From NCBI GenBank assembly GCA_016789105.1, contig JAEURN010000004.1, positions 124,001 through 188,000 of the forward strand: a stretch of DNA of 64,000 nt. Direction: 5' to 3'. The position numbers and the translations under genes are program-made. Of this stretch, positions 1 through 64,000 are shown one piece after another. Within the stretch, counting starts at the first letter, position 1. Every line of letters begins with the position of its first letter. The DNA comes from Armatimonadota bacterium. GTDB taxonomy: Bacteria > Armatimonadota > Fimbriimonadia > Fimbriimonadales > Fimbriimonadaceae. The notes beneath the pieces are model-generated. The model was not told the origin of the DNA and ran no database searches. It was given only the letters and a program-made list of their open reading frames with translations.

Positions 1-230
1 CGGCGGCGATGGGGTGATCCATTTTTGATTCGGCAAACTTTTCGTACCCGGAGATCTTGTGGGGCTTTTCCAGGGTGGCCAGGAGATCCACAAAAAGGAT
101 GTCGGCCCCATCGCACGCGTCCAAGGCCTCTGGCCAGTCTGCGAAGACATGGAGTTCGTCCGTTGGTTGGAATGCCCCTTCGGTGTTCCCAACCAGATCC
201 GCGTCTTTGGAGATCAGAACGAACTTCATG
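1..230 (-). CDS. Hypothetical protein, N-terminal 76 residues (runs off window)
   Basis: Starts at an ATG on the minus strand (complement of 228-230) and stays open to the window edge. The protein begins MKFVLISKDADLVGN and has an alternating hydrophobic pattern (KFVLI, DELHVFA, ADILFVDLL) like the beta strands of a Rossmann or response-regulator-like fold. The segment ADILFVDLL sits where a receiver domain would place its phospho-acceptor Asp, but the fragment is too short to assign. It is transcribed divergently from the sigma factor gene. Confidence 0.6.
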
Positions 231-366
231 GTTCGACTATAGAAGACGTGGCAGGGGGTGTGCAAGGGTGCTCGGGGAAAGGCTGATAGGTAAACATTAC
301 TAAAAAATGATATATCATTCATATTCGTGGGACATTGGTGATATGTTCTGCATTCGAGGATTTATT

Positions 367-942
367 GTGGTCAGCATCGACTTCGATTTGGCATCCGACC
401 GGACGGGCGATTTTGAGCGGCTGCGCCGGGAGACCGAGCGGAAGGCCTATTCCATGGCGCTCCAGCTCACCCGCAACGTTTCCGACGCCCAGGATTTGTT
501 GCAGGAGACCTATTGCAAGGCGTGGCGCGGCTTTGGCGGCTATTTGCCGGACCGTCCGTTTTTGAATTGGATTTTGCGGATCATGCAGCGGGCGTATCTG
601 GATGAGAGGCGCCGGGACAACCCGGTGCGGCGGGCCGAGTCACTTGAAGCGGGTGCCGAGTTCGGATATGCCTCGCACGAGTTGTCGGTTGTCGACCCGC
701 ATGAAGGACCGGATTCGGGCTTGATCCGGAACGAGTTGGCCGCCCAAGTCCGTTCCGCGTTGGCCGAATTGCCGCACAGCTACCGCGAAGCCATCGAGCT
801 CTGCGACTTGGCGGGGGTCGGGTATCAGCAAATTGCCGACCGTCAGAACACGACGGTTGGAACCGTCCGCTCGCGGATCCACCGCGGCCGAAAGCTCTTG
901 CGCAAGATTTTGTCGGATCGGGGTGTGCGGCCTGGATTTTAG
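367..942 (+). CDS. RNA polymerase sigma factor, sigma-70/ECF family
   Basis: An ECF-type sigma factor of about 191 residues that would direct RNA polymerase to a specific promoter set. Region 2 contains LTRNVSDAQDLLQETYCKAW and the core-binding helix with FLNWILRIMQRAYLDERRR. Region 4 carries LPHSYREAIELCDLAGVGY followed by the helix-turn-helix QQIADRQNTTVGTVRSRIHR. I chose the GTG at 367 because GAGG lies 8 nt upstream. In-frame ATGs at 307 and 343 lack a ribosome site and would add a hydrophobic-looking leader. No anti-sigma gene is adjacent, so its regulator cannot be named. Confidence 0.88.
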   Translation: MVSIDFDLASDRTGDFERLRRETERKAYSMALQLTRNVSDAQDLLQETYCKAWRGFGGYLPDRPFLNWILRIMQRAYLDERRRDNPVRRAESLEAGAEFGYASHELSVVDPHEGPDSGLIRNELAAQVRSALAELPHSYREAIELCDLAGVGYQQIADRQNTTVGTVRSRIHRGRKLLRKILSDRGVRPGF

Positions 943-992
943 GCCGCTAAGGCCCTAATCCTTTTCGCCCGCCGACCGATACCAAGAATGCG

Positions 993-1166
993 ATGCGAAT
1001 CGGTTCTAACCCCGCCCAACCGGTAATCCGCCCCACGGAGGACGTGGCCAGGCTACAACACCAGGCTTCGGTATTGAAAAAAGCGTTGGAGAGCCAAAAG
1101 GAATCAGCCCAACAATTGATGGACATGATAGAGCCAAAGGGCACACTTTTGGATATCCGCGCTTAG
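993..1166 (+). CDS. Small YjfB-like (putative motility) protein, 57 aa
   Basis: A 57-codon gene from ATG 993 to TAG 1164-1166. The product begins MRIGSNPAQPVIRPTEDVA, continues with a helix containing ASVLKKALESQKESAQQLM and ends GTLLDIRA. That layout (short N-terminal tail, one amphipathic helix with VLKKAL and QQLM, C-terminal (I/L)D(V/I)RA) matches the YjfB-like 'putative motility protein' family from memory. The family's role is not well established. It stands alone between the sigma factor and a small membrane protein, and no flagellar gene is in the window. Confidence 0.6.
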   Translation: MRIGSNPAQPVIRPTEDVARLQHQASVLKKALESQKESAQQLMDMIEPKGTLLDIRA

Positions 1167-1188
1167 CACGGGTATCTTTCGGGGTGGT

Positions 1189-1503
1189 TTGAGCAAGAAG
1201 GCGCCCGTTTCGCCCGTTTGGTGGAAGAATACGTTTTTCCTATTCGGCTTCATGTTGCTCGCCGTGGCGGTCGTGGGCATCTTCCGTGGCGAATCGACCA
1301 TCCGCGATCCGGGGCAAAAGTTTGAGACGGGTTTGGTTATTTTTTATTTTGTCGGCGGGGTTGCGATGTTGGTCAATGGTTGGCTGACGCACGCCCAGTC
1401 GGTTCAAGCCTTCCACGAATATCACGAGCTCCAGGGAGATGGCCCGGGCAAATCAGTTGCCGTAGGGTCGGATTCAGGGGCAGGAGAAGAAGAGAATGGT
1501 TAA
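1189..1503 (+). CDS. Small membrane protein, 104 aa, unknown function
   Basis: Starts with TTG at 1189 after the purine-rich GGGGTGG. It has two predicted membrane segments, FFLFGFMLLAVAVVGIF (about 16-32) and TGLVIFYFVGGVAMLVNGWL (about 47-66), followed by a hydrophilic acidic tail ending GAGEEENG. I do not recognise the family. Its last 8 bases overlap the start of the zinc-ribbon gene, so the two are probably translationally coupled. Confidence 0.65.
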   Translation: MSKKAPVSPVWWKNTFFLFGFMLLAVAVVGIFRGESTIRDPGQKFETGLVIFYFVGGVAMLVNGWLTHAQSVQAFHEYHELQGDGPGKSVAVGSDSGAGEEENG

Positions 1504-1663
1504 GTGCACTGCCTGCGGCAAAGAGATTGAGCACGTCCCGAATTGGTTTGATTCGGTCAACGTGGTGTTGATCTGCAACAATTGTCCCAACCGCGATATC
1601 CGCAACATCAGCGAGATCCGTTTGGACGAAAACGGGAACGAGATCAAAGACCCCAAAAAGTAA
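1496..1663 (+). CDS. Small zinc-ribbon protein, 55 aa
   Basis: ATG at 1496 overlaps the stop of the preceding membrane protein gene, and TAA is at 1661-1663. The sequence MVKCTACGKEIEHVPNWF, then VVLICNNCPNRDIRNI, supplies two CxxC pairs (Cys4/Cys7 and two near residues 27-30), typical of a single zinc ribbon. The remainder is charged. No partner can be named beyond the coupled membrane protein. It converges on the hypothetical gene at 1671. Confidence 0.72.
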   Translation: MVKCTACGKEIEHVPNWFDSVNVVLICNNCPNRDIRNISEIRLDENGNEIKDPKK

Positions 1664-1670
1664 GGCTGAT

Positions 1671-1949
1671 TCAGGCGGCGCGTTCGGCAGAGTCGCCGGA
1701 AATGCGTTCCAGCATAAGCAGAGACGGGGCATATTCCGGGCCGAGTTTATCGATACAGGCCTGGCGCAAGTCGATTTCAGTCAAGAGCGACCAATCGTTG
1801 ACGGTGACCCGCGCCAAAAGGTTTTGGCCCGCCCACCAGACGGTGGCCTGGTGAACGCCTTCGATCGTCGCAAGAAAGTCTTGGACGTCGATCGGGTCGG
1901 GCGGCATATTCCGAACGACTTTAAGGTGCACATCAGGTTTATCGGGCAA
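1671..1949 (-). CDS. Hypothetical protein, 92 aa, last gene of the gatC operon
   Basis: Begins with TTG at 1949, 3 nt after the stop of the nucleotidyltransferase gene, which suggests coupling. An internal ATG at residue 15 is an alternative start. The sequence shows alternating strand and helix character (VHLKVVRNM, VQDFLATIEGVHQATVWWAG, NLLARVTVN), like a small alpha/beta domain. No recognised motif. Its only functional hint is position at the 3' end of the gatC-gatA-ispE operon. Confidence 0.6.
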   Translation of the reverse strand: MPDKPDVHLKVVRNMPPDPIDVQDFLATIEGVHQATVWWAGQNLLARVTVNDWSLLTEIDLRQACIDKLGPEYAPSLLMLERISGDSAERAA

Positions 1950-1952
1950 AGA

Positions 1953-2684
1953 TCAAGATTCTGAACCCCTGATGATTGCCTGATATTGTGCGAACGTATC
2001 GATATCAGTGCCGATGTCCGAAGCATGGGTGACTACGGCCTGGACTCCTGACCTGAGGAACGCCCCCACCGCTGATTCGACGGCCGACACGGGAACCATG
2101 TAGGGGAACAGTTTGGTGGCGGCTATCAGGAGGAGGGTCCGCAGCCCGGCGATTTGCCCTAATTGGAGCGGCGACTTGCGGGCGTTGTAGGCCGCTTGGA
2201 TGACCGGTTTGGCTTCTTGGAACGCCTGGATGTCGATGAGGCAAATGTTTCCGCCGGTGAATTCGCCTTCCCGGAGTTTCAGGCTGGTGCGGTGGAGTCC
2301 GGGGTGATCCCGGCGGCAATCTTCCATGGGGATGATCGGCCAATTCCATCCGGCGTCATCGTTGCAGTCGGCAAGGAAGGTTCTGATTGACTCGGCTTTG
2401 AGGTACGGCAGGTCGGCGGTGACGAGCAGGAATTTTTTGGTGGTGACGAGCCCGGCGCCGATTTCGATGGATTCGACAAACGAGCCGCCACCGTGGGTTT
2501 GCCTCCACTCAGTCCGGGATGGCCCCCCCACAACGATCGGGTCGGCAAACTCCCGGCAGACGGAATGGACATGGTCGGCCAAGGTTGCGCCCTTCCACGG
2601 CAGGGCCGAGCGGGTCGCGGCCCCGGTTTGGGCGGCCGTTTCAGCATCAGATTGCCCAGCAGCTAGGATGACAATGTCGTGCAT
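1953..2684 (-). CDS. NTP transferase-like protein (MobA/GT-A fold), degenerate signature
   Basis: 243 residues from ATG 2684, which lies inside the 3' end of ispE (22-bp overlap). The N terminus MHDIVILAAGQSD and ALPWKGATLADHV follow the layout of MobA/IspD-type nucleotidyltransferases, and LLVTADLPYL gives the metal-binding DxP-like strand. The usual GGxSxRMG/K nucleotide loop is replaced by AAGQSDAETAAQTGAATRS, which lacks the invariant Gly pair and Lys. Substrate is therefore unknown and activity uncertain. Position directly after ispE suggests an isoprenoid or cofactor connection, but this is inference. Confidence 0.75.
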   Translation of the reverse strand: MHDIVILAAGQSDAETAAQTGAATRSALPWKGATLADHVHSVCREFADPIVVGGPSRTEWRQTHGGGSFVESIEIGAGLVTTKKFLLVTADLPYLKAESIRTFLADCNDDAGWNWPIIPMEDCRRDHPGLHRTSLKLREGEFTGGNICLIDIQAFQEAKPVIQAAYNARKSPLQLGQIAGLRTLLLIAATKLFPYMVPVSAVESAVGAFLRSGVQAVVTHASDIGTDIDTFAQYQAIIRGSES

Positions 2685-3496
2685 AGGGATTCTTTGCGGG
2701 AGAGGAATCGGGCCGAGAAGATTTCGCCCAGTCGTTCTTGTTCCAGTAAAAGTTTGGCGCGTTGGGCGGCAACACCGTCCGGAAAAATCCCGAAGACGGC
2801 GGTTCCGGAACCGGTTAGCGAGGCGACCTTGGCCCCGTTGGCCAAAAGCCGCTCGGCGATGTCCCCGCATTCGCATGGGGCCACCCGCTCAAAGTCGTTG
2901 TAGAGGTCTTGCCAGTTGTCAGGAAACCCCTTTTGTGGCCGGGGCGCGGCATCTAGTTTCCGGTAAGCCTCGCCGGTGGGCATGCCGATCCCGGGTTTGA
3001 CGACCAGGAGGGAATCCTCGCCAAGATCCTCATTGGGTGTGACGATTTCGCCGTAGCCTTCGACCTTGGCGAACCCGCCCACCAGGAAATAGGGGACATC
3101 GGCTCCGACGGCGAAGGCAACTTCCCGGGCGAAATGTGCGGAGACCATATGGGGCATCACGCGCATCAGGCACCTCAAAAGTCCGGCGGCATCGCTGGAT
3201 CCCCCGCCCAGTCCCGCCTCATTGGGGATCTGCTTATCCAAGGTGATGTGGAGCGGGGCGACGGGCACCAACTCTCGAACGAGGCGGAGCGCCTTGGTCA
3301 ACGTGTTGTTGGCCGGCAAACCCGGCCAATTGCATTCGATGAGGTCTTCTCCCGTGGGGGAATCGCCGACTGAAATCTGGTCGGCCAGGGAGATGGATTG
3401 GAACAGGGATCGGATGGGGTGGTAGCCGCTGTGGTCGGGCGGATCGACAGCTAGGAACAAATTGATTTTTGCCGGGCACAAGGTTGAGCAGATCAT
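2663..3496 (-). CDS. ispE: 4-diphosphocytidyl-2-C-methyl-D-erythritol kinase
   Basis: Phosphorylates the 2-hydroxyl of CDP-methylerythritol with ATP, a step of the non-mevalonate isoprenoid pathway. At 277 residues it has normal length. The GHMP kinase features are intact: substrate-side Lys10 in CPAKINLFL, the glycine-rich phosphate loop PNEAGLGGGSSDAAG (91-105), GADVPYFLVGG with the catalytic Asp near 133, and the C-terminal LTGSGTAVFGIF loop. ATG 3496 overlaps the stop of the upstream membrane-protein gene by 4 bp. Confidence 0.95.
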   Translation of the reverse strand: MICSTLCPAKINLFLAVDPPDHSGYHPIRSLFQSISLADQISVGDSPTGEDLIECNWPGLPANNTLTKALRLVRELVPVAPLHITLDKQIPNEAGLGGGSSDAAGLLRCLMRVMPHMVSAHFAREVAFAVGADVPYFLVGGFAKVEGYGEIVTPNEDLGEDSLLVVKPGIGMPTGEAYRKLDAAPRPQKGFPDNWQDLYNDFERVAPCECGDIAERLLANGAKVASLTGSGTAVFGIFPDGVAAQRAKLLLEQERLGEIFSARFLSRKESLCTTLSS

Positions 3497-4347
3497 GGTT
3501 CCACCGCTTGGTCTTCATTCCCGTTTGTGATCGGCGGGACAGGTGGTGGCGCCTGAGAAAGTTCTTGACGGGGCCCGACCGTTTCCCCGGGCAGTGTGTG
3601 GATGGTTTGGGTGAAAGGCATCAACTCGATTTCATCCAGGGCCTTGTCGATGGCGGAGAACTGCATTTTCGCTTCCGCGACGATGTTCAGGAATTCCTTG
3701 GTTTCGTTTTCTGGCGACCGCCCCGCCAGGGTGTAGTTGAGCATTCGGATGCGGAGCGTGTCGAGGGTCGTGGAAAACACGACGCATTGGGCTTCGGCCC
3801 TTTCGACTCCGGCGATGGCAAGTTTGTATTGCTGGGTGTATTCGGCGACATTGCGGTCGGCGACTTTGTAGAGTTCTTGGGCTTGCGGGTCGTTCACAAG
3901 CCTTTCGCCGGCCAAGAGCTTCGGGTTGTTCAGGCTTTCGGACTGGTGGATTTCCCGAAGGGCCACGTCGGCCCGGCGGAGGGCCCGGTAGATATCCGGC
4001 ATAGTCGTGGAGATGGTGCGTTCAAGTTCATGGAGGTCGGCGATCCGGCTCCGCCGGAGTTTGCCCAGGGCCTCGCCGAGTTTGTCCCGCCTTTGCCGGC
4101 ATTCCTTCCAGAGGTATCGAAACCGTTCGTGGTGGAACCGTTTTGGGATGGACCGGAGGAAGGCACTGTAGAAAATCCACGCCATAGCGAGCGATCCGGC
4201 GGCATAGGCGATGGGGTTATCCCGGGCGAACGGGTTGGAAAGAAAGAGCCAAGTGACGAGGACGGTCATCCCGACAGCAGATATCGTCCTGAAGCTGGAC
4301 GCTTCCACCAAGAATGCCTTCCAGTCGCGGCGGCGGATATCGTCCAT
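3493..4347 (-). CDS. Membrane-anchored coiled-coil protein, 284 aa
   Basis: Two N-terminal membrane segments (about 24-41, FRTISAVGMTVLVTWLFLS, and about 49-65, YAAGSLAMAWIFYSAFL) are followed by a long charged helical region rich in Glu, Arg and Lys (about 75-235) and a proline-rich tail APPPVPPI. I do not recognise the family. It lies between gatA and ispE with a 12-nt gap and a 4-nt overlap respectively, so it is co-transcribed. The helical region probably lies in the cytoplasm, but this is only inferred. Confidence 0.75.
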   Translation of the reverse strand: MDDIRRRDWKAFLVEASSFRTISAVGMTVLVTWLFLSNPFARDNPIAYAAGSLAMAWIFYSAFLRSIPKRFHHERFRYLWKECRQRRDKLGEALGKLRRSRIADLHELERTISTTMPDIYRALRRADVALREIHQSESLNNPKLLAGERLVNDPQAQELYKVADRNVAEYTQQYKLAIAGVERAEAQCVVFSTTLDTLRIRMLNYTLAGRSPENETKEFLNIVAEAKMQFSAIDKALDEIELMPFTQTIHTLPGETVGPRQELSQAPPPVPPITNGNEDQAVEP

Positions 4348-4359
4348 TGGTGTCGGATC

Positions 4360-5808
4360 CTAAAGGATCGGCGGGCGGCGGTAATCCCGACCGAATGCCT
4401 GTTCGATTGCATAGGCGTCGCGGAGCATGACTTCGTCGCCCATGACGGGGCCGGTCAGCAAGAATCCGACGGGAAGGTCGTGGGCCAGGCCGCACGGGAT
4501 GCTGATGCTGGGGAATCCGCCCATGTTGGCGGGGATGGTGCACATATCCAATGCCTTCAACGCCATTTGGTCTTTGATCCCTCCCAGTTTCGGCGCGACG
4601 ATGGGGCTGGTCGGGCTAACGACGTAATCGACGTCTTGATAGGCGCGCTCAAACTCGGCGGCCATGAGCCCGCGCACTTGTTGGGCGCGGTGGTAGTAGG
4701 CGTCGTAATATCCGCTGCTGAGGGCATAGGTTCCCACCATGATCCGGAGCTTGACTTCAGGTCCGAAGAGTTCGCCGCGGGTTTTGGAGAAGTTGCCGAT
4801 ATGGCCTTCGCCGACAATCCGGGGGCCAAAACGGACGCCATCGAACCGAGCGAGATTGGAGCTGGCCTCCGCAGGGGCGATGATGTAATAGGTCGTGACC
4901 CCGAATCCGATGCTGGGCAAGCTGATCCTTTTGAGTTCGGCCCCTTGCCTGACCAGGTTATCGAGGGCGAGTTCGAAGACATCTTTGACTTCTGGGTCAA
5001 TTTCCGTCCCGAAGAGTTCATCGGGAAGCCCGAGTTTGAGTCCCTTGACCGACCCGGATTTGAGCGCGGAGATGTCGATCTTTGAATCCGGCAAAGAAGT
5101 GGAATCGAGGGGATCGTGGCCAGAGATGGCTTGGCTAAGCAAGGCGACATCCTCGACGCACTTCCCAAACGGGCCAATCTGGTCGAGACTTGAGGCAAAG
5201 GCGACGAGCCCGTAGCGGGAAACCCTCCCGTACGTCGGTTTGAACCCAACGAGGCCGCAGAGTGCGGCGGGGAACCGGATCGACCCGCCGGTATCGCTGC
5301 CAAGTGAGATGGGGGCGAGTTCGGCACTGACCGCAGCCGCCGAACCTCCTGAGGATCCGCCGGCTGCCCTTTCCGTGTCCCAGGGATTGCACACGGGCCC
5401 GAACGCACTGTTTTCGTTGGTCGTCCCCATTGCAAACTCGTCCAGGTTTGTCTTTCCCAACGGGACGAGTCCCTGGCTCTTCAGTTGGGAGACGACGGTT
5501 GCATCGAATGGGGGGACGTAGTTTTCAAGGATGCGGCTTGCGCAGGTGGTTTTGAGTCCAATGGTCGAAAGGTTATCTTTTAGGGCAACCGGCACGCCGC
5601 AAAGCGGGGCGGCATGGCCGGAATCGATCATGGCTTGGGCCGAATCGGCAGCGGCCATTGCCCCTTCGGCATCGAGGGTGAGATAGGCGTTGTAATTGGC
5701 GTTTTCGCGGTTGATCCGGTCTATGAATTCTTGTGCGACTTCACGGCAGGAGGCCTTCCGGCCTTGGATCAGGGCCGCAATCTCGGTGGCCGTCAGGTCG
5801 GTTAGCAA
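4360..5808 (-). CDS. gatA: Asp-tRNA(Asn)/Glu-tRNA(Gln) amidotransferase subunit A
   Basis: The glutaminase subunit of GatCAB, which makes Gln-tRNA(Gln) or Asn-tRNA(Asn) by transamidation. The amidase signature is complete: the catalytic Lys in GVPVALKDNLS, the Gly/Ser loop AAGGSSGGSAAAV, and the nucleophile loop LGSDTGGSIRFPAA. The frame stays open into gatC, but a TTG at 5808, 10 nt after GAGGAG, gives a protein starting MLTDLTATEIAALI of 482 residues, the usual size. The stop of gatC is 7 nt away. gatB is not in the window. Confidence 0.95.
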   Translation of the reverse strand: MLTDLTATEIAALIQGRKASCREVAQEFIDRINRENANYNAYLTLDAEGAMAAADSAQAMIDSGHAAPLCGVPVALKDNLSTIGLKTTCASRILENYVPPFDATVVSQLKSQGLVPLGKTNLDEFAMGTTNENSAFGPVCNPWDTERAAGGSSGGSAAAVSAELAPISLGSDTGGSIRFPAALCGLVGFKPTYGRVSRYGLVAFASSLDQIGPFGKCVEDVALLSQAISGHDPLDSTSLPDSKIDISALKSGSVKGLKLGLPDELFGTEIDPEVKDVFELALDNLVRQGAELKRISLPSIGFGVTTYYIIAPAEASSNLARFDGVRFGPRIVGEGHIGNFSKTRGELFGPEVKLRIMVGTYALSSGYYDAYYHRAQQVRGLMAAEFERAYQDVDYVVSPTSPIVAPKLGGIKDQMALKALDMCTIPANMGGFPSISIPCGLAHDLPVGFLLTGPVMGDEVMLRDAYAIEQAFGRDYRRPPIL

Positions 5809-5815
5809 ATCCAGG

Positions 5816-6106
5816 TCACTCCTCGATGATGGTGGGGACGATGAACAGCCCCGCCTTGGTTTCGGCCGCATTGGCCAGGGCCGCATCGCGGGGGAGGCAG
5901 GGGCGCACTTGGTCGCTGGAAAAGACGTTGCGCATGGCGACCGCATGGGGTTTGGGCGCGAGCCCTTCCACATCGAGGGATTGAATATCTTCAAAGTGGC
6001 CGAGGAGGGCGTTGAGCTGGGTTTGGAAGCTCATGAGCTCGGGTTCCGAGAGTTCCAAACGGGCCAGTTGTGCCACATGGCGCACCTCGTCCAACGAAAT
6101 CGACAT
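5816..6106 (-). CDS. gatC: Asp-tRNA(Asn)/Glu-tRNA(Gln) amidotransferase subunit C
   Basis: 96 residues starting MSISLDEVRHVAQLARLELS, the typical GatC N terminus, with the linker motif VEGLAP and the C-terminal IVPTIIEE. GatC wraps around GatA and tethers it to GatB. It heads the six-gene minus-strand operon ending at 1671. There is no Shine-Dalgarno sequence, but a perfect TATAAT (complement of 6114-6119) lies exactly 7 nt before the ATG, which fits a leaderless transcript. Confidence 0.95.
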   Translation of the reverse strand: MSISLDEVRHVAQLARLELSEPELMSFQTQLNALLGHFEDIQSLDVEGLAPKPHAVAMRNVFSSDQVRPCLPRDAALANAAETKAGLFIVPTIIEE

Positions 6107-6113
6107 GGCGGTG

Positions 6114-6133
6114 ATTATAGCCTCAGATAGAAT
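6114..6133. promoter_or_regulatory. Divergent -10 boxes for gatC operon and DUF255-like gene
   Basis: On the minus strand, TATAAT (6114-6119) sits 7 nt before the gatC ATG. On the plus strand, TAGAAT (6128-6133) sits 8 nt before the ATG at 6142, with GGAGGGG between them. The two boxes lie only 8 nt apart, so the divergent promoters must overlap. No convincing -35 element was found for either. Confidence 0.5.
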
Positions 6134-6141
6134 GGAGGGGC

Positions 6142-8115
6142 ATGTCCGTTTGGGGTCGCCGGGGAAGCTATGCCGCCACCGCCTTTGTTGCGACATTTTT
6201 TGTCGTGGTTTCCACGGTCGGGCATGTTGCCGCCCCGTTTGTCGAGCCGGAGGTGAACCGCGACTTGGATTCCTCGCCGGCGGATTTTATCCGGATGGCC
6301 CGGGAGCAGAAGGTTCTGTGGCGCGCTTGGGGGCCGGAAACGGTTGCCGAATCGAAGCGTCGCGACCGGCCGATCTTTCTGGTTGCCGCTGCCCCTTGGT
6401 CGGCGGCGGGACAACGCATCGACGAGTTGCTTTCAACCGTGGAAGCCGCCGAATTCCTCAGTCAGAAATATGTCTGTGTCCGGGTCGACCTGTTGGCTGA
6501 CCCGGCGTGGCGTGCGGCTCCGTTGGCGATTGCGCGGGCCAATCGGGGAGATGCCCCGGACTTTTTTGTCGGTGTGGTGACGGGAGATGGGCGGGTCGTC
6601 TCTTCAATAGGCCAAAGGGAGCTTTCAACGATGAGTCAAGCTGTTTTCATCGCCACGATGAACCGCATTCTGCGGGCAGCGGTCGACACGGATCAGAACC
6701 TGGACGATGCCGCCCGGCAAGAAGTCTTGAGCTTGCGGGGAGCCATTGAATCTGGGGGCACCGAAACCGACGATTATGCGGCCAAGGCGGAGAACGCGTT
6801 GGCTGCCTATTCCCGTTTGGTGCCATACGAGGCGGACTTTTTGATCGATACCGGCCACTCCGACCGGGTTGCTGAATGGGTGGACTCCCTGTTGGGCTCG
6901 ACCCGGTGCGACGTTACTTGGGGGGGATTCTTTGAGACTTGGGTGGAGGAAACCGGAACAACCCGGTTTTCCAAGTCTTCATTTTCAAATGCGGGCATGC
7001 TCCGTGTTTTGGCCCGGCTTTGGGTGGCCGGGTCTCAGCCCCGGCACTTGGGGGCCGCCAAGTGGCAGTTTGACTACGTTGCCGACCGCTTTTGCCGCGA
7101 AGACTCGTCGGCCGGCGATTATGTCCAATGGGAAGATGCGTTTCGGTCGCCCTATTACTCGTTCCCCCGGCGGCGGGTGGAAGGGTTTTTGACGCAAGAG
7201 GAGCTGAAACTGGCCGAAAAGGGGTTGGGAATCCGGTATGGCATGCCCATCCAAGGTTTGCCGCGGATGGTTGACATCGACGATTGGGCCGATGGCGGTC
7301 AGCGGTTGGCGGGCGTGCTTGAAAAGCTCCGAGCGCAAGTTGAGAAACCCGAGGGCCCCCGCGGCGAGATGGTCTCCTTTGAGGCACAAGCCGACGCGGT
7401 GCAGTCTCTGCTTTATTCGGCTCGGATCATGGGCGACGAAGATCGGCGGGACGTTGCATTAAACGCCTTCCGGCAGTTGAGGTCGCGGATGCGGGCCGGG
7501 ATCGACGACGTGGTGGCAGGTCCGCCTTCCCAGGATGGCCTCACGGTTGGGCTGCCGACCTATTTGGCCTATGCGGCAGCAGCTTGGGAGGCCTATCTGG
7601 TTGGGGGGGAGGTGGACGATGCCTGGGACGGGGTTCAGGTGCTGGATCGCGCCATTTTCCTTTACCGAGATTCTGGCAAGTCGTTGTGGTGTGGCGACCA
7701 ATCGGCTTTTGATGAGAATTGGCGGCCCGTCATCGCTCCGCCGGTTTTCGACGGCGTGTCGCGTTCCCCGGTCGGGGAATTGATCCGGCTGTGCACGGTT
7801 TATTCCGCGTGGCCGGGCTGCAAATCGCACCGGGGGAGCTTGATCCGGGCCCGAGATTCTGCAGTGGCTCAATCTAGCTGGGTGTTGAGCGAATCCCCCC
7901 GAAATCTTGGTGGGTTGGCCGTTGCGATTTTGCGGATGCACCGCGGGCAAATCATTGGGTTTAGCGGGGAAGTGGATTTTGCCGACTGGGAGGGCCGGCA
8001 CCCGGGCTTGCCCTTGGTCCGCTTGGAGGGTGGGGCACCAGGCTTGCGGCTCTTTTCCAACGGCATTTGGACGGGCCCTTACCGGCAAGATGAGTTGGAA
8101 CCTCACCTGAGGTAA
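6142..8115 (+). CDS. DUF255/YyaL-like secreted protein, thioredoxin domain without CxxC
   Basis: 657 residues with an N-terminal signal/anchor (about 10-30, AATAFVATFFVVVSTVGHV). Residues 63-81 (WGPETVAESKRRDRPIFLV) match the entry of the DUF255 thioredoxin-like domain found in YyaL/spermatogenesis-associated protein 20 relatives. In that family the next segment holds CxWC, but here it reads APWSAAGQRI with no cysteine, so a redox role is unlikely. The rest is helical and could be the alpha/alpha-toroid that follows in the family. Function unknown. The gene is monocistronic with GGAGGGG before ATG. Confidence 0.68.
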   Translation: MSVWGRRGSYAATAFVATFFVVVSTVGHVAAPFVEPEVNRDLDSSPADFIRMAREQKVLWRAWGPETVAESKRRDRPIFLVAAAPWSAAGQRIDELLSTVEAAEFLSQKYVCVRVDLLADPAWRAAPLAIARANRGDAPDFFVGVVTGDGRVVSSIGQRELSTMSQAVFIATMNRILRAAVDTDQNLDDAARQEVLSLRGAIESGGTETDDYAAKAENALAAYSRLVPYEADFLIDTGHSDRVAEWVDSLLGSTRCDVTWGGFFETWVEETGTTRFSKSSFSNAGMLRVLARLWVAGSQPRHLGAAKWQFDYVADRFCREDSSAGDYVQWEDAFRSPYYSFPRRRVEGFLTQEELKLAEKGLGIRYGMPIQGLPRMVDIDDWADGGQRLAGVLEKLRAQVEKPEGPRGEMVSFEAQADAVQSLLYSARIMGDEDRRDVALNAFRQLRSRMRAGIDDVVAGPPSQDGLTVGLPTYLAYAAAAWEAYLVGGEVDDAWDGVQVLDRAIFLYRDSGKSLWCGDQSAFDENWRPVIAPPVFDGVSRSPVGELIRLCTVYSAWPGCKSHRGSLIRARDSAVAQSSWVLSESPRNLGGLAVAILRMHRGQIIGFSGEVDFADWEGRHPGLPLVRLEGGAPGLRLFSNGIWTGPYRQDELEPHLR

Positions 8116-8158
8116 GGTCCCTGTCATCCCGATCTTTTGGGTTAGACTACCGAGGCCC

Positions 8159-8247
<89 letters not shown>

Positions 8248-8275
8248 TTTTTTTCTAGGTTAGCGTTTCTGGAAA

Positions 8276-9724
8276 TCAGGCAACGGTTTCCGTGTTGGGA
8301 CTTTTCCGCAGATCAGATGCAATCAATGCCGCGACGAGGGTGAAGGCGCCCGCAAAAATCACCCCTCCGTGGATCCAGGTTAAGAATGCCATTGGCATGG
8401 CGAGAACGATGATGGGAAGAGGGATGATCTTGGACTTCAAAATTCTTGCGCTTAACAAAATCGCTATCCCGACACCAAGCAGGGCGGCCACTAACAAAGA
8501 CATGTAGGGAGTGAGGGCCGGGATGACGGCAAAGCCAAGGGATTGAAAAAGCAAAACCCCTAAAATGGTAGCAAGCGGAAGTCTTTGGTAGAGCAATATT
8601 CCGGCTAGAACGACAATCATTATTGGCGAAAAACCGAGCACTTTTGCAACAAGAAATCCGGTTCCATCATTCGCAGGGAATGAGATGCCAAGGCTAGATG
8701 CACTGAGTACATTTTGTAGCTGCCAGGTTTTTGTTGATCCCGTTCCACCTTGCGGCAAAGACGCCCCTTCAGTCACCTTGTAAGTCATATTGGAGATGAA
8801 GCTCAGCTTGAAGTCTCTAATGAGGCGTCGGTCGCTAGCTAGGCCGTAGACAAGTTTCCGCGAACCTTGAGTGCGGTAGGCAACGCGGGCATCTAATTCT
8901 TGCCCACCGGGCACGTCACCTTCCCAAACTAGCCAGCCGTTTTCGTCGGGCTCGATCACTTTTTCGTTGCCCACGGTCAGGCTGAAATCCGAAAGGGGCC
9001 CTTGCTGGTCTGGCTGGGGAAAAGTGAACCGCATCCTCTGCGTTTGGGACTGGTTGTTCTTGAATGTGTACGTCGCATCAAAATCCATATTGAATGCGCG
9101 GACGGCCGGTTTGGAGTCTGGGAGCCGATTGGCGCGGATGGTAACAGTTGCTGACTCAAATGGCAATGGCTCTTCGTCATCGCGCACAACTGTCCGAGTG
9201 ACAAAGAGCTCGTTTCCGCTTCGTTTGAATTCATCTTTAAGCTCTTTGACATTGTCTGCCGAGGGATCGCCTAAGTAAGGGGCAAGAATCGAAGTCCCGT
9301 ATTGTCCGATTTGATCAAAGACATCGCTGGGGAGGCGCAGAGTCCGAGAATACGACTTTTGAACGCGATTTACGATGGTCGGGCCCGACTGGTAGAGTGG
9401 CCCAACGTCTTGAGCGATGCGACCTTGGGATGATTGAGACAGCTCAGCTTGTGATCGCGCTTCAAAGATGTCATTGACGGAGTCAAGGATCCGGCACGAC
9501 ACCATGACTGTCAGGGCAATGGCGACGAATGTGCCAGCCCATTGAGTCCATGGCGCGATTGAAGCCTTCAGCCGTTCTGCAACTTCTTGCCTTTGGGAGT
9601 TGATCCAGATCCATCCGATGATAATGGCTGCAGCAACGATTGATCCGGGGAGGGAGACACGGCTGAAAAAGTCCAGGAGATCTGTTGCGATTTCTGTTAG
9701 CGCTTTGCTGAGCCCAGTGCCCAT
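8276..9724 (-). CDS. Multi-spanning membrane protein with large extracytoplasmic domain
   Basis: From ATG 9724 (MGTGLSKALTEIATDLLDFF) the product has 482 residues. Two N-terminal membrane helices (VSLPGSIVAAAIIIGWIWI; TFVAIALTVMVSCRIL) are followed by a soluble region of about 250 residues rich in beta strands and then six or so C-terminal helices (GFSPIMIVVLAGILLYQ and onward). That outline resembles CreD-type inner membrane proteins, but no diagnostic motif was seen. An upstream extension to 9862 is open but lacks membrane or family character. Monocistronic. Confidence 0.72.
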   Translation of the reverse strand: MGTGLSKALTEIATDLLDFFSRVSLPGSIVAAAIIIGWIWINSQRQEVAERLKASIAPWTQWAGTFVAIALTVMVSCRILDSVNDIFEARSQAELSQSSQGRIAQDVGPLYQSGPTIVNRVQKSYSRTLRLPSDVFDQIGQYGTSILAPYLGDPSADNVKELKDEFKRSGNELFVTRTVVRDDEEPLPFESATVTIRANRLPDSKPAVRAFNMDFDATYTFKNNQSQTQRMRFTFPQPDQQGPLSDFSLTVGNEKVIEPDENGWLVWEGDVPGGQELDARVAYRTQGSRKLVYGLASDRRLIRDFKLSFISNMTYKVTEGASLPQGGTGSTKTWQLQNVLSASSLGISFPANDGTGFLVAKVLGFSPIMIVVLAGILLYQRLPLATILGVLLFQSLGFAVIPALTPYMSLLVAALLGVGIAILLSARILKSKIIPLPIIVLAMPMAFLTWIHGGVIFAGAFTLVAALIASDLRKSPNTETVA

Positions 9725-9929
9725 CACTGACCATGCCCTTGTGCGGCAACCCAAACCGCCCGTGTAGTAGACGGCCCATATCGCCGCCAGTTTCTGGGAA
9801 TTCAATGCTTCCGCTGAGGCGCGGATGCGCCCAGAGTGGAGTTGTGGACGTTCGTGGGCCACCGCGCTTGGCTAATTAAGGCCTGTAAACGGCGCCGTCA
9901 TTCCCAGGTGTCGGAACTTGACAACTATC

Positions 9930-9967
9930 CGGGTTTCCCATTTCCGTTGCCGAAAATGGGAAACCCG
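9930..9967 (-). terminator. Perfect 14-bp inverted repeat after the S9 peptidase gene
   Basis: CGGGTTTCCCATTT (9930-9943) is the exact reverse complement of AAATGGGAAACCCG (9954-9967), with a 10-nt loop. It begins 8 nt past the stop of the S9 peptidase gene. There is no strong T tract, so it may act as a 3'-end stabiliser or weak terminator. Confidence 0.6.
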
Positions 9968-9974
9968 TTGCCGG

Positions 9975-12842
9975 CTAAGGAACCACGGTTGGCTCGGGTG
10001 CGGGGGCACCAGAACCGGATCCTGCCGGTTCAAATCCGTAAGTCCCCTTCTTGGTGGCTGGGATTCCTTCTTTCATCCACACGGGCATGGGCTCACCTTT
10101 GAGGTAGTAGCCGAAGAATTGACCGAGCCGCACGGAAAGGTCTTTGCGGTTTTTGCGCTGGATGAGGTTGTGGTCTTCGTTGTTGTAGACCAGCATCCAC
10201 ACGGGCTTTTTGAGTCTCCAGAGGGCGGTGAAAAACTCGATGCCTTGGGTGTAGGGCACCGAACCGTCTTTGTCGTTGTTCATCATCAGCAACGGGGTTT
10301 GGACCTTGTCGGCAAAGAAGATCGGCGAGTTTTCAATGTAGCGGAGAGGATATTCCCACGGCGTCCCTCCGATGCGCGACTGCCCCCCTTCGTATTGCAT
10401 CTGCCGCACCAGTCCGCTTCCGTAGCGGATGCCGCCATAGGCACTGACCATGTTGCTGACCGCGGCACCGGCACCGGCGGCGGCAAACATATTGGTTTCG
10501 GTTACCAAATAGGCAACTTGGTAGCCGCCCCAAGATTGGCCTTGGATGCCAAGTTTTTTACGGTCGACATTTCCCATTTCCACCACATGGTTGACCCCAC
10601 TGACGATACAACTCATGGCCCCTTCGCCGGGATACCCAGTCTTATAGGTCACATCGGGGACGAACACGAAGTAGCCGTTGCTGACAAACCAGGCAATGTT
10701 GATGACGCTGGCACTGGGACCGGGGGTTTGGTATTGGTTGAGCGAATCCGATTCCAACTCATAGAAGTAGGTGATCATCGGATACTCTTTTGTGGGGTCG
10801 AAATTGTCGGGCCGGTAGAGTTTGCCTTGCAGCCGTTGGCCATCAAGGCTGGTCCAGTTGACGAGTTGGACTGTCGGCCAAACGTAATCGGCGGTTTGCG
10901 GGTTGGCGTCGCTGAACCGTTTGGCATTGGCCAGGTCAGCGTCTGAGCTCACATAGACGTCGCGGTAGTCTTTGACCGTCTCGCGTTGGAAGAAGAAGAC
11001 TTCGGCATTGCGCGCCCTTTGCAGGTTGCCAAAGAGGGCATCTTCCATGAAAAGCACCCTTGGCGACTTGAAGGCATCGAATGTCCCACGGGCTATGCCG
11101 TCCTGTTTGGAAGTGGTGTCAAAAACCGAGAAGTAGCGCATCACGGACGGATCGATGTATTCCAGTTCCGGGTCAACGGCATCGAACCGGACGACCCTCC
11201 GCCAGTTGCGCCCATATCCGCCGGTGACGCATTTGGCTTGGTCGCCGTTGGTCAGGTTGACAGCCCAGATGTCGAACTCGTCGTAGACAAAGGCGATGCT
11301 GTCGTCTTTGGTGTATCCGGCAACGCCGTAGGGCCCTCCCCCGGTCGGGTGGTCATCGTTGATGTCGAAAATCGGGAACGGGACACGGTCGCTGTAGGCT
11401 CTTGAGTCCCCAGTTGCCGGATCCATGACCATGGAAAGTTTGGATTGCAGGTCAAAGAGCATAATCCAACGTCCGGTGGGTGAGAATGAGGCGGAGAGGT
11501 AGCTGTCGTCGGCGATTTGGAAGAGTTGCCCGGTTTTGATGTTGAGCCGGCCGACATAAGCCGGCACGGCGCCAGCCCCGGAGAACTTGTCTTCGTTGAC
11601 CAAGCCGTAATCCCCGTTGAGGTTGCGGGGCATCGTGACATCGGGATGGGCCAAGGTTTCAATCTGGTACACCCGTTTGTCTTTGAGATCGTAGATGGCG
11701 GAGTAGGTGCGATTTTTCTCGGCGTTCACCCGCAGCAACTGCTCGGGTTGCAGGGCCTTGTCCGTCCAGCTCCACACGTCGAGTTCGGCTTTGTCGGATG
11801 TGTCGGCCGGGGCCGGCTTCTCATCGGTTTTGGGTTTGGGCACAGTGCTGAATTCAATTCGATCCCCAGCTTTGCTCCAGCGCAAGGTTGAAGATTTGTT
11901 GATCATCCATCCTTCGGGCATTCCGGCATCCCCGGCTGTTGCCACTTTGTGGAGGTTCTTGCCATCGGTGCCGGCCACAAAAATTGAGTGGGAAGGCTCC
12001 TTTCCCCGATAGTCGTCGATATCGCAGAGGATGGCGACCTGCTTGTCGTCTTCGGAGACGGCGATGCGGCGGTATTGGGCCAGACCCTCCATGACCGGTG
12101 TCGATTTTTCATTGCCAAGATCCAGGGCAAACACGCCGTGGCCGGTCAGCCCTTCGGGCGTTGACGTGTAGTAAAGCCGCGTACCCGTTTCGTTGAACTG
12201 GCTGAGCCCGATGTTGTCCAACTTGATCTCTTTGCCAGATTTGAGGTTGCGCAGGACGATTGTGGCCCCGTTGCCGTGCCCGGCGACTTTTTTGTCTTCA
12301 GGCTTTTGCGGAGCGGCCGGCGGTTGTTGGGAATCGGTTTCCGGTTTGGCGGCTGGCTTCGGCTCTTCCTTCTTGGGCGGCTCGGGCCGGTAAAGGATCC
12401 AGTCGCCTCCCTTGGGTGCGAGGGAGAACGAGGTGATTTTTTCAAGTCGGGTTTCTTGCCCCGTCGCCAGGTTGAGGATAAGCAGAGAGTTTTTGGGACG
12501 GTCTTCGGTCGGGACTTTCTTTTCGGTTGCTTCTTTGAGTTCTTTGGCTGTGGGGGTAATGGTGGCGATGGCGTATTGCGAATCGGCTGAGAACTGGATG
12601 TTTTGGCCACGCTCGAACTTGTAGGACTTGGAGCCGTTGGTGGCTTTGATTTCAAAGGTGTTGTCGCCTTCTTGCGGGCTGATTGTGAATGCGATCCAAG
12701 CCCCGTTATCAGACAGGCGGGTTCCGACCAGCGACTTCCACGAGTCGTACACATCGTGGGTGAGAACCTTTTTTTGTGCAACGGCGGGGAGCGATGCCGC
12801 GACCAGGAGTGCGGCGATGAGGGGAAGGGTTGACAGACGCAT
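9975..12842 (-). CDS. Secreted S9 family prolyl oligopeptidase-like serine peptidase
   Basis: 955 residues with a signal peptide (MRLSTLPLIAALLVAASLPA, cleavage after AVA). The N-terminal two-thirds is beta-propeller-like, including a Pro/Lys/Glu-rich insert near 165-195. The C-terminal alpha/beta hydrolase domain has the nucleophile elbow GIQGQSWGGYQ (Ser770), an Asp in NNDKDGSVP (Asp856 or Asp859) and the His in NNEDHNL (His891), so the triad is complete. It probably degrades peptides outside the cytoplasmic membrane. Monocistronic. Specificity (dipeptidyl, acylaminoacyl or glutamyl) cannot be read from sequence. Confidence 0.9.
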   Translation of the reverse strand: MRLSTLPLIAALLVAASLPAVAQKKVLTHDVYDSWKSLVGTRLSDNGAWIAFTISPQEGDNTFEIKATNGSKSYKFERGQNIQFSADSQYAIATITPTAKELKEATEKKVPTEDRPKNSLLILNLATGQETRLEKITSFSLAPKGGDWILYRPEPPKKEEPKPAAKPETDSQQPPAAPQKPEDKKVAGHGNGATIVLRNLKSGKEIKLDNIGLSQFNETGTRLYYTSTPEGLTGHGVFALDLGNEKSTPVMEGLAQYRRIAVSEDDKQVAILCDIDDYRGKEPSHSIFVAGTDGKNLHKVATAGDAGMPEGWMINKSSTLRWSKAGDRIEFSTVPKPKTDEKPAPADTSDKAELDVWSWTDKALQPEQLLRVNAEKNRTYSAIYDLKDKRVYQIETLAHPDVTMPRNLNGDYGLVNEDKFSGAGAVPAYVGRLNIKTGQLFQIADDSYLSASFSPTGRWIMLFDLQSKLSMVMDPATGDSRAYSDRVPFPIFDINDDHPTGGGPYGVAGYTKDDSIAFVYDEFDIWAVNLTNGDQAKCVTGGYGRNWRRVVRFDAVDPELEYIDPSVMRYFSVFDTTSKQDGIARGTFDAFKSPRVLFMEDALFGNLQRARNAEVFFFQRETVKDYRDVYVSSDADLANAKRFSDANPQTADYVWPTVQLVNWTSLDGQRLQGKLYRPDNFDPTKEYPMITYFYELESDSLNQYQTPGPSASVINIAWFVSNGYFVFVPDVTYKTGYPGEGAMSCIVSGVNHVVEMGNVDRKKLGIQGQSWGGYQVAYLVTETNMFAAAGAGAAVSNMVSAYGGIRYGSGLVRQMQYEGGQSRIGGTPWEYPLRYIENSPIFFADKVQTPLLMMNNDKDGSVPYTQGIEFFTALWRLKKPVWMLVYNNEDHNLIQRKNRKDLSVRLGQFFGYYLKGEPMPVWMKEGIPATKKGTYGFEPAGSGSGAPAPEPTVVP

Positions 12843-12920
12843 AGCGGTTGACCGCCAAATCGGCGGTTTTCCGATCTTACCAAAACCCTGTGCCAGGACA
12901 GCAGATTGTTTAGATGCCGC

Positions 12921-13298
12921 TTAGACGCCGATCGATTTGCGGGCGTAATCGCCGGCAACCGGGAGCATGTACCACTGGCCTTCGTTGGCTTTGATCCCAG
13001 CCATGATCATGAGCACAAGAGCGCCGATCCCCGCGATCAGGCCGATGGGGACGGTTACCAAGGCCCCAATCCCGCACGAGATGGCGGTGATGATTCCCAG
13101 CACGATCCCAACGGCCCAAACCACGCCGTGGAGGATCAGAGACTGGAGAGCGTGGAACCCGATGAATTTAGATTGGTCCTTTTTGGTGAGGTAGAGCACG
13201 AGGGGGACGATAAATCCAAGCCCAGTGAAGAGGGCCAACACGGCACCCCCGATGTGCGCGATCATCGCCATTTGTCTTTCTTCTGCGGTCGGTTCCAT
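12921..13298 (-). CDS. DUF4870 domain membrane protein, 125 aa
   Basis: ATG 13298 starts MEPTAEERQMAMIAHIGG, the usual opening of DUF4870 proteins, followed by FIVPLVLYLTKKDQSKFIGFHALQSL, a hallmark of the family, and two further hydrophobic helices (VVWAVGIVLGIITAIS; VPIGLIAGIGALVLMIMAG). The family is a small integral membrane protein of unknown function. An open extension upstream to 13379 has no family similarity. The gene is divergent from ppk2. Confidence 0.85.
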   Translation of the reverse strand: MEPTAEERQMAMIAHIGGAVLALFTGLGFIVPLVLYLTKKDQSKFIGFHALQSLILHGVVWAVGIVLGIITAISCGIGALVTVPIGLIAGIGALVLMIMAGIKANEGQWYMLPVAGDYARKSIGV

Positions 13299-13378
13299 AG
13301 TGCTTCTTGAATCCTTACGGAATGAGAGTGTGACAGGATTCGGTGGCGATCTGTCCTCTAGTGGCAAAATATCGTGCA

Positions 13379-14227
13379 ATGTCCAATCACAATGGGGAGT
13401 GGGTTGTCAAGCCCGATCCCGGCTTTAAGCTGTCGGGTTCGCCCACAACCGCGCCGGATTCGGCGGTGAAGATTGATGTGCGTGCCGAGACCCAAAAGCT
13501 CGGCGAGCGGATGGAAGAACTGTTCGACCTGATGTTCTTTGCCGGGACGAACTCGCTTTTGATTGTTTTGCAGGGGATGGATGCGGCGGGCAAAGATGGG
13601 ACGATCCGGCATATCCTGAGCTTTTGCCATGCCCAGAGTTGCCGGGTGGCAAGTTTCAAGGTGCCGACCCCCCCGGAGCTGGCGCACGACTTTTTGTGGC
13701 GGTGCCATGCGCAAACTCCCGGGAAGGGCGAGATCACGATCTTCAACCGCTCGCACTATGAAGATGTCGGGGTTGTACGGGTTCACAACCTTGTCCCCGA
13801 AGAGGTTTGGCGCAAGCGGTATGGCCATATCAATGACTTCGAGAAGATGCTCGCCGAAAATGGCACGATTATCCTCAAAGTGTTTTTGCATGTGAGCAAA
13901 GAGGAACAGGAAACGAGGCTGCTCGAACGGGAGAACGACCCGAATGCGTCCTGGAAGCTTAGCGTCGGCGATTGGAAAGAGCGGGAACACTGGGATGGCT
14001 ACCAGCACGCTTACAGCGAGGCGATCGGCCGGTGCTGCTCCAAAGAGGCTCCCTGGCTTGTCGTTCCGGCTGATAAGAAATGGTGGCGCGACCGGATCGT
14101 CACCGAAGCGATCGTTAAACTCTTGGAGCCCTTTGAAAGGGGGTGGCGGTCCCGCCTGGAGGAGGTCGGGGCCAAAGCCAAGGCCGAATTGGCTGAATTC
14201 CGAGCCGGGCAAGCCCCCGGCCCTTGA
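13379..14227 (+). CDS. ppk2: Polyphosphate kinase 2 (polyP:nucleotide phosphotransferase)
   Basis: Uses polyphosphate to phosphorylate nucleoside mono- or diphosphates. From ATG 13379 it has 282 residues. The Walker A motif GMDAAGKDGTI (66-76), the specificity segment TPPELAHDFLWR, the Walker B region FNRSHYEDV and the lid LLERENDPNASWKLS are all present. The single PPK2 domain and PTPPELAHDFLWRCHAQTPG pattern resemble class III enzymes, which accept AMP and ADP, but class assignment is tentative. No Shine-Dalgarno sequence. TATCGT lies just before the start. Confidence 0.9.
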   Translation: MSNHNGEWVVKPDPGFKLSGSPTTAPDSAVKIDVRAETQKLGERMEELFDLMFFAGTNSLLIVLQGMDAAGKDGTIRHILSFCHAQSCRVASFKVPTPPELAHDFLWRCHAQTPGKGEITIFNRSHYEDVGVVRVHNLVPEEVWRKRYGHINDFEKMLAENGTIILKVFLHVSKEEQETRLLERENDPNASWKLSVGDWKEREHWDGYQHAYSEAIGRCCSKEAPWLVVPADKKWWRDRIVTEAIVKLLEPFERGWRSRLEEVGAKAKAELAEFRAGQAPGP

Positions 14228-14261
14228 TCGTTTGGGCGCGGGGGCTTGCTGGCCAGATCGT

Positions 14262-15656
14262 TTAGACGCAGGCGGTTTCGGGTAAGGCCAAGTTGAATCC
14301 AAGGAACCCATCTTGGACATTCACCAGGTTCTGGTGGCCCATCCGCTCGAGCACACTGATAGCCACCGGCGACCGGGTGCCGCCTTGGCAATGGACGAAA
14401 GTTTTTGCGTCGAAGCGGATTTTGTCCTTGTTCTTTGCCATGTACCCCATCGGGATGTGGGTGCTTTCCGGGTGGTGGTGGAGTACATATTCCCCAAGGC
14501 CGCGGATGTCGAGCAGGGAGCCTTCTTCGATAGCGCAACTGCCTGCAGGGACACTTGGTGTGGATCTGAGTTCCATTCCTGCACCGGGGAACGCGGCCAA
14601 TGCCTTTTCAGTAAAAAATCCAACCACATGGTCGAGGCCGATCATTCTCAGGTCTTTGACGGCTTGGCGGGCATCGTCTGCATCCAAGGCGATCAAGACG
14701 ATGGGGCTGTCATAAGGCACAAACCACCCGGCCCAAGTGGTAAAGCCCTGGGCGGCGACAGGGGCATGCAGGGAACCCGTGACGTGGTTGCCCAGATAGT
14801 TGATGCTCGGCCGGACATCGAGGATGACGGCATCTTTGGCCAAAGTTGGGTCGGTGAGTTGCGCGGGGACGACCCGGTTGCGGAAGCTGGCGGCCTTCAT
14901 TTTGTTCCGCATCTTCATTTGTGCAAAGTAGACCGGGGGTTCCGGTTGGCCGGCAAGGACGTCTTTGACGAACTCTTCTTCGGTGTTGTGCCGCAGGCCC
15001 CAGTTCGAAAGTTTTTCGTAGCCGAGGCTGCTGACTGGCGAACCCCCCAACGATTTGCCGCAGGCCGACCCGGCGCCGTGTGCGGGCCAAATCAGGATGC
15101 TGTCGGGCAGGCTTTTGAACCGCTCCAAGGTGTGGAACAACCGGCGGGCACCCGGTTCGGCCGTCCCCATGATCCCGGCAGCCTCTTCCAGGAGGTCGGG
15201 CCTTCCGACGTCGCCGACAAAAACGAGGTCCCCCGTGAAGGCTGCCACGGGTTCGGATGATGTGGCTTCGTCGGTCAGGATGTGGGTGATGTGTTCTGGG
15301 GTGTGGCCCGGCGTGTGCCAGATATCGAAGCGGAGGGCGCCGATTCGGAAGGAGTCGCCTTCTTTGAGCAACGTCGCCTTGATGGCCGGGTCGTACTTCC
15401 AATCGGCATCCCCTTCATCGCTGAACAGGAGCTCGGCACCTGTGACTTCGGCCAATTCTTGGGAACCGCTGAGGTAATCGGCGTGGATGTGGGTTTCCGT
15501 GACTTTGGTGATGCGCAACCCTTCGGCCTGGGCGGCTTGGATGTATTGGTCAAGGTCGCGGTTGGCATCGATGATGCAGGCTTCGCCGGCGCCAGGGCAC
15601 CCGACGAGGTAGCTGGCATGGGCGAGTTTTTCGTCGTAGAAGCGTTTGAGGATCAT
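14262..15656 (-). CDS. Persulfide dioxygenase-rhodanese fusion (CstB/ETHE1-like)
   Basis: 464 residues. The metallo-beta-lactamase domain (1-240) has THIHADYLSG, HTPGHTPEHI, FTGDLVFVGDVGRPDL and WPAHGAGSACG, which match persulfide dioxygenases such as ETHE1. A first rhodanese-like domain (about 260-350) lacks a catalytic cysteine (VLIALDADDARQ), while the second (about 370-464) has one in FVHCQGGTRS (Cys423). This MBL, pseudo-rhodanese, rhodanese order is that of Staphylococcus CstB, which oxidises persulfide to thiosulfate. ATG overlaps the stop of the rhodanese gene by 4 bp in an operon with TauE. Confidence 0.88.
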   Translation of the reverse strand: MILKRFYDEKLAHASYLVGCPGAGEACIIDANRDLDQYIQAAQAEGLRITKVTETHIHADYLSGSQELAEVTGAELLFSDEGDADWKYDPAIKATLLKEGDSFRIGALRFDIWHTPGHTPEHITHILTDEATSSEPVAAFTGDLVFVGDVGRPDLLEEAAGIMGTAEPGARRLFHTLERFKSLPDSILIWPAHGAGSACGKSLGGSPVSSLGYEKLSNWGLRHNTEEEFVKDVLAGQPEPPVYFAQMKMRNKMKAASFRNRVVPAQLTDPTLAKDAVILDVRPSINYLGNHVTGSLHAPVAAQGFTTWAGWFVPYDSPIVLIALDADDARQAVKDLRMIGLDHVVGFFTEKALAAFPGAGMELRSTPSVPAGSCAIEEGSLLDIRGLGEYVLHHHPESTHIPMGYMAKNKDKIRFDAKTFVHCQGGTRSPVAISVLERMGHQNLVNVQDGFLGFNLALPETACV

Positions 15657-16198
15657 GATTGTTGTACCTTTTGGTTAAATTTGTCTGATCTTGCGGGTTT
15701 GTTCCAAGGCATTTTGGCGAGGATGAAAGCCATGCCGCAGATATCGGTGAGTCCGGCGAACGTGAGTCCGGCCCCGACAAACGCGGCAAGTCCGAACCAG
15801 CCGGGGTGGACGGCGAATCCGAGCGAAACGCCGGTGAGTACGAGGACACCGGCCCCCAACCGGACTTGGCGGTCGAGAGACCACCGGGTTTGGGTGCTGG
15901 AGACGACGGGCCGGTTCGCCTGAACCCATGCGTTGGTGCCGCCGTCCAAAACTTTAAGGTCAGGGTGTCGATCTTGGATCAGCTCGCAGGTGATGCCCGC
16001 GCGCTGCCCGGATTGACAGACGAGGACGACACTGGTTTCTCCCAAATCGGCAAGCCGGGATTCGATTTGATCCATGGGGATGTTCACTGCTCCCGGGATG
16101 TGCCCGGCGGCAAATTCGCCTGGGCTCCGCACGTCGATCAGTGTCGGCTTTGCGTTTCCTTGGGCAAGAGTGTCGAGTTGTTCCAATGAAATGTTCAT
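15653..16198 (-). CDS. Rhodanese with DUF2892 membrane domain
   Basis: 181 residues. The rhodanese domain (1-105) shows TLIDVRSPGEFAAGHIPGAVNIP and the catalytic loop VVLVCQSGQRA with Cys near residue 80. The C-terminal part (about 108-165) is a two-helix DUF2892-type membrane domain (LGAGVLVLTGVSLGFAV; FVGAGLTFAGLTDICGMAFIL). It probably passes sulfane sulfur at the membrane. It sits between the TauE-type transporter and the CstB-like gene and overlaps the latter, so all three act together in sulfur handling. Confidence 0.88.
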   Translation of the reverse strand: MNISLEQLDTLAQGNAKPTLIDVRSPGEFAAGHIPGAVNIPMDQIESRLADLGETSVVLVCQSGQRAGITCELIQDRHPDLKVLDGGTNAWVQANRPVVSSTQTRWSLDRQVRLGAGVLVLTGVSLGFAVHPGWFGLAAFVGAGLTFAGLTDICGMAFILAKMPWNKPARSDKFNQKVQQS

Positions 16199-16238
16199 GG
16201 CGTCTTATCTGGGGAGAGGCGTCGGCTTTGGAAAGGAT

Positions 16239-17051
16239 TCAGCCGGTGTGGGCCTTCTTGACCACGAGTTCTTGCACGAGTATGAACACCCCGGTCACCA
16301 GCACGAAATAGCCAAATGCCGGTTTGAGTTTGGCCGGGTTGACTTTTGATTTGAACTGCGTTCCCGTGACCAGGCCGGCCACGGCGACAGCAGTCAGCCC
16401 GATTGAGAAAGGCCAATCGACATGGGTGTTGCCAATGGCCCCCGTGAAACCGATCAGCGACTGTGCGGCAATGATGGCGAGTGACGTTGGGATGGCTAAC
16501 GGCATCGGCAAGCCAAGGGTTTGGTTAAGGGCGGGGACGATGAGGAACCCCCCTCCGGCCCCCAAATATCCGGCGACCATGCCGACAAACAACCCGATCA
16601 TGGAAGTCTTTGCCAGTTCTGCCAAAGTTAGTGAACCATTTGGTTTAGAATCACCGGCCAAGCCGGCCTTTTCTGGCCGGACCATGCGGTAGGCGACAAC
16701 CAGCATCAAAGCCGCAAATAGCACAAGGAGGAACGTGTCGCGGCTCAGGGGCCCAACCATGTGTGGCGTGGCGGGCAGCAACACCTTGCGGGCCAGGAAC
16801 GCCCCCAGGGAGCTCGGAAGGGCGAAGGTGAGGGCCGTCTTTATCTGAACGCTCTTGAAGGCACCCGAGGCAAAGAGGCCGATCAATGTGGAAAGGCCCA
16901 CGACGAGGAGGGAGAGGCCGGTGGATTGTTCGGCTGAGAACAGGAACAGGTAGACGAGCACAGGGACGATGAGGATGGAGCCGCCGCCGCCCAGGAGGCC
17001 GAGCACAAACCCGACGGCAAAGGTGGCCGCCCACCCGGAGGCGTTGAGCAT
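16239..17051 (-). CDS. TauE/SafE family sulfite/organosulfonate exporter
   Basis: 270 residues and about eight hydrophobic helices arranged as two halves, each starting with a glycine-rich motif: FVLGLLGGGGSILIVPVLVY near 15 and VAGYLGAGGGFLIVPAL near 160. These are the family signature. It would export sulfite or sulfonates across the membrane. It is the first gene of the three-gene sulfur operon, ahead of the rhodanese by 40 bp, which mirrors TauE placement in the Staphylococcus cst locus. Confidence 0.9.
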   Translation of the reverse strand: MLNASGWAATFAVGFVLGLLGGGGSILIVPVLVYLFLFSAEQSTGLSLLVVGLSTLIGLFASGAFKSVQIKTALTFALPSSLGAFLARKVLLPATPHMVGPLSRDTFLLVLFAALMLVVAYRMVRPEKAGLAGDSKPNGSLTLAELAKTSMIGLFVGMVAGYLGAGGGFLIVPALNQTLGLPMPLAIPTSLAIIAAQSLIGFTGAIGNTHVDWPFSIGLTAVAVAGLVTGTQFKSKVNPAKLKPAFGYFVLVTGVFILVQELVVKKAHTG

Positions 17052-17094
17052 AAACCCTAAGAGCCGGAATGCCGGTGATTCGATTCAGCGGGGC

Positions 17095-18006
17095 CTATTC
17101 GATGACTCCCGGTTCGTTCCCGAAATCGAAATCGGGCCGGAACAGGTAGCTGTGGCACTGGTACTGATCCGACCATCGGCTAACCGGTTGGTTGGTCCCG
17201 TTGTAACTGGCAAACGGGTCTTTGAGCCGATTGGTGTTGCCGGTCGAATACACGCCGATTTTGACCCATTTGGCATGGGAATCGGCATAGGTGAAGATGA
17301 TTCCCCCCATGTGTAGGTCGTAGCCAAGATTGCGCGAATTGAGGCTAAGGAACGAGGAGTTCCCGTTGCCGCTGTTGATGGGGCACCCAGGGGTTGGGGG
17401 ACGGTAGCTGCAAACTTGGGTCGTGTCGTAACAGAACATCGGGGGATTTGCAAAGGCCCACCCGGTCAAAGAGGCACGGCCCCGCCCGTTCCACAGCACG
17501 GGGAGTTGCGAGGGGGCGGTCACGGCGGTGTGGCTGTAGCCGTTGAGGTTGCCGTTGTAAGTGTAACTGATGTTAGGGGCCGAGCTTGGGGGGACTGCTC
17601 CCGGATAGGGGCTGGAGGTCACCGCCACCGGCACGCTGTTGGAATCGTAGAGCAGCTGGTAGTTCTTGGTGTAGGGGTAGGTGTTGGTTGCCCAAGAGCT
17701 TTCAAAAGCCGCCCTTGTCAAGGCATTAGTTGGCGTGTACCAAGATCCCGCGGGATTGAGGACGCCGTGGTTGTATTGCGCCGGGTTCGCCGGGTTCGGC
17801 GCATAGGTGATCGGCAAGACATCGTCGTAATCAGAAATGTAGATGTGCACGGCGGTGGCGATCTGCTTGAGGTTGCTGACGCTCGTGATTTTTTTGGCCG
17901 CCGCCTTTGCTTGGGCAAAGACGGGGAAAAGGATGGCGGCAAGGATCGCGATGATCGCGATCACAACCAACAGTTCAATCAGGGTAAAGGCGGAGCGGCT
18001 ATTCAT
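17095..18006 (-). CDS. Type IV pilin-like pseudopilin, DUF1559-like
   Basis: From ATG 18006 the product (303 residues) begins [20 protein letters not shown] with the prepilin peptidase site after a short basic leader, Glu at +5, and [14 protein letters not shown]. The C-terminal half ends with [18 protein letters not shown], the prepilin-type H-x-G cleavage/methylation-associated motif seen in DUF1559 and Armatimonadota pseudopilins. It would be processed and assembled by a type II/IV pilus system. It is divergent from the serine hydrolase. Open sequence beyond 18006 is discarded because it precedes the leader. Confidence 0.88.
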
Positions 18007-18112
18007 TGTCGGAGACTGATACGATCCAATATAGCCGAACTTGGCCGGCCAATGTGAAACTGAGTTGAGAATGCCGGGCAATGGAGTGAATTCCCGGTCA
18101 AAATGGGGGCTG

Positions 18113-19150
18113 ATGCCCCGCTTGCACATGGTTTTTGCCTTCGTCTTGGCGATAGGTTCCGCCCTGGCTCTCGCGGATCCTGTCGACGACTTTGTGGCCC
18201 AAAGGATGGCCGCAGACCATCTGCCGGGAGTTGTTTTTGCCGTCATTGACCCCAAAGGCAATGTGGCAACGCGGGAATACGGCTTTGCGAATTTGGAAAA
18301 GCAGGAAAAGTTCACCGTCAACAGCGTTCACCGGATTGCAAGCCTGAGCAAGCAGATGTGCAGCTATGTGGCGCTCTGCTTGGAAAAGGAGGGGAAGTTG
18401 AGCCTGGATGACGAAGTGCTGAAGTGGTTCCCCCAAGGGCCGGAAAGCTGGCGTGGGATGCGGGTCCGGCACTTGATGGGCCACACGAGCGGCATCCCCG
18501 ATCCCGAGGGGTTCGACTATGCCAAGGAATACACGCTTGACGCCTATGTCGCCTTGGTTGGCAAAGACCCGCTAGAGACGGCTCCCGGAACGAAGTTCCG
18601 ATACAACAATTACGCCTATGGGCTTTTGGGGGCCCTGGTGGAAAAGGCTGGGGGTTCGCCGTTGCCCGTGCTGGCAAAGAAACTGATCTTCGACCCGGTT
18701 GGCATGACGGGGACGGGCTATTACACCAAAGGCACGGCCTACCCCCACGAAGTCATTGGATATCGTTGGCAGGACGGTCGGTTCGTCATCCCGACCCGTG
18801 AACGCCCCCAGATGTTCAACGGGAGCGGCGGCGTGCATTCCACTCTGGGCGACATGGTCAAATATGAGTTGGCTTTACGATCTGGAAGGCTAGACCGGTC
18901 GATCTTGGACCAACAATGGACGCCATCATTCCCCAATGCGGGCAACTATGGATTCGGCTGGTATGTGGATCCCGGAGCGCTCCGCCACACCGGGACGACG
19001 TTTGGTTACACATCCGCCTATTACCGGGAGCGGCCGGACGGTTGGGCAGTGATCCTGTTCCGAAATTCGGATACGGGCAGCCAAATGGAGATGGCGTTGG
19101 CGGTTTTAGACCTTTGGAAGGCTCAAGTTTCCGCACAGTCCAAACAGTGA
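18113..19150 (+). CDS. Class C beta-lactamase/PBP-like serine hydrolase, secreted
   Basis: From ATG 18113 the protein has 345 residues and a signal peptide ([19 protein letters not shown], cut near ALA-DP). The active-site motifs of the AmpC/penicillin-binding family are present: SLSK (Ser77-Lys80), YNN (Tyr164-Asn166) and HTG in [13 protein letters not shown]. It may be an esterase, DD-peptidase or beta-lactamase, which sequence alone does not separate. The frame is open further upstream to 18041, but the signal peptide fixes the start. Its 3' end overlaps the convergent sigma gene by 28 bp. Confidence 0.88.
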
Positions 19151-19626
19151 TCGAGGGCCTTGCGGATTCTTGCCCGGGCCCGGTGGAGCCGGGATTTCAT
19201 GGCGGCAACCGATATCCCAAGTCGCTGGGCAGTCTCCTCTCCGGACATCCCTTGAAGATCCCGCAGTTCAAAGACGGGTCGTTCATCGGGTGAGAGAACA
19301 TTGAGGGCATTGTGGACTTTTGCCACCAGTTCGTTGGTTTCAAAGTCGGGTTCTTCCGAAACAGCGGGATGGCGGTCGGCAAGTTCGACGAGCGGAAGGA
19401 GGGATTCTTTCTTTTTGATACGGCCGCACACTCGGCGGCCAATGACGGCAAGCCAGGCCTGGAACCGCTCTTTATCCTCAAGGTTTTCGTAGTGCCGGTA
19501 GGCATTGAGGATGGCCTCGACCAAGACGTCCTCGGCATCTTCCCGGTTGCCGCAAACGCGCAGCATTTGCCGGTAAACGGCATCTTTGTGCCGGCGCAGC
19601 TGGGATTCAAACTTTTCGTCCGTCAT
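19123..19626 (-). CDS. RNA polymerase sigma factor, ECF type
   Basis: 167 residues from ATG 19626, preceded by GGGA. Region 2 has RQMLRVCGNREDAEDVLVEA and ERFQAWLAVIGRRVC. Region 4 has LSPDERPVFELRDLQGMSG, then the recognition helix ETAQRLGISVAAMKSRLHRA. The start lies 20 bp inside the upstream hypothetical gene, so the two are translationally coupled and that protein is a candidate regulator. Converges with, and overlaps, the serine hydrolase gene. Confidence 0.9.
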   Translation of the reverse strand: MTDEKFESQLRRHKDAVYRQMLRVCGNREDAEDVLVEAILNAYRHYENLEDKERFQAWLAVIGRRVCGRIKKKESLLPLVELADRHPAVSEEPDFETNELVAKVHNALNVLSPDERPVFELRDLQGMSGEETAQRLGISVAAMKSRLHRARARIRKALDHCLDCAET

Positions 19627-20134
19627 CGGGATTCCCAGGTGCATCGATGTTCGCGTTCGCGGCCAAGAAATTTTGAATGTGGTCTGGCGTGAGGATCACC
19701 ACATTGGGTCGGGCGACTTTGTGAAAGGTGTCGTGGTCGGTGTCGGACAAGGTACCGTCGGCATGGAATTCGGCCAGCAGCTTGGCGATGACGGAAGACG
19801 GAGTTGGATAGTGGGTGCCGACATCAACCCACAGTCCCGGTTGCTTCCCATCGCTGAAATAGGCGACGGCGGAAACAAAGATCTCATCAGGCGGCCGGTT
19901 TTCCGAGGCGGTGCTCCACGCGCCGTTGTGGCAGCTGTGCCCAAGGGCCTGCAGGGCTGCGGCCACTTCGCCGATGGGGGCATTGTGGCGGCAACAGTAG
20001 ATTGCTTTTGATTCTTCGTCCCGCACGGTGAGGACGGTGGATTTGCCTTCACGGGCCAAATAAACCCTTGTTCCCCGGGGCCAGCGGTCTTGGAGTTCGG
20101 CAAGGAATCCGTCCCAGTCGGTTAGGAGTTGCAT
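19607..20134 (-). CDS. Hypothetical protein, 175 aa, coupled to sigma factor
   Basis: Starts MQLLTDWDGFLAELQDRWPRG at ATG 20134, 9 nt after the stop of the VOC gene. No membrane segment or signal peptide. It has scattered Cys and His (IYCCRHNAP; LGHSCHNGAW) and an alpha/beta pattern. I do not recognise the family. Overlap with the sigma factor start is the only functional clue, and an anti-sigma or co-regulator role is a guess. Confidence 0.7.
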   Translation of the reverse strand: MQLLTDWDGFLAELQDRWPRGTRVYLAREGKSTVLTVRDEESKAIYCCRHNAPIGEVAAALQALGHSCHNGAWSTASENRPPDEIFVSAVAYFSDGKQPGLWVDVGTHYPTPSSVIAKLLAEFHADGTLSDTDHDTFHKVARPNVVILTPDHIQNFLAANANIDAPGNPDDGRKV

Positions 20135-20143
20135 CCTGGTTGA

Positions 20144-20809
20144 TTATGCCTCGACAACAGCGTTGGCCGGACCATCGCGAAGGGCGGCTTTCCAGGTAAT
20201 GCCGAAACGGTCAACATGGCAAGTCCGGCCAGCAAAGAACGCGGCGAGCGCATCGGGATCCGGGGCGGCGGCGGCATCGGCAAAGAAGGCAGGGCCATGG
20301 GGGAGCCCCGCTTCGATGACGATTCGGACATGGTTCGAATCGATGGTCCACCCCCCGGGGGTGTGAGTCGCCGGTTCTCCCAAAAGTTCGGCATAGTAGG
20401 CGGCGGCTTTGGCACCCTCGTGCAAGTGCAGCGCGATTTTGGCAGGGACGGCCGCCACCCTGTCCATCTGGTCGATCCAATCCTTGGTGGGTTGGCCTTG
20501 GTGGATGTTCCAGGCGATGCCGAACCGATCGGTGACGAGGTTGAGTTTGGATTCCCCGTTCCAGGCTTGCTCTTGGCATCCGAATGCCCTGAGCAGGGCC
20601 CTTGCCGAAGCAAGGTCTTTGGTGAGGAGTTCGAGAATGGGCGGTTGACGTTGGCCCGGGTCAACATAAAACGAGAGGAACCCGGCTTCGAGCCGGAGTC
20701 CTTCGGCATCGGCTGTCTGCTGCATTCCGAACAGCCTCGCGTATTCGGCGACCATCTCCCCCGGGCTGGGGGTGGTCAAGCCGATGCAAGGACTGATGCA
20801 GAAAGCCAT
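20144..20809 (-). CDS. VOC (glyoxalase/PhnB-like) family protein
   Basis: From ATG 20809 (MAFCISPCIGLTTPSPGEMV) 221 residues with two beta-alpha-beta-beta-beta units. The second contains IALHLHEGAKAAAYYAELLG and ends VDRFGITWKAAL, while the first ends VTDRFGIAWNIHQG. The paired DRFGI(A/T)W(N/K) endings are typical of PhnB-like VOC proteins, which bind small substrates, often with a metal. It leads a minus-strand set with the 175-aa protein and the sigma factor, and is divergent from acs. An extension to 20923 is open but lies across the acs promoter. Confidence 0.8.
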   Translation of the reverse strand: MAFCISPCIGLTTPSPGEMVAEYARLFGMQQTADAEGLRLEAGFLSFYVDPGQRQPPILELLTKDLASARALLRAFGCQEQAWNGESKLNLVTDRFGIAWNIHQGQPTKDWIDQMDRVAAVPAKIALHLHEGAKAAAYYAELLGEPATHTPGGWTIDSNHVRIVIEAGLPHGPAFFADAAAAPDPDALAAFFAGRTCHVDRFGITWKAALRDGPANAVVEA

Positions 20810-20868
20810 CCTGGGTTCGATGATATCCAAATCGGCATGCTGGTAAAACAATTGGGAGTGAGAACCTG

Positions 20869-22839
20869 ATGTCTGAGACGATAGACAGCCTGCTGACCGA
20901 GAGCCGAAAATTCCCGCCGCCACCTGAATTTGCCGCGGCCGCCAACGCCAGCGACCCCGGAATCTATGGGGAGGCGGATTCTGACTGGCAGGGTTGGTGG
21001 ACCGGTTGGGCAGAAAAGCTGGACTGGTTTTCCAAGTGGGAAACCGTTTGCGTTTGGGATCAACCGTTCTCGCAATGGTTTGTCGGGGGCAAGGTCAACG
21101 CCTGCCACAACGCGGTCGACCGCCATGTGCTCAGGGGCAATGGGGGCAAAACAGCTTGGATCGCCGAAGGCGAACCGGGCGACATCCGGGTTTTCACCTA
21201 TGCCGATGTGCACCGCGAAGTCCAGAAGGTCGCCAATGCCTTGAAGGCGCTGGGGATCGGCAAGGGGGATCGCGTTTGCATTTACATGGGTCAGGGCCCG
21301 GAATTGTGTTTGGCGATGCTTGCCTGCGCCCGCATTGGCGCAATCCACTCGGTGATCTTTGGCGGATTCAGCGCCAAGTCGATTTGCGAGCGCGCCAACG
21401 ACGCCCAAGCCAAGGCGATTGTCACGGCCGATGGCCTGTGGCGCCGGGGCAAGGTAATCGGCCTTAAGAAAATTGTCGATGAGGCGCTGGAAATGGGTTG
21501 CCCCACGGTTGAAAAGGTGCTGGTCCACCAACGGGTCGGCGCGGAGGGCCCGGAACAATCCAATTGGAAGGAGGGCCGGGACATCCGTTGGGGAGAAGCT
21601 GTCGACCCCCAACCTGCCGACTGCCCCTGCGAGCCTATGGATTCTGAGGATGTTCTTTTCATCCTCTACACCAGCGGATCGACGGGCAAACCCAAGGGAA
21701 TCGTGCACACCACAGGCGGATACCTGACCGGGACGATGGCGACCAGCAAGCTAGTTTTTGATTACAAAGATTCCGATGTCTACTGGTGCACGGCCGATTG
21801 CGGTTGGATCACGGGGCACAGCTATGTGGTTTATGGCCCCATGTGCAACGGGGTGACCCAAATCCTCTACGAAGGAGCGCCTGACACGCCTGACAAAGAC
21901 CGGTTTTGGCGGATCGTGGAACGCCACAGGGCCACCATTCTTTACACGGCACCGACTGCGATCCGGACATTCATGAAATGGGGCGAGGAGTTCCCCCAAC
22001 GGTGCGACCTGGGCTCGCTGCGTTTGTTGGGTTCGGTCGGGGAACCGATCAACCCAGAAGCATGGATTTGGTACCACGAGTTCATCGGTGGCGGCCGGTG
22101 CCCCATCGTGGACACATGGTGGCAAACCGAGACGGGGGCGATCATGATCACACCCTTGCCGGGGATCACGGTGACCAAACCCGGGAGTGCAGGCCGGCCC
22201 TTTCCTGGAATTTCCGCTTCCATTTACAACGAGGCGGGAGACGACCTCTTGGCCACCCACGGGGCGCCGGTGGGAGGATTCCTGGTTTTGAAAAGGCCGT
22301 GGCCCAGCATGTTGCGTGGGATTTGGGGGGACAACGAGCGTTACCGCCAAGTCTATTGGAGCAAATTCTCCGATGCTTACTTTGCGGGCGACGGGGCCAA
22401 GGTCGACGCTGATGGCGACTTTTGGCTTTTGGGGCGCGTGGACGACATCATGCTCGTGAGCGGCCACAATATCTCGACAATGGAGGTCGAGAGCGCCCTG
22501 GTTGACCACCATGCGGTGGCCGAAAGCGCGGTGATCGGCAAGGCCCACGAGATCAAGGGGCAATCGGTTGCGGCCTTCGTGATCCTCAAATCGCACGTTG
22601 AGGCCAGCGATGCCCTGAACATGGAACTCCGGGCCCACGTGGCCGAAAAGATCGGGTCGCTGGCCCGGCCCGACGACCTTTACTTCACAGCCGATCTCCC
22701 AAAGACTCGGAGTGGGAAAATCATGCGCCGGTTGCTGCGGGACATTGCGGAAGGCCGTGTCCTGGGGGATGTCACCACTCTGGCCGATCCGGCGGTTGTG
22801 GCCGCTTTAAAAGAGCAACACGACGAGAAGGAAGGATAA
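20869..22839 (+). CDS. acs: Acetyl-CoA synthetase (AMP-forming)
   Basis: Activates acetate to acetyl-CoA through acetyl-AMP. At 656 residues it is full length. It carries the phosphate-binding loop YTSGSTGKPKGIVHT, DTWWQTETGAIMITP, the hinge region LGRVDDIMLVSGHNIST and the C-terminal PKTRSGKIMRRLLRDIAEG with the catalytic lysine that is acetylated in Acs enzymes. The 59-bp gap to the divergent VOC gene must hold both promoters. Confidence 0.97.
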   Translation: MSETIDSLLTESRKFPPPPEFAAAANASDPGIYGEADSDWQGWWTGWAEKLDWFSKWETVCVWDQPFSQWFVGGKVNACHNAVDRHVLRGNGGKTAWIAEGEPGDIRVFTYADVHREVQKVANALKALGIGKGDRVCIYMGQGPELCLAMLACARIGAIHSVIFGGFSAKSICERANDAQAKAIVTADGLWRRGKVIGLKKIVDEALEMGCPTVEKVLVHQRVGAEGPEQSNWKEGRDIRWGEAVDPQPADCPCEPMDSEDVLFILYTSGSTGKPKGIVHTTGGYLTGTMATSKLVFDYKDSDVYWCTADCGWITGHSYVVYGPMCNGVTQILYEGAPDTPDKDRFWRIVERHRATILYTAPTAIRTFMKWGEEFPQRCDLGSLRLLGSVGEPINPEAWIWYHEFIGGGRCPIVDTWWQTETGAIMITPLPGITVTKPGSAGRPFPGISASIYNEAGDDLLATHGAPVGGFLVLKRPWPSMLRGIWGDNERYRQVYWSKFSDAYFAGDGAKVDADGDFWLLGRVDDIMLVSGHNISTMEVESALVDHHAVAESAVIGKAHEIKGQSVAAFVILKSHVEASDALNMELRAHVAEKIGSLARPDDLYFTADLPKTRSGKIMRRLLRDIAEGRVLGDVTTLADPAVVAALKEQHDEKEG

Positions 22840-22870
22840 TCCCGGCTGGATTGCGGGGCCCCGCCATGGC

Positions 22871-23710
22871 ATGGTACGGAACAAACCTTCCATGCGAGGG
22901 ACACAAGTTTTAGCGGGTCTGGCCATGGTCGGCGTGATCGGGATCCTGTTGGCTTACCCGGCGGGGGCCAAAGCCTCGCCGCAACTGACAATGGCGACGG
23001 GCGTCGGGATTGCACCCCAATCCAACACCGGATTTATGCCGGGCGCGCGCCGGGCGATTGACACGGCCAAATCGGATAAGAAGGAAGCCGACGCCAAAAC
23101 CAAGGAGCTGAACGGCCTCATGGACGACGAAGACAAGTCCAAGGGCCCCGACCTCAGCAATTTGCCGGACAAAGTCTATTCTGCGGCAGAACTGATCGTC
23201 GGTGTTTCCAGCAAGGGCGACACCCCGTTCAAAGGGTCTTTGGTCAAGGCCGAAGGGGTTGTGGTCAAAACAGAGCCCGGCAACGGCTTTGTGACGGTGT
23301 TCCTTGGTGCACCCAATGCAAATGCCAAGTCACCCATTTTCGCCTTCCGAGTGCCGGGGAACCCGGTTTTCGAGCTAGGCAAAGTCGTTTCCCTCGAAGG
23401 CAAGTTTGAAGGTCGGACGCGGGTAGAAGGGATCCCGGTGGACGTCTATGTCGCCTCCTCGCAAGGCTTGTCTGCGACGCCGACATCGGAAGGCACCCCC
23501 AAAGAACCCGATGCTCCTTTCGGCGGATGGAAGTTTGTCGGATCGGTGGAATCAGAAGAGGGTGCGACCGCAGTCTTCGTCAAAGAAAAGGAAGTGCTTT
23601 ATGCGCAGCCTGGCGACTTTTTGACGGATGACGTCAAGCTGGTCAAAGTGAAATCCGGCGAAGCGACCTTGCGCGACAAGGGCCAGATTTCGACCATTAG
23701 CCCCTGGTGA
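22871..23710 (+). CDS. Membrane-anchored/secreted protein, 279 aa, unknown family
   Basis: Starts at ATG 22871. An ATG at 22892 (MRGTQVLAGLAMVGVIG) is possible. One N-terminal hydrophobic helix (about 12-30) is followed by a charged linker (TAKSDKKEADAKTKEL) and two beta-rich modules. The first, VKAEGVVVKTEPGNGFVTVFL, could be OB-like. The second, DFLTDDVKLVKVKSGEATLRDKG, resembles PilP/GspC-type domains of secretion systems, but weakly. Follows acs by 31 bp and ends at a strong terminator, so co-transcription with acs is possible. Confidence 0.72.
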   Translation: MVRNKPSMRGTQVLAGLAMVGVIGILLAYPAGAKASPQLTMATGVGIAPQSNTGFMPGARRAIDTAKSDKKEADAKTKELNGLMDDEDKSKGPDLSNLPDKVYSAAELIVGVSSKGDTPFKGSLVKAEGVVVKTEPGNGFVTVFLGAPNANAKSPIFAFRVPGNPVFELGKVVSLEGKFEGRTRVEGIPVDVYVASSQGLSATPTSEGTPKEPDAPFGGWKFVGSVESEEGATAVFVKEKEVLYAQPGDFLTDDVKLVKVKSGEATLRDKGQISTISPW

Positions 23711-23737
23711 CCCAGGTTCCCAGATTCAAAAACTTTG

Positions 23738-23774
23738 AGCCACCCGTGAGGTTTTTCCTCCGGGTGGCTTTTTT
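23738..23774 (+). terminator. Rho-independent terminator
   Basis: AGCCACCCG (23738-23746) pairs perfectly with CGGGTGGCT (23761-23769) across a 14-nt loop that itself contains GAGG/CCTC, and is followed by TTTTT. It ends the acs/22871 transcript. Confidence 0.92.
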
Positions 23775-23837
23775 GGCACAGGCCGTGCCTTAAGAGTAAG
23801 TGGGCTCAGGAGAGCTTTAACTCAACTCCGACAGAGA

Positions 23838-23873
23838 CGGCGGGCGGCGGCCTGGTTCGCCGCCGTCCCGCCG
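23838..23873 (-). terminator. GC-rich hairpin downstream of the metallothionein gene
   Basis: CGGCGGGCGGCGG (23838-23850) pairs with CCGCCGTCCCGCCG (23860-23873) apart from one bulge, around the loop CCTGGTTCG. It lies 20 bp beyond the stop of the metallothionein-like gene on the minus strand. It lacks a T tract, so termination is probable but not certain. Confidence 0.5.
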
Positions 23874-23892
23874 CACTTCCGGCCGAGGCCCT

Positions 23893-24036
23893 TTAGGCGC
23901 AGCAGCACTGGCAGGTGCATTCGCCGCCAGTTTTGCAACCGCAATGGTCTTGGTCGGTGCAATTGCAGGTGCAAGTGCAGTTTTCGCAGGTGCAATTAGG
24001 GTTGCAGCAACAGTTTTTTGTTTCGTTTGTGTTCAT
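23893..24036 (-). CDS. Metallothionein-like 47-aa peptide, 16 cysteines
   Basis: ATG 24036 to TAA 23893-23895. The product starts MNTNETKNCCCNPNCTCENC and ends GGECTCQCCCA. Sixteen of 47 residues are Cys, arranged as C-x-C, CCC and C-x-x-C clusters with one His, the composition expected of a metal-thiolate cluster protein binding Zn, Cu(I) or Cd. It does not match the SmtA pattern I know, so this is a call by composition. AGAAAG precedes the ATG. The Cys-rich secreted gene lies just upstream on the same strand. Confidence 0.8.
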   Translation of the reverse strand: MNTNETKNCCCNPNCTCENCTCTCNCTDQDHCGCKTGGECTCQCCCA

Positions 24037-24097
24037 TGTTCTTTCTCATCGTGAACTGTCTTGGCCCTCCGGTTTCAGGGCGAAATCCGATCTGGTG

Positions 24098-24415
24098 TCA
24101 GAGCGGCGGCCCCCTGGGTGCGCCGACTTTGGCGACACTTTTGGCCCAATAAACGACGCTGGTAGGTGTTGATGTCCGGCAAGTAGCCGGGGCCAGCGAA
24201 TTGGGACTTGCAAGAGTGCGCGCCTCGCTTTCATTGGCAATCCGGACTTCGGCTTGGCCGCATGGGCACGCCGGCCCGCAGTGGCACGGGTTACAACGGC
24301 ATAGGTCTTGCTGGCACAGCGCAAGGGGAGCCGCGGCAATTGGGCCCATTAGGGCAATGACCGTGCAACAAACGGCAAGCCGCTTGGCGATCCGGGCAGC
24401 GATTTCCGCGACCAT
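24098..24415 (-). CDS. Cys-rich secreted protein, 105 aa
   Basis: From ATG 24415 the protein has a hydrophobic leader (KRLAVCCTVIALMGPIAAAP), then LCRCNPCHCGPACPCGQAEV with seven Cys and one His in 14 residues, and a Ser/Thr/Pro-rich tail. ATG 24457 is an alternative start. The metal-binding-like stretch and its position 61 bp upstream of the metallothionein-like gene suggest a shared metal-handling role in the envelope. No known family recognised, and it is possible that only part is translated. Confidence 0.5.
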   Translation of the reverse strand: MVAEIAARIAKRLAVCCTVIALMGPIAAAPLALCQQDLCRCNPCHCGPACPCGQAEVRIANESEARTLASPNSLAPATCRTSTPTSVVYWAKSVAKVGAPRGPPL

Positions 24416-24467
24416 GCTTCGTTTGAGTTTAAGCCAAGAACTCAGAACTTGAGACATAAGTGGGTAT

Positions 24468-25493
24468 TCAGGGGCCCGTCGGATTTCCGAGCACAATAAA
24501 CATCCCTGACCGGATCACTCGGCCATCGGATGGGTTGATGAATGAACTGCCCTCAAAAACGGCAATCGAAAAAGTGATCTTCATCTTTGGATTCCTAGCA
24601 AAAAATTGATCGACTGCCTCCTCGCTTTCGTATCCTAGCCCCTTAAAATTGAACTTCGACTGGTCGACGATTCTCTGCTTGATTTCCGGTGATAGGTCAT
24701 TGAACTCAAATTGTCCGTCAGGAATTCCTCCAAACGGTTGGCAGAATTGTCCTCGATATGAAGCAACCAGCGTGCTGTAGCTGTTTCGGTAAGCCAAAAA
24801 CAGAGAATGAACCTCCACAGCCGCCTTTGTCAAAGCGCTTGTGAGATCAATTCCGGCAAGAACAGCATCTTCTTGCGAAAAGGAACCAGGAACAAGCGGC
24901 CGCACCGAATAGTTTTGGTTCACGTATGAACTGAGCGAATAGCCGACCGGGCGATTTCGCTTCTTTCTAAACTCCTTTGCTTCTTCCAGGGAAAGCGATT
25001 CTTGCAACGGTCGCGCGATCTCATTCTTTGTGGGACAAATCTCTTCGGTGAAAGCCTTGGCACCTGGGACGTCGAAGGAATACTTCACGCTGATCCCCAG
25101 CCCATAACACTCGTCACCTGGCTTTGCCTGTGAGTTTTTTCTGGGAGCTGTGTTTTCGCAAATGGACTGACAGATGTTGCCGATCGGGCTGCCCATGGCA
25201 AACTTTGTCCCCCCATTCCTGGTTGCTTCATCGACCAGCATCGTCAGTTGTCTCAGGGCCGTGAGAGGGGCAACGCTTTCAGAGAGGTAGATATCGGTGC
25301 TTTCGCCATAATAGAGATGAAAATCAATCCCGGTTTTATCTTTGAGCGATTCGACCGAACATTGCGCTGGTTCAATCATCCGGAAATCATCATTCCGTTC
25401 GTTTTCTGCCAGAACAAGCATGACCGACCGCGGTTCTTCGACCATTTTGGCCGCAGCAATGAGGGAAAGATAGATTCCGATGGAGAGCATCAT
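24468..25493 (-). CDS. Cassette 1 long secreted protein (family B), 341 aa
   Basis: Hydrophobic leader MMLSIGIYLSLIAAAKM, then a mature domain with several Cys (CQSICENTA; DECYGLG; QFCQPFGG). The C-terminal part has the layout shared with the genes at 27469 and 29063: FNDLSPEIKQRI, G(Y)ESEEAVDQFFARNPKMK and a hydrophobic final strand FIVLGN. Overall identity among the three is low. Function unknown, probably exported. It starts 4 nt after the cassette 1 short gene. Confidence 0.75.
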   Translation of the reverse strand: MMLSIGIYLSLIAAAKMVEEPRSVMLVLAENERNDDFRMIEPAQCSVESLKDKTGIDFHLYYGESTDIYLSESVAPLTALRQLTMLVDEATRNGGTKFAMGSPIGNICQSICENTAPRKNSQAKPGDECYGLGISVKYSFDVPGAKAFTEEICPTKNEIARPLQESLSLEEAKEFRKKRNRPVGYSLSSYVNQNYSVRPLVPGSFSQEDAVLAGIDLTSALTKAAVEVHSLFLAYRNSYSTLVASYRGQFCQPFGGIPDGQFEFNDLSPEIKQRIVDQSKFNFKGLGYESEEAVDQFFARNPKMKITFSIAVFEGSSFINPSDGRVIRSGMFIVLGNPTGP

Positions 25494-25497
25494 GGCC

Positions 25498-25974
25498 TTA
25501 TGAAACCGTGTGGTAGATTTCGAACGACTCGTTCATGTATCCGTTTCTTGTTGCATAGTCATAAGACATGGGCATGCCATCTGTAGAAAGCAGCATATGA
25601 GGCAAGAAGATAAAGACCTGCTCACGATCGTATCGATGCCATATATTAGACACGGTTAAACCATTTGGAGCATAGATTCCCGCTTTATAATTGGTGAGGG
25701 TCTGATTCGTGAAGCATAATGGGGTTAGCTCTGTCACCCAGGCTGGCTCTTCAGTCACCGCTCCATAAACAACATTTAACGGAATTGTCCTCGTCAAATT
25801 GATTGCAAACCATTGTTCGGAGTATTCATTCAGTTCACCCGGGTTTAATGTTAGCGCGCCGCCTTGCCAAGTATCTGATTCTGTGTAACTGTATTGCACC
25901 CACTCACCATGCTGGGCGAAGGCAATTGATATCGAAATTCCGGCTGCGAACAGTGAGAGGATTTCTTTTGCCAT
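25498..25974 (-). CDS. Cassette 1 short secreted protein (family A), 158 aa
   Basis: Signal peptide MAKEILSLFAAGISISIAFA, then a beta-rich mature part. The motif NLTRTIPLNVVYGAVTEEPAW matches VSRTLETKLVEG...NPPTW and TTRTLFKRVCTG...DPPW in the two other short proteins, which defines the family ((T/S)RT(I/L), Val, Gly, then P-x-W). I chose the second of two close ATGs (25974) because the -10 box then lies 6 nt upstream as in the other cassettes. The first ATG is 25980. Function unknown. Confidence 0.72.
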   Translation of the reverse strand: MAKEILSLFAAGISISIAFAQHGEWVQYSYTESDTWQGGALTLNPGELNEYSEQWFAINLTRTIPLNVVYGAVTEEPAWVTELTPLCFTNQTLTNYKAGIYAPNGLTVSNIWHRYDREQVFIFLPHMLLSTDGMPMSYDYATRNGYMNESFEIYHTVS

Positions 25975-25980
25975 GGACAT

Positions 25981-26013
25981 ATGCTACCGCCCCCCCCTTT
26001 TTACGGAAGTCAA
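25981..26013 (-). promoter_or_regulatory. Cassette 1 promoter with G8 tract in the spacer
   Basis: On the minus strand TTGACT (26008-26013) is followed after 21 nt by TAGCAT (25981-25986). The spacer contains AAAAA, then eight G (25990-25997), then CGG. ATG 25974 begins 6 nt after the -10-like box. The spacer is longer than the 16-18 nt optimum, so this copy would be weak or off. Confidence 0.55.
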
Positions 26014-26063
26014 CCCACATCCGAATCTTAACAACTTGTTAATTGTTGAGGTGCACTGTGCAA

Positions 26064-27272
26064 TTATGCCTTGCCCTTGAGCATGAGATTCCAGTACATC
26101 CAAGGCAAGAAATGCTTTTTAAGCATGTACATCGACCACCGTTCCTTTGTCGGATCCAGGGGAAAGCTGGGCAAAACTTTGTCATCGTAGCCGAATTCGG
26201 CCATGATAAGTTTGCCATAGCCTGTGACCAGCGGGCAGGAGGTGTACCCGTCGTATTGGTTTGGCAAAGGCTTGCCCGCCAAGTGGGCAACCATGTTCTG
26301 TTCCACAACGATGGCCTGTTTGCGGATTGCCGCCCCGGTTTTGCTGGTGGGGATCCCCGCCACGTCCCCGAGGGCAAACACATTGGAAAATATGGGGCTT
26401 TGCAAGGTGTTCTTATTGACTTCGGCCCACCCTTTCGTTGGACCATCGGCAATAGCCAAGGGGCTTTTGGCAACAAATTCCGGCGGATACATTTTGGGTG
26501 TCACGTGGATGAACTCGTAGGCAACGGATTCCATCTCTTCTGGGGCATCCAGGTTTTGGAAGGTTGCCGTCCCGGCCAAGTGGTCAATGGCCACCAAGTC
26601 GCGGCGATAGTGCATCTCGATGTGTTTGCGTTCGACGACCTTGTTGAGGGCCGGCACATAGTGCGGGTTGCCAAAAATGGTGGCCGGGGCAAAGTATCCC
26701 TTCACTGAGATGTTGTCGGCGACGCCGTGCCGCTGCCAATAATCGTGGGCCAAGTACATGATTTTTTGCGGGGCCCCGCCGCACTTGATGGGTGTGCTGG
26801 GCTGGGTGAAAATTGCCGTCCCCTGTTTGAGGGCTTGCAAGCCCGCCCAAGTTTTGTCGACGGTATTGTAATCGTAGTTGCTGGCAACCCGTGGATCGCT
26901 CTGGAGCGCTTCGGGCAATCCTTTGATGGCGCCCCATTCGATCCGGAGCCCCGGACAGAGGACGAGGGCTTCGTAAGTGATGCGCATTCCACCGGATGTG
27001 AGCAGGGCATTTTCACCGGGCAGGAGTTGCGTCACCGATTCTTGGATCCAGTTGACCCCGGGGGGGATGAGATCTGATTCGTTGCGACAGGTGTCTTCCT
27101 TTTTTGCCTCGCCCCCGCCGACCAAGGTCCAGAGCGGCTGGTAATAGTGCTTCTCCGTGGGGTCGATGAGTGTGATCTGGCTCGCCGGGAAATGTTGGGA
27201 GAGCCGGGCAGCAACATCGATGCCAGCGGTGCCTCCGCCGACAATCGCAATCTTGGTCGTGGAATCCGTCAT
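26064..27272 (-). CDS. sqr: Sulfide:quinone oxidoreductase (SQOR-like)
   Basis: Oxidises sulfide at the membrane and passes electrons to quinone. 402 residues. It has the FAD-binding IAIVGGGTAGIDVAARL (8-24), TPIKCGGAPQKIMYLAHDYW with Cys164, GDVAGIPTSKTGAAIRKQ, and YDGYTSCPLVTGYGKLI with Cys346. These two blocks match human mitochondrial SQOR closely from memory, including both catalytic cysteines. The C-terminal WSMYMLKKHFLPWMYWNLML would be the amphipathic membrane anchor. Lies between cassettes 1 and 2 and probably feeds persulfide to the CstB-like enzyme 10 kb away. Confidence 0.92.
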   Translation of the reverse strand: MTDSTTKIAIVGGGTAGIDVAARLSQHFPASQITLIDPTEKHYYQPLWTLVGGGEAKKEDTCRNESDLIPPGVNWIQESVTQLLPGENALLTSGGMRITYEALVLCPGLRIEWGAIKGLPEALQSDPRVASNYDYNTVDKTWAGLQALKQGTAIFTQPSTPIKCGGAPQKIMYLAHDYWQRHGVADNISVKGYFAPATIFGNPHYVPALNKVVERKHIEMHYRRDLVAIDHLAGTATFQNLDAPEEMESVAYEFIHVTPKMYPPEFVAKSPLAIADGPTKGWAEVNKNTLQSPIFSNVFALGDVAGIPTSKTGAAIRKQAIVVEQNMVAHLAGKPLPNQYDGYTSCPLVTGYGKLIMAEFGYDDKVLPSFPLDPTKERWSMYMLKKHFLPWMYWNLMLKGKA

Positions 27273-27411
27273 TGGAATCGCCTTGAAACCGCATAGTGGC
27301 CGATTTTGTGGTTGAGGATTCCACTTTTTTCAAAGGATCTCGAATTGCGGGATCTTTCCGGCAGACGCTGGGGTGCTTCGCGTTTGCAAACAAAAGGTAT
27401 GCGGAGCCATT

Positions 27412-27455
27412 CCACCCCGGCCACAAAACGTGAAACCGGGGTGAAAAATCACGGG
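27412..27455. repeat. Inter-cassette stem-loop repeat, copy 1
   Basis: CACCCCGG (27413-27420) pairs with CCGGGGTG (27436-27443) around a 15-nt loop containing CACAAAACGTGAAA, followed by AAAAATCACGG. Near-identical to the copy at 30634 and to the left half of the copy at 28994. It lies 14 bp downstream of the cassette 2 long gene on the minus strand, the position of a terminator. Confidence 0.8.
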
Positions 27456-27468
27456 AAATTCAGAGATC

Positions 27469-28500
27469 TCAGTTCCCATAAAGCACAATGCTCGTCACCG
27501 TTGTGCCTGATTTACCATCTTTTGAAGCTGTTGACTTCGTGGAAATCGCCAAATGGTATTTAACTTCAAGCATCGGGTTGCTGTCAAGGAACCTTGTGGC
27601 ATCTTCGGTATTTGAAAAGCCAAGCATTTCCGGGTTCGATTTAGCCATCTTCGCCAATTCGTCTTTTACCCCGGGCGGCAAATTATTGAAGTTTGCCTTC
27701 TTGATGTTCTTGCTGCCTTCTTGTCCATAGGCGGAATCGGCCAGTTGGACAACTAGTGAATCCACAGCGGCTTTCGCGGAACGTTGAGCTGCTTCCAACT
27801 CTCTGCCGAGTTGCTCCAAAAAGTGAGACATGGATTGAAGAGCCTGTGCTTGAAGAAGCGTTCCCTTCAGCGTGCCAAAATCTGTCACTTTGTAGGTACC
27901 AAGATCCATGACCAGTGGAAATGGGGCATCTCTCCTCTTGGCCCGTAGGTGTTCCGCCGCAGCGGCATCATTGTCGGTTTCTGGAGGCCAGTAGACTGTC
28001 GCTAACGGCTTTTTTGGAAGGGAAACAGATCCAAAAACCGGTCGTCCAATCGTGCCAGAAGGATCGCTTATTGAGAAGGTGGCGCTGAGGGCCATGAATT
28101 TTTCCTGTGGCGCAACCTCGATTCTCTCCATGTTTTGTCGCTTGCATAGCGCATCGAAGAGCTGCTGACCCTCGGGAGAATCGCATGAAAAGGTGGTTTG
28201 GCCGGAATTCCTGACGGAATCGGCCCACTTGGCCGTGGCGAGATAATCTTCAATAGGAGCGATCTGCTTCGAAACAATGATGGTGAAATTGTCATCTGGA
28301 AATGACCAATACTTGATCCCATTGACGTGCAAGAAAGACTCAATTTCGGTCAAACTAGTGTCTCTGGGTTGCTCGCTTAGGGTCTCTTGTTCGGCCAACG
28401 CCACAATCACGGGCTTTGTCCGAGGTTCAAGAGGGATTCCTGGTATTTGACCATGATTGGCCATCATTAAGGAGGCTAGGATGGGGATGCTTAAGATCAT
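27469..28500 (-). CDS. Cassette 2 long secreted protein (family B), 343 aa
   Basis: Begins with hydrophobic MILSIPILASLMMANHG. The region TTFSCDSPEGQQLFDALCKRQ parallels MKFDLGSPEGRELKEFLDSKF in the cassette 3 protein, and ANFNNLPPGVKDELAKM, then GFSNTEDATRFLDSNPMLEVK, parallels the C termini of both paralogues. Mature protein has two Cys. Probably exported, function unknown. Its ATG overlaps the stop of the cassette 2 short gene by 4 bp, so the pair is coupled. Confidence 0.78.
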   Translation of the reverse strand: MILSIPILASLMMANHGQIPGIPLEPRTKPVIVALAEQETLSEQPRDTSLTEIESFLHVNGIKYWSFPDDNFTIIVSKQIAPIEDYLATAKWADSVRNSGQTTFSCDSPEGQQLFDALCKRQNMERIEVAPQEKFMALSATFSISDPSGTIGRPVFGSVSLPKKPLATVYWPPETDNDAAAAEHLRAKRRDAPFPLVMDLGTYKVTDFGTLKGTLLQAQALQSMSHFLEQLGRELEAAQRSAKAAVDSLVVQLADSAYGQEGSKNIKKANFNNLPPGVKDELAKMAKSNPEMLGFSNTEDATRFLDSNPMLEVKYHLAISTKSTASKDGKSGTTVTSIVLYGN

Positions 28501-28943
28501 TGGGTCACTACCACGATCCTAAATAGCACATCTTCAAGTTCGTAGCCTGATCTTGAAATCGTCTCGGAAGTCGCTGAATTGGTAAAACTCTGCGCAAGCT
28601 GGAAATGATGATACTCCCAGGTGCAGTTCCAGTAGAGAACATTATATTTGATATCGTTGTAATGGCCAGTAAAAACATTCGTGTTCGGCGTTGGGGTCAG
28701 GGCGATATTGGCGTTCCAGGTTGGAGGGTTTTGCACAGTTGAGCCTTCGACCAATTTTGTTTCAAGCGTCCTTGAGACGTGGAATGTGATCGACGATCCA
28801 CTCACAGTATAGTCGTTTCGGGGCGAAAGTCCAAATGTCAGGATCTGCGTGCCGTTGTCGGTGCGGCTATATCCGTTGTCCGTCCATTCGGCATTTGCCG
28901 AAGCTGTCATCAAGGCAATTGCGGCAATGAGGAGTTGCTTCAT
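28497..28943 (-). CDS. Cassette 2 short secreted protein (family A), 148 aa
   Basis: Signal peptide MKQLLIAAIALMTASANA, identical in several positions to MKQHLIAAIAFNAASAQA of cassette 3. The mature part carries VSRTLETKLVEG and NPPTW, the family motif, and is beta-rich. Start ATG 28943 follows TAGCGT by 7 nt. The frame stays open upstream through the G tract, but that part reads across the stem-loop and is not a credible protein. Function unknown. Confidence 0.78.
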   Translation of the reverse strand: MKQLLIAAIALMTASANAEWTDNGYSRTDNGTQILTFGLSPRNDYTVSGSSITFHVSRTLETKLVEGSTVQNPPTWNANIALTPTPNTNVFTGHYNDIKYNVLYWNCTWEYHHFQLAQSFTNSATSETISRSGYELEDVLFRIVVVTQ

Positions 28944-28950
28944 AGGCCCG

Positions 28951-28978
28951 ACGCTACCCCCCCCCGGATGAGAGTCAA
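28951..28978 (-). promoter_or_regulatory. Cassette 2 promoter with G9 tract, spacer 16 nt
   Basis: TTGACT (28973-28978, minus strand) is followed after 16 nt by TAGCGT (28951-28956). Nine of the spacer bases are G (28957-28965). The ATG lies 7 nt after the -10-like box, so the transcript would be leaderless or nearly so. A 16-nt spacer is close to optimal, so this copy would be on. Confidence 0.62.
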
Positions 28979-28993
28979 GGCCCGATTGTTTAA

Positions 28994-29030
28994 TTTTCAC
29001 CCCGGCCACAAAACGTGAAACCGGAGAGGA
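28994..29030. repeat. Inter-cassette stem-loop repeat, copy 2 (decayed right arm)
   Basis: TTTTCACCCCGG (28994-29005), then the same loop CCACAAAACGTGAAA, but the right arm reads CCGGAGAGGA in place of CCGGGGTGAA, so the stem is shortened. Lies about 33 bp past the stop of the cassette 3 long gene and 16 bp upstream of the cassette 2 TTGACT box. Confidence 0.75.
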
Positions 29031-29062
29031 ATAAATTTGACAAGAGAGTGCCTTATCCAAAA

Positions 29063-30109
29063 TCATGGTTTGATAATGAATGCAAATCCAAACGGCTGAT
29101 CGCCGTAGCCCACTTGCTTGCACTCTTGGTAGGCAATCAGTGTGAATTGAAACTTCAAAGTCGGATTCGAACTCATGTATGTCTGGGCCTCCTCCTTAGA
29201 GGCAAAACCTCGACTCTCCCATCCAGATACAAAAGTGTAAATATATTTTTCTCGAATTTCTGCAGGAAGGCTCTCTAGCGAGTAGTCCCCTTCTTTTAGT
29301 TTCTCGAAATCACCGATGCTCGCAACTCCGAACTTCTTCACTGCAAATTCGAAGGACTGCTTGTAAACAGACTCCAGTTCGGCCAGCCGAGTCCCCAGAT
29401 CGGAAACTACTTTTGCAAGGTTGGCCAGGTCCAGAGAGTGGAGCGATTCCGGCATACCAGAGTAAAACTTGAGGAATGTCAGGCCAACCGTCGATCGCGT
29501 GGTAGGAAACAGATATGATCGCCCTGATATGGCGTCCGCGTGCTCTTTAACCCGGTCTATTCCTCCGGAAAATGGAGTTGCCAGTGCCAAATCTGAGTTG
29601 CGCTCTGGTTCCGGCTTCCAAATAAAATTCCCTTTTCCGGCATAAGATGGGTCAACAAGCTCAATACCCATTGTCAATCCGATGGGCTTGGTTCCAGGTT
29701 GGACATCAAACTTATCGAAGAAGAACTTGGAATCCAGAAACTCCTTGAGTTCGCGACCTTCCGGCGAGCCTAGGTCAAACTTCATTCGAGAACTGCCATC
29801 AACCTTGGCGAGCCATCGAATTGACTTTTCGTACGACTCAATTGGAATCGCCATGTCGCTTACAAAGATGGTTGCATCTTCGAGTTGCATTTTCATGCAG
29901 TCGATGTTTAGTTGTTCGCGTACTTGTTCAACAGTTGCATCGCTGGTGACATCGGCCAACCCCTTTGTTTGGGCTTGCTGAGTGGCGACAATCCAATAGA
30001 CTGGATGGTTCTCGTGGAAAGTTGCTTGGCCCAGAGCAGTAAAACAGAGAAATGCACTGACAAACAAAACTTGCAGAAAATTGGGAGATTTACCAGCCCT
30101 ATTTGCCAT
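29063..30109 (-). CDS. Cassette 3 long secreted protein (family B), 348 aa
   Basis: From ATG 30109, which overlaps the end of the cassette 3 short gene by 11 bp, the product begins MANRAGKSPNFLQVLFVSAF with a signal peptide ending near ALGQA. It contains MKFDLGSPEGRELKEFLDSK, a long helical middle (SDLGTRLAELESVYKQ) and SLPAEIREKYIYTF, then GFASKEEAQTYMSSNPTLKF, the C-terminal pattern of the family. Open sequence upstream of 30109 overlaps the short gene in another frame. Function unknown, probably exported. Confidence 0.76.
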   Translation of the reverse strand: MANRAGKSPNFLQVLFVSAFLCFTALGQATFHENHPVYWIVATQQAQTKGLADVTSDATVEQVREQLNIDCMKMQLEDATIFVSDMAIPIESYEKSIRWLAKVDGSSRMKFDLGSPEGRELKEFLDSKFFFDKFDVQPGTKPIGLTMGIELVDPSYAGKGNFIWKPEPERNSDLALATPFSGGIDRVKEHADAISGRSYLFPTTRSTVGLTFLKFYSGMPESLHSLDLANLAKVVSDLGTRLAELESVYKQSFEFAVKKFGVASIGDFEKLKEGDYSLESLPAEIREKYIYTFVSGWESRGFASKEEAQTYMSSNPTLKFQFTLIAYQECKQVGYGDQPFGFAFIIKP

Positions 30110-30575
30110 AAGCCCAAACACGTTGTTCAAACCTTTCTTCTGCCGACCGCGCTGCGACTTCATTTCCATAAGTTTGGTTCTCCACATCCCACGTTTGAAA
30201 AGCCTGATAGGTGTTTCGAGTGGAAAATTCGATTCCCCAATACACACCTGTATTGAATGTACCATTTCCAACGAGTGGGAGGGTTTCTTTGAGTTCGGGA
30301 ATTTGCAGGCTTGAAACATCGGTCATCCATGGCGGATCGTTGGTGGGCGAACCGGTGCAGACGCGTTTGAAAAGCGTACGCGTTGTGTTCACTGAGTAGG
30401 TGTTCCCGTTGATGGAGAGGTTATCGCGACCACTATAGAGGAGTTCATCTTCGTAGTGATAGAGGTCGCTCGGCTGGGTGAAAGCAATTTGTACCCAAAC
30501 TGTATTCGGGCTCTCTGCTGACGCCTGTGCAGATGCCGCGTTAAAGGCAATTGCGGCAATAAGGTGTTGCTTCAT
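30099..30575 (-). CDS. Cassette 3 short secreted protein (family A), 158 aa
   Basis: Signal peptide MKQHLIAAIAFNAASAQA, then a beta-rich domain with VNTTRTLFKRVCTG and DPPWMTDV, the family motif. Both the signal peptide and the 13 bases before the ATG (TAGCGTCGGGCCT) are identical or almost identical to cassette 2, while the mature proteins are far more different. That contrast suggests diversification of the exported part. Function unknown. Confidence 0.78.
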   Translation of the reverse strand: MKQHLIAAIAFNAASAQASAESPNTVWVQIAFTQPSDLYHYEDELLYSGRDNLSINGNTYSVNTTRTLFKRVCTGSPTNDPPWMTDVSSLQIPELKETLPLVGNGTFNTGVYWGIEFSTRNTYQAFQTWDVENQTYGNEVAARSAEERFEQRVWAYGK

Positions 30576-30582
30576 AGGCCCG

Positions 30583-30618
30583 ACGCTACCCCCCCCCCCC
30601 CCCCCGGATGAAAGTCAA
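30583..30618 (-). promoter_or_regulatory. Cassette 3 promoter with G17 tract, spacer 24 nt
   Basis: TTGACT (30613-30618, minus strand) and TAGCGT (30583-30588) are separated by 24 nt, of which 17 are consecutive G (30589-30605). Sequence either side of the tract matches cassette 2. The spacer is 8 nt longer than in cassette 2, and the difference is entirely G residues. This copy would be off at this length. Confidence 0.6.
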
Positions 30619-30633
30619 GGTCAGATTGTCAAA

Positions 30634-30680
30634 TTTTCACCCCGGCCACAAAACGTGAAACCGGGGTGAAAAATCACGGA
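30634..30680. repeat. Inter-cassette stem-loop repeat, copy 3, after pnp
   Basis: TTTTCACCCCGG (30634-30645) pairs perfectly with CCGGGGTGAAAA (30661-30672) around a 15-nt loop, a 12-bp stem. It begins 13 bp after the pnp stop on the minus strand and the stem ends in T residues, so it probably terminates pnp. The same element recurs at 28994 and 27412. Confidence 0.82.
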
Positions 30681-30692
30681 TAATTCAGACCA

Positions 30693-32999
30693 TCAGCGGC
30701 GTTTGCGGAAGCGGGAACCGCCTTCGCCGTCGCCGTCGGATGAGCTGCTTTCGGTGCGCTCGCGGCGGGGTCCGCGGTCACGGTCGCCATATCCGCCTCG
30801 ATCCCGACCACCACCACGGCGATCCCGGCCGCCATCGCGGTCCCGGCTGAACGCGGGGCGTTCGCTGACGGGTGGGTTGGGGTCGTTGAGCCGTTCGTTG
30901 TCCGGGTTGAGGTCGAGCGCGGTGAGGTTGATGCGACCCATGCTGTCGACTTCGTGGACTTTGACGTTGATGACGTCGCCTTCGCTGAGCACGTCGTCTG
31001 GTCGGCCGATTTTGGCGTGGGTGAGTTGGTCGGTGGGGACCATGCCATCTTTGCCATTGGGCATGCTGACCAAGGCGCCCCGACCCATGAGCCGGGTGAC
31101 GGTGCCGGTGAAGGCGAATCCGACTTCCAGGCTGGAAGTGGACATTTTGATCATAGTGATCGCCTTTTCGGCCTTTTCACCGCTGTCGGTGGCGATCAGG
31201 ACGCGGCCATCTTTTTGGACGTCGATTTCGCAGCCGGTTTCTTCGGTGATCTTGCGGATGTTGGCGCCGCCGGGTCCGATGAGCGCCCCGATCTTTTCGG
31301 TGTCGATCTGGACGGTTTGGATGCGCGGGGCGGTTCCGGAGAGTTGGGGCCTGGGTTTGGGGATCTCGGCTTCAATGATGTCGAGGATCTTGTACCGGGC
31401 GTCTTTGGCTTGGCTCAGGGCGTCGATGAGGACTTGCTCGGGGATGCCTTCCAGCTTGGTATCGAGCTGGAGAGCGGTGATCCCTTCGCGGGTTCCAGCC
31501 ACCTTAAAGTCCATGTCGCCGGTGTGGTCTTCTAGGCCTTGAATGTCGGTAAGGATGCTGAAGTTTTTGCCGTCGCTCATGAGCCCCATGGCGATCCCTG
31601 CAACGGGGGCTTTGATCTTGACGCCGGCATCCATGAGCGCGAGGGTCGAGCCGCAGACGGACGCCATGGAAGACGACCCGTTGGATTCGAGCACTTCGCT
31701 GATCAGGTGGACGGTGTAGGGGAAGTCGGGGTCGTCCATGGGGACGACGGCTTCGATGGCCCTTTCAGCCAAGGCGCCGTGTCCGACTTCGCGTCGGCCG
31801 GGGCCGCGCAGCGGCCGGGCTTCGCCAACCGAGTAGGGCGGGAAGTTGTAGAAGTGCATAAAGCGCTTGGGCTCCTGCTCTTCGTCCAGCTGGTCCAGGA
31901 TGTCGGCATACTGGGCGTCTTTGGGCATGCCCAGGGTCAGCACGGTCATGACTTGGGTTTGGCCGCGGGTGAAGAGGCCCGAACCGTGGACGCGCGGCAG
32001 GATGCCGGCGACGGCTTCGATATCGCGGAGTTCGTTGAGCTTGCGGCCATCCGGGCGCTTGCCTTCTTTGATGACGGTGGAGCGCAAGGTTTCTTTGATC
32101 GCTTTATCAATCGCGGGGCCGAGGTTTTGCAGGAAGGCTTTGTCGTCTTCCTTGCCTTCGGAATACTTGGCTTTGAGCTCTTTCTTCAGGTCGTTTTCTG
32201 CGTTTTCGCGGGTGGCCTTGTCTTTGTGAAAGAGGGCGGCGGCAATGGCTTTGCCTTCTTTCTTCATCAGGTCTTCGACAAACTTCTTGTCTGGGCCAGA
32301 TTCGGCGACGGTGCGCTTTTCTTTGCCGGCGATTTTGGCAAAGGCTTCGAATTCTTTGCAGATCAGCTGGATGTTTTCGTGGGCGAAGATCAGGGCCTTG
32401 ACCATGACTTCTTCGGTCACTTCTTTGGCCCCTGCTTCGACCATGCTGATGGCGCCTTTGTGTCCGGCGACGATGAGGTCGAGCTTGGAGGTTTTCAGCT
32501 CTTCAAAGGTGGGGAAGACGATGAATTCGCCGTCGATCATGCCGATGCGGACGCAGGCGATGGGTCCGTTGAACGGCACATCGGAGACGGAGAGGGCCGC
32601 GCCGGCCGCGTTGACGGCCATGACGTCGCTGGGGATGTTCTTGTCGATGGAGAACGGCATCGCGATGACTTGGATTTCGCTGCGGATGCCTTTGTGGAAG
32701 AGGGGGCGGATCGGCCGGTCCATCAGTCGGCTGATGAGGGTCGCCTTGGTCGAGGGTCGCCCGCCGCGCTTGATGACGCCGCCGGGGATTTTGCCGATGG
32801 CGTATTTGCGCTCTTCAAAATCGCAAACAAGCGGAAGGAAGTCGATGCCTTCCCGTTCTTGGTTGGACATGGTCGCGGTGCCGAGGATGACGGTGTCATC
32901 GATACCGAAGAGGACGGAGCCGCCGGCTTGCTTGGCAACGCGGCCTGACTCGAGGTTGAACGTTTTGCCGCCCACCTCAAAGGTGTGTGTATGGATCAT
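30693..32999 (-). CDS. pnp: Polyribonucleotide nucleotidyltransferase (PNPase)
   Basis: Phosphorolytic 3'-5' exoribonuclease and polymerase of the degradosome. 768 residues in the normal order: first RNase PH domain, helical linker, second RNase PH domain with the active-site region GDMDFKVAGTREGITALQ, KH domain with IGALIGPGGANIRKIT (about 570-585), and S1 domain (VTRLMGRGALVSMPNGKDG). The C terminus has an unusual extension rich in Arg, Gly, Asp and Ser (RDRRGGGRDRGGYGDRD), an RGG-like RNA-binding tail. Lies 26 bp after rpsO, the classical rpsO-pnp order. Confidence 0.97.
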   Translation of the reverse strand: MIHTHTFEVGGKTFNLESGRVAKQAGGSVLFGIDDTVILGTATMSNQEREGIDFLPLVCDFEERKYAIGKIPGGVIKRGGRPSTKATLISRLMDRPIRPLFHKGIRSEIQVIAMPFSIDKNIPSDVMAVNAAGAALSVSDVPFNGPIACVRIGMIDGEFIVFPTFEELKTSKLDLIVAGHKGAISMVEAGAKEVTEEVMVKALIFAHENIQLICKEFEAFAKIAGKEKRTVAESGPDKKFVEDLMKKEGKAIAAALFHKDKATRENAENDLKKELKAKYSEGKEDDKAFLQNLGPAIDKAIKETLRSTVIKEGKRPDGRKLNELRDIEAVAGILPRVHGSGLFTRGQTQVMTVLTLGMPKDAQYADILDQLDEEQEPKRFMHFYNFPPYSVGEARPLRGPGRREVGHGALAERAIEAVVPMDDPDFPYTVHLISEVLESNGSSSMASVCGSTLALMDAGVKIKAPVAGIAMGLMSDGKNFSILTDIQGLEDHTGDMDFKVAGTREGITALQLDTKLEGIPEQVLIDALSQAKDARYKILDIIEAEIPKPRPQLSGTAPRIQTVQIDTEKIGALIGPGGANIRKITEETGCEIDVQKDGRVLIATDSGEKAEKAITMIKMSTSSLEVGFAFTGTVTRLMGRGALVSMPNGKDGMVPTDQLTHAKIGRPDDVLSEGDVINVKVHEVDSMGRINLTALDLNPDNERLNDPNPPVSERPAFSRDRDGGRDRRGGGRDRGGYGDRDRGPRRERTESSSSDGDGEGGSRFRKRR

Positions 33000-33025
33000 G
33001 TGTTGAGCCTCTGACTAACGCAGGG

Positions 33026-33307
33026 TTAGCGAGGCCGAACTTCACGGATGCCGAGGTCTGCAATGAGCTCCCGGTACCGGACGATATCTTTGTTCCGCAG
33101 GTAGCCCTCAAGGCGGCGCCGTTTGCCAACGAGCATGAGTAGCCCTTGGCGCGAGTGCCGGTCTTTTTTGTTGGTGCGCAGGTGATCGGTGATCTGCAGG
33201 ATGCGCGCCTGGAGGAGGGCGATTTGAACCTCGGGCGAACCAGTGTCGCCTTCTTTGGTCGCGTACTTTTTAATGATGTCGGTCTTGGTAGTCGGGTGCA
33301 GCGGCAT
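33026..33307 (-). CDS. rpsO: 30S ribosomal protein S15
   Basis: 93 residues from ATG 33307, starting [20 protein letters not shown]. It contains [37 protein letters not shown] and [20 protein letters not shown], the S15 signature that binds 16S rRNA in the central domain. Open sequence upstream to 33436 is not conserved S15 sequence. Co-transcribed with pnp. Confidence 0.97.
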
Positions 33308-33514
33308 GGTTGTGTGTTTCAGCCTCGTCTTAAGATCCCGGGATCGCCGTTCTGCGTTCGGACATCCCAGGGCTGTCAGGCTATCTGTGTGCCGCTCTCT
33401 GCAAAGTTCTCCTGTGGAGGAAAACGCTCCAGACAACGGCGCGCAAAGTAGCCCGCTCGGATTGAACTATACCCGTTTTCGGTTGGTCTAGGGCCCTCGG
33501 CAGAGTGGCGGGGG

Positions 33515-33520
33515 TACTTT
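33515..33520 (+). promoter_or_regulatory. TACTTT box 6 nt before ATG 33527
   Basis: TACTTT followed by GGACGC and the ATG. It fits the TANNNT-N6/7-ATG arrangement of leaderless transcripts also seen before gatC, 47647, 62411 and 63646. Confidence 0.4.
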
Positions 33521-33526
33521 GGACGC

Positions 33527-34555
33527 ATGGATCGCGCATTCTTATCTCCCCAAGAGTTGGCGCAGATTCAATCCGTCCTCGATAGATTCGTGGGTCTGCC
33601 TCTGACCGACGCTTGGGGGCGGTGGCAGGAAATGCGGTTCGAGTTTGGCGAACAAAGGCCGTTCATCGACCGGGGCGGGGAGGAGTTGAAACGCTCTGGC
33701 TGTTATCTGGAAGCCGAAAGCCGATTCAAAATCCTTGGCCTGAGAGGTGGCGCCTTGGATGAATCGACATTTTATGATGGCGAAGATTGCCTTACCCCTC
33801 TTTCCCGTGAGTTTATGGCGGGAGTCCAATCGGGGAAGTGGACTTTTGAATCGGGCGAAGTTTTTCCCGATGGGCGGATTGGAGTCCGTCTTTCTGACGG
33901 GCTTTTGATCGAGCTCTTGGCCTTTACGTATGCAGACTTAGCCCTGGCAGAGACGCAAATCGTGAACTGCTGGTGGATTGGTTGGCGGGAGGAAATCTGG
34001 TCTTTGTATACCGACCAACTTTATTACAACTCGAAGCAGAACGCAACCAAGGATTTAGAAGAACACGACTTGCGACTGATCTCTGAGGCGTTGGATTGCA
34101 TCCGGGGATCGACCCTTATCGAAATCCGGGATAACCCGCTTGAAACTGTGTTCTGCTTTGATAACCAGGCCACTATCACCACATCGATCCCTGTGCGTCT
34201 AGTCGGTCAGTCGCATGGCCAGCACATCAGAACTTATCCCAAGCAGGATGATGCTGAAATACTGGCCGACGCCATGAACGATGACTCCCTTAGCCGGGCA
34301 GGAAAGCTGGGGGCTAAGGAGCGACTGAGGCAGTCGTTTGAATCAGGTGTGCGACAGAGCGAGCTGATCGCAACCAGGCCACGACTGGATTCCAGGGGGT
34401 GTTTTGCCATCGATTTGGAATCTGGACAAATCGGTGCTGAAGGTTTTCGGCTGGTGCTCAGCCATGGGTATTTGATTCGGGGCTGGCGATGGGAAATCAG
34501 GCTTGGAGAGACCGTCTGGGAGTTTGACGGTCAACGGGTCGTGAAGAAATCCTGA
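33527..34555 (+). CDS. Hypothetical protein, 342 aa
   Basis: Starts MDRAFLSPQELAQIQSVLDR. No signal peptide or membrane segment. Rich in acidic residues and aromatic clusters (CWWIGWREEIWSLYTDQLYY), and contains two strand-rich stretches that could be related domains (RIGVRLSDGLLIELLAF and TVFCFDNQATITTSIPVRLV). I do not recognise a family. It is followed after 41 bp by gpsA. Base composition is slightly more AT-rich than neighbours, which may indicate an acquired gene. Confidence 0.75.
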   Translation: MDRAFLSPQELAQIQSVLDRFVGLPLTDAWGRWQEMRFEFGEQRPFIDRGGEELKRSGCYLEAESRFKILGLRGGALDESTFYDGEDCLTPLSREFMAGVQSGKWTFESGEVFPDGRIGVRLSDGLLIELLAFTYADLALAETQIVNCWWIGWREEIWSLYTDQLYYNSKQNATKDLEEHDLRLISEALDCIRGSTLIEIRDNPLETVFCFDNQATITTSIPVRLVGQSHGQHIRTYPKQDDAEILADAMNDDSLSRAGKLGAKERLRQSFESGVRQSELIATRPRLDSRGCFAIDLESGQIGAEGFRLVLSHGYLIRGWRWEIRLGETVWEFDGQRVVKKS

Positions 34556-34596
34556 GAGATTTGCCGGGAACTTGGCAAAATACAGAGTTAAGAGTT

Positions 34597-35586
34597 ATGC
34601 GAGTCCGCGTGATCGGTGCAGGGAGTTGGGGCACGGCCCTCAGCTTGGTTTTGGTTCGGAACGGCCACATGGTCGAGTTGGTAACCCACGACGCGCTTTC
34701 GGCGGCGCAGCTCAACCAAGACCGCGAGAACCGGGAGTACTTGCCGGGGTTCCGGTTCACTGAGACCATCCAAGTGGTTCCGCAGGGTCAGCAGGGGGGA
34801 CCGGCGAACTTCACGGTGATTGCTGTGCCAACGGGGGCGGTCCGCGACGTTTTGGCCCATGTGGCGGATGGTGGGATCGTCTGCCTGGCCAGCAAAGGTC
34901 TCGACCCGGAAACCGGCGGGGTGGTCAGCGACGTTTTGGCGCAGGCGTTGCCCGCGTCGATCCCGGTGGCGTTGAGCGGCCCGAACCTGGCGGTGGAACT
35001 TGCCAAGGGGGTGCCGACCGCCGCCGTTTGTGCCAGCGGCGACGAAGACGCGGCAGAGTTGGTTCGCAAGGCTTTCAACGGCAAGGGTTACCGCGTGTAC
35101 ATCAATGACGATGTCCGCGGGGTTGAGCTTGCCGGGGCACTAAAAAACGTGATCGCAATTGGTGCCGGGGTCTGCGACGGGCTGGGATTTGGCGACAACA
35201 CGAAAGGGGCGTTTGTCTGCCGAGGACTTGCGGAAATCACGCGGCTCGGCGTGGCGATGGGTGCGCGGATGGAGACATTCCTCGGATTGGCGGGGGTTGG
35301 CGACCTTTTTGCTACGTGTAGCAGCCGGCTTTCGCGCAACTACCGGGTCGGGCTGGCGGTGGCAGGCGGCGCCTATGTTGATGACGCGGTGGCATCGGTC
35401 GGACAAACTGCGGAAGGGGTTCCGACACTGAAAGTCGCCTTGAAACTTGCTGCCGAGAAGGGGATTGAGGTTCCGCTGATGCAGACTTTGAACGAGGTGT
35501 TGATGGGCATCCTCGGCTTTGAAGAGGCGATTTCCCGCTTGATGGAGCGGGATACTCGTTTCGAATTGGGTGAAAAACCCCATTAA
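34597..35586 (+). CDS. gpsA: Glycerol-3-phosphate dehydrogenase [NAD(P)+]
   Basis: Reduces dihydroxyacetone phosphate to sn-glycerol 3-phosphate for phospholipid synthesis. From ATG 34597 the protein (329 residues) opens MRVRVIGAGSWGTALSLVLV, the Rossmann GxGxxG. It continues with LASKGLDPETGGVVSD, LSGPNLAVELAKGVPTAAV, the catalytic lysine in ELAGALKNVIAIGAG, and GAFVCRGLAEITRLGVAMGA. All family landmarks are present. The frame is open 36 bp upstream without other support. Confidence 0.96.
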   Translation: MRVRVIGAGSWGTALSLVLVRNGHMVELVTHDALSAAQLNQDRENREYLPGFRFTETIQVVPQGQQGGPANFTVIAVPTGAVRDVLAHVADGGIVCLASKGLDPETGGVVSDVLAQALPASIPVALSGPNLAVELAKGVPTAAVCASGDEDAAELVRKAFNGKGYRVYINDDVRGVELAGALKNVIAIGAGVCDGLGFGDNTKGAFVCRGLAEITRLGVAMGARMETFLGLAGVGDLFATCSSRLSRNYRVGLAVAGGAYVDDAVASVGQTAEGVPTLKVALKLAAEKGIEVPLMQTLNEVLMGILGFEEAISRLMERDTRFELGEKPH

Positions 35587-35637
35587 GGTTCGGGTTCGAA
35601 CCCTATAGGTAAATTTGCGGGTGCCGAGAATAGCGGT

Positions 35638-36822
35638 ATGGCATCTGTGAACCGGGCTTGGTTGCCGTTTGGGCTTTTTGCCGCCGGCATTTTGATTGTC
35701 GGCTGTGGCGGCGGCGGAGGTGGGTCGACGACCGGTTCTTCAACAGGCACAACCGGCACCACTGCGACCACTGGAACAACGGGCACGACCGGAACCACTG
35801 GAACAACGGGAACCACCGGGACAACCGGAACAACCGGAACATCCGGAACAACGGGCACGACTGGAACCACTGGCACAACTGGCACCACCGGAACAACCGG
35901 CACGACCGGAACCACTGGAACAACGGGAACCACCGGCACAACCGGCACAACCGGAACAACGGGCACGACTGGAACCACTGGCACAACTGGCACCACCGGA
36001 ACAACCGGCACCACTGGCGGAATCACCCAGGATCAAATTTTTTACTCGAAAGAAGGGATCAACGGCAACAACCAGATTTACCGGATGAACATCGATGGAA
36101 CTGGAGCGACGGTGATCACGGGGACGGACGCCAACCGGATCAACTGTTCCACCGTTGCCGGGCTCGCCAAGATGGTCTATGAATCGAACGAGACCGGGAA
36201 CTCGGAAATTTTCATCGCGAACATTGATGGAACGGGTGCCGTGAACCTGACCAATAACGGGGCCGACGATTTTGAACCGGTCATCAGTGCGGATGGGACA
36301 AAGATCGCCTTTTTGAGCTTGAGGTCAGGATCGACCCGGCTTTATGTGATGAATTCGGATGGGACCGGCGTGGTTCAAATTTCCAGCCTGGCGGGTATGG
36401 AAGGGTTAGGTAAAGCCCTCAATGGGAACGGGACAAAGGTGGTCTTCACGGCTGCCCCCAGCGCCGTCCCGCAAATCTATATTGCCAACTCGGATGGGAC
36501 AGGTGTCTCCAACCTATCCAGCGACACGAATTTCTTTGACATCACACCCGTTTTTTCGCCCGATGGCACAACGGTTCTGTTTTCCCGCGATGGAGATTTG
36601 GTCAGGGTTAGCGTGAGCGGCGGCCCCAAAACCCTGGTCTACAACGCAACCAACGACATCGAATTCCCGAGTTACACGTCCGATGGGGCAAAGATTGTGT
36701 TCATGACCTTGATCAACTTTGGCTGGGACATCTTTACCGTGACTTCCTCCGGGGGGTCTCCGACAAACCTGACCAATTCACCGACCGATGAATTCAAGGT
36801 TTCCGGATACGTCGGCAAGTAG
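35638..36822 (+). CDS. Lipoprotein with (TTG)n linker and TolB-like beta-propeller
   Basis: 394 residues. N-terminal lipobox [11 protein letters not shown] (Cys23) followed by GGGGGGST. A low-complexity linker of Gly-Thr-Thr units fills about residues 35-127. The rest consists of PD40/WD40-like blades, each with (I/V)xxMNxDGTG or YxANSDGTG and a strand such as [15 protein letters not shown], typical of TolB-type propellers. Probably a surface or periplasm-facing lipoprotein whose propeller is held away from the membrane by the linker. Upstream gpsA ends 51 bp before it. Confidence 0.85.
35743..36017 (+). repeat. 9-bp tandem repeat encoding Gly-Thr-Thr, with 108-bp higher order
   Basis: About 30 copies of a 9-bp unit of the type ACNACNGGN within the lipoprotein gene, read as Thr-Thr-Gly. 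A block starting at 35845 recurs almost exactly at 35953, a 108-bp (12-unit) higher-order period, which points to a recent in-frame duplication. The array is open in all three forward frames and also on the minus strand. Confidence 0.9.
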
Positions 36823-36894
36823 CAACCGGGAACCTCGCCTGTGCCGTCTTGATTAGTAGAATGGCGGGCACGCGCAAGCAAGGGTGATTCGGGA

Positions 36895-38241
36895 ATGCCG
36901 GAATTCGATTATCAGGTGGTGGATGCCGGGGGACGACTGAGTTCGGGCCGGATGGCCGCGGCCAGTGCGAACGATGTCGTCCAGCGGCTCAGCCAACAGG
37001 GATTGGCTGTACAGGGCCTGAACATGGTCGCTGGCCATGGCGGGGTTGCCCCGGCGGCGGTTGGCAGCCAGCGCATCGCCCCAATTGTCCAAGGTAATCC
37101 GGCGGCCGTCCCTTATTCGGCGCCCGATCCACAATACAGTTACAGCCAGGCCGCCCGACCGGTTCAAGCAACCGGACAAAAGCTCACCGGATTCTTCAAA
37201 GATTACGACCTGTGGATGTTGTTGAACCAGATGGGGGTGATCCTTCGATCTGGGATCAGCGCCACGGAGATGCTGAAAGAGCTCTCGACCCGGCGGAGCA
37301 TCAAGGCCAAAGCGTGCCGGGCCATGGAGGACATGGCCAAACTGACCGCCCAAGGGATGTCGCTGAGCGATGCCATGGAGGTGTATCCGGAGATTTTCCC
37401 GGATGGGGTCGTCGGCTCGGTCCGCGCCGGTGAGGCCGGAGGGTATTTGCCGGATGCTTTGCTGCATACGTCTGAGCAGATCCAGGCTAGTTGGAAAGTC
37501 CGGCGGCATTACTTGTGGACCAGCCTTTCGATTTTTTCGACGGTGATTTTGGTTCCCTTCATGCCGGTGATGCATGCGGGATCCGATGCCTTGGGCCGGT
37601 ACATCAATTCCAACAACCCAGAAGGGGGAAGCCCTGTCTCGATGTACTTCGACGCCTGGTTTCGCGCTTTGGTGGGTTGGCCGTTGGTAGGGATGCTCGC
37701 GATCACGGGGTTGTTCCTCTTCGGCCCCTATCTGTTCGGCCGGATTTGGTTTTTGCCGTTGCGGCATGCTCTGGCCGCCAAATTGCCGTTGATCGGCCGC
37801 AGGACCCGCTCAGAAAGCAGCCGGGAGTTGAGTTACCACCTGCAGCGCCTCAGCATCGCGGGGGTAAGCCCTTACCGGGCGTTCGGCTTGGCGGCCGCCG
37901 CCATCCCCAACAAGGAATACCGCGACCGGATGGTGGAATATGGTCGGCCATTTCGGGAGGACACCCCGCTTTCGCAAATCATCCCGCGCAAACTCATGCC
38001 CGACGAGCTGGTGGACCTCATCCGCACGGGTGAGCTGACGGGAACCACTCCCGACGCCATGCAACAGGTGGAGCGGATCGCCCACGGCGACCAGAAGATG
38101 ATGGAGAACGTCTTGAAGGTCAAGGCCTGGGTTTGGGTCGGGCTTTTTGTCTTTGGCGTGAGCTCGATCGTGGCGGCACTAATGATGCGGGATTTTTATG
38201 ACGTGATGTGGAAGGCGATTTTCGAGGGGACGGGCTGGTAG
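36895..38241 (+). CDS. Type II/IV secretion inner-membrane platform protein (PilC/GspF)
   Basis: 448 residues. N-terminal cytoplasmic start MPEFDYQVVDAGGRLSSGRM, a variable Pro/Ala/Gln-rich linker (45-95), then a first T2SSF domain (LNQMGVILRSGISATEMLKE) and a second (LSYHLQRLSIAGVSPYRAF), with three membrane helices (STVILVPFMPV; LVGMLAITGLFLFGPYLFG; GLFVFGVSSIVAALMM). The family anchors the pilus assembly ATPase. The next gene encodes another PilC-like protein with zero spacing. Confidence 0.88.
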   Translation: MPEFDYQVVDAGGRLSSGRMAAASANDVVQRLSQQGLAVQGLNMVAGHGGVAPAAVGSQRIAPIVQGNPAAVPYSAPDPQYSYSQAARPVQATGQKLTGFFKDYDLWMLLNQMGVILRSGISATEMLKELSTRRSIKAKACRAMEDMAKLTAQGMSLSDAMEVYPEIFPDGVVGSVRAGEAGGYLPDALLHTSEQIQASWKVRRHYLWTSLSIFSTVILVPFMPVMHAGSDALGRYINSNNPEGGSPVSMYFDAWFRALVGWPLVGMLAITGLFLFGPYLFGRIWFLPLRHALAAKLPLIGRRTRSESSRELSYHLQRLSIAGVSPYRAFGLAAAAIPNKEYRDRMVEYGRPFREDTPLSQIIPRKLMPDELVDLIRTGELTGTTPDAMQQVERIAHGDQKMMENVLKVKAWVWVGLFVFGVSSIVAALMMRDFYDVMWKAIFEGTGW

Positions 38242-39498
38242 ATGCCGGTTTTTGAATACCAAGCAACCGACGCGGTCGGCAAACAGGTGCGGGGGACGAT
38301 CATCGGGGATTCCTTAGATTTGGTCGCCGGGCGGTTGGCCGAACAGGGGTTAAAGGTCAGCCAGCTCGGCATGGCCCAATCGGCCGGAGACCCGCTTGCC
38401 GGTTTTGCTCCCGCCGAGTCCCCCAGGGGCGCCATCCCGGAGACGCGGATCCCGCCGACAGATCCGAGGAGCCGTCTGGAAACCGATCTCCTCGGCCCCT
38501 TGGTCGGCGGTGTCGCGCTCAGCAAGCTCCAGTTCATGTTTCGGCAATTGGGGACGATGCTGAATGCGGGGATCGAAATTCGCCAAGCCTTGGAGACGTT
38601 GGGGGCGCAAAGCCAAGGCAAGCTGCGGGAAGTGCTATTCGAACTCCGCGACCACACGGCCGCCGGCCGCCCGATGAGCGTGGGGATGCAACGGTATCCC
38701 GAGGTGTTTAGCCCCTTGATGATGGCCATGGTCCGGGCGGGGGAACAGGGTGGGATGCAGGGGGATATGGCCCTCCGGCTGGCTGATTACATCCAGCGGG
38801 ACATCGAACTGCGCAACCTCATCCGGCGCGAGACGTTTTATCCCAAACTCGTTTTTGGGGCCTCGATCCTGATCATTTTGGCAACCAATCTCATCATCAA
38901 CATGGTCGCCCCGGGCAAATCTGGCATCACGGCGGAATCGTTGATCTGGTTTGTGGTGGCCGGACTCGTTGCCGCCGGATTCTTTTTCCGGAAATACGCA
39001 TTGAAAAATCCAGCGGTCAAATACTCCTGGGATGCCTTTCTTTTGGGTGTGCCTTACATCGGGACGATGGTGCACGGGTTTGCCATGGCGATGTTCGGTC
39101 GGGCCTTCGGCGCACTTTATGAAGCGGGTGTCCCAACCCGCGAAGCATTGCTGCTTGGGGCCGACAGCTGTGCCAACGAGGCGGTCCGCGCCCGGGTTTA
39201 TCCGATTGTCCACCGACTGGGCGAGGGACAGGGCATTTATGAAACGTTTGCCGAATCCGGGGCGTTCACCCCGATCGTCCTCGACATGGTCAAAACCGGG
39301 GAGATGACGGGGAACATGCACGACATGCTGATCAAGGTCAGCGAGTATTACGAAGATGAGGGGACGACCAAAGCGCGGCAGGCGGCAAGCCTTTACGGAG
39401 TCGGGATGCTGATCGTCGTCGGGATTTATGTCGCCTATATCGTGATCAAGTTCTACACGGGGTATGCCTCGGGTGCGATGAGCAATCTGGGTGAATGA
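38242..39498 (+). CDS. Second PilC/GspF platform protein
   Basis: 418 residues, starting directly after the stop of the previous gene with MPVFEYQATDAVGKQVRG, the standard opening of PilC/GspF. T2SSF domains: LQFMFRQLGTMLNAGIEIRQ and FGRAFGALYEAGVPTREALL. The C terminus holds DMVKTGEMTGNMHDMLIK and a last membrane helix MLIVVGIYVAYIVIKF. More canonical in sequence than the first copy, so it may be the core platform and the other a divergent partner or alternate. Confidence 0.9.
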   Translation: MPVFEYQATDAVGKQVRGTIIGDSLDLVAGRLAEQGLKVSQLGMAQSAGDPLAGFAPAESPRGAIPETRIPPTDPRSRLETDLLGPLVGGVALSKLQFMFRQLGTMLNAGIEIRQALETLGAQSQGKLREVLFELRDHTAAGRPMSVGMQRYPEVFSPLMMAMVRAGEQGGMQGDMALRLADYIQRDIELRNLIRRETFYPKLVFGASILIILATNLIINMVAPGKSGITAESLIWFVVAGLVAAGFFFRKYALKNPAVKYSWDAFLLGVPYIGTMVHGFAMAMFGRAFGALYEAGVPTREALLLGADSCANEAVRARVYPIVHRLGEGQGIYETFAESGAFTPIVLDMVKTGEMTGNMHDMLIKVSEYYEDEGTTKARQAASLYGVGMLIVVGIYVAYIVIKFYTGYASGAMSNLGE

Positions 39499-40627
39499 CC
39501 ACTATTCCAATTTGGGCGTTTCCCCCGACGCCACCGACTCCGAGATCAAATCGGCATTCCGCCGCTTGGCCAGGCAGTACCACCCGGATCTCAACCCCGG
39601 GGATGCGGCCAAGTCCCGGTTTCTGTCGATAAAGGATTCTTACGAGACCCTTTCCAACCCGGAACGGAAGGCGGTCTACGACCGGTTTCGGAAGCGGGGC
39701 TCCGGCGACCCCGTTGCTGCGGAAAGCCGTCCCCAGGCGCAACCCGATCCGGGACGGGTGCAGACAGCCGGCTATTTCAGCGGCCGCCAAGCTTGGAAAG
39801 ACGAGCCGGCGGCCGATATCAGCAAAGAGGAGTTCTTGCGGCGGCAGAAAATGGTGTCCGAGATGGAGAGGCTCTCCCGCCAAGGGAGGTTGGCCGAGGC
39901 GGAAGCGGTCGCCAAGCAGCTGTCTTCCCTCGGGATCCGGAATGCGGCGGTGTATGGGGTTTTGGGCGATGCGGCCCGGATCAAGGGCGATTTTGCCGAG
40001 GCGGCCAAGCAGTTTGGCTATGCGGCGCAGTACGACCCATCCAGCGATCGTTACCGGGATTTGAGCGTTGCGATGATGGAAGCGCTGGCCCGGAAGCCCA
40101 AGCCTTCGGCCTACCAGTCGGAAAAGGCGCCCAGCTATGCGCTGTTGTTCGGGCTGATTTCTGTTGTGGCGGCGGTGTGCTACACGGCGGTGGCCCGGGA
40201 GCCGGCGATCGCCAGCGGTGTTGCGCCGGTTTCAACGTGGACTTTGGGCCAAATCGTGATGGCGGGCGTTGCCGGATTCTCCATCGGGTCATCGCTTTCG
40301 GCAGCGGGCCAAATCGAGCATTTCGATTTGGGGGGTGGCGCGGCCGGGTACCGGCTCCACCCGGGAATCGTGGTGTTGTTGGTTTCCTTGGCCAATTTTT
40401 GGCTGGCGGCTGCGCTCTATGTTTTGGTTGGGCTGACCCAAAAGTCGTTCCACGCCGGGGTCACGAAAGTTTTGGCGGGCTCGGCCCTGGCCGTGGGGGC
40501 TTTGTCGATGGCCCGGTTTGGCTATGGGTGGGAAGCAGTGGCCCAAACAGCGGTATGGTCCGGCGGGATCGTGTATCCCGCCGGACTAGCCGGGTGGTTG
40601 TTAGCGGATAGCCTCCGCCGTGTTTAG
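39491..40627 (+). CDS. Membrane-anchored J-domain (DnaJ-like) protein
   Basis: GTG 39491 overlaps the PilC stop by 8 bp. The N-terminal J domain reads MNDHYSNLGVSPDATDSEIK, with RRLARQYHPDLNPG supplying the HPD motif that stimulates Hsp70 ATPase. A linker and TPR-like helices follow (about 115-200, with DAARIKGDFAEAAKQFGYAA). The C terminus has four hydrophobic segments (about 215-375). Coupling to the two pilus platform genes suggests it helps assembly or turnover of that membrane machine, which is inference. Confidence 0.88.
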   Translation: MNDHYSNLGVSPDATDSEIKSAFRRLARQYHPDLNPGDAAKSRFLSIKDSYETLSNPERKAVYDRFRKRGSGDPVAAESRPQAQPDPGRVQTAGYFSGRQAWKDEPAADISKEEFLRRQKMVSEMERLSRQGRLAEAEAVAKQLSSLGIRNAAVYGVLGDAARIKGDFAEAAKQFGYAAQYDPSSDRYRDLSVAMMEALARKPKPSAYQSEKAPSYALLFGLISVVAAVCYTAVAREPAIASGVAPVSTWTLGQIVMAGVAGFSIGSSLSAAGQIEHFDLGGGAAGYRLHPGIVVLLVSLANFWLAAALYVLVGLTQKSFHAGVTKVLAGSALAVGALSMARFGYGWEAVAQTAVWSGGIVYPAGLAGWLLADSLRRV

Positions 40628-42261
40628 CGGATCCGCCGCCAATCAGTGAGCCGGTCGGCGCGGATCGGTTCAAGGAGGGTCTGCGCAATGTTGCCGTTCC
40701 CGGCCCCGATCTTGAACTCCTTGGCCTCGCGGATGTAGTTCATGACGAACGAGCCGCCGTTGTTGGGCAAGATCTGCACGCCGCCCCCATATTGGGCATT
40801 GGTTGACCGCCCGGAAGGTTGGTCGGCCCAGATCTCGTTCGTCGCATATTTTGCCGGCCCGCCCGAAGTGAGGATCCCGTTGATCTCCAAGTTGCCGGTG
40901 ATCAAAATGCCCCCCGCCGCCGCATAGACGTTTCCATACTGCGCCGAAGCGTTGCTCGTGATCTTGATGGCATCAACCCTTTGGTTGAAGCTGATGAACC
41001 CGCCATTTTTATACACTTCGGAAAGTGAGGCATAGGGGCTGTTTTGCGTGCCGAGCTGGTATACGGCGTTGGGGCCGTCGGTGTATTGCCCGAGCACGAC
41101 GAATTTGACCCCCATGTTGGAAAGTTCGCCCAGGTTGGTCACGTTGCCGGTGACATAGATGACGTTGTCATCAACCTTGGTGGAACGTGGGACGAAGTGG
41201 ATGTGGTCTCCGGCGGCAATGTCTAGGTTGCCGGCGATGACAGCCGGAGCCTTGATGATCTTGCGGCCCAGGGTTGAATCAAAGGCTACCGAGTTGCTGG
41301 AAACCGAACCGTATGTGGTTGAACCGGGGGCGGTTTGAGCCTGGGTGAGGAGATCCGCCTTAAGCTGGATCAACTCTTTGAGACCGAGGTAATACTTGGA
41401 TTGCCCCATACCCGTGATCTCATTGGAATTGGCATCGTAGGAGGCCCCGGCTGAGATCATGGATGACGCGGATTGATAGTTCTTTGTGCCATTGGGGTTG
41501 CCGAGCCCGCTGATCCCCTTTGTGTAATCGACGATGGACGTATCAGGTTGGTTGGGCACCAAGATCTGGCCTTGAATGTCGATGATGTTGGGGTTCACAT
41601 AGGCGGTTTTGCTCCCGCTAAACGGAGTCCAAGTAATGCCGGTGTTGGCCACGATGCTGGCCGACTTGTTGGTTCCGGCGGGGTCTTGGGTTCGGACACC
41701 GGCATTGGTGACGATCTTAATGTCCGTGTTGGAGTTGATAACCCCCGGGAATTCCACGGAAACGGCACCAGCGCCCGGTGTGCCGTCGTTGTTGTAGACC
41801 CGTTTGAGCCGAAAGGTCGCCCGGGTGATAGACGTCGTTCCATTCTTGGCTGTTCCGGTGCCCTCGACCTGGTATGTGTCGATATATTGCACCGAGCCTT
41901 TGGAATATCCGGGGGCCGGGGAAGTGCGGACGGAGTCGACGTTCAAGACCTTGGCGCTAAAGCCTCCCTGAAGGCGGGTTTTTCCGGAAAACATGGTGTT
42001 CACGGTGTTTTGGGAAACGGCCTTGGTTGGGAATTGCAGGGCCACCGTGTCGCGGCAGATCTGGTCGTAGAGCACTTGGATCCCGCTCTCGGAGAGGGCG
42101 GTTGCCTGGGTTTTTTCCACCGAGCGTTGGGCCATGGCGTCGTTGGTGGTGCTGACCCCGACTGCGGTGAGGGTCACCATCGCGATGACGGCGAAGAACA
42201 TCATGGAGATGGAAAGGCTGGATCCTGCCCTTTTGGTGGCGAATCGGTTCCTATTGGGCAT
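40624..42261 (-). CDS. PilX-like pilus assembly protein, 545 aa
   Basis: The leader MPNRNRFATKRAGSSLSISM precedes a hydrophobic helix (MFFAVIAMVTLTAVGVST), with Ala-rich SVEKTQATALSESGIQVLYD after it, the layout of PilX N-terminal domains. The rest is a long Thr/Ser/Asn/Gly-rich beta-structured region (VIAGNLDIAAGDHIHFVP; GNLEINGILTSGGPA) resembling right-handed beta repeats in DUF7305-type proteins. Third gene of a minor-pilin operon, overlapping the PilW-like gene by 11 bp. Confidence 0.8.
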   Translation of the reverse strand: MPNRNRFATKRAGSSLSISMMFFAVIAMVTLTAVGVSTTNDAMAQRSVEKTQATALSESGIQVLYDQICRDTVALQFPTKAVSQNTVNTMFSGKTRLQGGFSAKVLNVDSVRTSPAPGYSKGSVQYIDTYQVEGTGTAKNGTTSITRATFRLKRVYNNDGTPGAGAVSVEFPGVINSNTDIKIVTNAGVRTQDPAGTNKSASIVANTGITWTPFSGSKTAYVNPNIIDIQGQILVPNQPDTSIVDYTKGISGLGNPNGTKNYQSASSMISAGASYDANSNEITGMGQSKYYLGLKELIQLKADLLTQAQTAPGSTTYGSVSSNSVAFDSTLGRKIIKAPAVIAGNLDIAAGDHIHFVPRSTKVDDNVIYVTGNVTNLGELSNMGVKFVVLGQYTDGPNAVYQLGTQNSPYASLSEVYKNGGFISFNQRVDAIKITSNASAQYGNVYAAAGGILITGNLEINGILTSGGPAKYATNEIWADQPSGRSTNAQYGGGVQILPNNGGSFVMNYIREAKEFKIGAGNGNIAQTLLEPIRADRLTDWRRIR

Positions 42262-43108
42262 TCTTCAAGTTCCCTCCTACCGGGATCGTGTTGTCGGGCT
42301 GGCCATGGCGGCCTTCAGTGGTGATGGCAATCGCCACGCGACTGGCGTCGCTATCGTAGTCCGCGGTGATGGCGTTGGTCATATCGGTTTCAAATAGGAA
42401 GTCAGCCGGCTTGGTGGCGATCCCGAGTTTGAGGGAAACGGTGTTGCCCACGCAAAGGACTTTGCTTGTCAAATTGCATAGGGCAGTGTTGATGGCTCCT
42501 CCATCGGCAGTTGCCGAACATTCGCTGGCCGAGACGTTGGCCTCGGGAATCGTCGCCCCCCTCAACCGGATCTTGTTCCCACTTGGCGTACCTGAAGTTG
42601 TCGGGCCTGGCAGCGTGTAGATCCCCAGAAACGGAGAGATCGTTGACGATCTCATCGTGATGATCTTGATGGATACGAGATCGGAGATGATCGACCGGTC
42701 TTTGACCAGGGTGAAGGGGTTGGTTCCGACTTGGATCCCGGTGTAGCGGACCAGGCAATCTTTGCCATCCACCTTTTGAACCGAATAGACGACATAGGAG
42801 CATTTGCCAACCACGACGTCGCCGTTGGCATCGTAGATCGACTTTTTCAGGATCAACGTCTTGTTGGTATTGGCTTTGGTGCCCCCGGTGTCGTTGAGCT
42901 TGGACTTGACCCCATCCGATTCAGCGATGTCTCTTTGGATGATGTCGACGCCGTTGCGGGCCTCGGATTCGTGCGATGATGCTGCCACCCCGGCGGTGCT
43001 GAGTTTGGCCCCGGTGAGCATGACGTCAAAGGAGAGGACGGTGACGGCGAGCATGATCCCTCCAGAGACCATCAATTCCGGAGTTGAAAAGGCGCGGTTC
43101 TTCTTCAT
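42251..43108 (-). CDS. PilW-like minor pilin
   Basis: 285 residues starting MKKNRAFSTPELMVSGGIML, a pilin-like segment with Glu at +5 after a KNRA-type leader and a long hydrophobic helix (VSGGIMLAVTVLSFDVML). A globular part with four Cys follows (KCSYVVYS, KDCLVRYTG, SECSATAD, ALCNLTSKVLCVGN). Sits between PilV-like and PilX-like genes, the usual minor-pilin order, with 1-bp and 11-bp overlaps. Confidence 0.8.
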   Translation of the reverse strand: MKKNRAFSTPELMVSGGIMLAVTVLSFDVMLTGAKLSTAGVAASSHESEARNGVDIIQRDIAESDGVKSKLNDTGGTKANTNKTLILKKSIYDANGDVVVGKCSYVVYSVQKVDGKDCLVRYTGIQVGTNPFTLVKDRSIISDLVSIKIITMRSSTISPFLGIYTLPGPTTSGTPSGNKIRLRGATIPEANVSASECSATADGGAINTALCNLTSKVLCVGNTVSLKLGIATKPADFLFETDMTNAITADYDSDASRVAIAITTEGRHGQPDNTIPVGGNLKNAQ

Positions 43109-43569
43109 TAGTTAATTGCTCCTGCCGTAACGGAGCCGGGTTTGGCGAGGATAGATGTCAGGCGGACTTCGGACCACGGTGCGGTTTGGCCCTCTGGCGT
43201 TGCGGCAGACCGCCACTGGATCCGGACGGAAACTTGTTTGGCGGTTGTCGAAAAGTCTTCGATGGTGTAGGTTCCGGCAACCTGGTACTTGGAATTGTTG
43301 GCCCCGGGGAGTGACGATGTGAACTCGCTGGGCACGGTGAACGCCGTCGCATTTTGGACAGCCAGGTTGTCGAAACTTGTTGTCCGCAAGACTTCCAGCT
43401 GTTGGTTGGCAATTTGGTAGGCGCCCGACCGGATTTTGGCCTGCATCCCGACTTTGTTGGCAAAGACCGCCATCCCGGCGAAGGTAAGAACTCCGACGAG
43501 GGTGATGTACATGGCCATCGTTGTTTCCAACAACGTGAAGGCCCTAATCTTTGTGGGGGATCGTTTCAT
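43108..43569 (-). CDS. PilV-like minor pilin
   Basis: 153 residues. MKRSPTKIRAFTLLETTMAM holds the class III-type prepilin leader with Phe at +1 and Glu at +5, and the helix continues YITLVGVLTFAGMAVFA. The remaining 120 residues form a small beta-rich head without Cys. First gene of the three-gene minor pilin operon that initiates or caps type IV pili or a pseudopilus. Confidence 0.83.
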   Translation of the reverse strand: MKRSPTKIRAFTLLETTMAMYITLVGVLTFAGMAVFANKVGMQAKIRSGAYQIANQQLEVLRTTSFDNLAVQNATAFTVPSEFTSSLPGANNSKYQVAGTYTIEDFSTTAKQVSVRIQWRSAATPEGQTAPWSEVRLTSILAKPGSVTAGAIN

Positions 43570-43695
43570 CGTCTAAGCTTGCCGCTACGTCAGTTGTCGG
43601 ATATTGCGCAAAATGGGACACCGTCGAAATACGGGACTTGAAAAATCCGATGGGCCGGAGAGCGCCGTTCGGCGGTCGGTACACTGGCTTCTTCC

Positions 43696-45642
43696 ATGCC
43701 GAAGCGCTATTACGTCACCACGCCAATCTATTACGTGAATTCGGTGCCCCATGTGGGCCATGCGCTGACGATGCTGGCTTGCGACGTGTGCAAACGGTAT
43801 CGTCAGATGCACGGCGAAGACGCCTATTTTTTGACCGGGACGGATGAAAACGGCCTGAAAGTGAAAGAGGCGGCCGAAGCGGCGGGCGAAGACCCGATGT
43901 TGTTTGTGGACCGGATCAGCCAGGCTTTCCGGGATTGCGCCGATTCGCTCGACGTGTCGTACGATGTGTTTTTCCGCACCACGTGCGATGAACACCGCCG
44001 GGCAGTGCAGCGGTTGTTTGAGGTGATCCGGGACAAAGGCTACATTTATCAGGACAAATACGAAGGGTGGTACGACGTCAGTGCCGAGACATTTGTTCGG
44101 GAATCCGAGTTGGTCGATGGGAAGAGCCCGGATGGGAACGAAGTCCGCTGGGTGGAAGAGGACAACTGGTTCTTCAAGCTTTCAGCTTTTGGGGATCGGC
44201 TCCTGGAAAAGATCGAGTCGGAACCGAATTGGCTTCTTCCGGCCGGGCGCAAGAACGAGGTCGTCAGTTTCATCAAGCAGGGGTTGCGTGATATTTGCAT
44301 CACGCGGGCCAACCCGGGCTGGGGGATCCCGGTGCCCGGTGACGACGGCAAAGTCATCTATGTTTGGTTCGACGCCCTCATCAACTATTTGGCGGCGACC
44401 GGATGGCCAGAAGAGGGATGGCAAGAAACGTGGCCAGCCGACGTGCATTGGATGGCCAAGGAGATTTTCACCCGGTTCCATGCCACGCTTTGGCCGGCGA
44501 TGTTGATGGCGGCCGACCTACCCTTGCCGAAGACGGTGATCGCCCATGGTTGGTTTGTTTTTGGCGAAAGCAAAATGAGCAAGAGCAAGGGCAATGTCAT
44601 CGCTCCGGCCGACTTGACCGGATTCTTCGCCGAGAAAGGCGGGTGTTCGCCGCATGTGGCGCGAGACGTCGTCCGGTTCAGCCTGATCCGGTCGTTGCCT
44701 TATGAAGGGGACACCAATTACACCTGGGAAGAAGTCGGGCGGATCTACAATGCCGATCTGGCTAACGACCTGGGCAACGCTTTGAACCGCAGCCTGAGCA
44801 TGGCGCACAAATTTAGCGGCGGAACGATGCCGGACGCGGCGGTGGAAGGCGACGCCAGAGAAGCAGTTCTCCGGGCCAAGGGTCTGGCGATGACGGCCAT
44901 GGAAACCCTGCGCCTCGACGAATTTGCGGCCGCCGGGATCGACCTGATCCGTTGGCTAAACAAGTACATTGATGACCGCGCCCCGTGGGCTTTGGCAAAG
45001 AATGGCGATCCGGCTTTGGGCGCTGTGGTTGCTTCGATGCTAGACGTGGTGGCCAACGCAGCGGCGATCCTTTCACCCGTGATCCCCCATGTCTCGGCCC
45101 AGATGTTCACCCAGCTCGGCGTATCCCCAGTGGAGCGGTGGGAAGCGGTGGGCGCCGGATTGATCCCGCCGGGCACCGCCCTCAACCAGCCTGATCCGAT
45201 TTTCCCCCGATTGGACAAAACCGTCATGGAAGAACTCAAACCCGAGGATAAACCCGCAAACCCCGAACCCAAACCGGAAGCCAAACCGAAAACCAAAGGC
45301 CTCCCCGAGCCGGCCGCTGAGGTCGAATTCGCCGACCTCATGAAGTTTGAGTTCCGTGTCGGTCGGATCATCGAAGCCGAGCCGGTTGAAAAAAGCGAAA
45401 AGCTGATGAAGCTCCAAGTGAAGGTCGGGGCCGAGATGCGGCAGATCTTGGCGGGGATCAAAAAGAAGTACGGGACGGAAGATTTGATCGGCCGCCAAGT
45501 GGTAGTCGTCGCCAATCTCAAACCCGCCAAGCTTATGGGGATGGAGAGCCAAGGGATGCTGTTGGCGGCCGACGATGAATCCGGGGAAGCGATTCTGCTT
45601 CAGCCCGATTCCGAAGCGCCTGAAGGAAGTAGGGTTCACTAA
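43696..45642 (+). CDS. metG: Methionyl-tRNA synthetase with C-terminal tRNA-binding domain
   Basis: Charges tRNA(Met). 648 residues. Class I signatures HVGH (19-22) and KMSKSKGNVIAP (293 on) are present. In the connective peptide the zinc knuckle is missing: the segment YEGWYDVSAETFVRESELVD has no CxxC and the following KSPDGNEV lacks the second ligand pair, as in zinc-free MetRS. A Lys/Pro/Glu-rich linker (about 515-540) leads to an EMAP/Trbp111 domain (FADLMKFEFRVGRIIEAEPV) for dimerisation or tRNA binding. TACACT lies 10 nt before the ATG. Confidence 0.96.
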   Translation: MPKRYYVTTPIYYVNSVPHVGHALTMLACDVCKRYRQMHGEDAYFLTGTDENGLKVKEAAEAAGEDPMLFVDRISQAFRDCADSLDVSYDVFFRTTCDEHRRAVQRLFEVIRDKGYIYQDKYEGWYDVSAETFVRESELVDGKSPDGNEVRWVEEDNWFFKLSAFGDRLLEKIESEPNWLLPAGRKNEVVSFIKQGLRDICITRANPGWGIPVPGDDGKVIYVWFDALINYLAATGWPEEGWQETWPADVHWMAKEIFTRFHATLWPAMLMAADLPLPKTVIAHGWFVFGESKMSKSKGNVIAPADLTGFFAEKGGCSPHVARDVVRFSLIRSLPYEGDTNYTWEEVGRIYNADLANDLGNALNRSLSMAHKFSGGTMPDAAVEGDAREAVLRAKGLAMTAMETLRLDEFAAAGIDLIRWLNKYIDDRAPWALAKNGDPALGAVVASMLDVVANAAAILSPVIPHVSAQMFTQLGVSPVERWEAVGAGLIPPGTALNQPDPIFPRLDKTVMEELKPEDKPANPEPKPEAKPKTKGLPEPAAEVEFADLMKFEFRVGRIIEAEPVEKSEKLMKLQVKVGAEMRQILAGIKKKYGTEDLIGRQVVVVANLKPAKLMGMESQGMLLAADDESGEAILLQPDSEAPEGSRVH

Positions 45643-45971
45643 CCCAACGCGCTTTGGTGGTGGCGCAAGCCGTCGGCATCGATGGCGATGAGGTCGAACC
45701 TGGCCAGGAGGTCAGGGCCGCCAGCCGCGTAGCAGTACTCTTCGGCGGCGGCCTTCAACCGGTGCGATTTGGTCTGGGTCAGGGCTTCTTCCGGTGAAAC
45801 CGGACCGCGGGCGCGCGATTTGACCTCGACGAACACCAACGTGTCGCCATCCAAAGCCACGATGTCGATTTCCCCCGACCGGGTTTTGACCCTCCGCGCG
45901 ACGATGGTGTAGCCCAGTCCCAACAAATGGTCTGCGGCTTGGTCTTCGGCATCGGTTCCGGGTCTCTTCAA
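45639..45971 (-). CDS. UPF0102 (YraN) family endonuclease-like protein
   Basis: 110 residues with the conserved ARRVKTRSGEIDIVALDGDTL and VFVEVKSRARG, the D...ExK-like core of the Holliday-junction-resolvase-related UPF0102 family. The function in cells is not settled. ATG 45971 overlaps the stop of rnhB by 4 bp, the common rnhB-yraN order. The stop overlaps the end of metG convergently by 4 bp. Confidence 0.93.
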   Translation of the reverse strand: MKRPGTDAEDQAADHLLGLGYTIVARRVKTRSGEIDIVALDGDTLVFVEVKSRARGPVSPEEALTQTKSHRLKAAAEEYCYAAGGPDLLARFDLIAIDADGLRHHQSALG

Positions 45972-46558
45972 AACAGCCCCGGCTGGTTCAGCATTGACTT
46001 GACGGGTTCAAACGACCGTCGGTGGATAGCGCAGGGCCCGAGCCGGGCGAGGGCTTCCCGGTGGGCGGGGTTGTAGTAGCCAAAGTGGGTATCAAAGCCG
46101 TACCCGGGGAAGGCAGACGCCGCTTCGGCCATCAGGCGGTCGCGCGTGACTTTGGCAAGAATCGAAGCCGCGGCGATGGAGGCATTTTTTGCATCGCCTT
46201 TGATCAATGTCGAAGTTGGGCAGCTTGCGCCGACTGGGGGTTGGTTCCCGTCAACGACGGCAGCTGGGGGATCGAGTTCCGCGATAGACCGACCCATCGC
46301 CAAAAGGGTGGCCCTCAAGATGTTGAGCCGATCCACCTCTTGGGGGGGAACGATGACGAGGGAATAGCGGCACTGGGCGACAATGCGCCAAAACACGAAA
46401 TCCCTTTGCCCGGCGGTCAATTTTTTCGAATCGTTCAGCCCGGTTGCATCGAACCCCTCGGGCAGGATGGCCGCGGCCACCACCAGGGGCCCGGCAATCG
46501 GCCCCCGTCCGGCTTCGTCGACTCCGGCGATTTGCGGGTCAAAGGGGAGGGGTTCGAT
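45968..46558 (-). CDS. rnhB: Ribonuclease HII, no canonical start codon before active site
   Basis: Removes RNA from RNA-DNA hybrids. The active-site set is complete: AGVDEAGRGPIAG (Asp14, Glu15), NDSKKL, VVDGNQ, IKGDAKNASIAAASILAKVT and YYNPAHREALARLG. In-frame codons upstream of DEAGRG contain no ATG, GTG or TTG before a TAG at 46568-46570. The only candidate at the right distance is ATC (46556-46558), giving 196 residues. An ATG at 46564-46566 lies in another frame and would need one inserted base. The first GTG (46483) would cut off the catalytic motif. Confidence 0.86.
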   Translation of the reverse strand: MEPLPFDPQIAGVDEAGRGPIAGPLVVAAAILPEGFDATGLNDSKKLTAGQRDFVFWRIVAQCRYSLVIVPPQEVDRLNILRATLLAMGRSIAELDPPAAVVDGNQPPVGASCPTSTLIKGDAKNASIAAASILAKVTRDRLMAEAASAFPGYGFDTHFGYYNPAHREALARLGPCAIHRRSFEPVKSMLNQPGLF

Positions 46559-46680
46559 TCCGCCATTCTATCGGATTGCCCGTCCCTGATCAACCATTCG
46601 CCGGGGAACAGCAAAAACCAACGCAAAATGGGCAGTCCCCCAAAAGCGGTCGAACGTGGGATACACTTGGGCCGAAGCGT

Positions 46681-46758
46681 GGCGAGTATAGCTCAGTTGG
46701 TTAGAGCGCCTGACTGTGACTCAGGAGGTCGCCGGTTCAAGCCCGGTTATTCGCCCCA
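46681..46758 (+). tRNA. tRNA-His (anticodon GTG)
   Basis: Acceptor GCGAGTA (46682-46688) pairs TATTCGC (46748-46754) with one G-T pair. The extra G at 46681 faces C46755, the G-1:C73 pair specific to tRNA-His, and CCA is encoded (46756-46758). The anticodon stem CCTGA/TCAGG holds the loop CTGTGAC, so the anticodon is GTG. TACACT lies about 25 bp upstream. Confidence 0.96.
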
Positions 46759-46816
46759 TAATTTTTTTTCCCGCAAGGTTTCATATCATGCGGTCGCTTC
46801 GCGGGCGGCAAATCCT

Positions 46817-47647
46817 TCAAGGTCGGAGCCCTGGGGGAAGACCTTCTGGGAATTGGGCCTTGATTTCGTCCTCGATTTTCTCGATCCGGTTGCCGGGATT
46901 AGGGTGGGTGGACATGAATTCCGGTTGGCGCGATCCACCGGTTGCCTTTTCGAGGATTTGCATCACGCCGATCATGGCCCGGGGGTCGTAACCTGCCTCT
47001 GCGGTGAGCCGGACTCCCCAACGGTCTGATTCCAGTTCGTCCTCGCGTCCGTACTTCATGTTGAGCATTTGGCCGACCGCTTGGGCGAGGACGGCCGAGT
47101 TCGGGTTGTCGCTGGCTGCGGCAACGGCGGTGGAAAGGCCTTGGCTCAGCTGCTGCTTGGCCATTTGCTGGGCGCCGTGCCGTTCGATGACGTGCCCGAC
47201 CTCGTGCCCCAAAACCCCTGCCAGTTGCCCTTCGGTTTCCAGGCGTCCCAAGAGGGCCCGGGTGATGAAGACCTGGCCGCCAGGCAAGGCAAAGGCATTG
47301 ATGGTTTGGTTATCGGCGAGGAGGTGGAATTCGAACCGATAGGGGGAATTCTTGGCCACCGTGTTGTGGACGATCAAGTTTCCGACTCGGTGGACGGCAT
47401 CGGCTTCCGGCCCGGTGAGGACTTCGCCGCCGTGTTGGGCCGCCATTTCGGGGGCTGCCTGCAGTCCGAGGGTGATTTCCTGTTCGGGCGAGAGGCTGAC
47501 ATGTTGGGACTCGCCGGTCACCGGGTTGGTTTGGCTGCTGGCGAAATAGCCGAAGATCGCAAACCCGGCAACGATTAGCCCCATCAGGCACGAACCCCTG
47601 CCCTGGCGGACGGGTTGCGGTCCTTGCCGGTATCCTGGTCTTCCCAT
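46817..47647 (-). CDS. M48 family zinc metalloprotease, membrane-anchored
   Basis: 276 residues. An N-terminal helix (LMGLIVAGFAIFGYFASS) anchors the catalytic domain. HEVGH (148-152) with Glu204 in REDELESDRWG completes the zinc site, and MSTHPNPGNRIEKIE is the conserved C-terminal block. Such BepA/LoiP-like enzymes act in envelope protein quality control. Start ATG 47647 is 14 nt after the GNAT stop. TAAATT lies 6 nt before the ATG, so it may also have its own leaderless promoter. Confidence 0.9.
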   Translation of the reverse strand: MGRPGYRQGPQPVRQGRGSCLMGLIVAGFAIFGYFASSQTNPVTGESQHVSLSPEQEITLGLQAAPEMAAQHGGEVLTGPEADAVHRVGNLIVHNTVAKNSPYRFEFHLLADNQTINAFALPGGQVFITRALLGRLETEGQLAGVLGHEVGHVIERHGAQQMAKQQLSQGLSTAVAAASDNPNSAVLAQAVGQMLNMKYGREDELESDRWGVRLTAEAGYDPRAMIGVMQILEKATGGSRQPEFMSTHPNPGNRIEKIEDEIKAQFPEGLPPGLRP

Positions 47648-47661
47648 GCCGATAATTTATC

Positions 47662-48573
47662 TCATTGCGGCGGCCTAGCCATGGCTTGGTACCGGCGGTT
47701 GACACGGAAACCATATTTGCCATAAAAGTCGACCAGGCTGGTCCAGTCGATGATGCACTGGGCAACGCCGAGCCCCTTGAGGTGGGACAGCCCGTACGAG
47801 AGAAGCGCTCCGCCCAGCTTTTGACCCCTGACCCGTTTTGAGACGCCGATGGGGCCGAGCGCCCCCGACTGGGATCCAAGATCCAAATGCCAATTCCACC
47901 CGGCGACCGGGTGGGCGGTCGTCTTGAAGTTTTGGGTGTAGGCAAAACCCTCGATCGTCCCGCCAACCCAGAGGGCCACAATGTCGTGCGCTTCGTGCCA
48001 TTGCCGGCATTTTTCGACGACGGTGTCGTAATGCCACCTGCCGGGGAACTCCCGGGTGAGGAATTCATCAAGGGCCGGGACGTCGGCTTCGCTGCAGAGC
48101 CCCATTTGGATTCCCATGCTCTCCATCGGGGCGATCCATCCCGGTTCGCTTTGAAATCCCCTTAGGTCGTGCTCCAAATCGTTGGCACAATCGCCCTGCT
48201 TGCTAAACCCGTGGCACTCCAAAAGGCTGACGATTTCGGGGCACTCTTCGGGGACGCCCGGAAAGAAGTGGCCCTGGTCCTGGCCAAAAACAACTGGCCT
48301 CCCGGGAGGCACGCGTTCCAAAAACTGAGACAAGATCCGATCTGCATCTTGCAGGGTCTGGAAGGCGAAGCTGTTGATGTGGATCCGGTTGAGGTTGGGC
48401 TCGCCGAACAGCGTTCCGTAAGGGTCGTTCTTGGCAAAAAGGAATCCGCTGCCGTCTTCAACCGAAAGGTCAGGAAGGTAGTTTTTGTGCTGGAAAACCT
48501 TTAGTTCGAAGAGCCGTTCTTCGACGGCGAACTTCGGCCCGTAGGTTGCCAGCCAGAGTTCGGCCCGGCTCAC
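47662..48573 (-). CDS. GNAT family N-acetyltransferase, 303 aa
   Basis: The C-terminal half has the GNAT acetyl-CoA loop region VSKRVRGQKLGGALLSYGLS followed by GVAQCIIDWTSLVDFYGKYGF, ending in the usual FY-x-x-x-GF motif. The N-terminal half (PGRPVVFGQDQGHFFPGVPEE; LLECHGFSKQG) is a degenerate second GNAT unit, as in two-domain GNATs. Substrate unknown. Overlaps the upstream gene by 4 bp in the DUF1844-GNAT-M48 set. Confidence 0.83.
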   Translation of the reverse strand: MSRAELWLATYGPKFAVEERLFELKVFQHKNYLPDLSVEDGSGFLFAKNDPYGTLFGEPNLNRIHINSFAFQTLQDADRILSQFLERVPPGRPVVFGQDQGHFFPGVPEECPEIVSLLECHGFSKQGDCANDLEHDLRGFQSEPGWIAPMESMGIQMGLCSEADVPALDEFLTREFPGRWHYDTVVEKCRQWHEAHDIVALWVGGTIEGFAYTQNFKTTAHPVAGWNWHLDLGSQSGALGPIGVSKRVRGQKLGGALLSYGLSHLKGLGVAQCIIDWTSLVDFYGKYGFRVNRRYQAMARPPQ

Positions 48574-48956
48574 GAGACGGTGGCTTTGCCGGAATTCTTG
48601 CCGGCCGTCCGGAACGCCTTTTCAACGGCCTCGCCGGTTGCGTTCAATAATTGGTTGAGTGTGGCGGGGTCTTGGCAAAGGATGTGGAGCAGACTGGGTG
48701 AAGAAAACAGCCTTTCGAACGAGTCTGGTGGTGCGGTCCAAGATTGGGCGGTGGGGCGGGTTGGCTCCAGGTGGCGGGCCAATTGGCGTTTAACGTGCGG
48801 GTAGTTGCGGATGAGCCAAGCCCGCTCGGCAACAAACTGGTGCTCCAGCCCGGGGGACTGGCCATAGCGTGATGCGTCGGCGACGACCGCGGCAAGGTGG
48901 GCAAAGTGGTCGCAGAATGCGGCGGCCAGTTGGTCTTGGCGGAGTTCGCGGCTCAT
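48570..48956 (-). CDS. Hypothetical protein, 128 aa
   Basis: Helical, soluble, starting MSRELRQDQLAAAFCDHFAH. Has a run of aromatic and basic residues (AERAWLIRNYPHVKRQLARH). No family recognised. Its ATG overlaps the DUF1844 stop and its stop overlaps the GNAT start, each by 4 bp, so it is part of the same operon. Confidence 0.75.
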   Translation of the reverse strand: MSRELRQDQLAAAFCDHFAHLAAVVADASRYGQSPGLEHQFVAERAWLIRNYPHVKRQLARHLEPTRPTAQSWTAPPDSFERLFSSPSLLHILCQDPATLNQLLNATGEAVEKAFRTAGKNSGKATVS

Positions 48957-49243
48957 TGCCCTTCCTCCGCACACTTTTGGACATAGTTGATTTTGAGGTT
49001 GCTGACCAGGTTCTGCATTTGGCGCTTATCGCTTTCATCCAATTGCGGGATCAGGTGTTCGGCCAATTGGGCGACGACATCAACGGCAGTTTTTGCTTGA
49101 GCCAAGTCCTTTTCGATCTTGCCGGTGGCAAAGTCGTTTTGGAGTCCAAGTTTTTGCCAGGCGATGGCCGCCAGTTGGTCGATCATGACGGCAAGGACTT
49201 GGTCGATGTGGATGGGTTGCGTTCCTTGCGGATCGTTGGACAT
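48953..49243 (-). CDS. DUF1844 domain protein, 96 aa
   Basis: Contains IHIDQVLAVMIDQLAAIAWQK and AQAKTAVDVVAQLAEHLIPQ, then a C-terminal helix with LVSNLKINYVQKCAEE, the layout of DUF1844 proteins, a small family of unknown function often near metabolic genes. I placed the start at ATG 49243 (MSNDPQGTQPIHI). ATG 49267 would add eight residues. No clear ribosome site for either. Leads a minus-strand operon. Confidence 0.8.
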   Translation of the reverse strand: MSNDPQGTQPIHIDQVLAVMIDQLAAIAWQKLGLQNDFATGKIEKDLAQAKTAVDVVAQLAEHLIPQLDESDKRQMQNLVSNLKINYVQKCAEEGQ

Positions 49244-49308
49244 CTGATAATGCGGACGGTACGGCATCTAAAAATGCGGCAAGAATATGGAATTGTCGCA
49301 AAAGCGCG

Positions 49309-50058
49309 TTACTGAGCGAGCGGCTCGCGCCAGAACCAATCTCTTTTAAGTTCGCCTTTTTTGTAAGTCCGGGTATTGCCGTCAGCAAAGATGAAGATCG
49401 CCCGGCCGTTATGGCGGACGACGTGGTCTTGGTTGTCGACGGTCACGGTGCCTTGATGGCGGAAATCTACGTTAGGCACGTTGTTCCAAAACTCCATGGG
49501 ATCGAAGAAGTTGAAGAGGTGCTTTTTGCCGTCTCCACCGGGGATCCAGGAAACGTTGTAGAACGCCGAAGTGGCAAACACGACGGTGCGGGAAGCGTTT
49601 TCGAGGGAGGTGCTGGTGGCGGCCCCTGTGCAGTTCGGGAACTGGGAGTAGTCGTTGCGTTCGTGCATGTCGCTGCCGATGACGCCCCAGTTGTAGCCGA
49701 TCCCAGTTTCGTCGCCCATCCAGTCTTCGGCGACGAGGGTTGGGTCGCGGCCGACTTTGCCTTTGATGTAGGGGCTGAGCAAGCCGAGAGAGTTGTCGTA
49801 CCGGTAGGTGTCGATCTGGCGGCCGAACCAGGCTTGCATCACCGGACCGTCGGCATACATGGCCAAGGGGAACGTGTCGTCGCTGTCGGCTTGGTAAAGG
49901 GCGGCAGCGGTGTAGATCTGCTTCCCGTTGCGCCCGACCCCCATGGTCTCAACGGCGGCTTTGGCTTGGACGAGGACGGGGAAGATGAAGGCGGCCAAGA
50001 TGGCAATGATGGCGATGACGACCAACAGCTCAATGAGGGTGAATCCTTTTGCGCGCAT
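49309..50058 (-). CDS. Type IV pilin-like pseudopilin
   Basis: 249 residues beginning [20 protein letters not shown], a prepilin leader with cleavage before Phe and Glu at +5. The globular domain has WMGDETGIGYNWGVIGSDMH and the C-terminal block VDFRHQGTVTVDNQDHVVRH...FIFADGN, matching the H-x-G plus DGN/DSH ending of Armatimonadota-type pseudopilins such as the one at 17095. Two Cys are not obvious, so no disulfide loop. Monocistronic. Confidence 0.88.
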   Translation of the reverse strand: MRAKGFTLIELLVVIAIIAILAAFIFPVLVQAKAAVETMGVGRNGKQIYTAAALYQADSDDTFPLAMYADGPVMQAWFGRQIDTYRYDNSLGLLSPYIKGKVGRDPTLVAEDWMGDETGIGYNWGVIGSDMHERNDYSQFPNCTGAATSTSLENASRTVVFATSAFYNVSWIPGGDGKKHLFNFFDPMEFWNNVPNVDFRHQGTVTVDNQDHVVRHNGRAIFIFADGNTRTYKKGELKRDWFWREPLAQ

Positions 50059-50149
50059 ATGCCCCTGCCCTAACCGTATGATAGGCGACTCCTGTTAATG
50101 TGACGAGGGCCTCGGGCCAAAAAGTTTATAGAACTCATGCCAAACAATC

Positions 50150-50182
50150 AAATCCGCCGCCTTTGAAGAAGGCGGCGGATTT
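50150..50182 (-). terminator. Perfect 12-bp hairpin terminator
   Basis: AAATCCGCCGCC (50150-50161) and GGCGGCGGATTT (50171-50182) with a 9-nt loop, followed on the minus strand by a T-rich stretch GATTGTTTGG. It lies 20 bp after the stop of the PEP-CTERM gene at 50202. Confidence 0.88.
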
Positions 50183-50201
50183 GAATGGGTGCAGTCCCGA
50201 T

Positions 50202-51002
50202 TTACTTGCGCTTGCGGCGGGCGGCAGCAGCAGCCACCAAGCCGAGGACGGCGAGGGTCGCCGGTTCGGGCACCGCATTTCCAACGACGTTGAAGTCGTC
50301 GATGGCGATGTTGGCGTCGCTGCCTTGGTCGTCAACGTCGGACCAGCGGAGGAACACGCTTTGACCGTTGGCGAGCGGCGTGGCGAACGTGATGTTGCCA
50401 AAGAAGTTGACTTGGTTGGCGGCAAGGTTGCCGTCGAGGGCCCCGTTGGTGGCAACCGGCGTCGGGCCGACCAGGTTGAAGGTGGCATCGTTGGTCAAGC
50501 CGGCATCAGTCAGGTAGGTGGCCGAAGTCGAGTTAACGCCCCATGCGAAAGTCATCGTGTTCGGGGTTCCGCTGCTCGAGGTGGAGGAGCGCCAGTTTTC
50601 TTGGTGGAACCGCAGGGTGATGGAGTCGAGGGCGACACCGGTGTTGTTGACGATTTCCACACCGAAGGCCATGATGCGGCTGCCCGAGGCGAGCATCCCG
50701 AGGGCGCGCTCCGCGCTGCCGACCGCGCCGTCGGAGTACATGCTGCCGGCGTTGGAGGAGCCGTCATTTGCGGTCAGGTCGGTGGCCGCGGTGGTGGTAC
50801 CGGCGATGCGGGTGCCGTCGAAGGTGGAACCGGTGATGGCGGATTGGACGCCAACAGTCGCCGAGAACATGCCGGTGACAGTGGTGGAGCCAAGGCCGTC
50901 GAAGTTCTCACCAACGGCAGAGTTCGGGGCGGTCAAAATGAGGCTGGCGTTGGCACCAGCAGCTACTGCGGCAAATGCCGCAAGAGCAATGGTTTTGTTC
51001 AT
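50202..51002 (-). CDS. PEP-CTERM sorting domain protein, 266 aa
   Basis: Signal peptide MNKTIALAAFAAVAAGANA, a beta-sandwich-like middle (SITLRFHQENWRSS; SVFLRWSDVDDQGSDANIAI) and the C-terminal sorting signal VPEPATLAVLGLVAAAAARR ending KRK. Such proteins are processed by an exosortase and exported to the surface or exopolysaccharide matrix. No exosortase in the window. GAGAGGAA precedes the ATG. Ends at a strong terminator, so monocistronic. Confidence 0.9.
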   Translation of the reverse strand: MNKTIALAAFAAVAAGANASLILTAPNSAVGENFDGLGSTTVTGMFSATVGVQSAITGSTFDGTRIAGTTTAATDLTANDGSSNAGSMYSDGAVGSAERALGMLASGSRIMAFGVEIVNNTGVALDSITLRFHQENWRSSTSSSGTPNTMTFAWGVNSTSATYLTDAGLTNDATFNLVGPTPVATNGALDGNLAANQVNFFGNITFATPLANGQSVFLRWSDVDDQGSDANIAIDDFNVVGNAVPEPATLAVLGLVAAAAARRKRK

Positions 51003-51178
51003 GGTTTTATTCCTCTCAGATCAGCCGGGAATAGTGAGGAGCACCGTTCCCGCCGAGACAGCCCAAGTGTAACGGTTTGCCGCTTGCAGGGGTTGCCGAC
51101 CGGGCCCAAATCGGTTAAGAGACGGTCAACCCCCGAAAATTTCCAGCAAATTTGCCAGGGTGTCCGTGCCCGTCCGAC

Positions 51179-54100
51179 CTAGTTTGCCGAGTAGATACGC
51201 GACTCGGCGAGTTCGGTTTGGGCGTTGTCGAGAGCCTTGAGGAAGCTGTGGACGGCCTCCAGCGGGGAGCCGGCAAACGGCCAGATGAGGTCGTCTTGGC
51301 TCATGTAGGCATCGCCCTTGTGCCGGGCAATGATTCCCGGGATGCGGGGATGGGGCGGGTGGTTTTCCGAAAATGTGACCTTGAGCCGGCCCTGGTTCCC
51401 GTCGATCTGTTGGATATGCAGTTCGCGAGCGGTGATGCGGGCCGCCATGATGTCGACGGCGGTTTTGACTTCTTTCGGGAGCCGGCCATACCGGTCTTCG
51501 AGGTCGGCGGCGACTTCGGCAAGGGCAAGGGGGTTGCGTGCGGTCATCAGTTGTTTGTAGAAGTAGAGCCTTTGGGCGGGGTCTTCCACAAAGTGTTCCG
51601 GGATGAGGGCTTGGACGGGGAGATCGATGGCGGGGAGGGGCTCCAATCCGGCGAGGGGGTCTTCGTATCCGGAAGGCCGGTCGCCATCGGCATAGGTTTT
51701 GAGAAATTGGACTTCGCTTTCTATGAGCTGGGTGTAAAGGTCGTATCCGATCGCCATCATCTGCCCGGACTGTTTTGCCCCAAGGATGTCGCCGGCTCCC
51801 CTGATTTGGAGGTCGCGGAAGGCTAGGGAATAGCCAGATCCGAGTTGGTTGAACTCAGCAAGCGCCGTCAGGCGTTCGGTACCGGTTTCCGTCAGCGATT
51901 TATCGGGGGCATAGAGGAGGTAGGCGTACGCTTGCCGGTCGGACCGGCCCACCCGCCCACGGAGTTGATAGAGTTGCGAGAGTCCAAAGTAGTCGGCATT
52001 TTCAACGATCAAGGTGTTGGCGTTGGGGATGTCCAGCCCAGCTTCGACGATAGTGGTGCTAACCAGGACGTCGATCTCCCCTTGGACGAACCCGACCATG
52101 ACCGGTTCGAGTTCTTTCTCCGTCATTTGGCCGTGGCCAACGGCGACCCGGGCATGGGGGACAAGCTTTTTGAGCCGGTCGGCGACATGGTAGATGCCGC
52201 TGACGCGGTTGTAAACATAAAAGACCTGTCCCCCCCGGGCCAATTCCCTCAACACGGCCTCCCGGACGACCTCGTTGCTGGTCGGCCGGACGAACGTCCG
52301 CACGGGGAGGCGTCCGGGTGGCGGGTCGTTGATCAGCGACATCTCCCGAATGTTCATGAGGGCCATGCTCAGGGTGCGGGGGATGGGGGTGGCACTCATG
52401 CTCAGGACGTCGACATTCACCCGGAGCTTCTTCAGCGATTCCTTGTGTTTGACCCCGAATTTTTGCTCTTCATCGATGACGAGCAACCCGAGGTCTTTGA
52501 ATTTGAGCTCGCTGCTGAGGAGGGCATGGGTTCCGATGACGATATCGAGTTCCCCAGACTCCAATTTTTCTAGAGCCTGGCGCCGTTCGCCGGCCGTGAC
52601 AAACCGGTTGAGCAGGGCGATTTCAATATCGAATCCGGCCAACCGCTCTGAGAACGAGCGGTAGTGTTGCTCGCTGAGGATGGTTGTGGGGCAAAGGATG
52701 GCCACCTGTTTGCCGGATTGCGCCACCAGGAATGCGGCGCGGACGGCGACTTCGGTTTTGCCGAACCCGACATCGCCGCAAACGAGCCGGTCCATGGGGT
52801 ACCCGGACTTCAGGTCTTGCTTGACGTCGTTGATTGCCTGAAGTTGACTGGGGGTTTCGACATAGGGAAAGGTGTTCTCCATTTCATGGAGGGTCTCCGC
52901 ATCTGACCGGTAGGCATCGCGGGTGACCTTTTTCCGTTCGGCATAGAGCTTAATGAGATCCCTTGCGAACTCCCGGGCTTCCTCGCGAGCCTTGGCGACT
53001 GCTTTCTTCCACTCCCCCCCCGTAAGCCTGTTTATCTTGGGTTCGGCATCGCTTGGGCTCACATACTTTTGGATTCTGTCGAGCTGGTCGGCCGGGACAA
53101 AGAGCTGGTCGGGGGCTTTGTATTTGATGTGCAGATACTCTTTTTGGATGCCATCTTGGGTCCGCTGCACCAGACCCTGGAAAACCCCGATGCCGAAGTT
53201 GATATGCACCACAAAATCTCCCGGTTTGAGGTCGAGGACGGTGGTGATCGGCATGCCTTCGCTGAACTTGCGTTGCGGCAACTTGAGCCTGGCCACCCCA
53301 TAGAGCTCGTGGTCGGTCATGACGGCGAGGTTTGCCTTTGGAATGGCAAAGCCCGCTGCTGGGTTGCCGTCTATGATGTAGAGCCCCGGTGGCAAGCCAT
53401 CCGATTGATCCCAGGGGTGCCCGTTATCGAGCGCAGTCGGAAAAATTTCGACTTGGGCGAGCACGGATCGTGTCCGGCTCGGCTGGTCGGTGGCAAAAAC
53501 AACGCAAAGCCCCTGGTTGACCCAGTTTTGGATGCTGCGGGTGAGGGCAGCGGGCTGCCCCCGGTAGTTGTCGACCGGAGCGGCCCCAATCTCGAACTCC
53601 TCTGATTGGCCAATCCAGTCCGGGACTGCGTTCATCGCGGTAAGGCTGATGAGGTTGGGGGCGTCGGCAAAATGCTCGGCCGAATGGACGAAGTCGTTGG
53701 CGTGGGATTCGAGGATTTCGCCCCTTTGATGCCGGTGGGAAAGGGCTTCGCCGAGTTCTTCCGCTAAGCGGACAGCCGTCGATTCGAGGTCAAGCGGTTC
53801 GTCGAGGATGAGCAGCCCTTCTTCCCCGAGGTAATCGATTGCGCAGGGCCCGTCGGGTTGGATGAGGGGCCGGTAAAGGTCGAGCCGGTCGAAATAGGTT
53901 TGGTTCTCCAGTGCGAGACGGTCTTCGTTGACCAGTTCCTCAAGGCGTTTGGCAGCATCCTCGCCAAGGTTTGCGGATTCGACTTCAACGGCGCGCTGGA
54001 GCATGTCGTCTAATCCGAGTTCGGGAGAAGGGAGCACGGTCTCGCGGCTGATGCCGATGGAAAAGGCAGGCGCCGGATCGCTTGACCGTTGGGTCATGGG

Positions 54101-54724
54101 GTCAAACCGGCGGATCGATTCGATGGTGTCGCCAAAGAATTCGACCCGGACGGGGAGGTCGTGCCCAACTGGGAAAATGTCGAGGATTCCTCCCCTCCGG
54201 CAGTATTGTCCGGGAACCCGGACCGGATCGGACGCTTCGTAACCCAGTCCCAGGAGTCGGCTGGCCGCCTCTTTCGATTCGATTTCGAGCCCTGGGGCGA
54301 ATTCCAACGTGTTTTCCAGGATGTCGAGGGTGTGTAGGGTTCGTTCGAGGGCCGCCTGAGGTGTGGCGATGACGAAACCGGGTTCTTGAGAAGCGAGGAA
54401 CCTGAGCGACCCAAGTCGGTCGCTGAGGGCGACGGTTTCCGGCGCGGCGTCTTCGAAAAGGGCACTCAGGCCACTTGGCAATAGCCGGATCCGGTCTTGG
54501 GGGACACCAAACAAAATAAGTTTTGCCTGCCAAGAAAGGGCAGCCTCGTAATTGCGGACGACGAGCAGCGTCTGGCGGGGGTTGCTTGCATAGAGCCCGG
54601 CGGCCAGGCAGGGTCGGGCTCCCGCCGAAAGGTGCGACCAAGTTGCCGACCCCCCCCCGGGTTGGGTTGCCTCAAAAAGATTTGGGTGCTGCGTGAGGCG
54701 GCGCGCCAGTTGGTGCAGGCGCAT
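51179..54724 (-). CDS. mfd: Transcription-repair coupling factor
   Basis: Removes RNA polymerase stalled at DNA damage and recruits UvrA. 1181 residues, full length. UvrB-like N-terminal part, RNA polymerase interaction domain (LKPGDFVVHINFGIGVFQGL near 500), then helicase motifs VCGDVGFGKTEVAVRAAFL, LVIDEEQKFGVKHKE, MSATPIPRTLSMAL and TTIVEAGLDIPNANTLIVE, and the C-terminal D7 domain. A G9 run (complement of 54650-54658, QPGGGSATW) lies near codon 22 and another G8 near 52984. CATAAT and AGGA precede the ATG. Confidence 0.97.
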   Translation of the reverse strand: MRLHQLARRLTQHPNLFEATQPGGGSATWSHLSAGARPCLAAGLYASNPRQTLLVVRNYEAALSWQAKLILFGVPQDRIRLLPSGLSALFEDAAPETVALSDRLGSLRFLASQEPGFVIATPQAALERTLHTLDILENTLEFAPGLEIESKEAASRLLGLGYEASDPVRVPGQYCRRGGILDIFPVGHDLPVRVEFFGDTIESIRRFDPMTQRSSDPAPAFSIGISRETVLPSPELGLDDMLQRAVEVESANLGEDAAKRLEELVNEDRLALENQTYFDRLDLYRPLIQPDGPCAIDYLGEEGLLILDEPLDLESTAVRLAEELGEALSHRHQRGEILESHANDFVHSAEHFADAPNLISLTAMNAVPDWIGQSEEFEIGAAPVDNYRGQPAALTRSIQNWVNQGLCVVFATDQPSRTRSVLAQVEIFPTALDNGHPWDQSDGLPPGLYIIDGNPAAGFAIPKANLAVMTDHELYGVARLKLPQRKFSEGMPITTVLDLKPGDFVVHINFGIGVFQGLVQRTQDGIQKEYLHIKYKAPDQLFVPADQLDRIQKYVSPSDAEPKINRLTGGEWKKAVAKAREEAREFARDLIKLYAERKKVTRDAYRSDAETLHEMENTFPYVETPSQLQAINDVKQDLKSGYPMDRLVCGDVGFGKTEVAVRAAFLVAQSGKQVAILCPTTILSEQHYRSFSERLAGFDIEIALLNRFVTAGERRQALEKLESGELDIVIGTHALLSSELKFKDLGLLVIDEEQKFGVKHKESLKKLRVNVDVLSMSATPIPRTLSMALMNIREMSLINDPPPGRLPVRTFVRPTSNEVVREAVLRELARGGQVFYVYNRVSGIYHVADRLKKLVPHARVAVGHGQMTEKELEPVMVGFVQGEIDVLVSTTIVEAGLDIPNANTLIVENADYFGLSQLYQLRGRVGRSDRQAYAYLLYAPDKSLTETGTERLTALAEFNQLGSGYSLAFRDLQIRGAGDILGAKQSGQMMAIGYDLYTQLIESEVQFLKTYADGDRPSGYEDPLAGLEPLPAIDLPVQALIPEHFVEDPAQRLYFYKQLMTARNPLALAEVAADLEDRYGRLPKEVKTAVDIMAARITARELHIQQIDGNQGRLKVTFSENHPPHPRIPGIIARHKGDAYMSQDDLIWPFAGSPLEAVHSFLKALDNAQTELAESRIYSAN

Positions 54725-54791
54725 TCCTGCTTATTATGCGTGGGGCGCGTGGGGGTCTCGGGTCGCTCTGGCGTGGAAAAAGTCGGTTGGG

Positions 54792-55301
54792 ATGGACTCC
54801 GGGAAGGCACTCACCGCAGGGATTTGGATCACCGGTGCGCTTGTGTTCGCACTGGGGTTCCGTATTGTCTCGGGCCTGGGGAATGGGCCCGGTCGGCCGA
54901 TGCCCCGATTTTCGATGCAGACCGTTGACGGAGAAAAACTCGCCAACCAGGATGTTGCGGGCCGCGTTGTGTTGTTTTATGTCAGCGGCGAAGGGTGAGG
55001 GGCTTGCGAAGCCGCCGGTCCGGCGGTTACCAGGATTTTCGACAGCTACCCGGAAAAACGGGTTGCCGTCATCGCCGGCGACGCTTGGAATGACGACCGG
55101 GCCGGGGCGGCGGCGCTATCCAAAAAACTCGGAGTCCCGACCGCAGTGGGGATCCGGCAAGTGGCCAGGGCGTTCGGCTCGCACAGCGTCCCGTTTTTTG
55201 TGGTTGTCGGCCGCGACGGTCGCGTTGTTCACACGCAAGTAGGATTTGGCGACGGGCAACCGTTGGAAGATGCGGTCAACCGGGCTTTGACCGCCCGGTA
55301 G
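54792..55301 (+). CDS. Thioredoxin-fold protein, candidate selenoprotein (UGAC motif)
   Basis: ATG 54792 to TAG 55299-55301, 169 codons with an in-frame TGA at codon 69 (54996-54998). Signal/anchor helix at about 10-29 (GIWITGALVFALGFRIVSGL). Upstream of TGA the sequence reads FSMQTVDGEKLANQ then VVLFYVSGEG. Downstream it continues GACEAAGPAV in the same frame, with the cis-Pro motif HSVPFFVVVGRDGRVVH (Pro134). Together these are one uninterrupted redoxin/TlpA-like fold in which TGA stands for the first Cys of CxxC, giving U-G-A-C. Alternatives: nonsense mutation or base-call error. Divergent from mfd. Confidence 0.78.
55010..55028 (+). promoter_or_regulatory. SECIS-like hairpin downstream of in-frame TGA
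   Basis: AGCCGCC-GGTCC-GGCGGTT forms a 7-bp stem (one G-T pair) with a 5-nt loop beginning GG. The loop starts 18 nt after the TGA, inside the 16-37 nt range used for bacterial SECIS prediction, and GGTC also occurs in the E. coli fdhF SECIS loop. A competing smaller hairpin GGCTT/AAGCC lies at 55001-55013. Confidence 0.6.
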
Positions 55302-55312
55302 ACCGGAGAGCC

Positions 55313-55999
55313 TCACTTGCGTCGTTTGCGCCAGGCGGCGATAGCCGCCAATCCGAAGAGGGCCGTGGTTGCCGGCTCAGGCACGACGTTTGTGTCGATA
55401 ACCAGCTCGGGGTGGAATGAACTCGTCGTCGCTTCCCGTTGGACATAAACAAAGGACTTGTTCTCGCTCCCAACGAGCATCATCCCTTGGTTGGCTTGCG
55501 TCCCGGCGACCCATTGGGCAACCAGGCTGGTCACATCGAATTCGTGCCATTGGCCAGTCCCATTGCCGCTGATCGCCGTTGTTGAGTAGGGGTTGACCCC
55601 TTGGCCGCCACCGGTTCCGACGAAGTCACCGCCGGCATTGGCCCACGGCGTGACGGAGTCGGAGTTGGTCCACGAGGCCTGGTTTTCCACCCAGTCCCTG
55701 TTGATGCGGAAGATGTCGACGGTTTGGGTTTCCTGCCCGCCGTTGAAGGTCTGGCCGAACAGTCGCAACTTGGCACTGGTGACGATGGTGGAAGTGGCGA
55801 GCGAGGACAGGTCGAATTTCATCGCCGTCCGTTGCACATTCCCTGGGCCATTGTAGGTGGAAAGGATATCGGCGCCGAAGTTGCTTGTTGGGAAGAACGA
55901 GAGGATCCGGGTGTCTGCCGAGGGCCCAAAGGTCAGGATATCGGCATGGGCGGCGGCGGCGCAAGCGAACAAAAGAGGCAAGGCAAAGCGTTTGAGCAT
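55313..55999 (-). CDS. PEP-CTERM protein with DNRLRE-like domain, 228 aa
   Basis: From ATG 55999 (MLKRFALPLLFACAAAAHA), after GGAGAGA. The mature part (TRILSFFPTSNFGADILST; RTAMKFDLSSL; KLRLFGQTFNGGQETQTVDI; WVENQASWTNSDSVTPWANA) follows the DNRLRE domain, a beta-sandwich of cell-surface proteins. The C-terminal signal is VPEPATTALFGLAAIAAWRK then RRK. Expected to be sorted by an exosortase. It converges on the selenoprotein candidate gene with an 11-bp gap. Confidence 0.9.
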   Translation of the reverse strand: MLKRFALPLLFACAAAAHADILTFGPSADTRILSFFPTSNFGADILSTYNGPGNVQRTAMKFDLSSLATSTIVTSAKLRLFGQTFNGGQETQTVDIFRINRDWVENQASWTNSDSVTPWANAGGDFVGTGGGQGVNPYSTTAISGNGTGQWHEFDVTSLVAQWVAGTQANQGMMLVGSENKSFVYVQREATTSSFHPELVIDTNVVPEPATTALFGLAAIAAWRKRRK

Positions 56000-56132
56000 G
56001 TTTTCTCTCCGAATCGGAAGCCCGTCAAAACCAACGGGAATTGCAAAAGAGTGTAACACAAACGTTAGGTTTTGGTTAACGGCGTGAGCGACAACCACAA
56101 ACGGTGAATGCCGACCAGCGCTGACCGCCGCG

Positions 56133-56930
56133 TCAGCGTGTATCCCGGAACGATGTTTTCACGAGTTTTTGGGACCTCAGCTCCCGCGGGGAGGCCCCAA
56201 AGGCGTCTCGGACAAGCTTGTTGAACCTCTGGAGGTCGGGAATCCCGACGCTGTGGGCGATGGACTTGATGGGCTCGGGGCTGGAAACAAGGAGTTGGCA
56301 GGCCGTTTCCAACCGCTTTTGCCGGACATATTGTTGGGGGGTGACGCCCAATTCCTCTCGCATGACGCGGATCAGGTGGTTGTGGGAGATTCCGGCAACC
56401 CGGGCGAGATCCGCAACGGAGAAATCATTGGCGAGGTTCTGGTCGACAAAATCCCGGACCTTAGCAAGGGATGGATTTTCTGCCGAGGCGTTGGGTTCGG
56501 TCGAGAGGCTCCAAAGGAGGGTCCAGATGACGGATTGGGCGGCGCACTTGGTGAACAAGAAGCGGTCGAAAGCCATGGCGAGCAAATTGTCAAACGCGGG
56601 CAGGTAAGGGGCAAAATCGGAAATGGTGGGTAACGAAACCAGATGCGTTGCTTCCGGGTGGGCGGTGAAATGAAGGAAAAAGTGACCGTTCTTTGGGCAA
56701 TCGTCCCGGCGGATGTTGGCGAGGGATCCTGGTGTGACCACGATCGCCGATCCTTCGTTGAACCTCTGGGCGCTGCCGTTGACCGTGATTTCTCCGCTGT
56801 AGAACGTGAGGATGAGGACATGCCACTGGGGGCTCTGTTGCCACGCGAGTTGGGTTTTTTTAAAGTCGTAGCCGGAGACTTGCCCGATGGTCGGCGGAAG
56901 GTCGAGCTTGAAGGGAACGGATTTGACCAT
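56133..56930 (-). CDS. AraC family transcriptional regulator
   Basis: 265 residues. N-terminal cupin-like ligand domain (WHVLILTFYSGEITVNGSAQ; GSAIVVTPGSLANIRRDD) and C-terminal two-helix-turn-helix DNA-binding domain (NDFSVADLARVAGISHNHLI; RVMREELGVTPQQYVRQKRL; IKSIAHSVGIPDLQRFNKLV; ASPRELR). Such regulators respond to small molecules. The target is unknown, and the gene stands alone between a PEP-CTERM and a GNAT gene. Confidence 0.92.
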   Translation of the reverse strand: MVKSVPFKLDLPPTIGQVSGYDFKKTQLAWQQSPQWHVLILTFYSGEITVNGSAQRFNEGSAIVVTPGSLANIRRDDCPKNGHFFLHFTAHPEATHLVSLPTISDFAPYLPAFDNLLAMAFDRFLFTKCAAQSVIWTLLWSLSTEPNASAENPSLAKVRDFVDQNLANDFSVADLARVAGISHNHLIRVMREELGVTPQQYVRQKRLETACQLLVSSPEPIKSIAHSVGIPDLQRFNKLVRDAFGASPRELRSQKLVKTSFRDTR

Positions 56931-57055
56931 TTGTGGTGACCTGGTACCACTAATGTTGAATGGAGACCACTAGCTGGTAATCATTCAACATATGAAGTCA
57001 TGATAGCCCCGATTGCCGACAAAAACAAGGGTGGCCTTGAAAATTGCCGATGCAA

Positions 57056-57781
57056 TCACCGGCCATAGCCGGGGGGGCGGAACAGGATCAGGTCGGCAAT
57101 GCGGTGGTAGCCGAGTTTGGGATAGAGTCGGGCACCATCGGAGCTTGCAGCCAAAACGCTTAGGGAGTCTGGGTTATCTTGCAAAAGCGCCGACATGAGG
57201 GCGGCGCCAATCCCTTGACTGCGGTGGCGGTGTTGGACAAAGAGGTTGCTGACCCAGGTTCCCAATCCGCCGATCCGGAGAGAGCTCACCCAGCCGACCG
57301 GCTCCCCCTCCAGAAAGCAGGCATAAAGCCGGTTGGGAGCATCGGGAACCCCAACGTGTTCCAGCTCGATGTGCTTGGCCTTTGAGATCTTTTGGATGTG
57401 GAGGACCATGTCCAGCGAGTCAATACGACGCACATCGTGCCCAAAGCAGAGGGTGGCTTGCGCCGGTTCGAGCGTGAAGAACGGTTCGGTGGAAAACCGG
57501 CGCCAACCGTGGCCTTTAAAGAGCCGGGCGGCGGATTCCAAACTTTGGTGGACGGGGACGGCTAGTGCCAAGCTCCACCGGTTCGCCGGGATCGATTCCC
57601 CGACTCTCAAAATCAGCTCGGGGTCTGCGGTGGCGGTGATGAGCTCGGCGGCGCGGGCCTTTGGCCGGTGGGGAGTATCCGCCAGGATCCAAACCCCATC
57701 TTGGAGTCGGGGCACGACCGGATAGGCTCGGGATCGGATCTGCGAAAACGCCCGGGCAAAGACTTCTAGCGGGACGTCCAC
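57056..57781 (-). CDS. GNAT family N-acetyltransferase, 241 aa
   Basis: GTG start at 57781. The C-terminal half carries the acetyl-CoA site: GEPVGWVSSLRIGGLGTWVS, NLFVQHRHRSQGIGAALMSA (R/Q-x-x-G-x-G/A) and SDGARLYPKLGYHRIADLIL. The N-terminal half is a degenerate domain. Substrate unknown. Monocistronic, divergent from the PEP-CTERM gene at 57928. Confidence 0.88.
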   Translation of the reverse strand: MDVPLEVFARAFSQIRSRAYPVVPRLQDGVWILADTPHRPKARAAELITATADPELILRVGESIPANRWSLALAVPVHQSLESAARLFKGHGWRRFSTEPFFTLEPAQATLCFGHDVRRIDSLDMVLHIQKISKAKHIELEHVGVPDAPNRLYACFLEGEPVGWVSSLRIGGLGTWVSNLFVQHRHRSQGIGAALMSALLQDNPDSLSVLAASSDGARLYPKLGYHRIADLILFRPPGYGR

Positions 57782-57927
57782 CTGTCGATTTTAGCTTGCA
57801 TCGGGCAAAGGCAGTTTATTCCATTTGCCAGTATTTTTACGGGCGAAGATGAACGGATGTTTCGGTTACGCTCATGAGAGTTGCGGCCAATGCTGCACAA
57901 CAACTTGGTATTCGAGTTGAGGAAATT

Positions 57928-58533
57928 ATGAAAAGATTGCCGGTATTGATCCTTGTTGCCGTGGCGTTGCCCGGTTATTCCCAAACCCTTTCGACTGCCC
58001 TTTCAAACAATGGAACCGGGGGAATTTTCATGACCCTGACATCCAACAGCGATTTAAGTGTGGTTTCGTTCGACACCTACTTCGGTGCCGCGGCGGGAAC
58101 GGCCGGTAGTATTGAAGTCTACGTGCGGGACGGCGCGTATGCTGGATTCACGGCCAGCAATGTCGGTTGGACTTTGTTTGACACGGTTGCCTTCACGTCG
58201 AACGGAACGGCAACCTTGGCCGCCGTGACGCTCAACAACCAGATCTCATTGCAAACCGGGATCGGAAAATCGGTTTACCTGCACAGTGTCACAACCGGCA
58301 ACGGGATCCGTTACACCGGGACGTCGGCTGCTCCGCCTCAAACCACATGGTCAAATGCCGATTTGACTTTGTTCAGCGATGTTTCCCGAACAGGAGCCGT
58401 GCCATTCGGTGGCACGCAGTTCACGCCACGGACCTTCGCTGGCAACGTGAACTACCAAGCGGTTCCGGAGCCGGCCAGCCTCGCTGTGCTCGGATTGGTT
58501 GGAGCGGCAGCGGCCCGCCGGCGCAAAAGGTAA
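57928..58533 (+). CDS. PEP-CTERM sorting domain protein, 201 aa
   Basis: ATG 57928 follows GAGG with good spacing and starts the signal peptide MKRLPVLILVAVALPGYSQ. The mature protein is Thr/Ser/Asn/Gly-rich beta structure (SGIFM-like, SVVSFDTYFGAAAGTAGSIE), ending with VPEPASLAVLGLVGAAAARR then RKR. A third exosortase substrate in this window. Ends at a terminator hairpin. Confidence 0.9.
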   Translation: MKRLPVLILVAVALPGYSQTLSTALSNNGTGGIFMTLTSNSDLSVVSFDTYFGAAAGTAGSIEVYVRDGAYAGFTASNVGWTLFDTVAFTSNGTATLAAVTLNNQISLQTGIGKSVYLHSVTTGNGIRYTGTSAAPPQTTWSNADLTLFSDVSRTGAVPFGGTQFTPRTFAGNVNYQAVPEPASLAVLGLVGAAAARRRKR

Positions 58534-58555
58534 TCAAGGGTTCGTCGGATGAGAG

Positions 58556-58589
58556 ACGGGGCGGTTTGAGCCGTCCCGTTTCCATTTTT
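58556..58589 (+). terminator. Terminator after the 57928 PEP-CTERM gene
   Basis: ACGGGGCGG (58556-58564) pairs with CCGTCCCGT (58571-58579), with one mismatch, across a 6-nt loop, and is followed by TTCCATTTTT. Confidence 0.85.
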
Positions 58590-58654
58590 GACAAAACAGG
58601 CTCAGGGATCCGCCAACGGCCCGGTCGGCGAACGAGTAGAATCGGGGGGAGCCG

Positions 58655-59245
58655 ATGCCCAAAAGAGTCGAAACCCTGGTATTGCACGACAGTTCCACCC
58701 CGGTTTTCGGGGATATCCAAAAAGGTGGGAGCGTGGTTGTGACAAGTTCAAAGACCTTGCTGGATATTGGGATGAACCAGGCGCGGGCGCATGCCCTCTG
58801 GCCGCTGACATTCGGTTTGGCCTGTTGCGCCATCGAGATGATGGCGACGGTAGCGAGCCGGTTTGACTTAGCCCGATTCGGGAGCGAGGCATTCCGAGCG
58901 ACCCCCCGGCAGGCGGACGTCATGATCATTGCCGGGCGGCTTAGCAAAAAGATGGCCCCGGTATTGCGGCAGATCTATGACCAGATGCCCGAGCCCAAAT
59001 GGGTGATTAGCATGGGGGCCTGTGCCAGCAGCGGCGGCGTCTACAACAACTACGCCATCGTCCAGGGCGCGGACCAGGTGGTTCCGGTCGATGTCTATGT
59101 CCCGGGTTGCCCGCCGAGCCCCGATGCCCTCATGTACGGCATCATCAAACTGCAAAACAAAATCAAGCAACAAGCCATGGGCAAAAACCGGCAGATGAAG
59201 ATCCTGGAAGTCATCCCCAGCACGCAGGAAAAGGTGACGGTGTGA
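58655..59245 (+). CDS. nuoB: NADH-quinone oxidoreductase subunit B
   Basis: Subunit of respiratory complex I that holds cluster N2. 196 residues with a 20-aa N-terminal extension. Ligand cysteines are in [20 protein letters not shown] and [11 protein letters not shown], all intact. GGGGGAG precedes ATG 58655. It overlaps the next gene by 4 bp. No other nuo genes lie on either side. Confidence 0.95.
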
Positions 59246-59691
59246 GTTTTGAAGTTTTGAAGGATGTCGCCAAGCCGATCATCACGGGTTTTGGGATTAC
59301 GGCCAAGCGCCTGTTGCACGAAAAAGTCACCGTCCAATATCCCGAAGAGCGGCGGGAGCAGTTCGTCCGAACCCGTTGGCGCCATGTCTTGACCCGCTAC
59401 GACTCCGGTTTGGAGCGTTGCATCGGGTGTTCCCTGTGCGCTGGGGCGTGTCCCGCACGCTGCATCTATGTCCAAGCGGCGGAAAATACCGACGAAGACC
59501 GCCGCTCGCCCGGCGAACGGTACGCCGAACGCTATGAAATCAATATGTTGCGGTGTATTTTCTGTGGGTACTGCCAGGATGCTTGCCCGACCGGAGCTAT
59601 CGTTCTGCGCAAAGATTTTGAGTTGGCCAATTACGAGCGCGAGGACTTCATCTACACCAAAGAGATGTTGCTCGAGCCCATCCGGCGTTAG
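59242..59691 (+). CDS. nuoI: NADH-quinone oxidoreductase subunit I
   Basis: GTG 59242 overlaps the nuoB stop by 4 bp. 149 residues. Two 4Fe-4S clusters: [15 protein letters not shown] and [15 protein letters not shown]. The N terminus ([20 protein letters not shown]) and [20 protein letters not shown] match NuoI. The TYKY-type subunit passes electrons towards N2 in NuoB, so pairing with nuoB is meaningful, but the remaining subunits must be encoded elsewhere. Confidence 0.95.
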
Positions 59692-59694
59692 GCG

Positions 59695-60159
59695 TCATCG
59701 GTCGGGATCAGCAGACCGGGATTGTGCCGGATGGTTTCCGGCGGGTTGGTTGAACATCGGTGCGCATCCCCGGATGAATCCGCCGAGCATCATGACCAAA
59801 ATGATGAGGTAGTACCAAGCAAACGGCCCTCCTCGGCCCGCCGACCCCACGAGGGATCCCAAGCCTTTTTTGGCTCCATAGACCACGGCCGCCGGGCGGA
59901 ACTCGGTCTTCGACCTTGCACAATCCGGGCACCGGGGGCCGGCGGGCCCCAGGATCACGCATTTGGTGCAGATCGGCCGTTCGCATCGCCCGCAGCTCAG
60001 GTTGGTGGCCTCCTTGGGGTGGCGATAGCAGTAACGGGTCTCTTCCCCAGGAGGGGCGGCTTGGCTTTGGGCCCGTTGTGCTTCGACCAAATTAAGTCCG
60101 CATTTGGCGCAAAACCGGGCTTCTTCTTCGTTTTGCTTGCCGCAGCGGGGGCAGTTCAT
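59695..60159 (-). CDS. Zinc-ribbon/B-box membrane protein, 154 aa
   Basis: An N-terminal zinc ribbon (MNCPRCGKQNEEEARFCAKC) is followed by a B-box-like zinc finger with Cys and His (YCYRHPKEATNLSCGRCERP; ICTKCVILGPAGPRCPDC) and one C-terminal membrane helix (AWYYLIILVMMLGGFIRGC). This zinc-zinc-membrane layout occurs in many bacterial proteins that resemble rhomboid-associated or DUF-type regulators. Function unknown. It converges on nuoI with a 3-bp gap and is divergent from sucC. Confidence 0.82.
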   Translation of the reverse strand: MNCPRCGKQNEEEARFCAKCGLNLVEAQRAQSQAAPPGEETRYCYRHPKEATNLSCGRCERPICTKCVILGPAGPRCPDCARSKTEFRPAAVVYGAKKGLGSLVGSAGRGGPFAWYYLIILVMMLGGFIRGCAPMFNQPAGNHPAQSRSADPDR

Positions 60160-60208
60160 GGGCCTTGGGTGATTATATCTTTCCCCTGCTTACCAGTCAT
60201 CCCCGGGA

Positions 60209-60284
60209 CTCCCCCGTCCGGGGCAGAGTCCCGGCATGGCCGGGACGAGGGCGTGGCCTTGGGCCGGACGGGGGAGGCTCCCCC
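60209..60284. repeat. Nested palindromes in the sucC upstream region
   Basis: CTCCCCCGTCCGG (60209-60221) and CCGGACGGGGGAG (60264-60276) form a perfect 13-bp outer stem that encloses GTCCCGGC-ATG-GCCGGGAC (60228-60246). The right arm can alternatively fold as GGGGGAG-GCT-CCCCC (60270-60284). The element fills most of the 153-bp divergent gap. Confidence 0.75.
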
Positions 60285-60312
60285 GCGATGGCGCGGGTAA
60301 TCTCCGGCGACG

Positions 60313-61464
60313 ATGAAGCTGCACGAGTACCAGTCCAAAGACCTCTTGAGCAAGTACGGGGTTGCCGTGCCGGGCGGGGAAGTCGCGGTCAATTCTTCCG
60401 AAGCCAAGGCGGCGGCAGATCGGTTCGGCGGCAAAGTCGTGGTGAAGGCGCAGGTTTTGATGGGCGGCCGGGGCAAAGCAGGAGGCGTCAAGCTTTTCCA
60501 GGATAGTGAAAGTGCTGCGCAATTTGCCGGTGACCTCATCGGGAAACGTCTCGTCAGCATCCAAAACCCAGATGGCATGGTCGTGGAAAAAGTGCTCGTC
60601 GGCGAACTCGTCGACATTGCCGAGGAGTACTACCTCAGCGTCCTGCTCGACCGCGCCGAACAACGGCTCGTGGTGATGGTCAGCAAAGAGGGGGGCGTGG
60701 AGATCGAACAGGTTGCGGAAGAAAATCCCGATGCGATCATCCGGCTTTATGTAGACCCGGCCTGGGGATTGGACGACTTTGAGGTGCGGGATGCCGTCAA
60801 GCGGGCCAATATCCCAGGCCCGGCCCAACGCCAAATGGTCGCGATGATCAAAGGGCTGGTGCAGGTGTACCAAAAGGAAGATGCCGACCTCATCGAGATC
60901 AACCCTGTCGCTTGGACACCGGAGGGCAAGCTGCTTGCCGCCGATGCCAAAGTGAGCATCGATGAAAATGCTCTTTACCGGCATCCGGAATATGATGCGA
61001 CCAAGGACGACGCGGCAGATCACCCGATTGATGCCGAGGCGGGCAAACTGGGGATCGCCTACGTGAACCTTGGGGGAGACATCGGGATCATGGGCAATGG
61101 GGCCGGATTGGTGATGTGCTCGCTCGACGAGGTCAACCGGGCCGGTGGCCGGCCGGCAAACTTCTTGGATGTCGGGGGTGGCGCTGGAGCAGAAAGGGTC
61201 AAGACCTGCGTGAACCTGGTGCTGAAAGATCCCAATGTCAAGGGCCTGCTCATCAACATTTTTGGCGGCATCACCCGGGGAGATGAAGTCGCCAAGGGCC
61301 TGCTTGCCGCGTTCGCTGACCTAGACGTCAAAATCCCCGTCGTTGCCCGGATCGATGGCACGGCGGCCGAAGAAGGATTGAAAATCCTGGAAGGATCCCA
61401 AATCGTTGGGGCAGCGACCATGCAGGAAGCTGCACAAAAGGTTGTCGAACTGGCTTACGCCTAA
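60313..61464 (+). CDS. sucC: Succinate-CoA ligase, beta subunit
   Basis: Converts succinyl-CoA to succinate with ATP or GTP synthesis in the citric acid cycle. 383 residues. ATP-grasp domain start MKLHEYQSKDLLSKYGVAVP, then KAQVLMGGRGKAGGVKLF, LIEINPVAWTPEGKLLAADA and the C-terminal CoA ligase domain LGGDIGIMGNGAGLVM, NIFGGITRGDEVAKGL. Complete. sucD is not adjacent. The upstream region contains nested palindromes. Confidence 0.96.
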   Translation: MKLHEYQSKDLLSKYGVAVPGGEVAVNSSEAKAAADRFGGKVVVKAQVLMGGRGKAGGVKLFQDSESAAQFAGDLIGKRLVSIQNPDGMVVEKVLVGELVDIAEEYYLSVLLDRAEQRLVVMVSKEGGVEIEQVAEENPDAIIRLYVDPAWGLDDFEVRDAVKRANIPGPAQRQMVAMIKGLVQVYQKEDADLIEINPVAWTPEGKLLAADAKVSIDENALYRHPEYDATKDDAADHPIDAEAGKLGIAYVNLGGDIGIMGNGAGLVMCSLDEVNRAGGRPANFLDVGGGAGAERVKTCVNLVLKDPNVKGLLINIFGGITRGDEVAKGLLAAFADLDVKIPVVARIDGTAAEEGLKILEGSQIVGAATMQEAAQKVVELAYA

Positions 61465-61467
61465 CGA

Positions 61468-61875
61468 TCAGTTGATTTCCGCCGCGTTAAATGTTTCGCC
61501 GGCAAGGATCGTTTTGGGCTTGTTGAACCGCAGGTCGCCGTCGAGATAGATCTTTAACGTGCCGGTCTCGTCGGTGCCGGATGTGTTGACGAGCCAAACA
61601 ATGAAGGCAGTTTGGTTTGTATCGAGCTCAAAATCCGCGGCTTGTTCGGTCGGCGAATTGGTGAATGTGCACCAAGTCCCGGCGCCAGCCTTGCAGGGGT
61701 CGGTCTCCGTCGCCAGGTCGCGACCCTTCCGGGTCACCGCCATGGTGGTGACGTTGCCGGAGCTGGTTTCGAACACCACGCGGGCGATTGGATTACGGCT
61801 AGAAGCCGAAGTGACCCCACCGCAGGCACTCAGGGCCAGGCAGGAGGCGATGACGAGGGGCAGGCAGACCTTCAT
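61468..61875 (-). CDS. Lipoprotein, 135 aa, unknown function
   Basis: From ATG 61875 the leader MKVCLPLVIASCLALSACGG carries a lipobox LSAC. The mature domain is a small beta-sandwich-like fold (ARVVFETSSGNVTTMAVTRK; LDTNQTAFIVWLVNTSG; TLKIYLDGDL) with a Cys pair (DPCKAGAGTWC). No family recognised. It converges on sucC with a 3-bp gap. An in-frame extension upstream to 62010 overlaps the TfoX-like gene and is discarded. Confidence 0.78.
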   Translation of the reverse strand: MKVCLPLVIASCLALSACGGVTSASSRNPIARVVFETSSGNVTTMAVTRKGRDLATETDPCKAGAGTWCTFTNSPTEQAADFELDTNQTAFIVWLVNTSGTDETGTLKIYLDGDLRFNKPKTILAGETFNAAEIN

Positions 61876-61907
61876 GGCAGATTCTCCAGGGGCCCTTCGG
61901 GCAAGGG

Positions 61908-62279
61908 TCATGCCAACGGCTTGCGTTTGCCGGTTTTTTTGGCGGCGGCCCGTGCAGCCGCCTCCTGGCCGAGCTGGATCCACCTGGCCAGGGATTCTGG
62001 TCTCAGCCAATCCTCTTCCGGGATGGAGTAGTACTGCATGGCCATGGGTTTGTCGCCCCCGTTGAAGATAAAAGGGCCTTGGCCAGCCTCCTCAAAATGA
62101 TGGCGGCTCTCGTCATCCACCTTGAAATAGCCTTGGTCGACGGCATAGATGGCGTAGATCGGGCCCCCTTCGGAATAGTAGCCCCACCCTCCAAACATTG
62201 CCTTGGCCGTTGTCGGCGATATGGCGTCCAGCCGTTCAAGGCACTTTTGGGCCTCCGGGTTTTTGAGCGGGTTGGGCAT
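61908..62279 (-). CDS. TfoX N-terminal domain protein, 123 aa
   Basis: MPNPLKNPEAQKCLERLDAI, then AKAMFGGWGYYSEGGPIYAI and ADQ-like VDQGYFKVDDESRHHFEEAG and FIFNGGDKPMAMQYYSIPEE match the TfoX_N domain (RMFGG-type loop). TfoX controls competence in some proteobacteria, but stand-alone TfoX_N proteins elsewhere have no established role. Ends with a basic tail KKTGKRKPLA. Upstream of the lipoprotein by 32 bp on the same strand. Confidence 0.85.
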   Translation of the reverse strand: MPNPLKNPEAQKCLERLDAISPTTAKAMFGGWGYYSEGGPIYAIYAVDQGYFKVDDESRHHFEEAGQGPFIFNGGDKPMAMQYYSIPEEDWLRPESLARWIQLGQEAAARAAAKKTGKRKPLA

Positions 62280-62410
62280 GGGTGGAGTCTACTGTTTGGA
62301 TTGTTCGATTTGTCCTCAGCGGCCCCACCGGGCCGCACCATGGGTTGATAGGCCGAGCATGCTCCGGAATCGCATCAACGAGATCCCGGCCATGCCGGTA
62401 AATTGGAAGC

Positions 62411-63592
62411 ATGTTGCGCAAACGGATCGATTCCGACGCGGCCTACCTGGCTGCCCTCCGCCATGACTTCCACCGGTGCCCCGAGTTGATGTACGAAGAA
62501 GTCCAAACGAGCGGGCGGGTTCAGACCGAGTTGACCAAAGCCGGGGTTGCATTTAAGAACGGATTGGCGAAGGGGACCGGGGTTTTGGGCTTCATCCCGG
62601 CGACCCGGCCCGGTGGAAAGTGCGTCGCCTTGCGGGCGGACATGGATGCCTTGCCGATCCTGGAGGAAACGGGGCTGCCTTATGCCAGCGAGACCCCGGG
62701 CAAGATGCACGCTTGCGGCCACGATGGCCATACAACCATCCTCGTGGGGGTGGCGCGAGCACTCAGCCAAGAAGAAAACAGGCCAAACGATGTGTTGCTC
62801 CTGTTCCAGCCTGCTGAAGAAGGTGGTGCCGGGGGCCGAGCGATGTGCGAAGACGGAGCGTTGGATGGCCGCGTTCTCGGCAAGCCCGCAGACATTATTT
62901 ATGGGCTGCACGGTTGGCCAGATGAGGCGGCCGGCCAAATCCGGTGGAAGGTTGGCCCGATGATGGCGGCCACAAACTCGTGGACAATCACCGTGAGAGG
63001 GCAAGGAGGGCACGCGGCCGCTCCCCACACGACGGCCGACCCAGTCATTGCCGCCGCGCACATTGTGACGGCGCTGCAATCGATTGCCAGCCGGAATGTG
63101 GACCCGCTCGATTCGGTGGTGGTCAGCACAACCAAGCTCGATGGCGGTTCGGCCCACAACGTGATCCCGGAATCGGTTGAGATTTGGGGGACCTTGCGCA
63201 CCCTCAAAGAGGAGACCCGGCACATGGCGTCGCAGAGGATTCTCGAGATTGCCCAAGGGGTTGCCGCAGCCATGGGTTGTTCGGCGCAAGTGGACATTCC
63301 CGAGGGGTATCCGGTGACCGTGAACGATGCATCGGCCACGGCCAACGTCCGACGCGTTGCCGAGCAGGTCCTTGGCGAGGGTCGGGTGGCGGAACTCGCC
63401 AACCCCGTCATGGGAGGTGAAGACTTTAGCTATTACGGAGCACATGTTCCGGCATCGTTCTTCTTTGTCGGTTTGAATGCTTCAAGCGGGAAGATGGCCA
63501 GCGTGCACACGCCCCGGTTCGATTTTAATGATGCGGTGATTCCAGACTGCGTCGAATTGATGTGCCGGTTGGCGTTGGACACCGAAAAATGA
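62411..63592 (+). CDS. M20 family amidohydrolase (N-acyl amino acid hydrolase type)
   Basis: 393 residues. Metal-binding motifs of the M20D group: RADMDALPI, HACGHDGHTTILVG, FQPAEEGGAGGRAM, the dimerisation domain insert TVRGQGGHAAAPH, and NPVMGGEDFSYYGAH. Typical substrates are N-acetyl or aromatic N-acyl amino acids, or indole-3-acetyl conjugates, not resolved here. TAAATT lies 6 nt before the ATG, consistent with a leaderless transcript. Confidence 0.93.
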   Translation: MLRKRIDSDAAYLAALRHDFHRCPELMYEEVQTSGRVQTELTKAGVAFKNGLAKGTGVLGFIPATRPGGKCVALRADMDALPILEETGLPYASETPGKMHACGHDGHTTILVGVARALSQEENRPNDVLLLFQPAEEGGAGGRAMCEDGALDGRVLGKPADIIYGLHGWPDEAAGQIRWKVGPMMAATNSWTITVRGQGGHAAAPHTTADPVIAAAHIVTALQSIASRNVDPLDSVVVSTTKLDGGSAHNVIPESVEIWGTLRTLKEETRHMASQRILEIAQGVAAAMGCSAQVDIPEGYPVTVNDASATANVRRVAEQVLGEGRVAELANPVMGGEDFSYYGAHVPASFFFVGLNASSGKMASVHTPRFDFNDAVIPDCVELMCRLALDTEK

Positions 63593-63645
63593 CCGGCGCA
63601 ATTGCCAGGTTGCGCGGATAAGCCAGCTAGGGATACGATAGGGGC

Positions 63646-64000
63646 ATGCGTGGCCCCCACCTCGTTACTTGTGCCTTAACGGTGCTACTTGTTGCCCCTG
63701 CTTGCGCCCAAACCGTGGTGGAAGATTTTGAGTCGGCGGCTTTGGATAGTAGCACGATGTTCCAAAAGCCGCGGTTCAGCGGTTCAACAAGCGGCTTGCT
63801 GGAAACCAAATTCAATGCGGGTCATGTGGTGAGAATGCCCAGTCCGGCCTCCAACCTCGCCTTAGCGGGCAGCCAGGTTTTTGAGGCGCAGTTTGAGTTT
63901 ATGTGGCGGCGGGCTGGCCGCTGGTGCCGGTTGACGACATTCAATTCCGCAGGGCGTCCGAATCCTTATCTCGACCTATCCCGCAAGCTCCGGATCGATT
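63646..64000 (+). CDS. Secreted protein, N-terminal part (runs off window)
   Basis: ATG 63646 follows TACGAT by 6 nt and also AGGGG. Signal peptide MRGPHLVTCALTVLLVAPACA is followed by QTVVEDFESAALDSST, a start typical of secreted beta-sandwich (laminin-G or carbohydrate-binding-like) proteins of this group. At least 118 residues, with no stop before the window edge. Function not assignable. Probably a PEP-CTERM or extracellular protein, which is only a guess. Confidence 0.75.
   Translation, partial: MRGPHLVTCALTVLLVAPACAQTVVEDFESAALDSSTMFQKPRFSGSTSGLLETKFNAGHVVRMPSPASNLALAGSQVFEAQFEFMWRRAGRWCRLTTFNSAGRPNPYLDLSRKLRID

Follow-up and report, generated by a model that had tools for sequence, protein, structure and literature searches.

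An open reading frame that begins at ATG 54792 on the forward strand of the window, by which we mean the whole 64,000-nucleotide stretch of an Armatimonadota genome analysed here, is broken by a TGA codon at 54996-54998 and continues in frame to a TAG at 55299-55301. The question that it raises is whether this TGA ends the protein or is read as selenocysteine (Sec). We conclude that UGA 54996-54998 is very probably read as Sec, which would occupy the active site of a thioredoxin-like enzyme with a predicted membrane anchor.

The reading frame and its predicted fold

Translation of 54792-55301 gives 169 residues plus the stop codon, with a single internal stop, as an earlier note on this DNA had described. 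The TGA falls at residue 69, in the place of the nucleophilic Cys of a CxxC motif, so that the motif would read UGAC; its resolving residue, Cys72, is encoded by TGC at 55005-55007 (forward strand). The Pro134 codon at 55191-55193 (forward strand) corresponds to the thioredoxin cis-Pro position, within SVPFF. Both Cys72 and Pro134 are invariant in the orthologues and in a Cys-containing homologue. When the read-through protein was compared with Pfam, Redoxin (2.2e-9) and AhpC-TSA (8.5e-9) both scored over the gathering cut-off and both matches span the TGA. The placement of the TGA on the first Cys of CxxC, the continuity of the fold across it and the cis-Pro, all proposed in the earlier note, are thus borne out.

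A profile search of the PDB placed ResA and related thiol-disulfide oxidoreductases closest (ResA, 9.2e-12), and the predicted structure, in which one of five models was confident (mean pLDDT 74.8, pTM 0.70), also best matches the ResA fold (TMt 0.84, E 3e-11). In this model Sec69 would lie just ahead of a helix (residues 72-85) and after the central strand (59-65). A hydrophobic membrane anchor is predicted from the sequence at the N-terminus (54816-54875, forward strand), where the low-confidence part of the model has a helix at residues 13-25; in both orthologues a predicted lipobox, LAGC, replaces it. These features point to a TlpA-like thioredoxin fold with a CxxC-type site and a cis-Pro, in which Sec would stand for the first Cys. 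The protein appears to share with Bacillus ResA (PDB 4nmu, 1su9) the fold, a TlpA-like domain with a predicted membrane anchor, the position of the CxxC motif and the cis-Pro. The two are about 20-24% identical, and the first Cys of ResA would be Sec in the window protein. The NCBIfam ResA model PRK03147 (NF002854) gave 35.7 bits where its curated threshold is 170 bits, and for the clade to which this protein belongs, marked by the sequence SGEG-U-GAC, all NCBIfam models stay below their cut-offs.

Conservation of the TGA, the Sec machinery and the downstream hairpin

Among 151 genomes, comprising the source genome and its relatives, close orthologues were found only in two others of the same genus, G005 and G006, and a scan of named genomes returned the same two: CP021423 (Armatimonadetes bacterium Uphvl-Ar1), which is G006, and the metagenome-assembled PNMZ01000017, which is G005. 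The G006 genome belongs to an uncultured member of the Armatimonadetes found in a Microcystis enrichment and was obtained by long-read sequencing (PMC5629041). Both orthologues are 63-65% identical to the window protein and have TGA at the same codon, within a conserved SGEG-TGA-GACE. Since two other species have TGA at this codon, its occurrence in frame is far beyond chance. Over the 100 codons after the TGA there is no indel and identity is 74%; codon differences there are 44 synonymous and 26 non-synonymous, with dN 0.22 and dS saturated or beyond estimation, and between G005 and G006 dN/dS is about 0.06. These values indicate that the codons downstream of the TGA are under purifying selection. 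This conservation of UGA and frame spans three species of a single genus and, because G005 and G006 are closely related, effectively two independent lineages. Further afield, the TGA column is Cys in all WCxxC homologues aligned and in the homologue L027 of genome G047, which has TGC at this codon and in whose genome selA had no match.

In all three species the gene lies head to head with mfd, which encodes the transcription-repair coupling factor and in the window occupies 51179-54724 on the reverse strand. In the other five genomes of the genus, of eight in all, the gene is absent beside mfd; all five have mfd itself, and no remnants of the gene were found upstream of it. In G007 (L100), a short spacer and a GNAT gene occupy the place beside mfd. 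The G007 mfd is the closest (79%), and that genome is without the selenoprotein gene. Its GNAT gene resembles window 57056-57781 (reverse strand), so the genes between may have been gained or lost as a block. In G006 (L060:6840-9262), the orthologue is followed by an insertion of about 1.3 kb that encodes small ankyrin-repeat-like proteins; a second copy of its final 36 codons lies at L060:8100-8207, and an RHS-like C-terminal fragment comes after this copy.

The source genome (2.75 Mb, 99.96% complete) encodes the Sec pathway. Profile searches of it identified selA (432 bits), selB (332 bits over the cut-off, including the C-terminal winged-helix part) and selD (351 bits), and tRNA-Sec (selC) was found at 72.7 bits and confirmed by ARAGORN with anticodon TCA. 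The four sel genes that the earlier note had named as the first thing to look for are therefore all present. In the wider set, selA is over the cut-off in 86 of 151 genomes. The selD gene of the source genome (L047, C8:168775-169692) is itself interrupted in frame by a TGA, at the site known to hold Sec or Cys, within the motif SCSG-U-AGK; a strong hairpin follows, the folded loop of which begins with C rather than the G of the bacterial SECIS (bSECIS) rule.

The earlier note had also pointed to a 7-bp hairpin with a GGTCC loop at SECIS-like spacing. We recover this putative SECIS upper hairpin at 55010-55028 (forward strand), with arms AGCCGCC (55010-55016) and GGCGGUU (55022-55028) and a loop, GGUCC (55017-55021), that starts 18 nt after the UGA. 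All three species preserve the upper stem CCGCC/GGCGG and the loop GGUC(C/U) at the same 18-nt offset; in G005 and G006 only a 5-bp upper hairpin, with the loop GGUCU, is kept. The lower stem is not conserved, and in G005 and G006 the first 50 nt, when folded freely, favour an alternative lower pairing. According to the bSECIS rule, the apical loop of a stem-loop lies 16-37 nt after the UGA and has a G in its first two positions (PMC13188914); the loops of the three species start at +18 and have this G. The E. coli fdhF SECIS, as verified in E. coli genome sequences, has the same GGUC(U) loop, also starting 18 nt after the UGA; the window hairpin differs from it in stem sequence, in that no bulged U was identified, and in the lack of a lower stem conserved between orthologues.

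How much weight the hairpin can bear depends on how strictly it is defined. Of the 1803 TGAs on both strands of the window, 4.1% do equally well by a permissive version of the bSECIS rule, and the hairpin on its own is weak evidence. With a strict fdhF-like geometry (a GGUC loop exactly 18 nt after the UGA and a stem of at least 5 bp), 54996-54998 is the one TGA of the 1803 to qualify. Between the window and G006, fourfold-degenerate sites are unchanged at 7 of 7 positions in the first nine codons after the UGA and at 18 of 48 in the rest (Fisher p 0.0024; p 0.013 with twelve codons), a comparison that is supportive only, because the nine-codon stretch was picked to fit the hairpin. The free-folding z-score of the region is weak, varying with the stretch chosen between -0.07 and -2.0, and folding energy is therefore not taken as proof. 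An Rfam search matched no SECIS model, even at a low threshold, where the hits were due to chance.

Together, these computations show the continuity of the frame, the conservation of the TGA, the presence of a Sec pathway, the homology to Cys proteins and the fold. From them we infer that Sec is inserted into the product of 54792-55301.

Alternative readings and proposed mechanism

UGA readthrough occurs in general, and the codon could be read as Trp, Gly or Cys by reassignment or by near-cognate decoding. This has a very small chance of being correct: TGA is an ordinary stop that ends 10 of the 16 genes predicted in this part of the window, the genome has a dedicated Sec system, and the homologues place a catalytic Cys at this position. 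It is smaller still for a TlpA-like gene in decay whose TGA arose by chance as a stop. The patchy distribution of the gene within the genus would suit decay, but the TGA is common to three species at saturated synonymous distance and the frame beyond it has stayed open under constraint in both orthologues; this conservation refutes a pseudogene, and it upholds the earlier argument that a random nonsense mutation was improbable. Nor do we give more than a negligible probability to a sequencing or assembly error hiding a true TGC or TGT; a single base change does separate TGA from a Cys codon, but the TGA is present in three separately assembled genomes, that of G006 from long reads (PMC5629041).

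A different kind of alternative accepts the selenoprotein and disputes its chemistry, making it mainly a peroxidase of the Prx-like type rather than a disulfide reductase of the ResA/TlpA type. The best Pfam matches, Redoxin and AhpC-TSA, would fit this, and catalogued relatives are called Prx-like (PMC13188914). However, a UxxC motif, in which the resolving Cys follows three residues later, and the closeness of ResA by both sequence profile and fold, suit disulfide exchange better, and we consider the peroxidase unlikely, if much less so than the preceding alternatives. Because of the ResA profile and fold matches, the predicted N-terminal anchor or lipobox and a DsbD_TM protein encoded in the same genome, which could pass electrons outward, we infer that the protein reduces disulfides outside the cytoplasm, with a selenolate as its nucleophile. 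The best explanation overall, which we hold with high confidence, is a selenoprotein with SECIS-directed Sec insertion, an exported ResA/TlpA-like oxidoreductase with UxxC.

We propose that SelB and Sec-tRNA-Sec bind the stem-loop directly after the UGA and would insert Sec as the first residue of UxxC. The product would be exported and held at the outer face of the inner membrane, by a signal anchor in the window protein and as a lipoprotein in the orthologues, where it may act as a thiol-disulfide oxidoreductase like ResA and TlpA. The selenolate would attack a substrate disulfide (or an oxidised thiol or peroxide), with the substrate and direction of reaction presumed; Cys72 would resolve the mixed selenenyl-sulfide, and a membrane protein of the DsbD/CcdA type, the presumed electron donor, would probably re-reduce the enzyme.

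Relation to known selenoproteins and origin of Sec

The earlier note had called the gene a candidate new selenoprotein. The selenoprotein part of this description is supported, and the word new has to be qualified: UxxC selenoproteins are listed in PF00578 (AhpC-TSA), PF08534 (Redoxin) and cd02966 (TlpA-like) (Table 1 of PMC13188914), and this kind of selenoprotein is therefore already known. The window protein has in common with them the domain matches (PF08534, PF00578), the UxxC motif and Cys homologues; its clade, with SGEG-U-GAC and Gly for Trp before the active site, appears to stand apart from the catalogued UxxC families. Our literature search found no account of selenoproteins in Armatimonadota.

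In six distant TlpA-like genes of the phylum (L054-L059, in G136, G132 and G149), TGA likewise replaces the codon of the first Cys of CxxC, and a hairpin of 7-8 bp, for example GCGGA-GGC-UCCGC, follows shortly; these genes are probable UxxC selenoproteins by sequence. They share with the window gene the fold family, the position of the TGA and a hairpin directly after it, but form a separate clade. A tree of 38 Armatimonadota homologues groups the three Sec proteins with support (100/96); their clade is apart from these six genes and is joined with the Cys protein L027 (95/95), the placement of which is unsure because it sits on a long branch. The starred branches of the tree require at least two switches of state between Sec and non-Sec. 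In the window clade, Sec seems to have an origin of its own, distinct from that in the other UxxC TlpA-like proteins of the phylum. On balance we favour, with some reserve, a separate Cys-to-Sec conversion among the extracytoplasmic TlpA-like proteins of this Armatimonadota family, which would have given rise to a small uncatalogued subfamily (SGEG-U-GAC) independent of those other proteins.

Standard gene calling would stop the protein at residue 68 or miss the gene, which is therefore likely to be mis-annotated. Read through its UGA, the gene offers a compact, clean test case for Sec in extracytoplasmic thiol chemistry.
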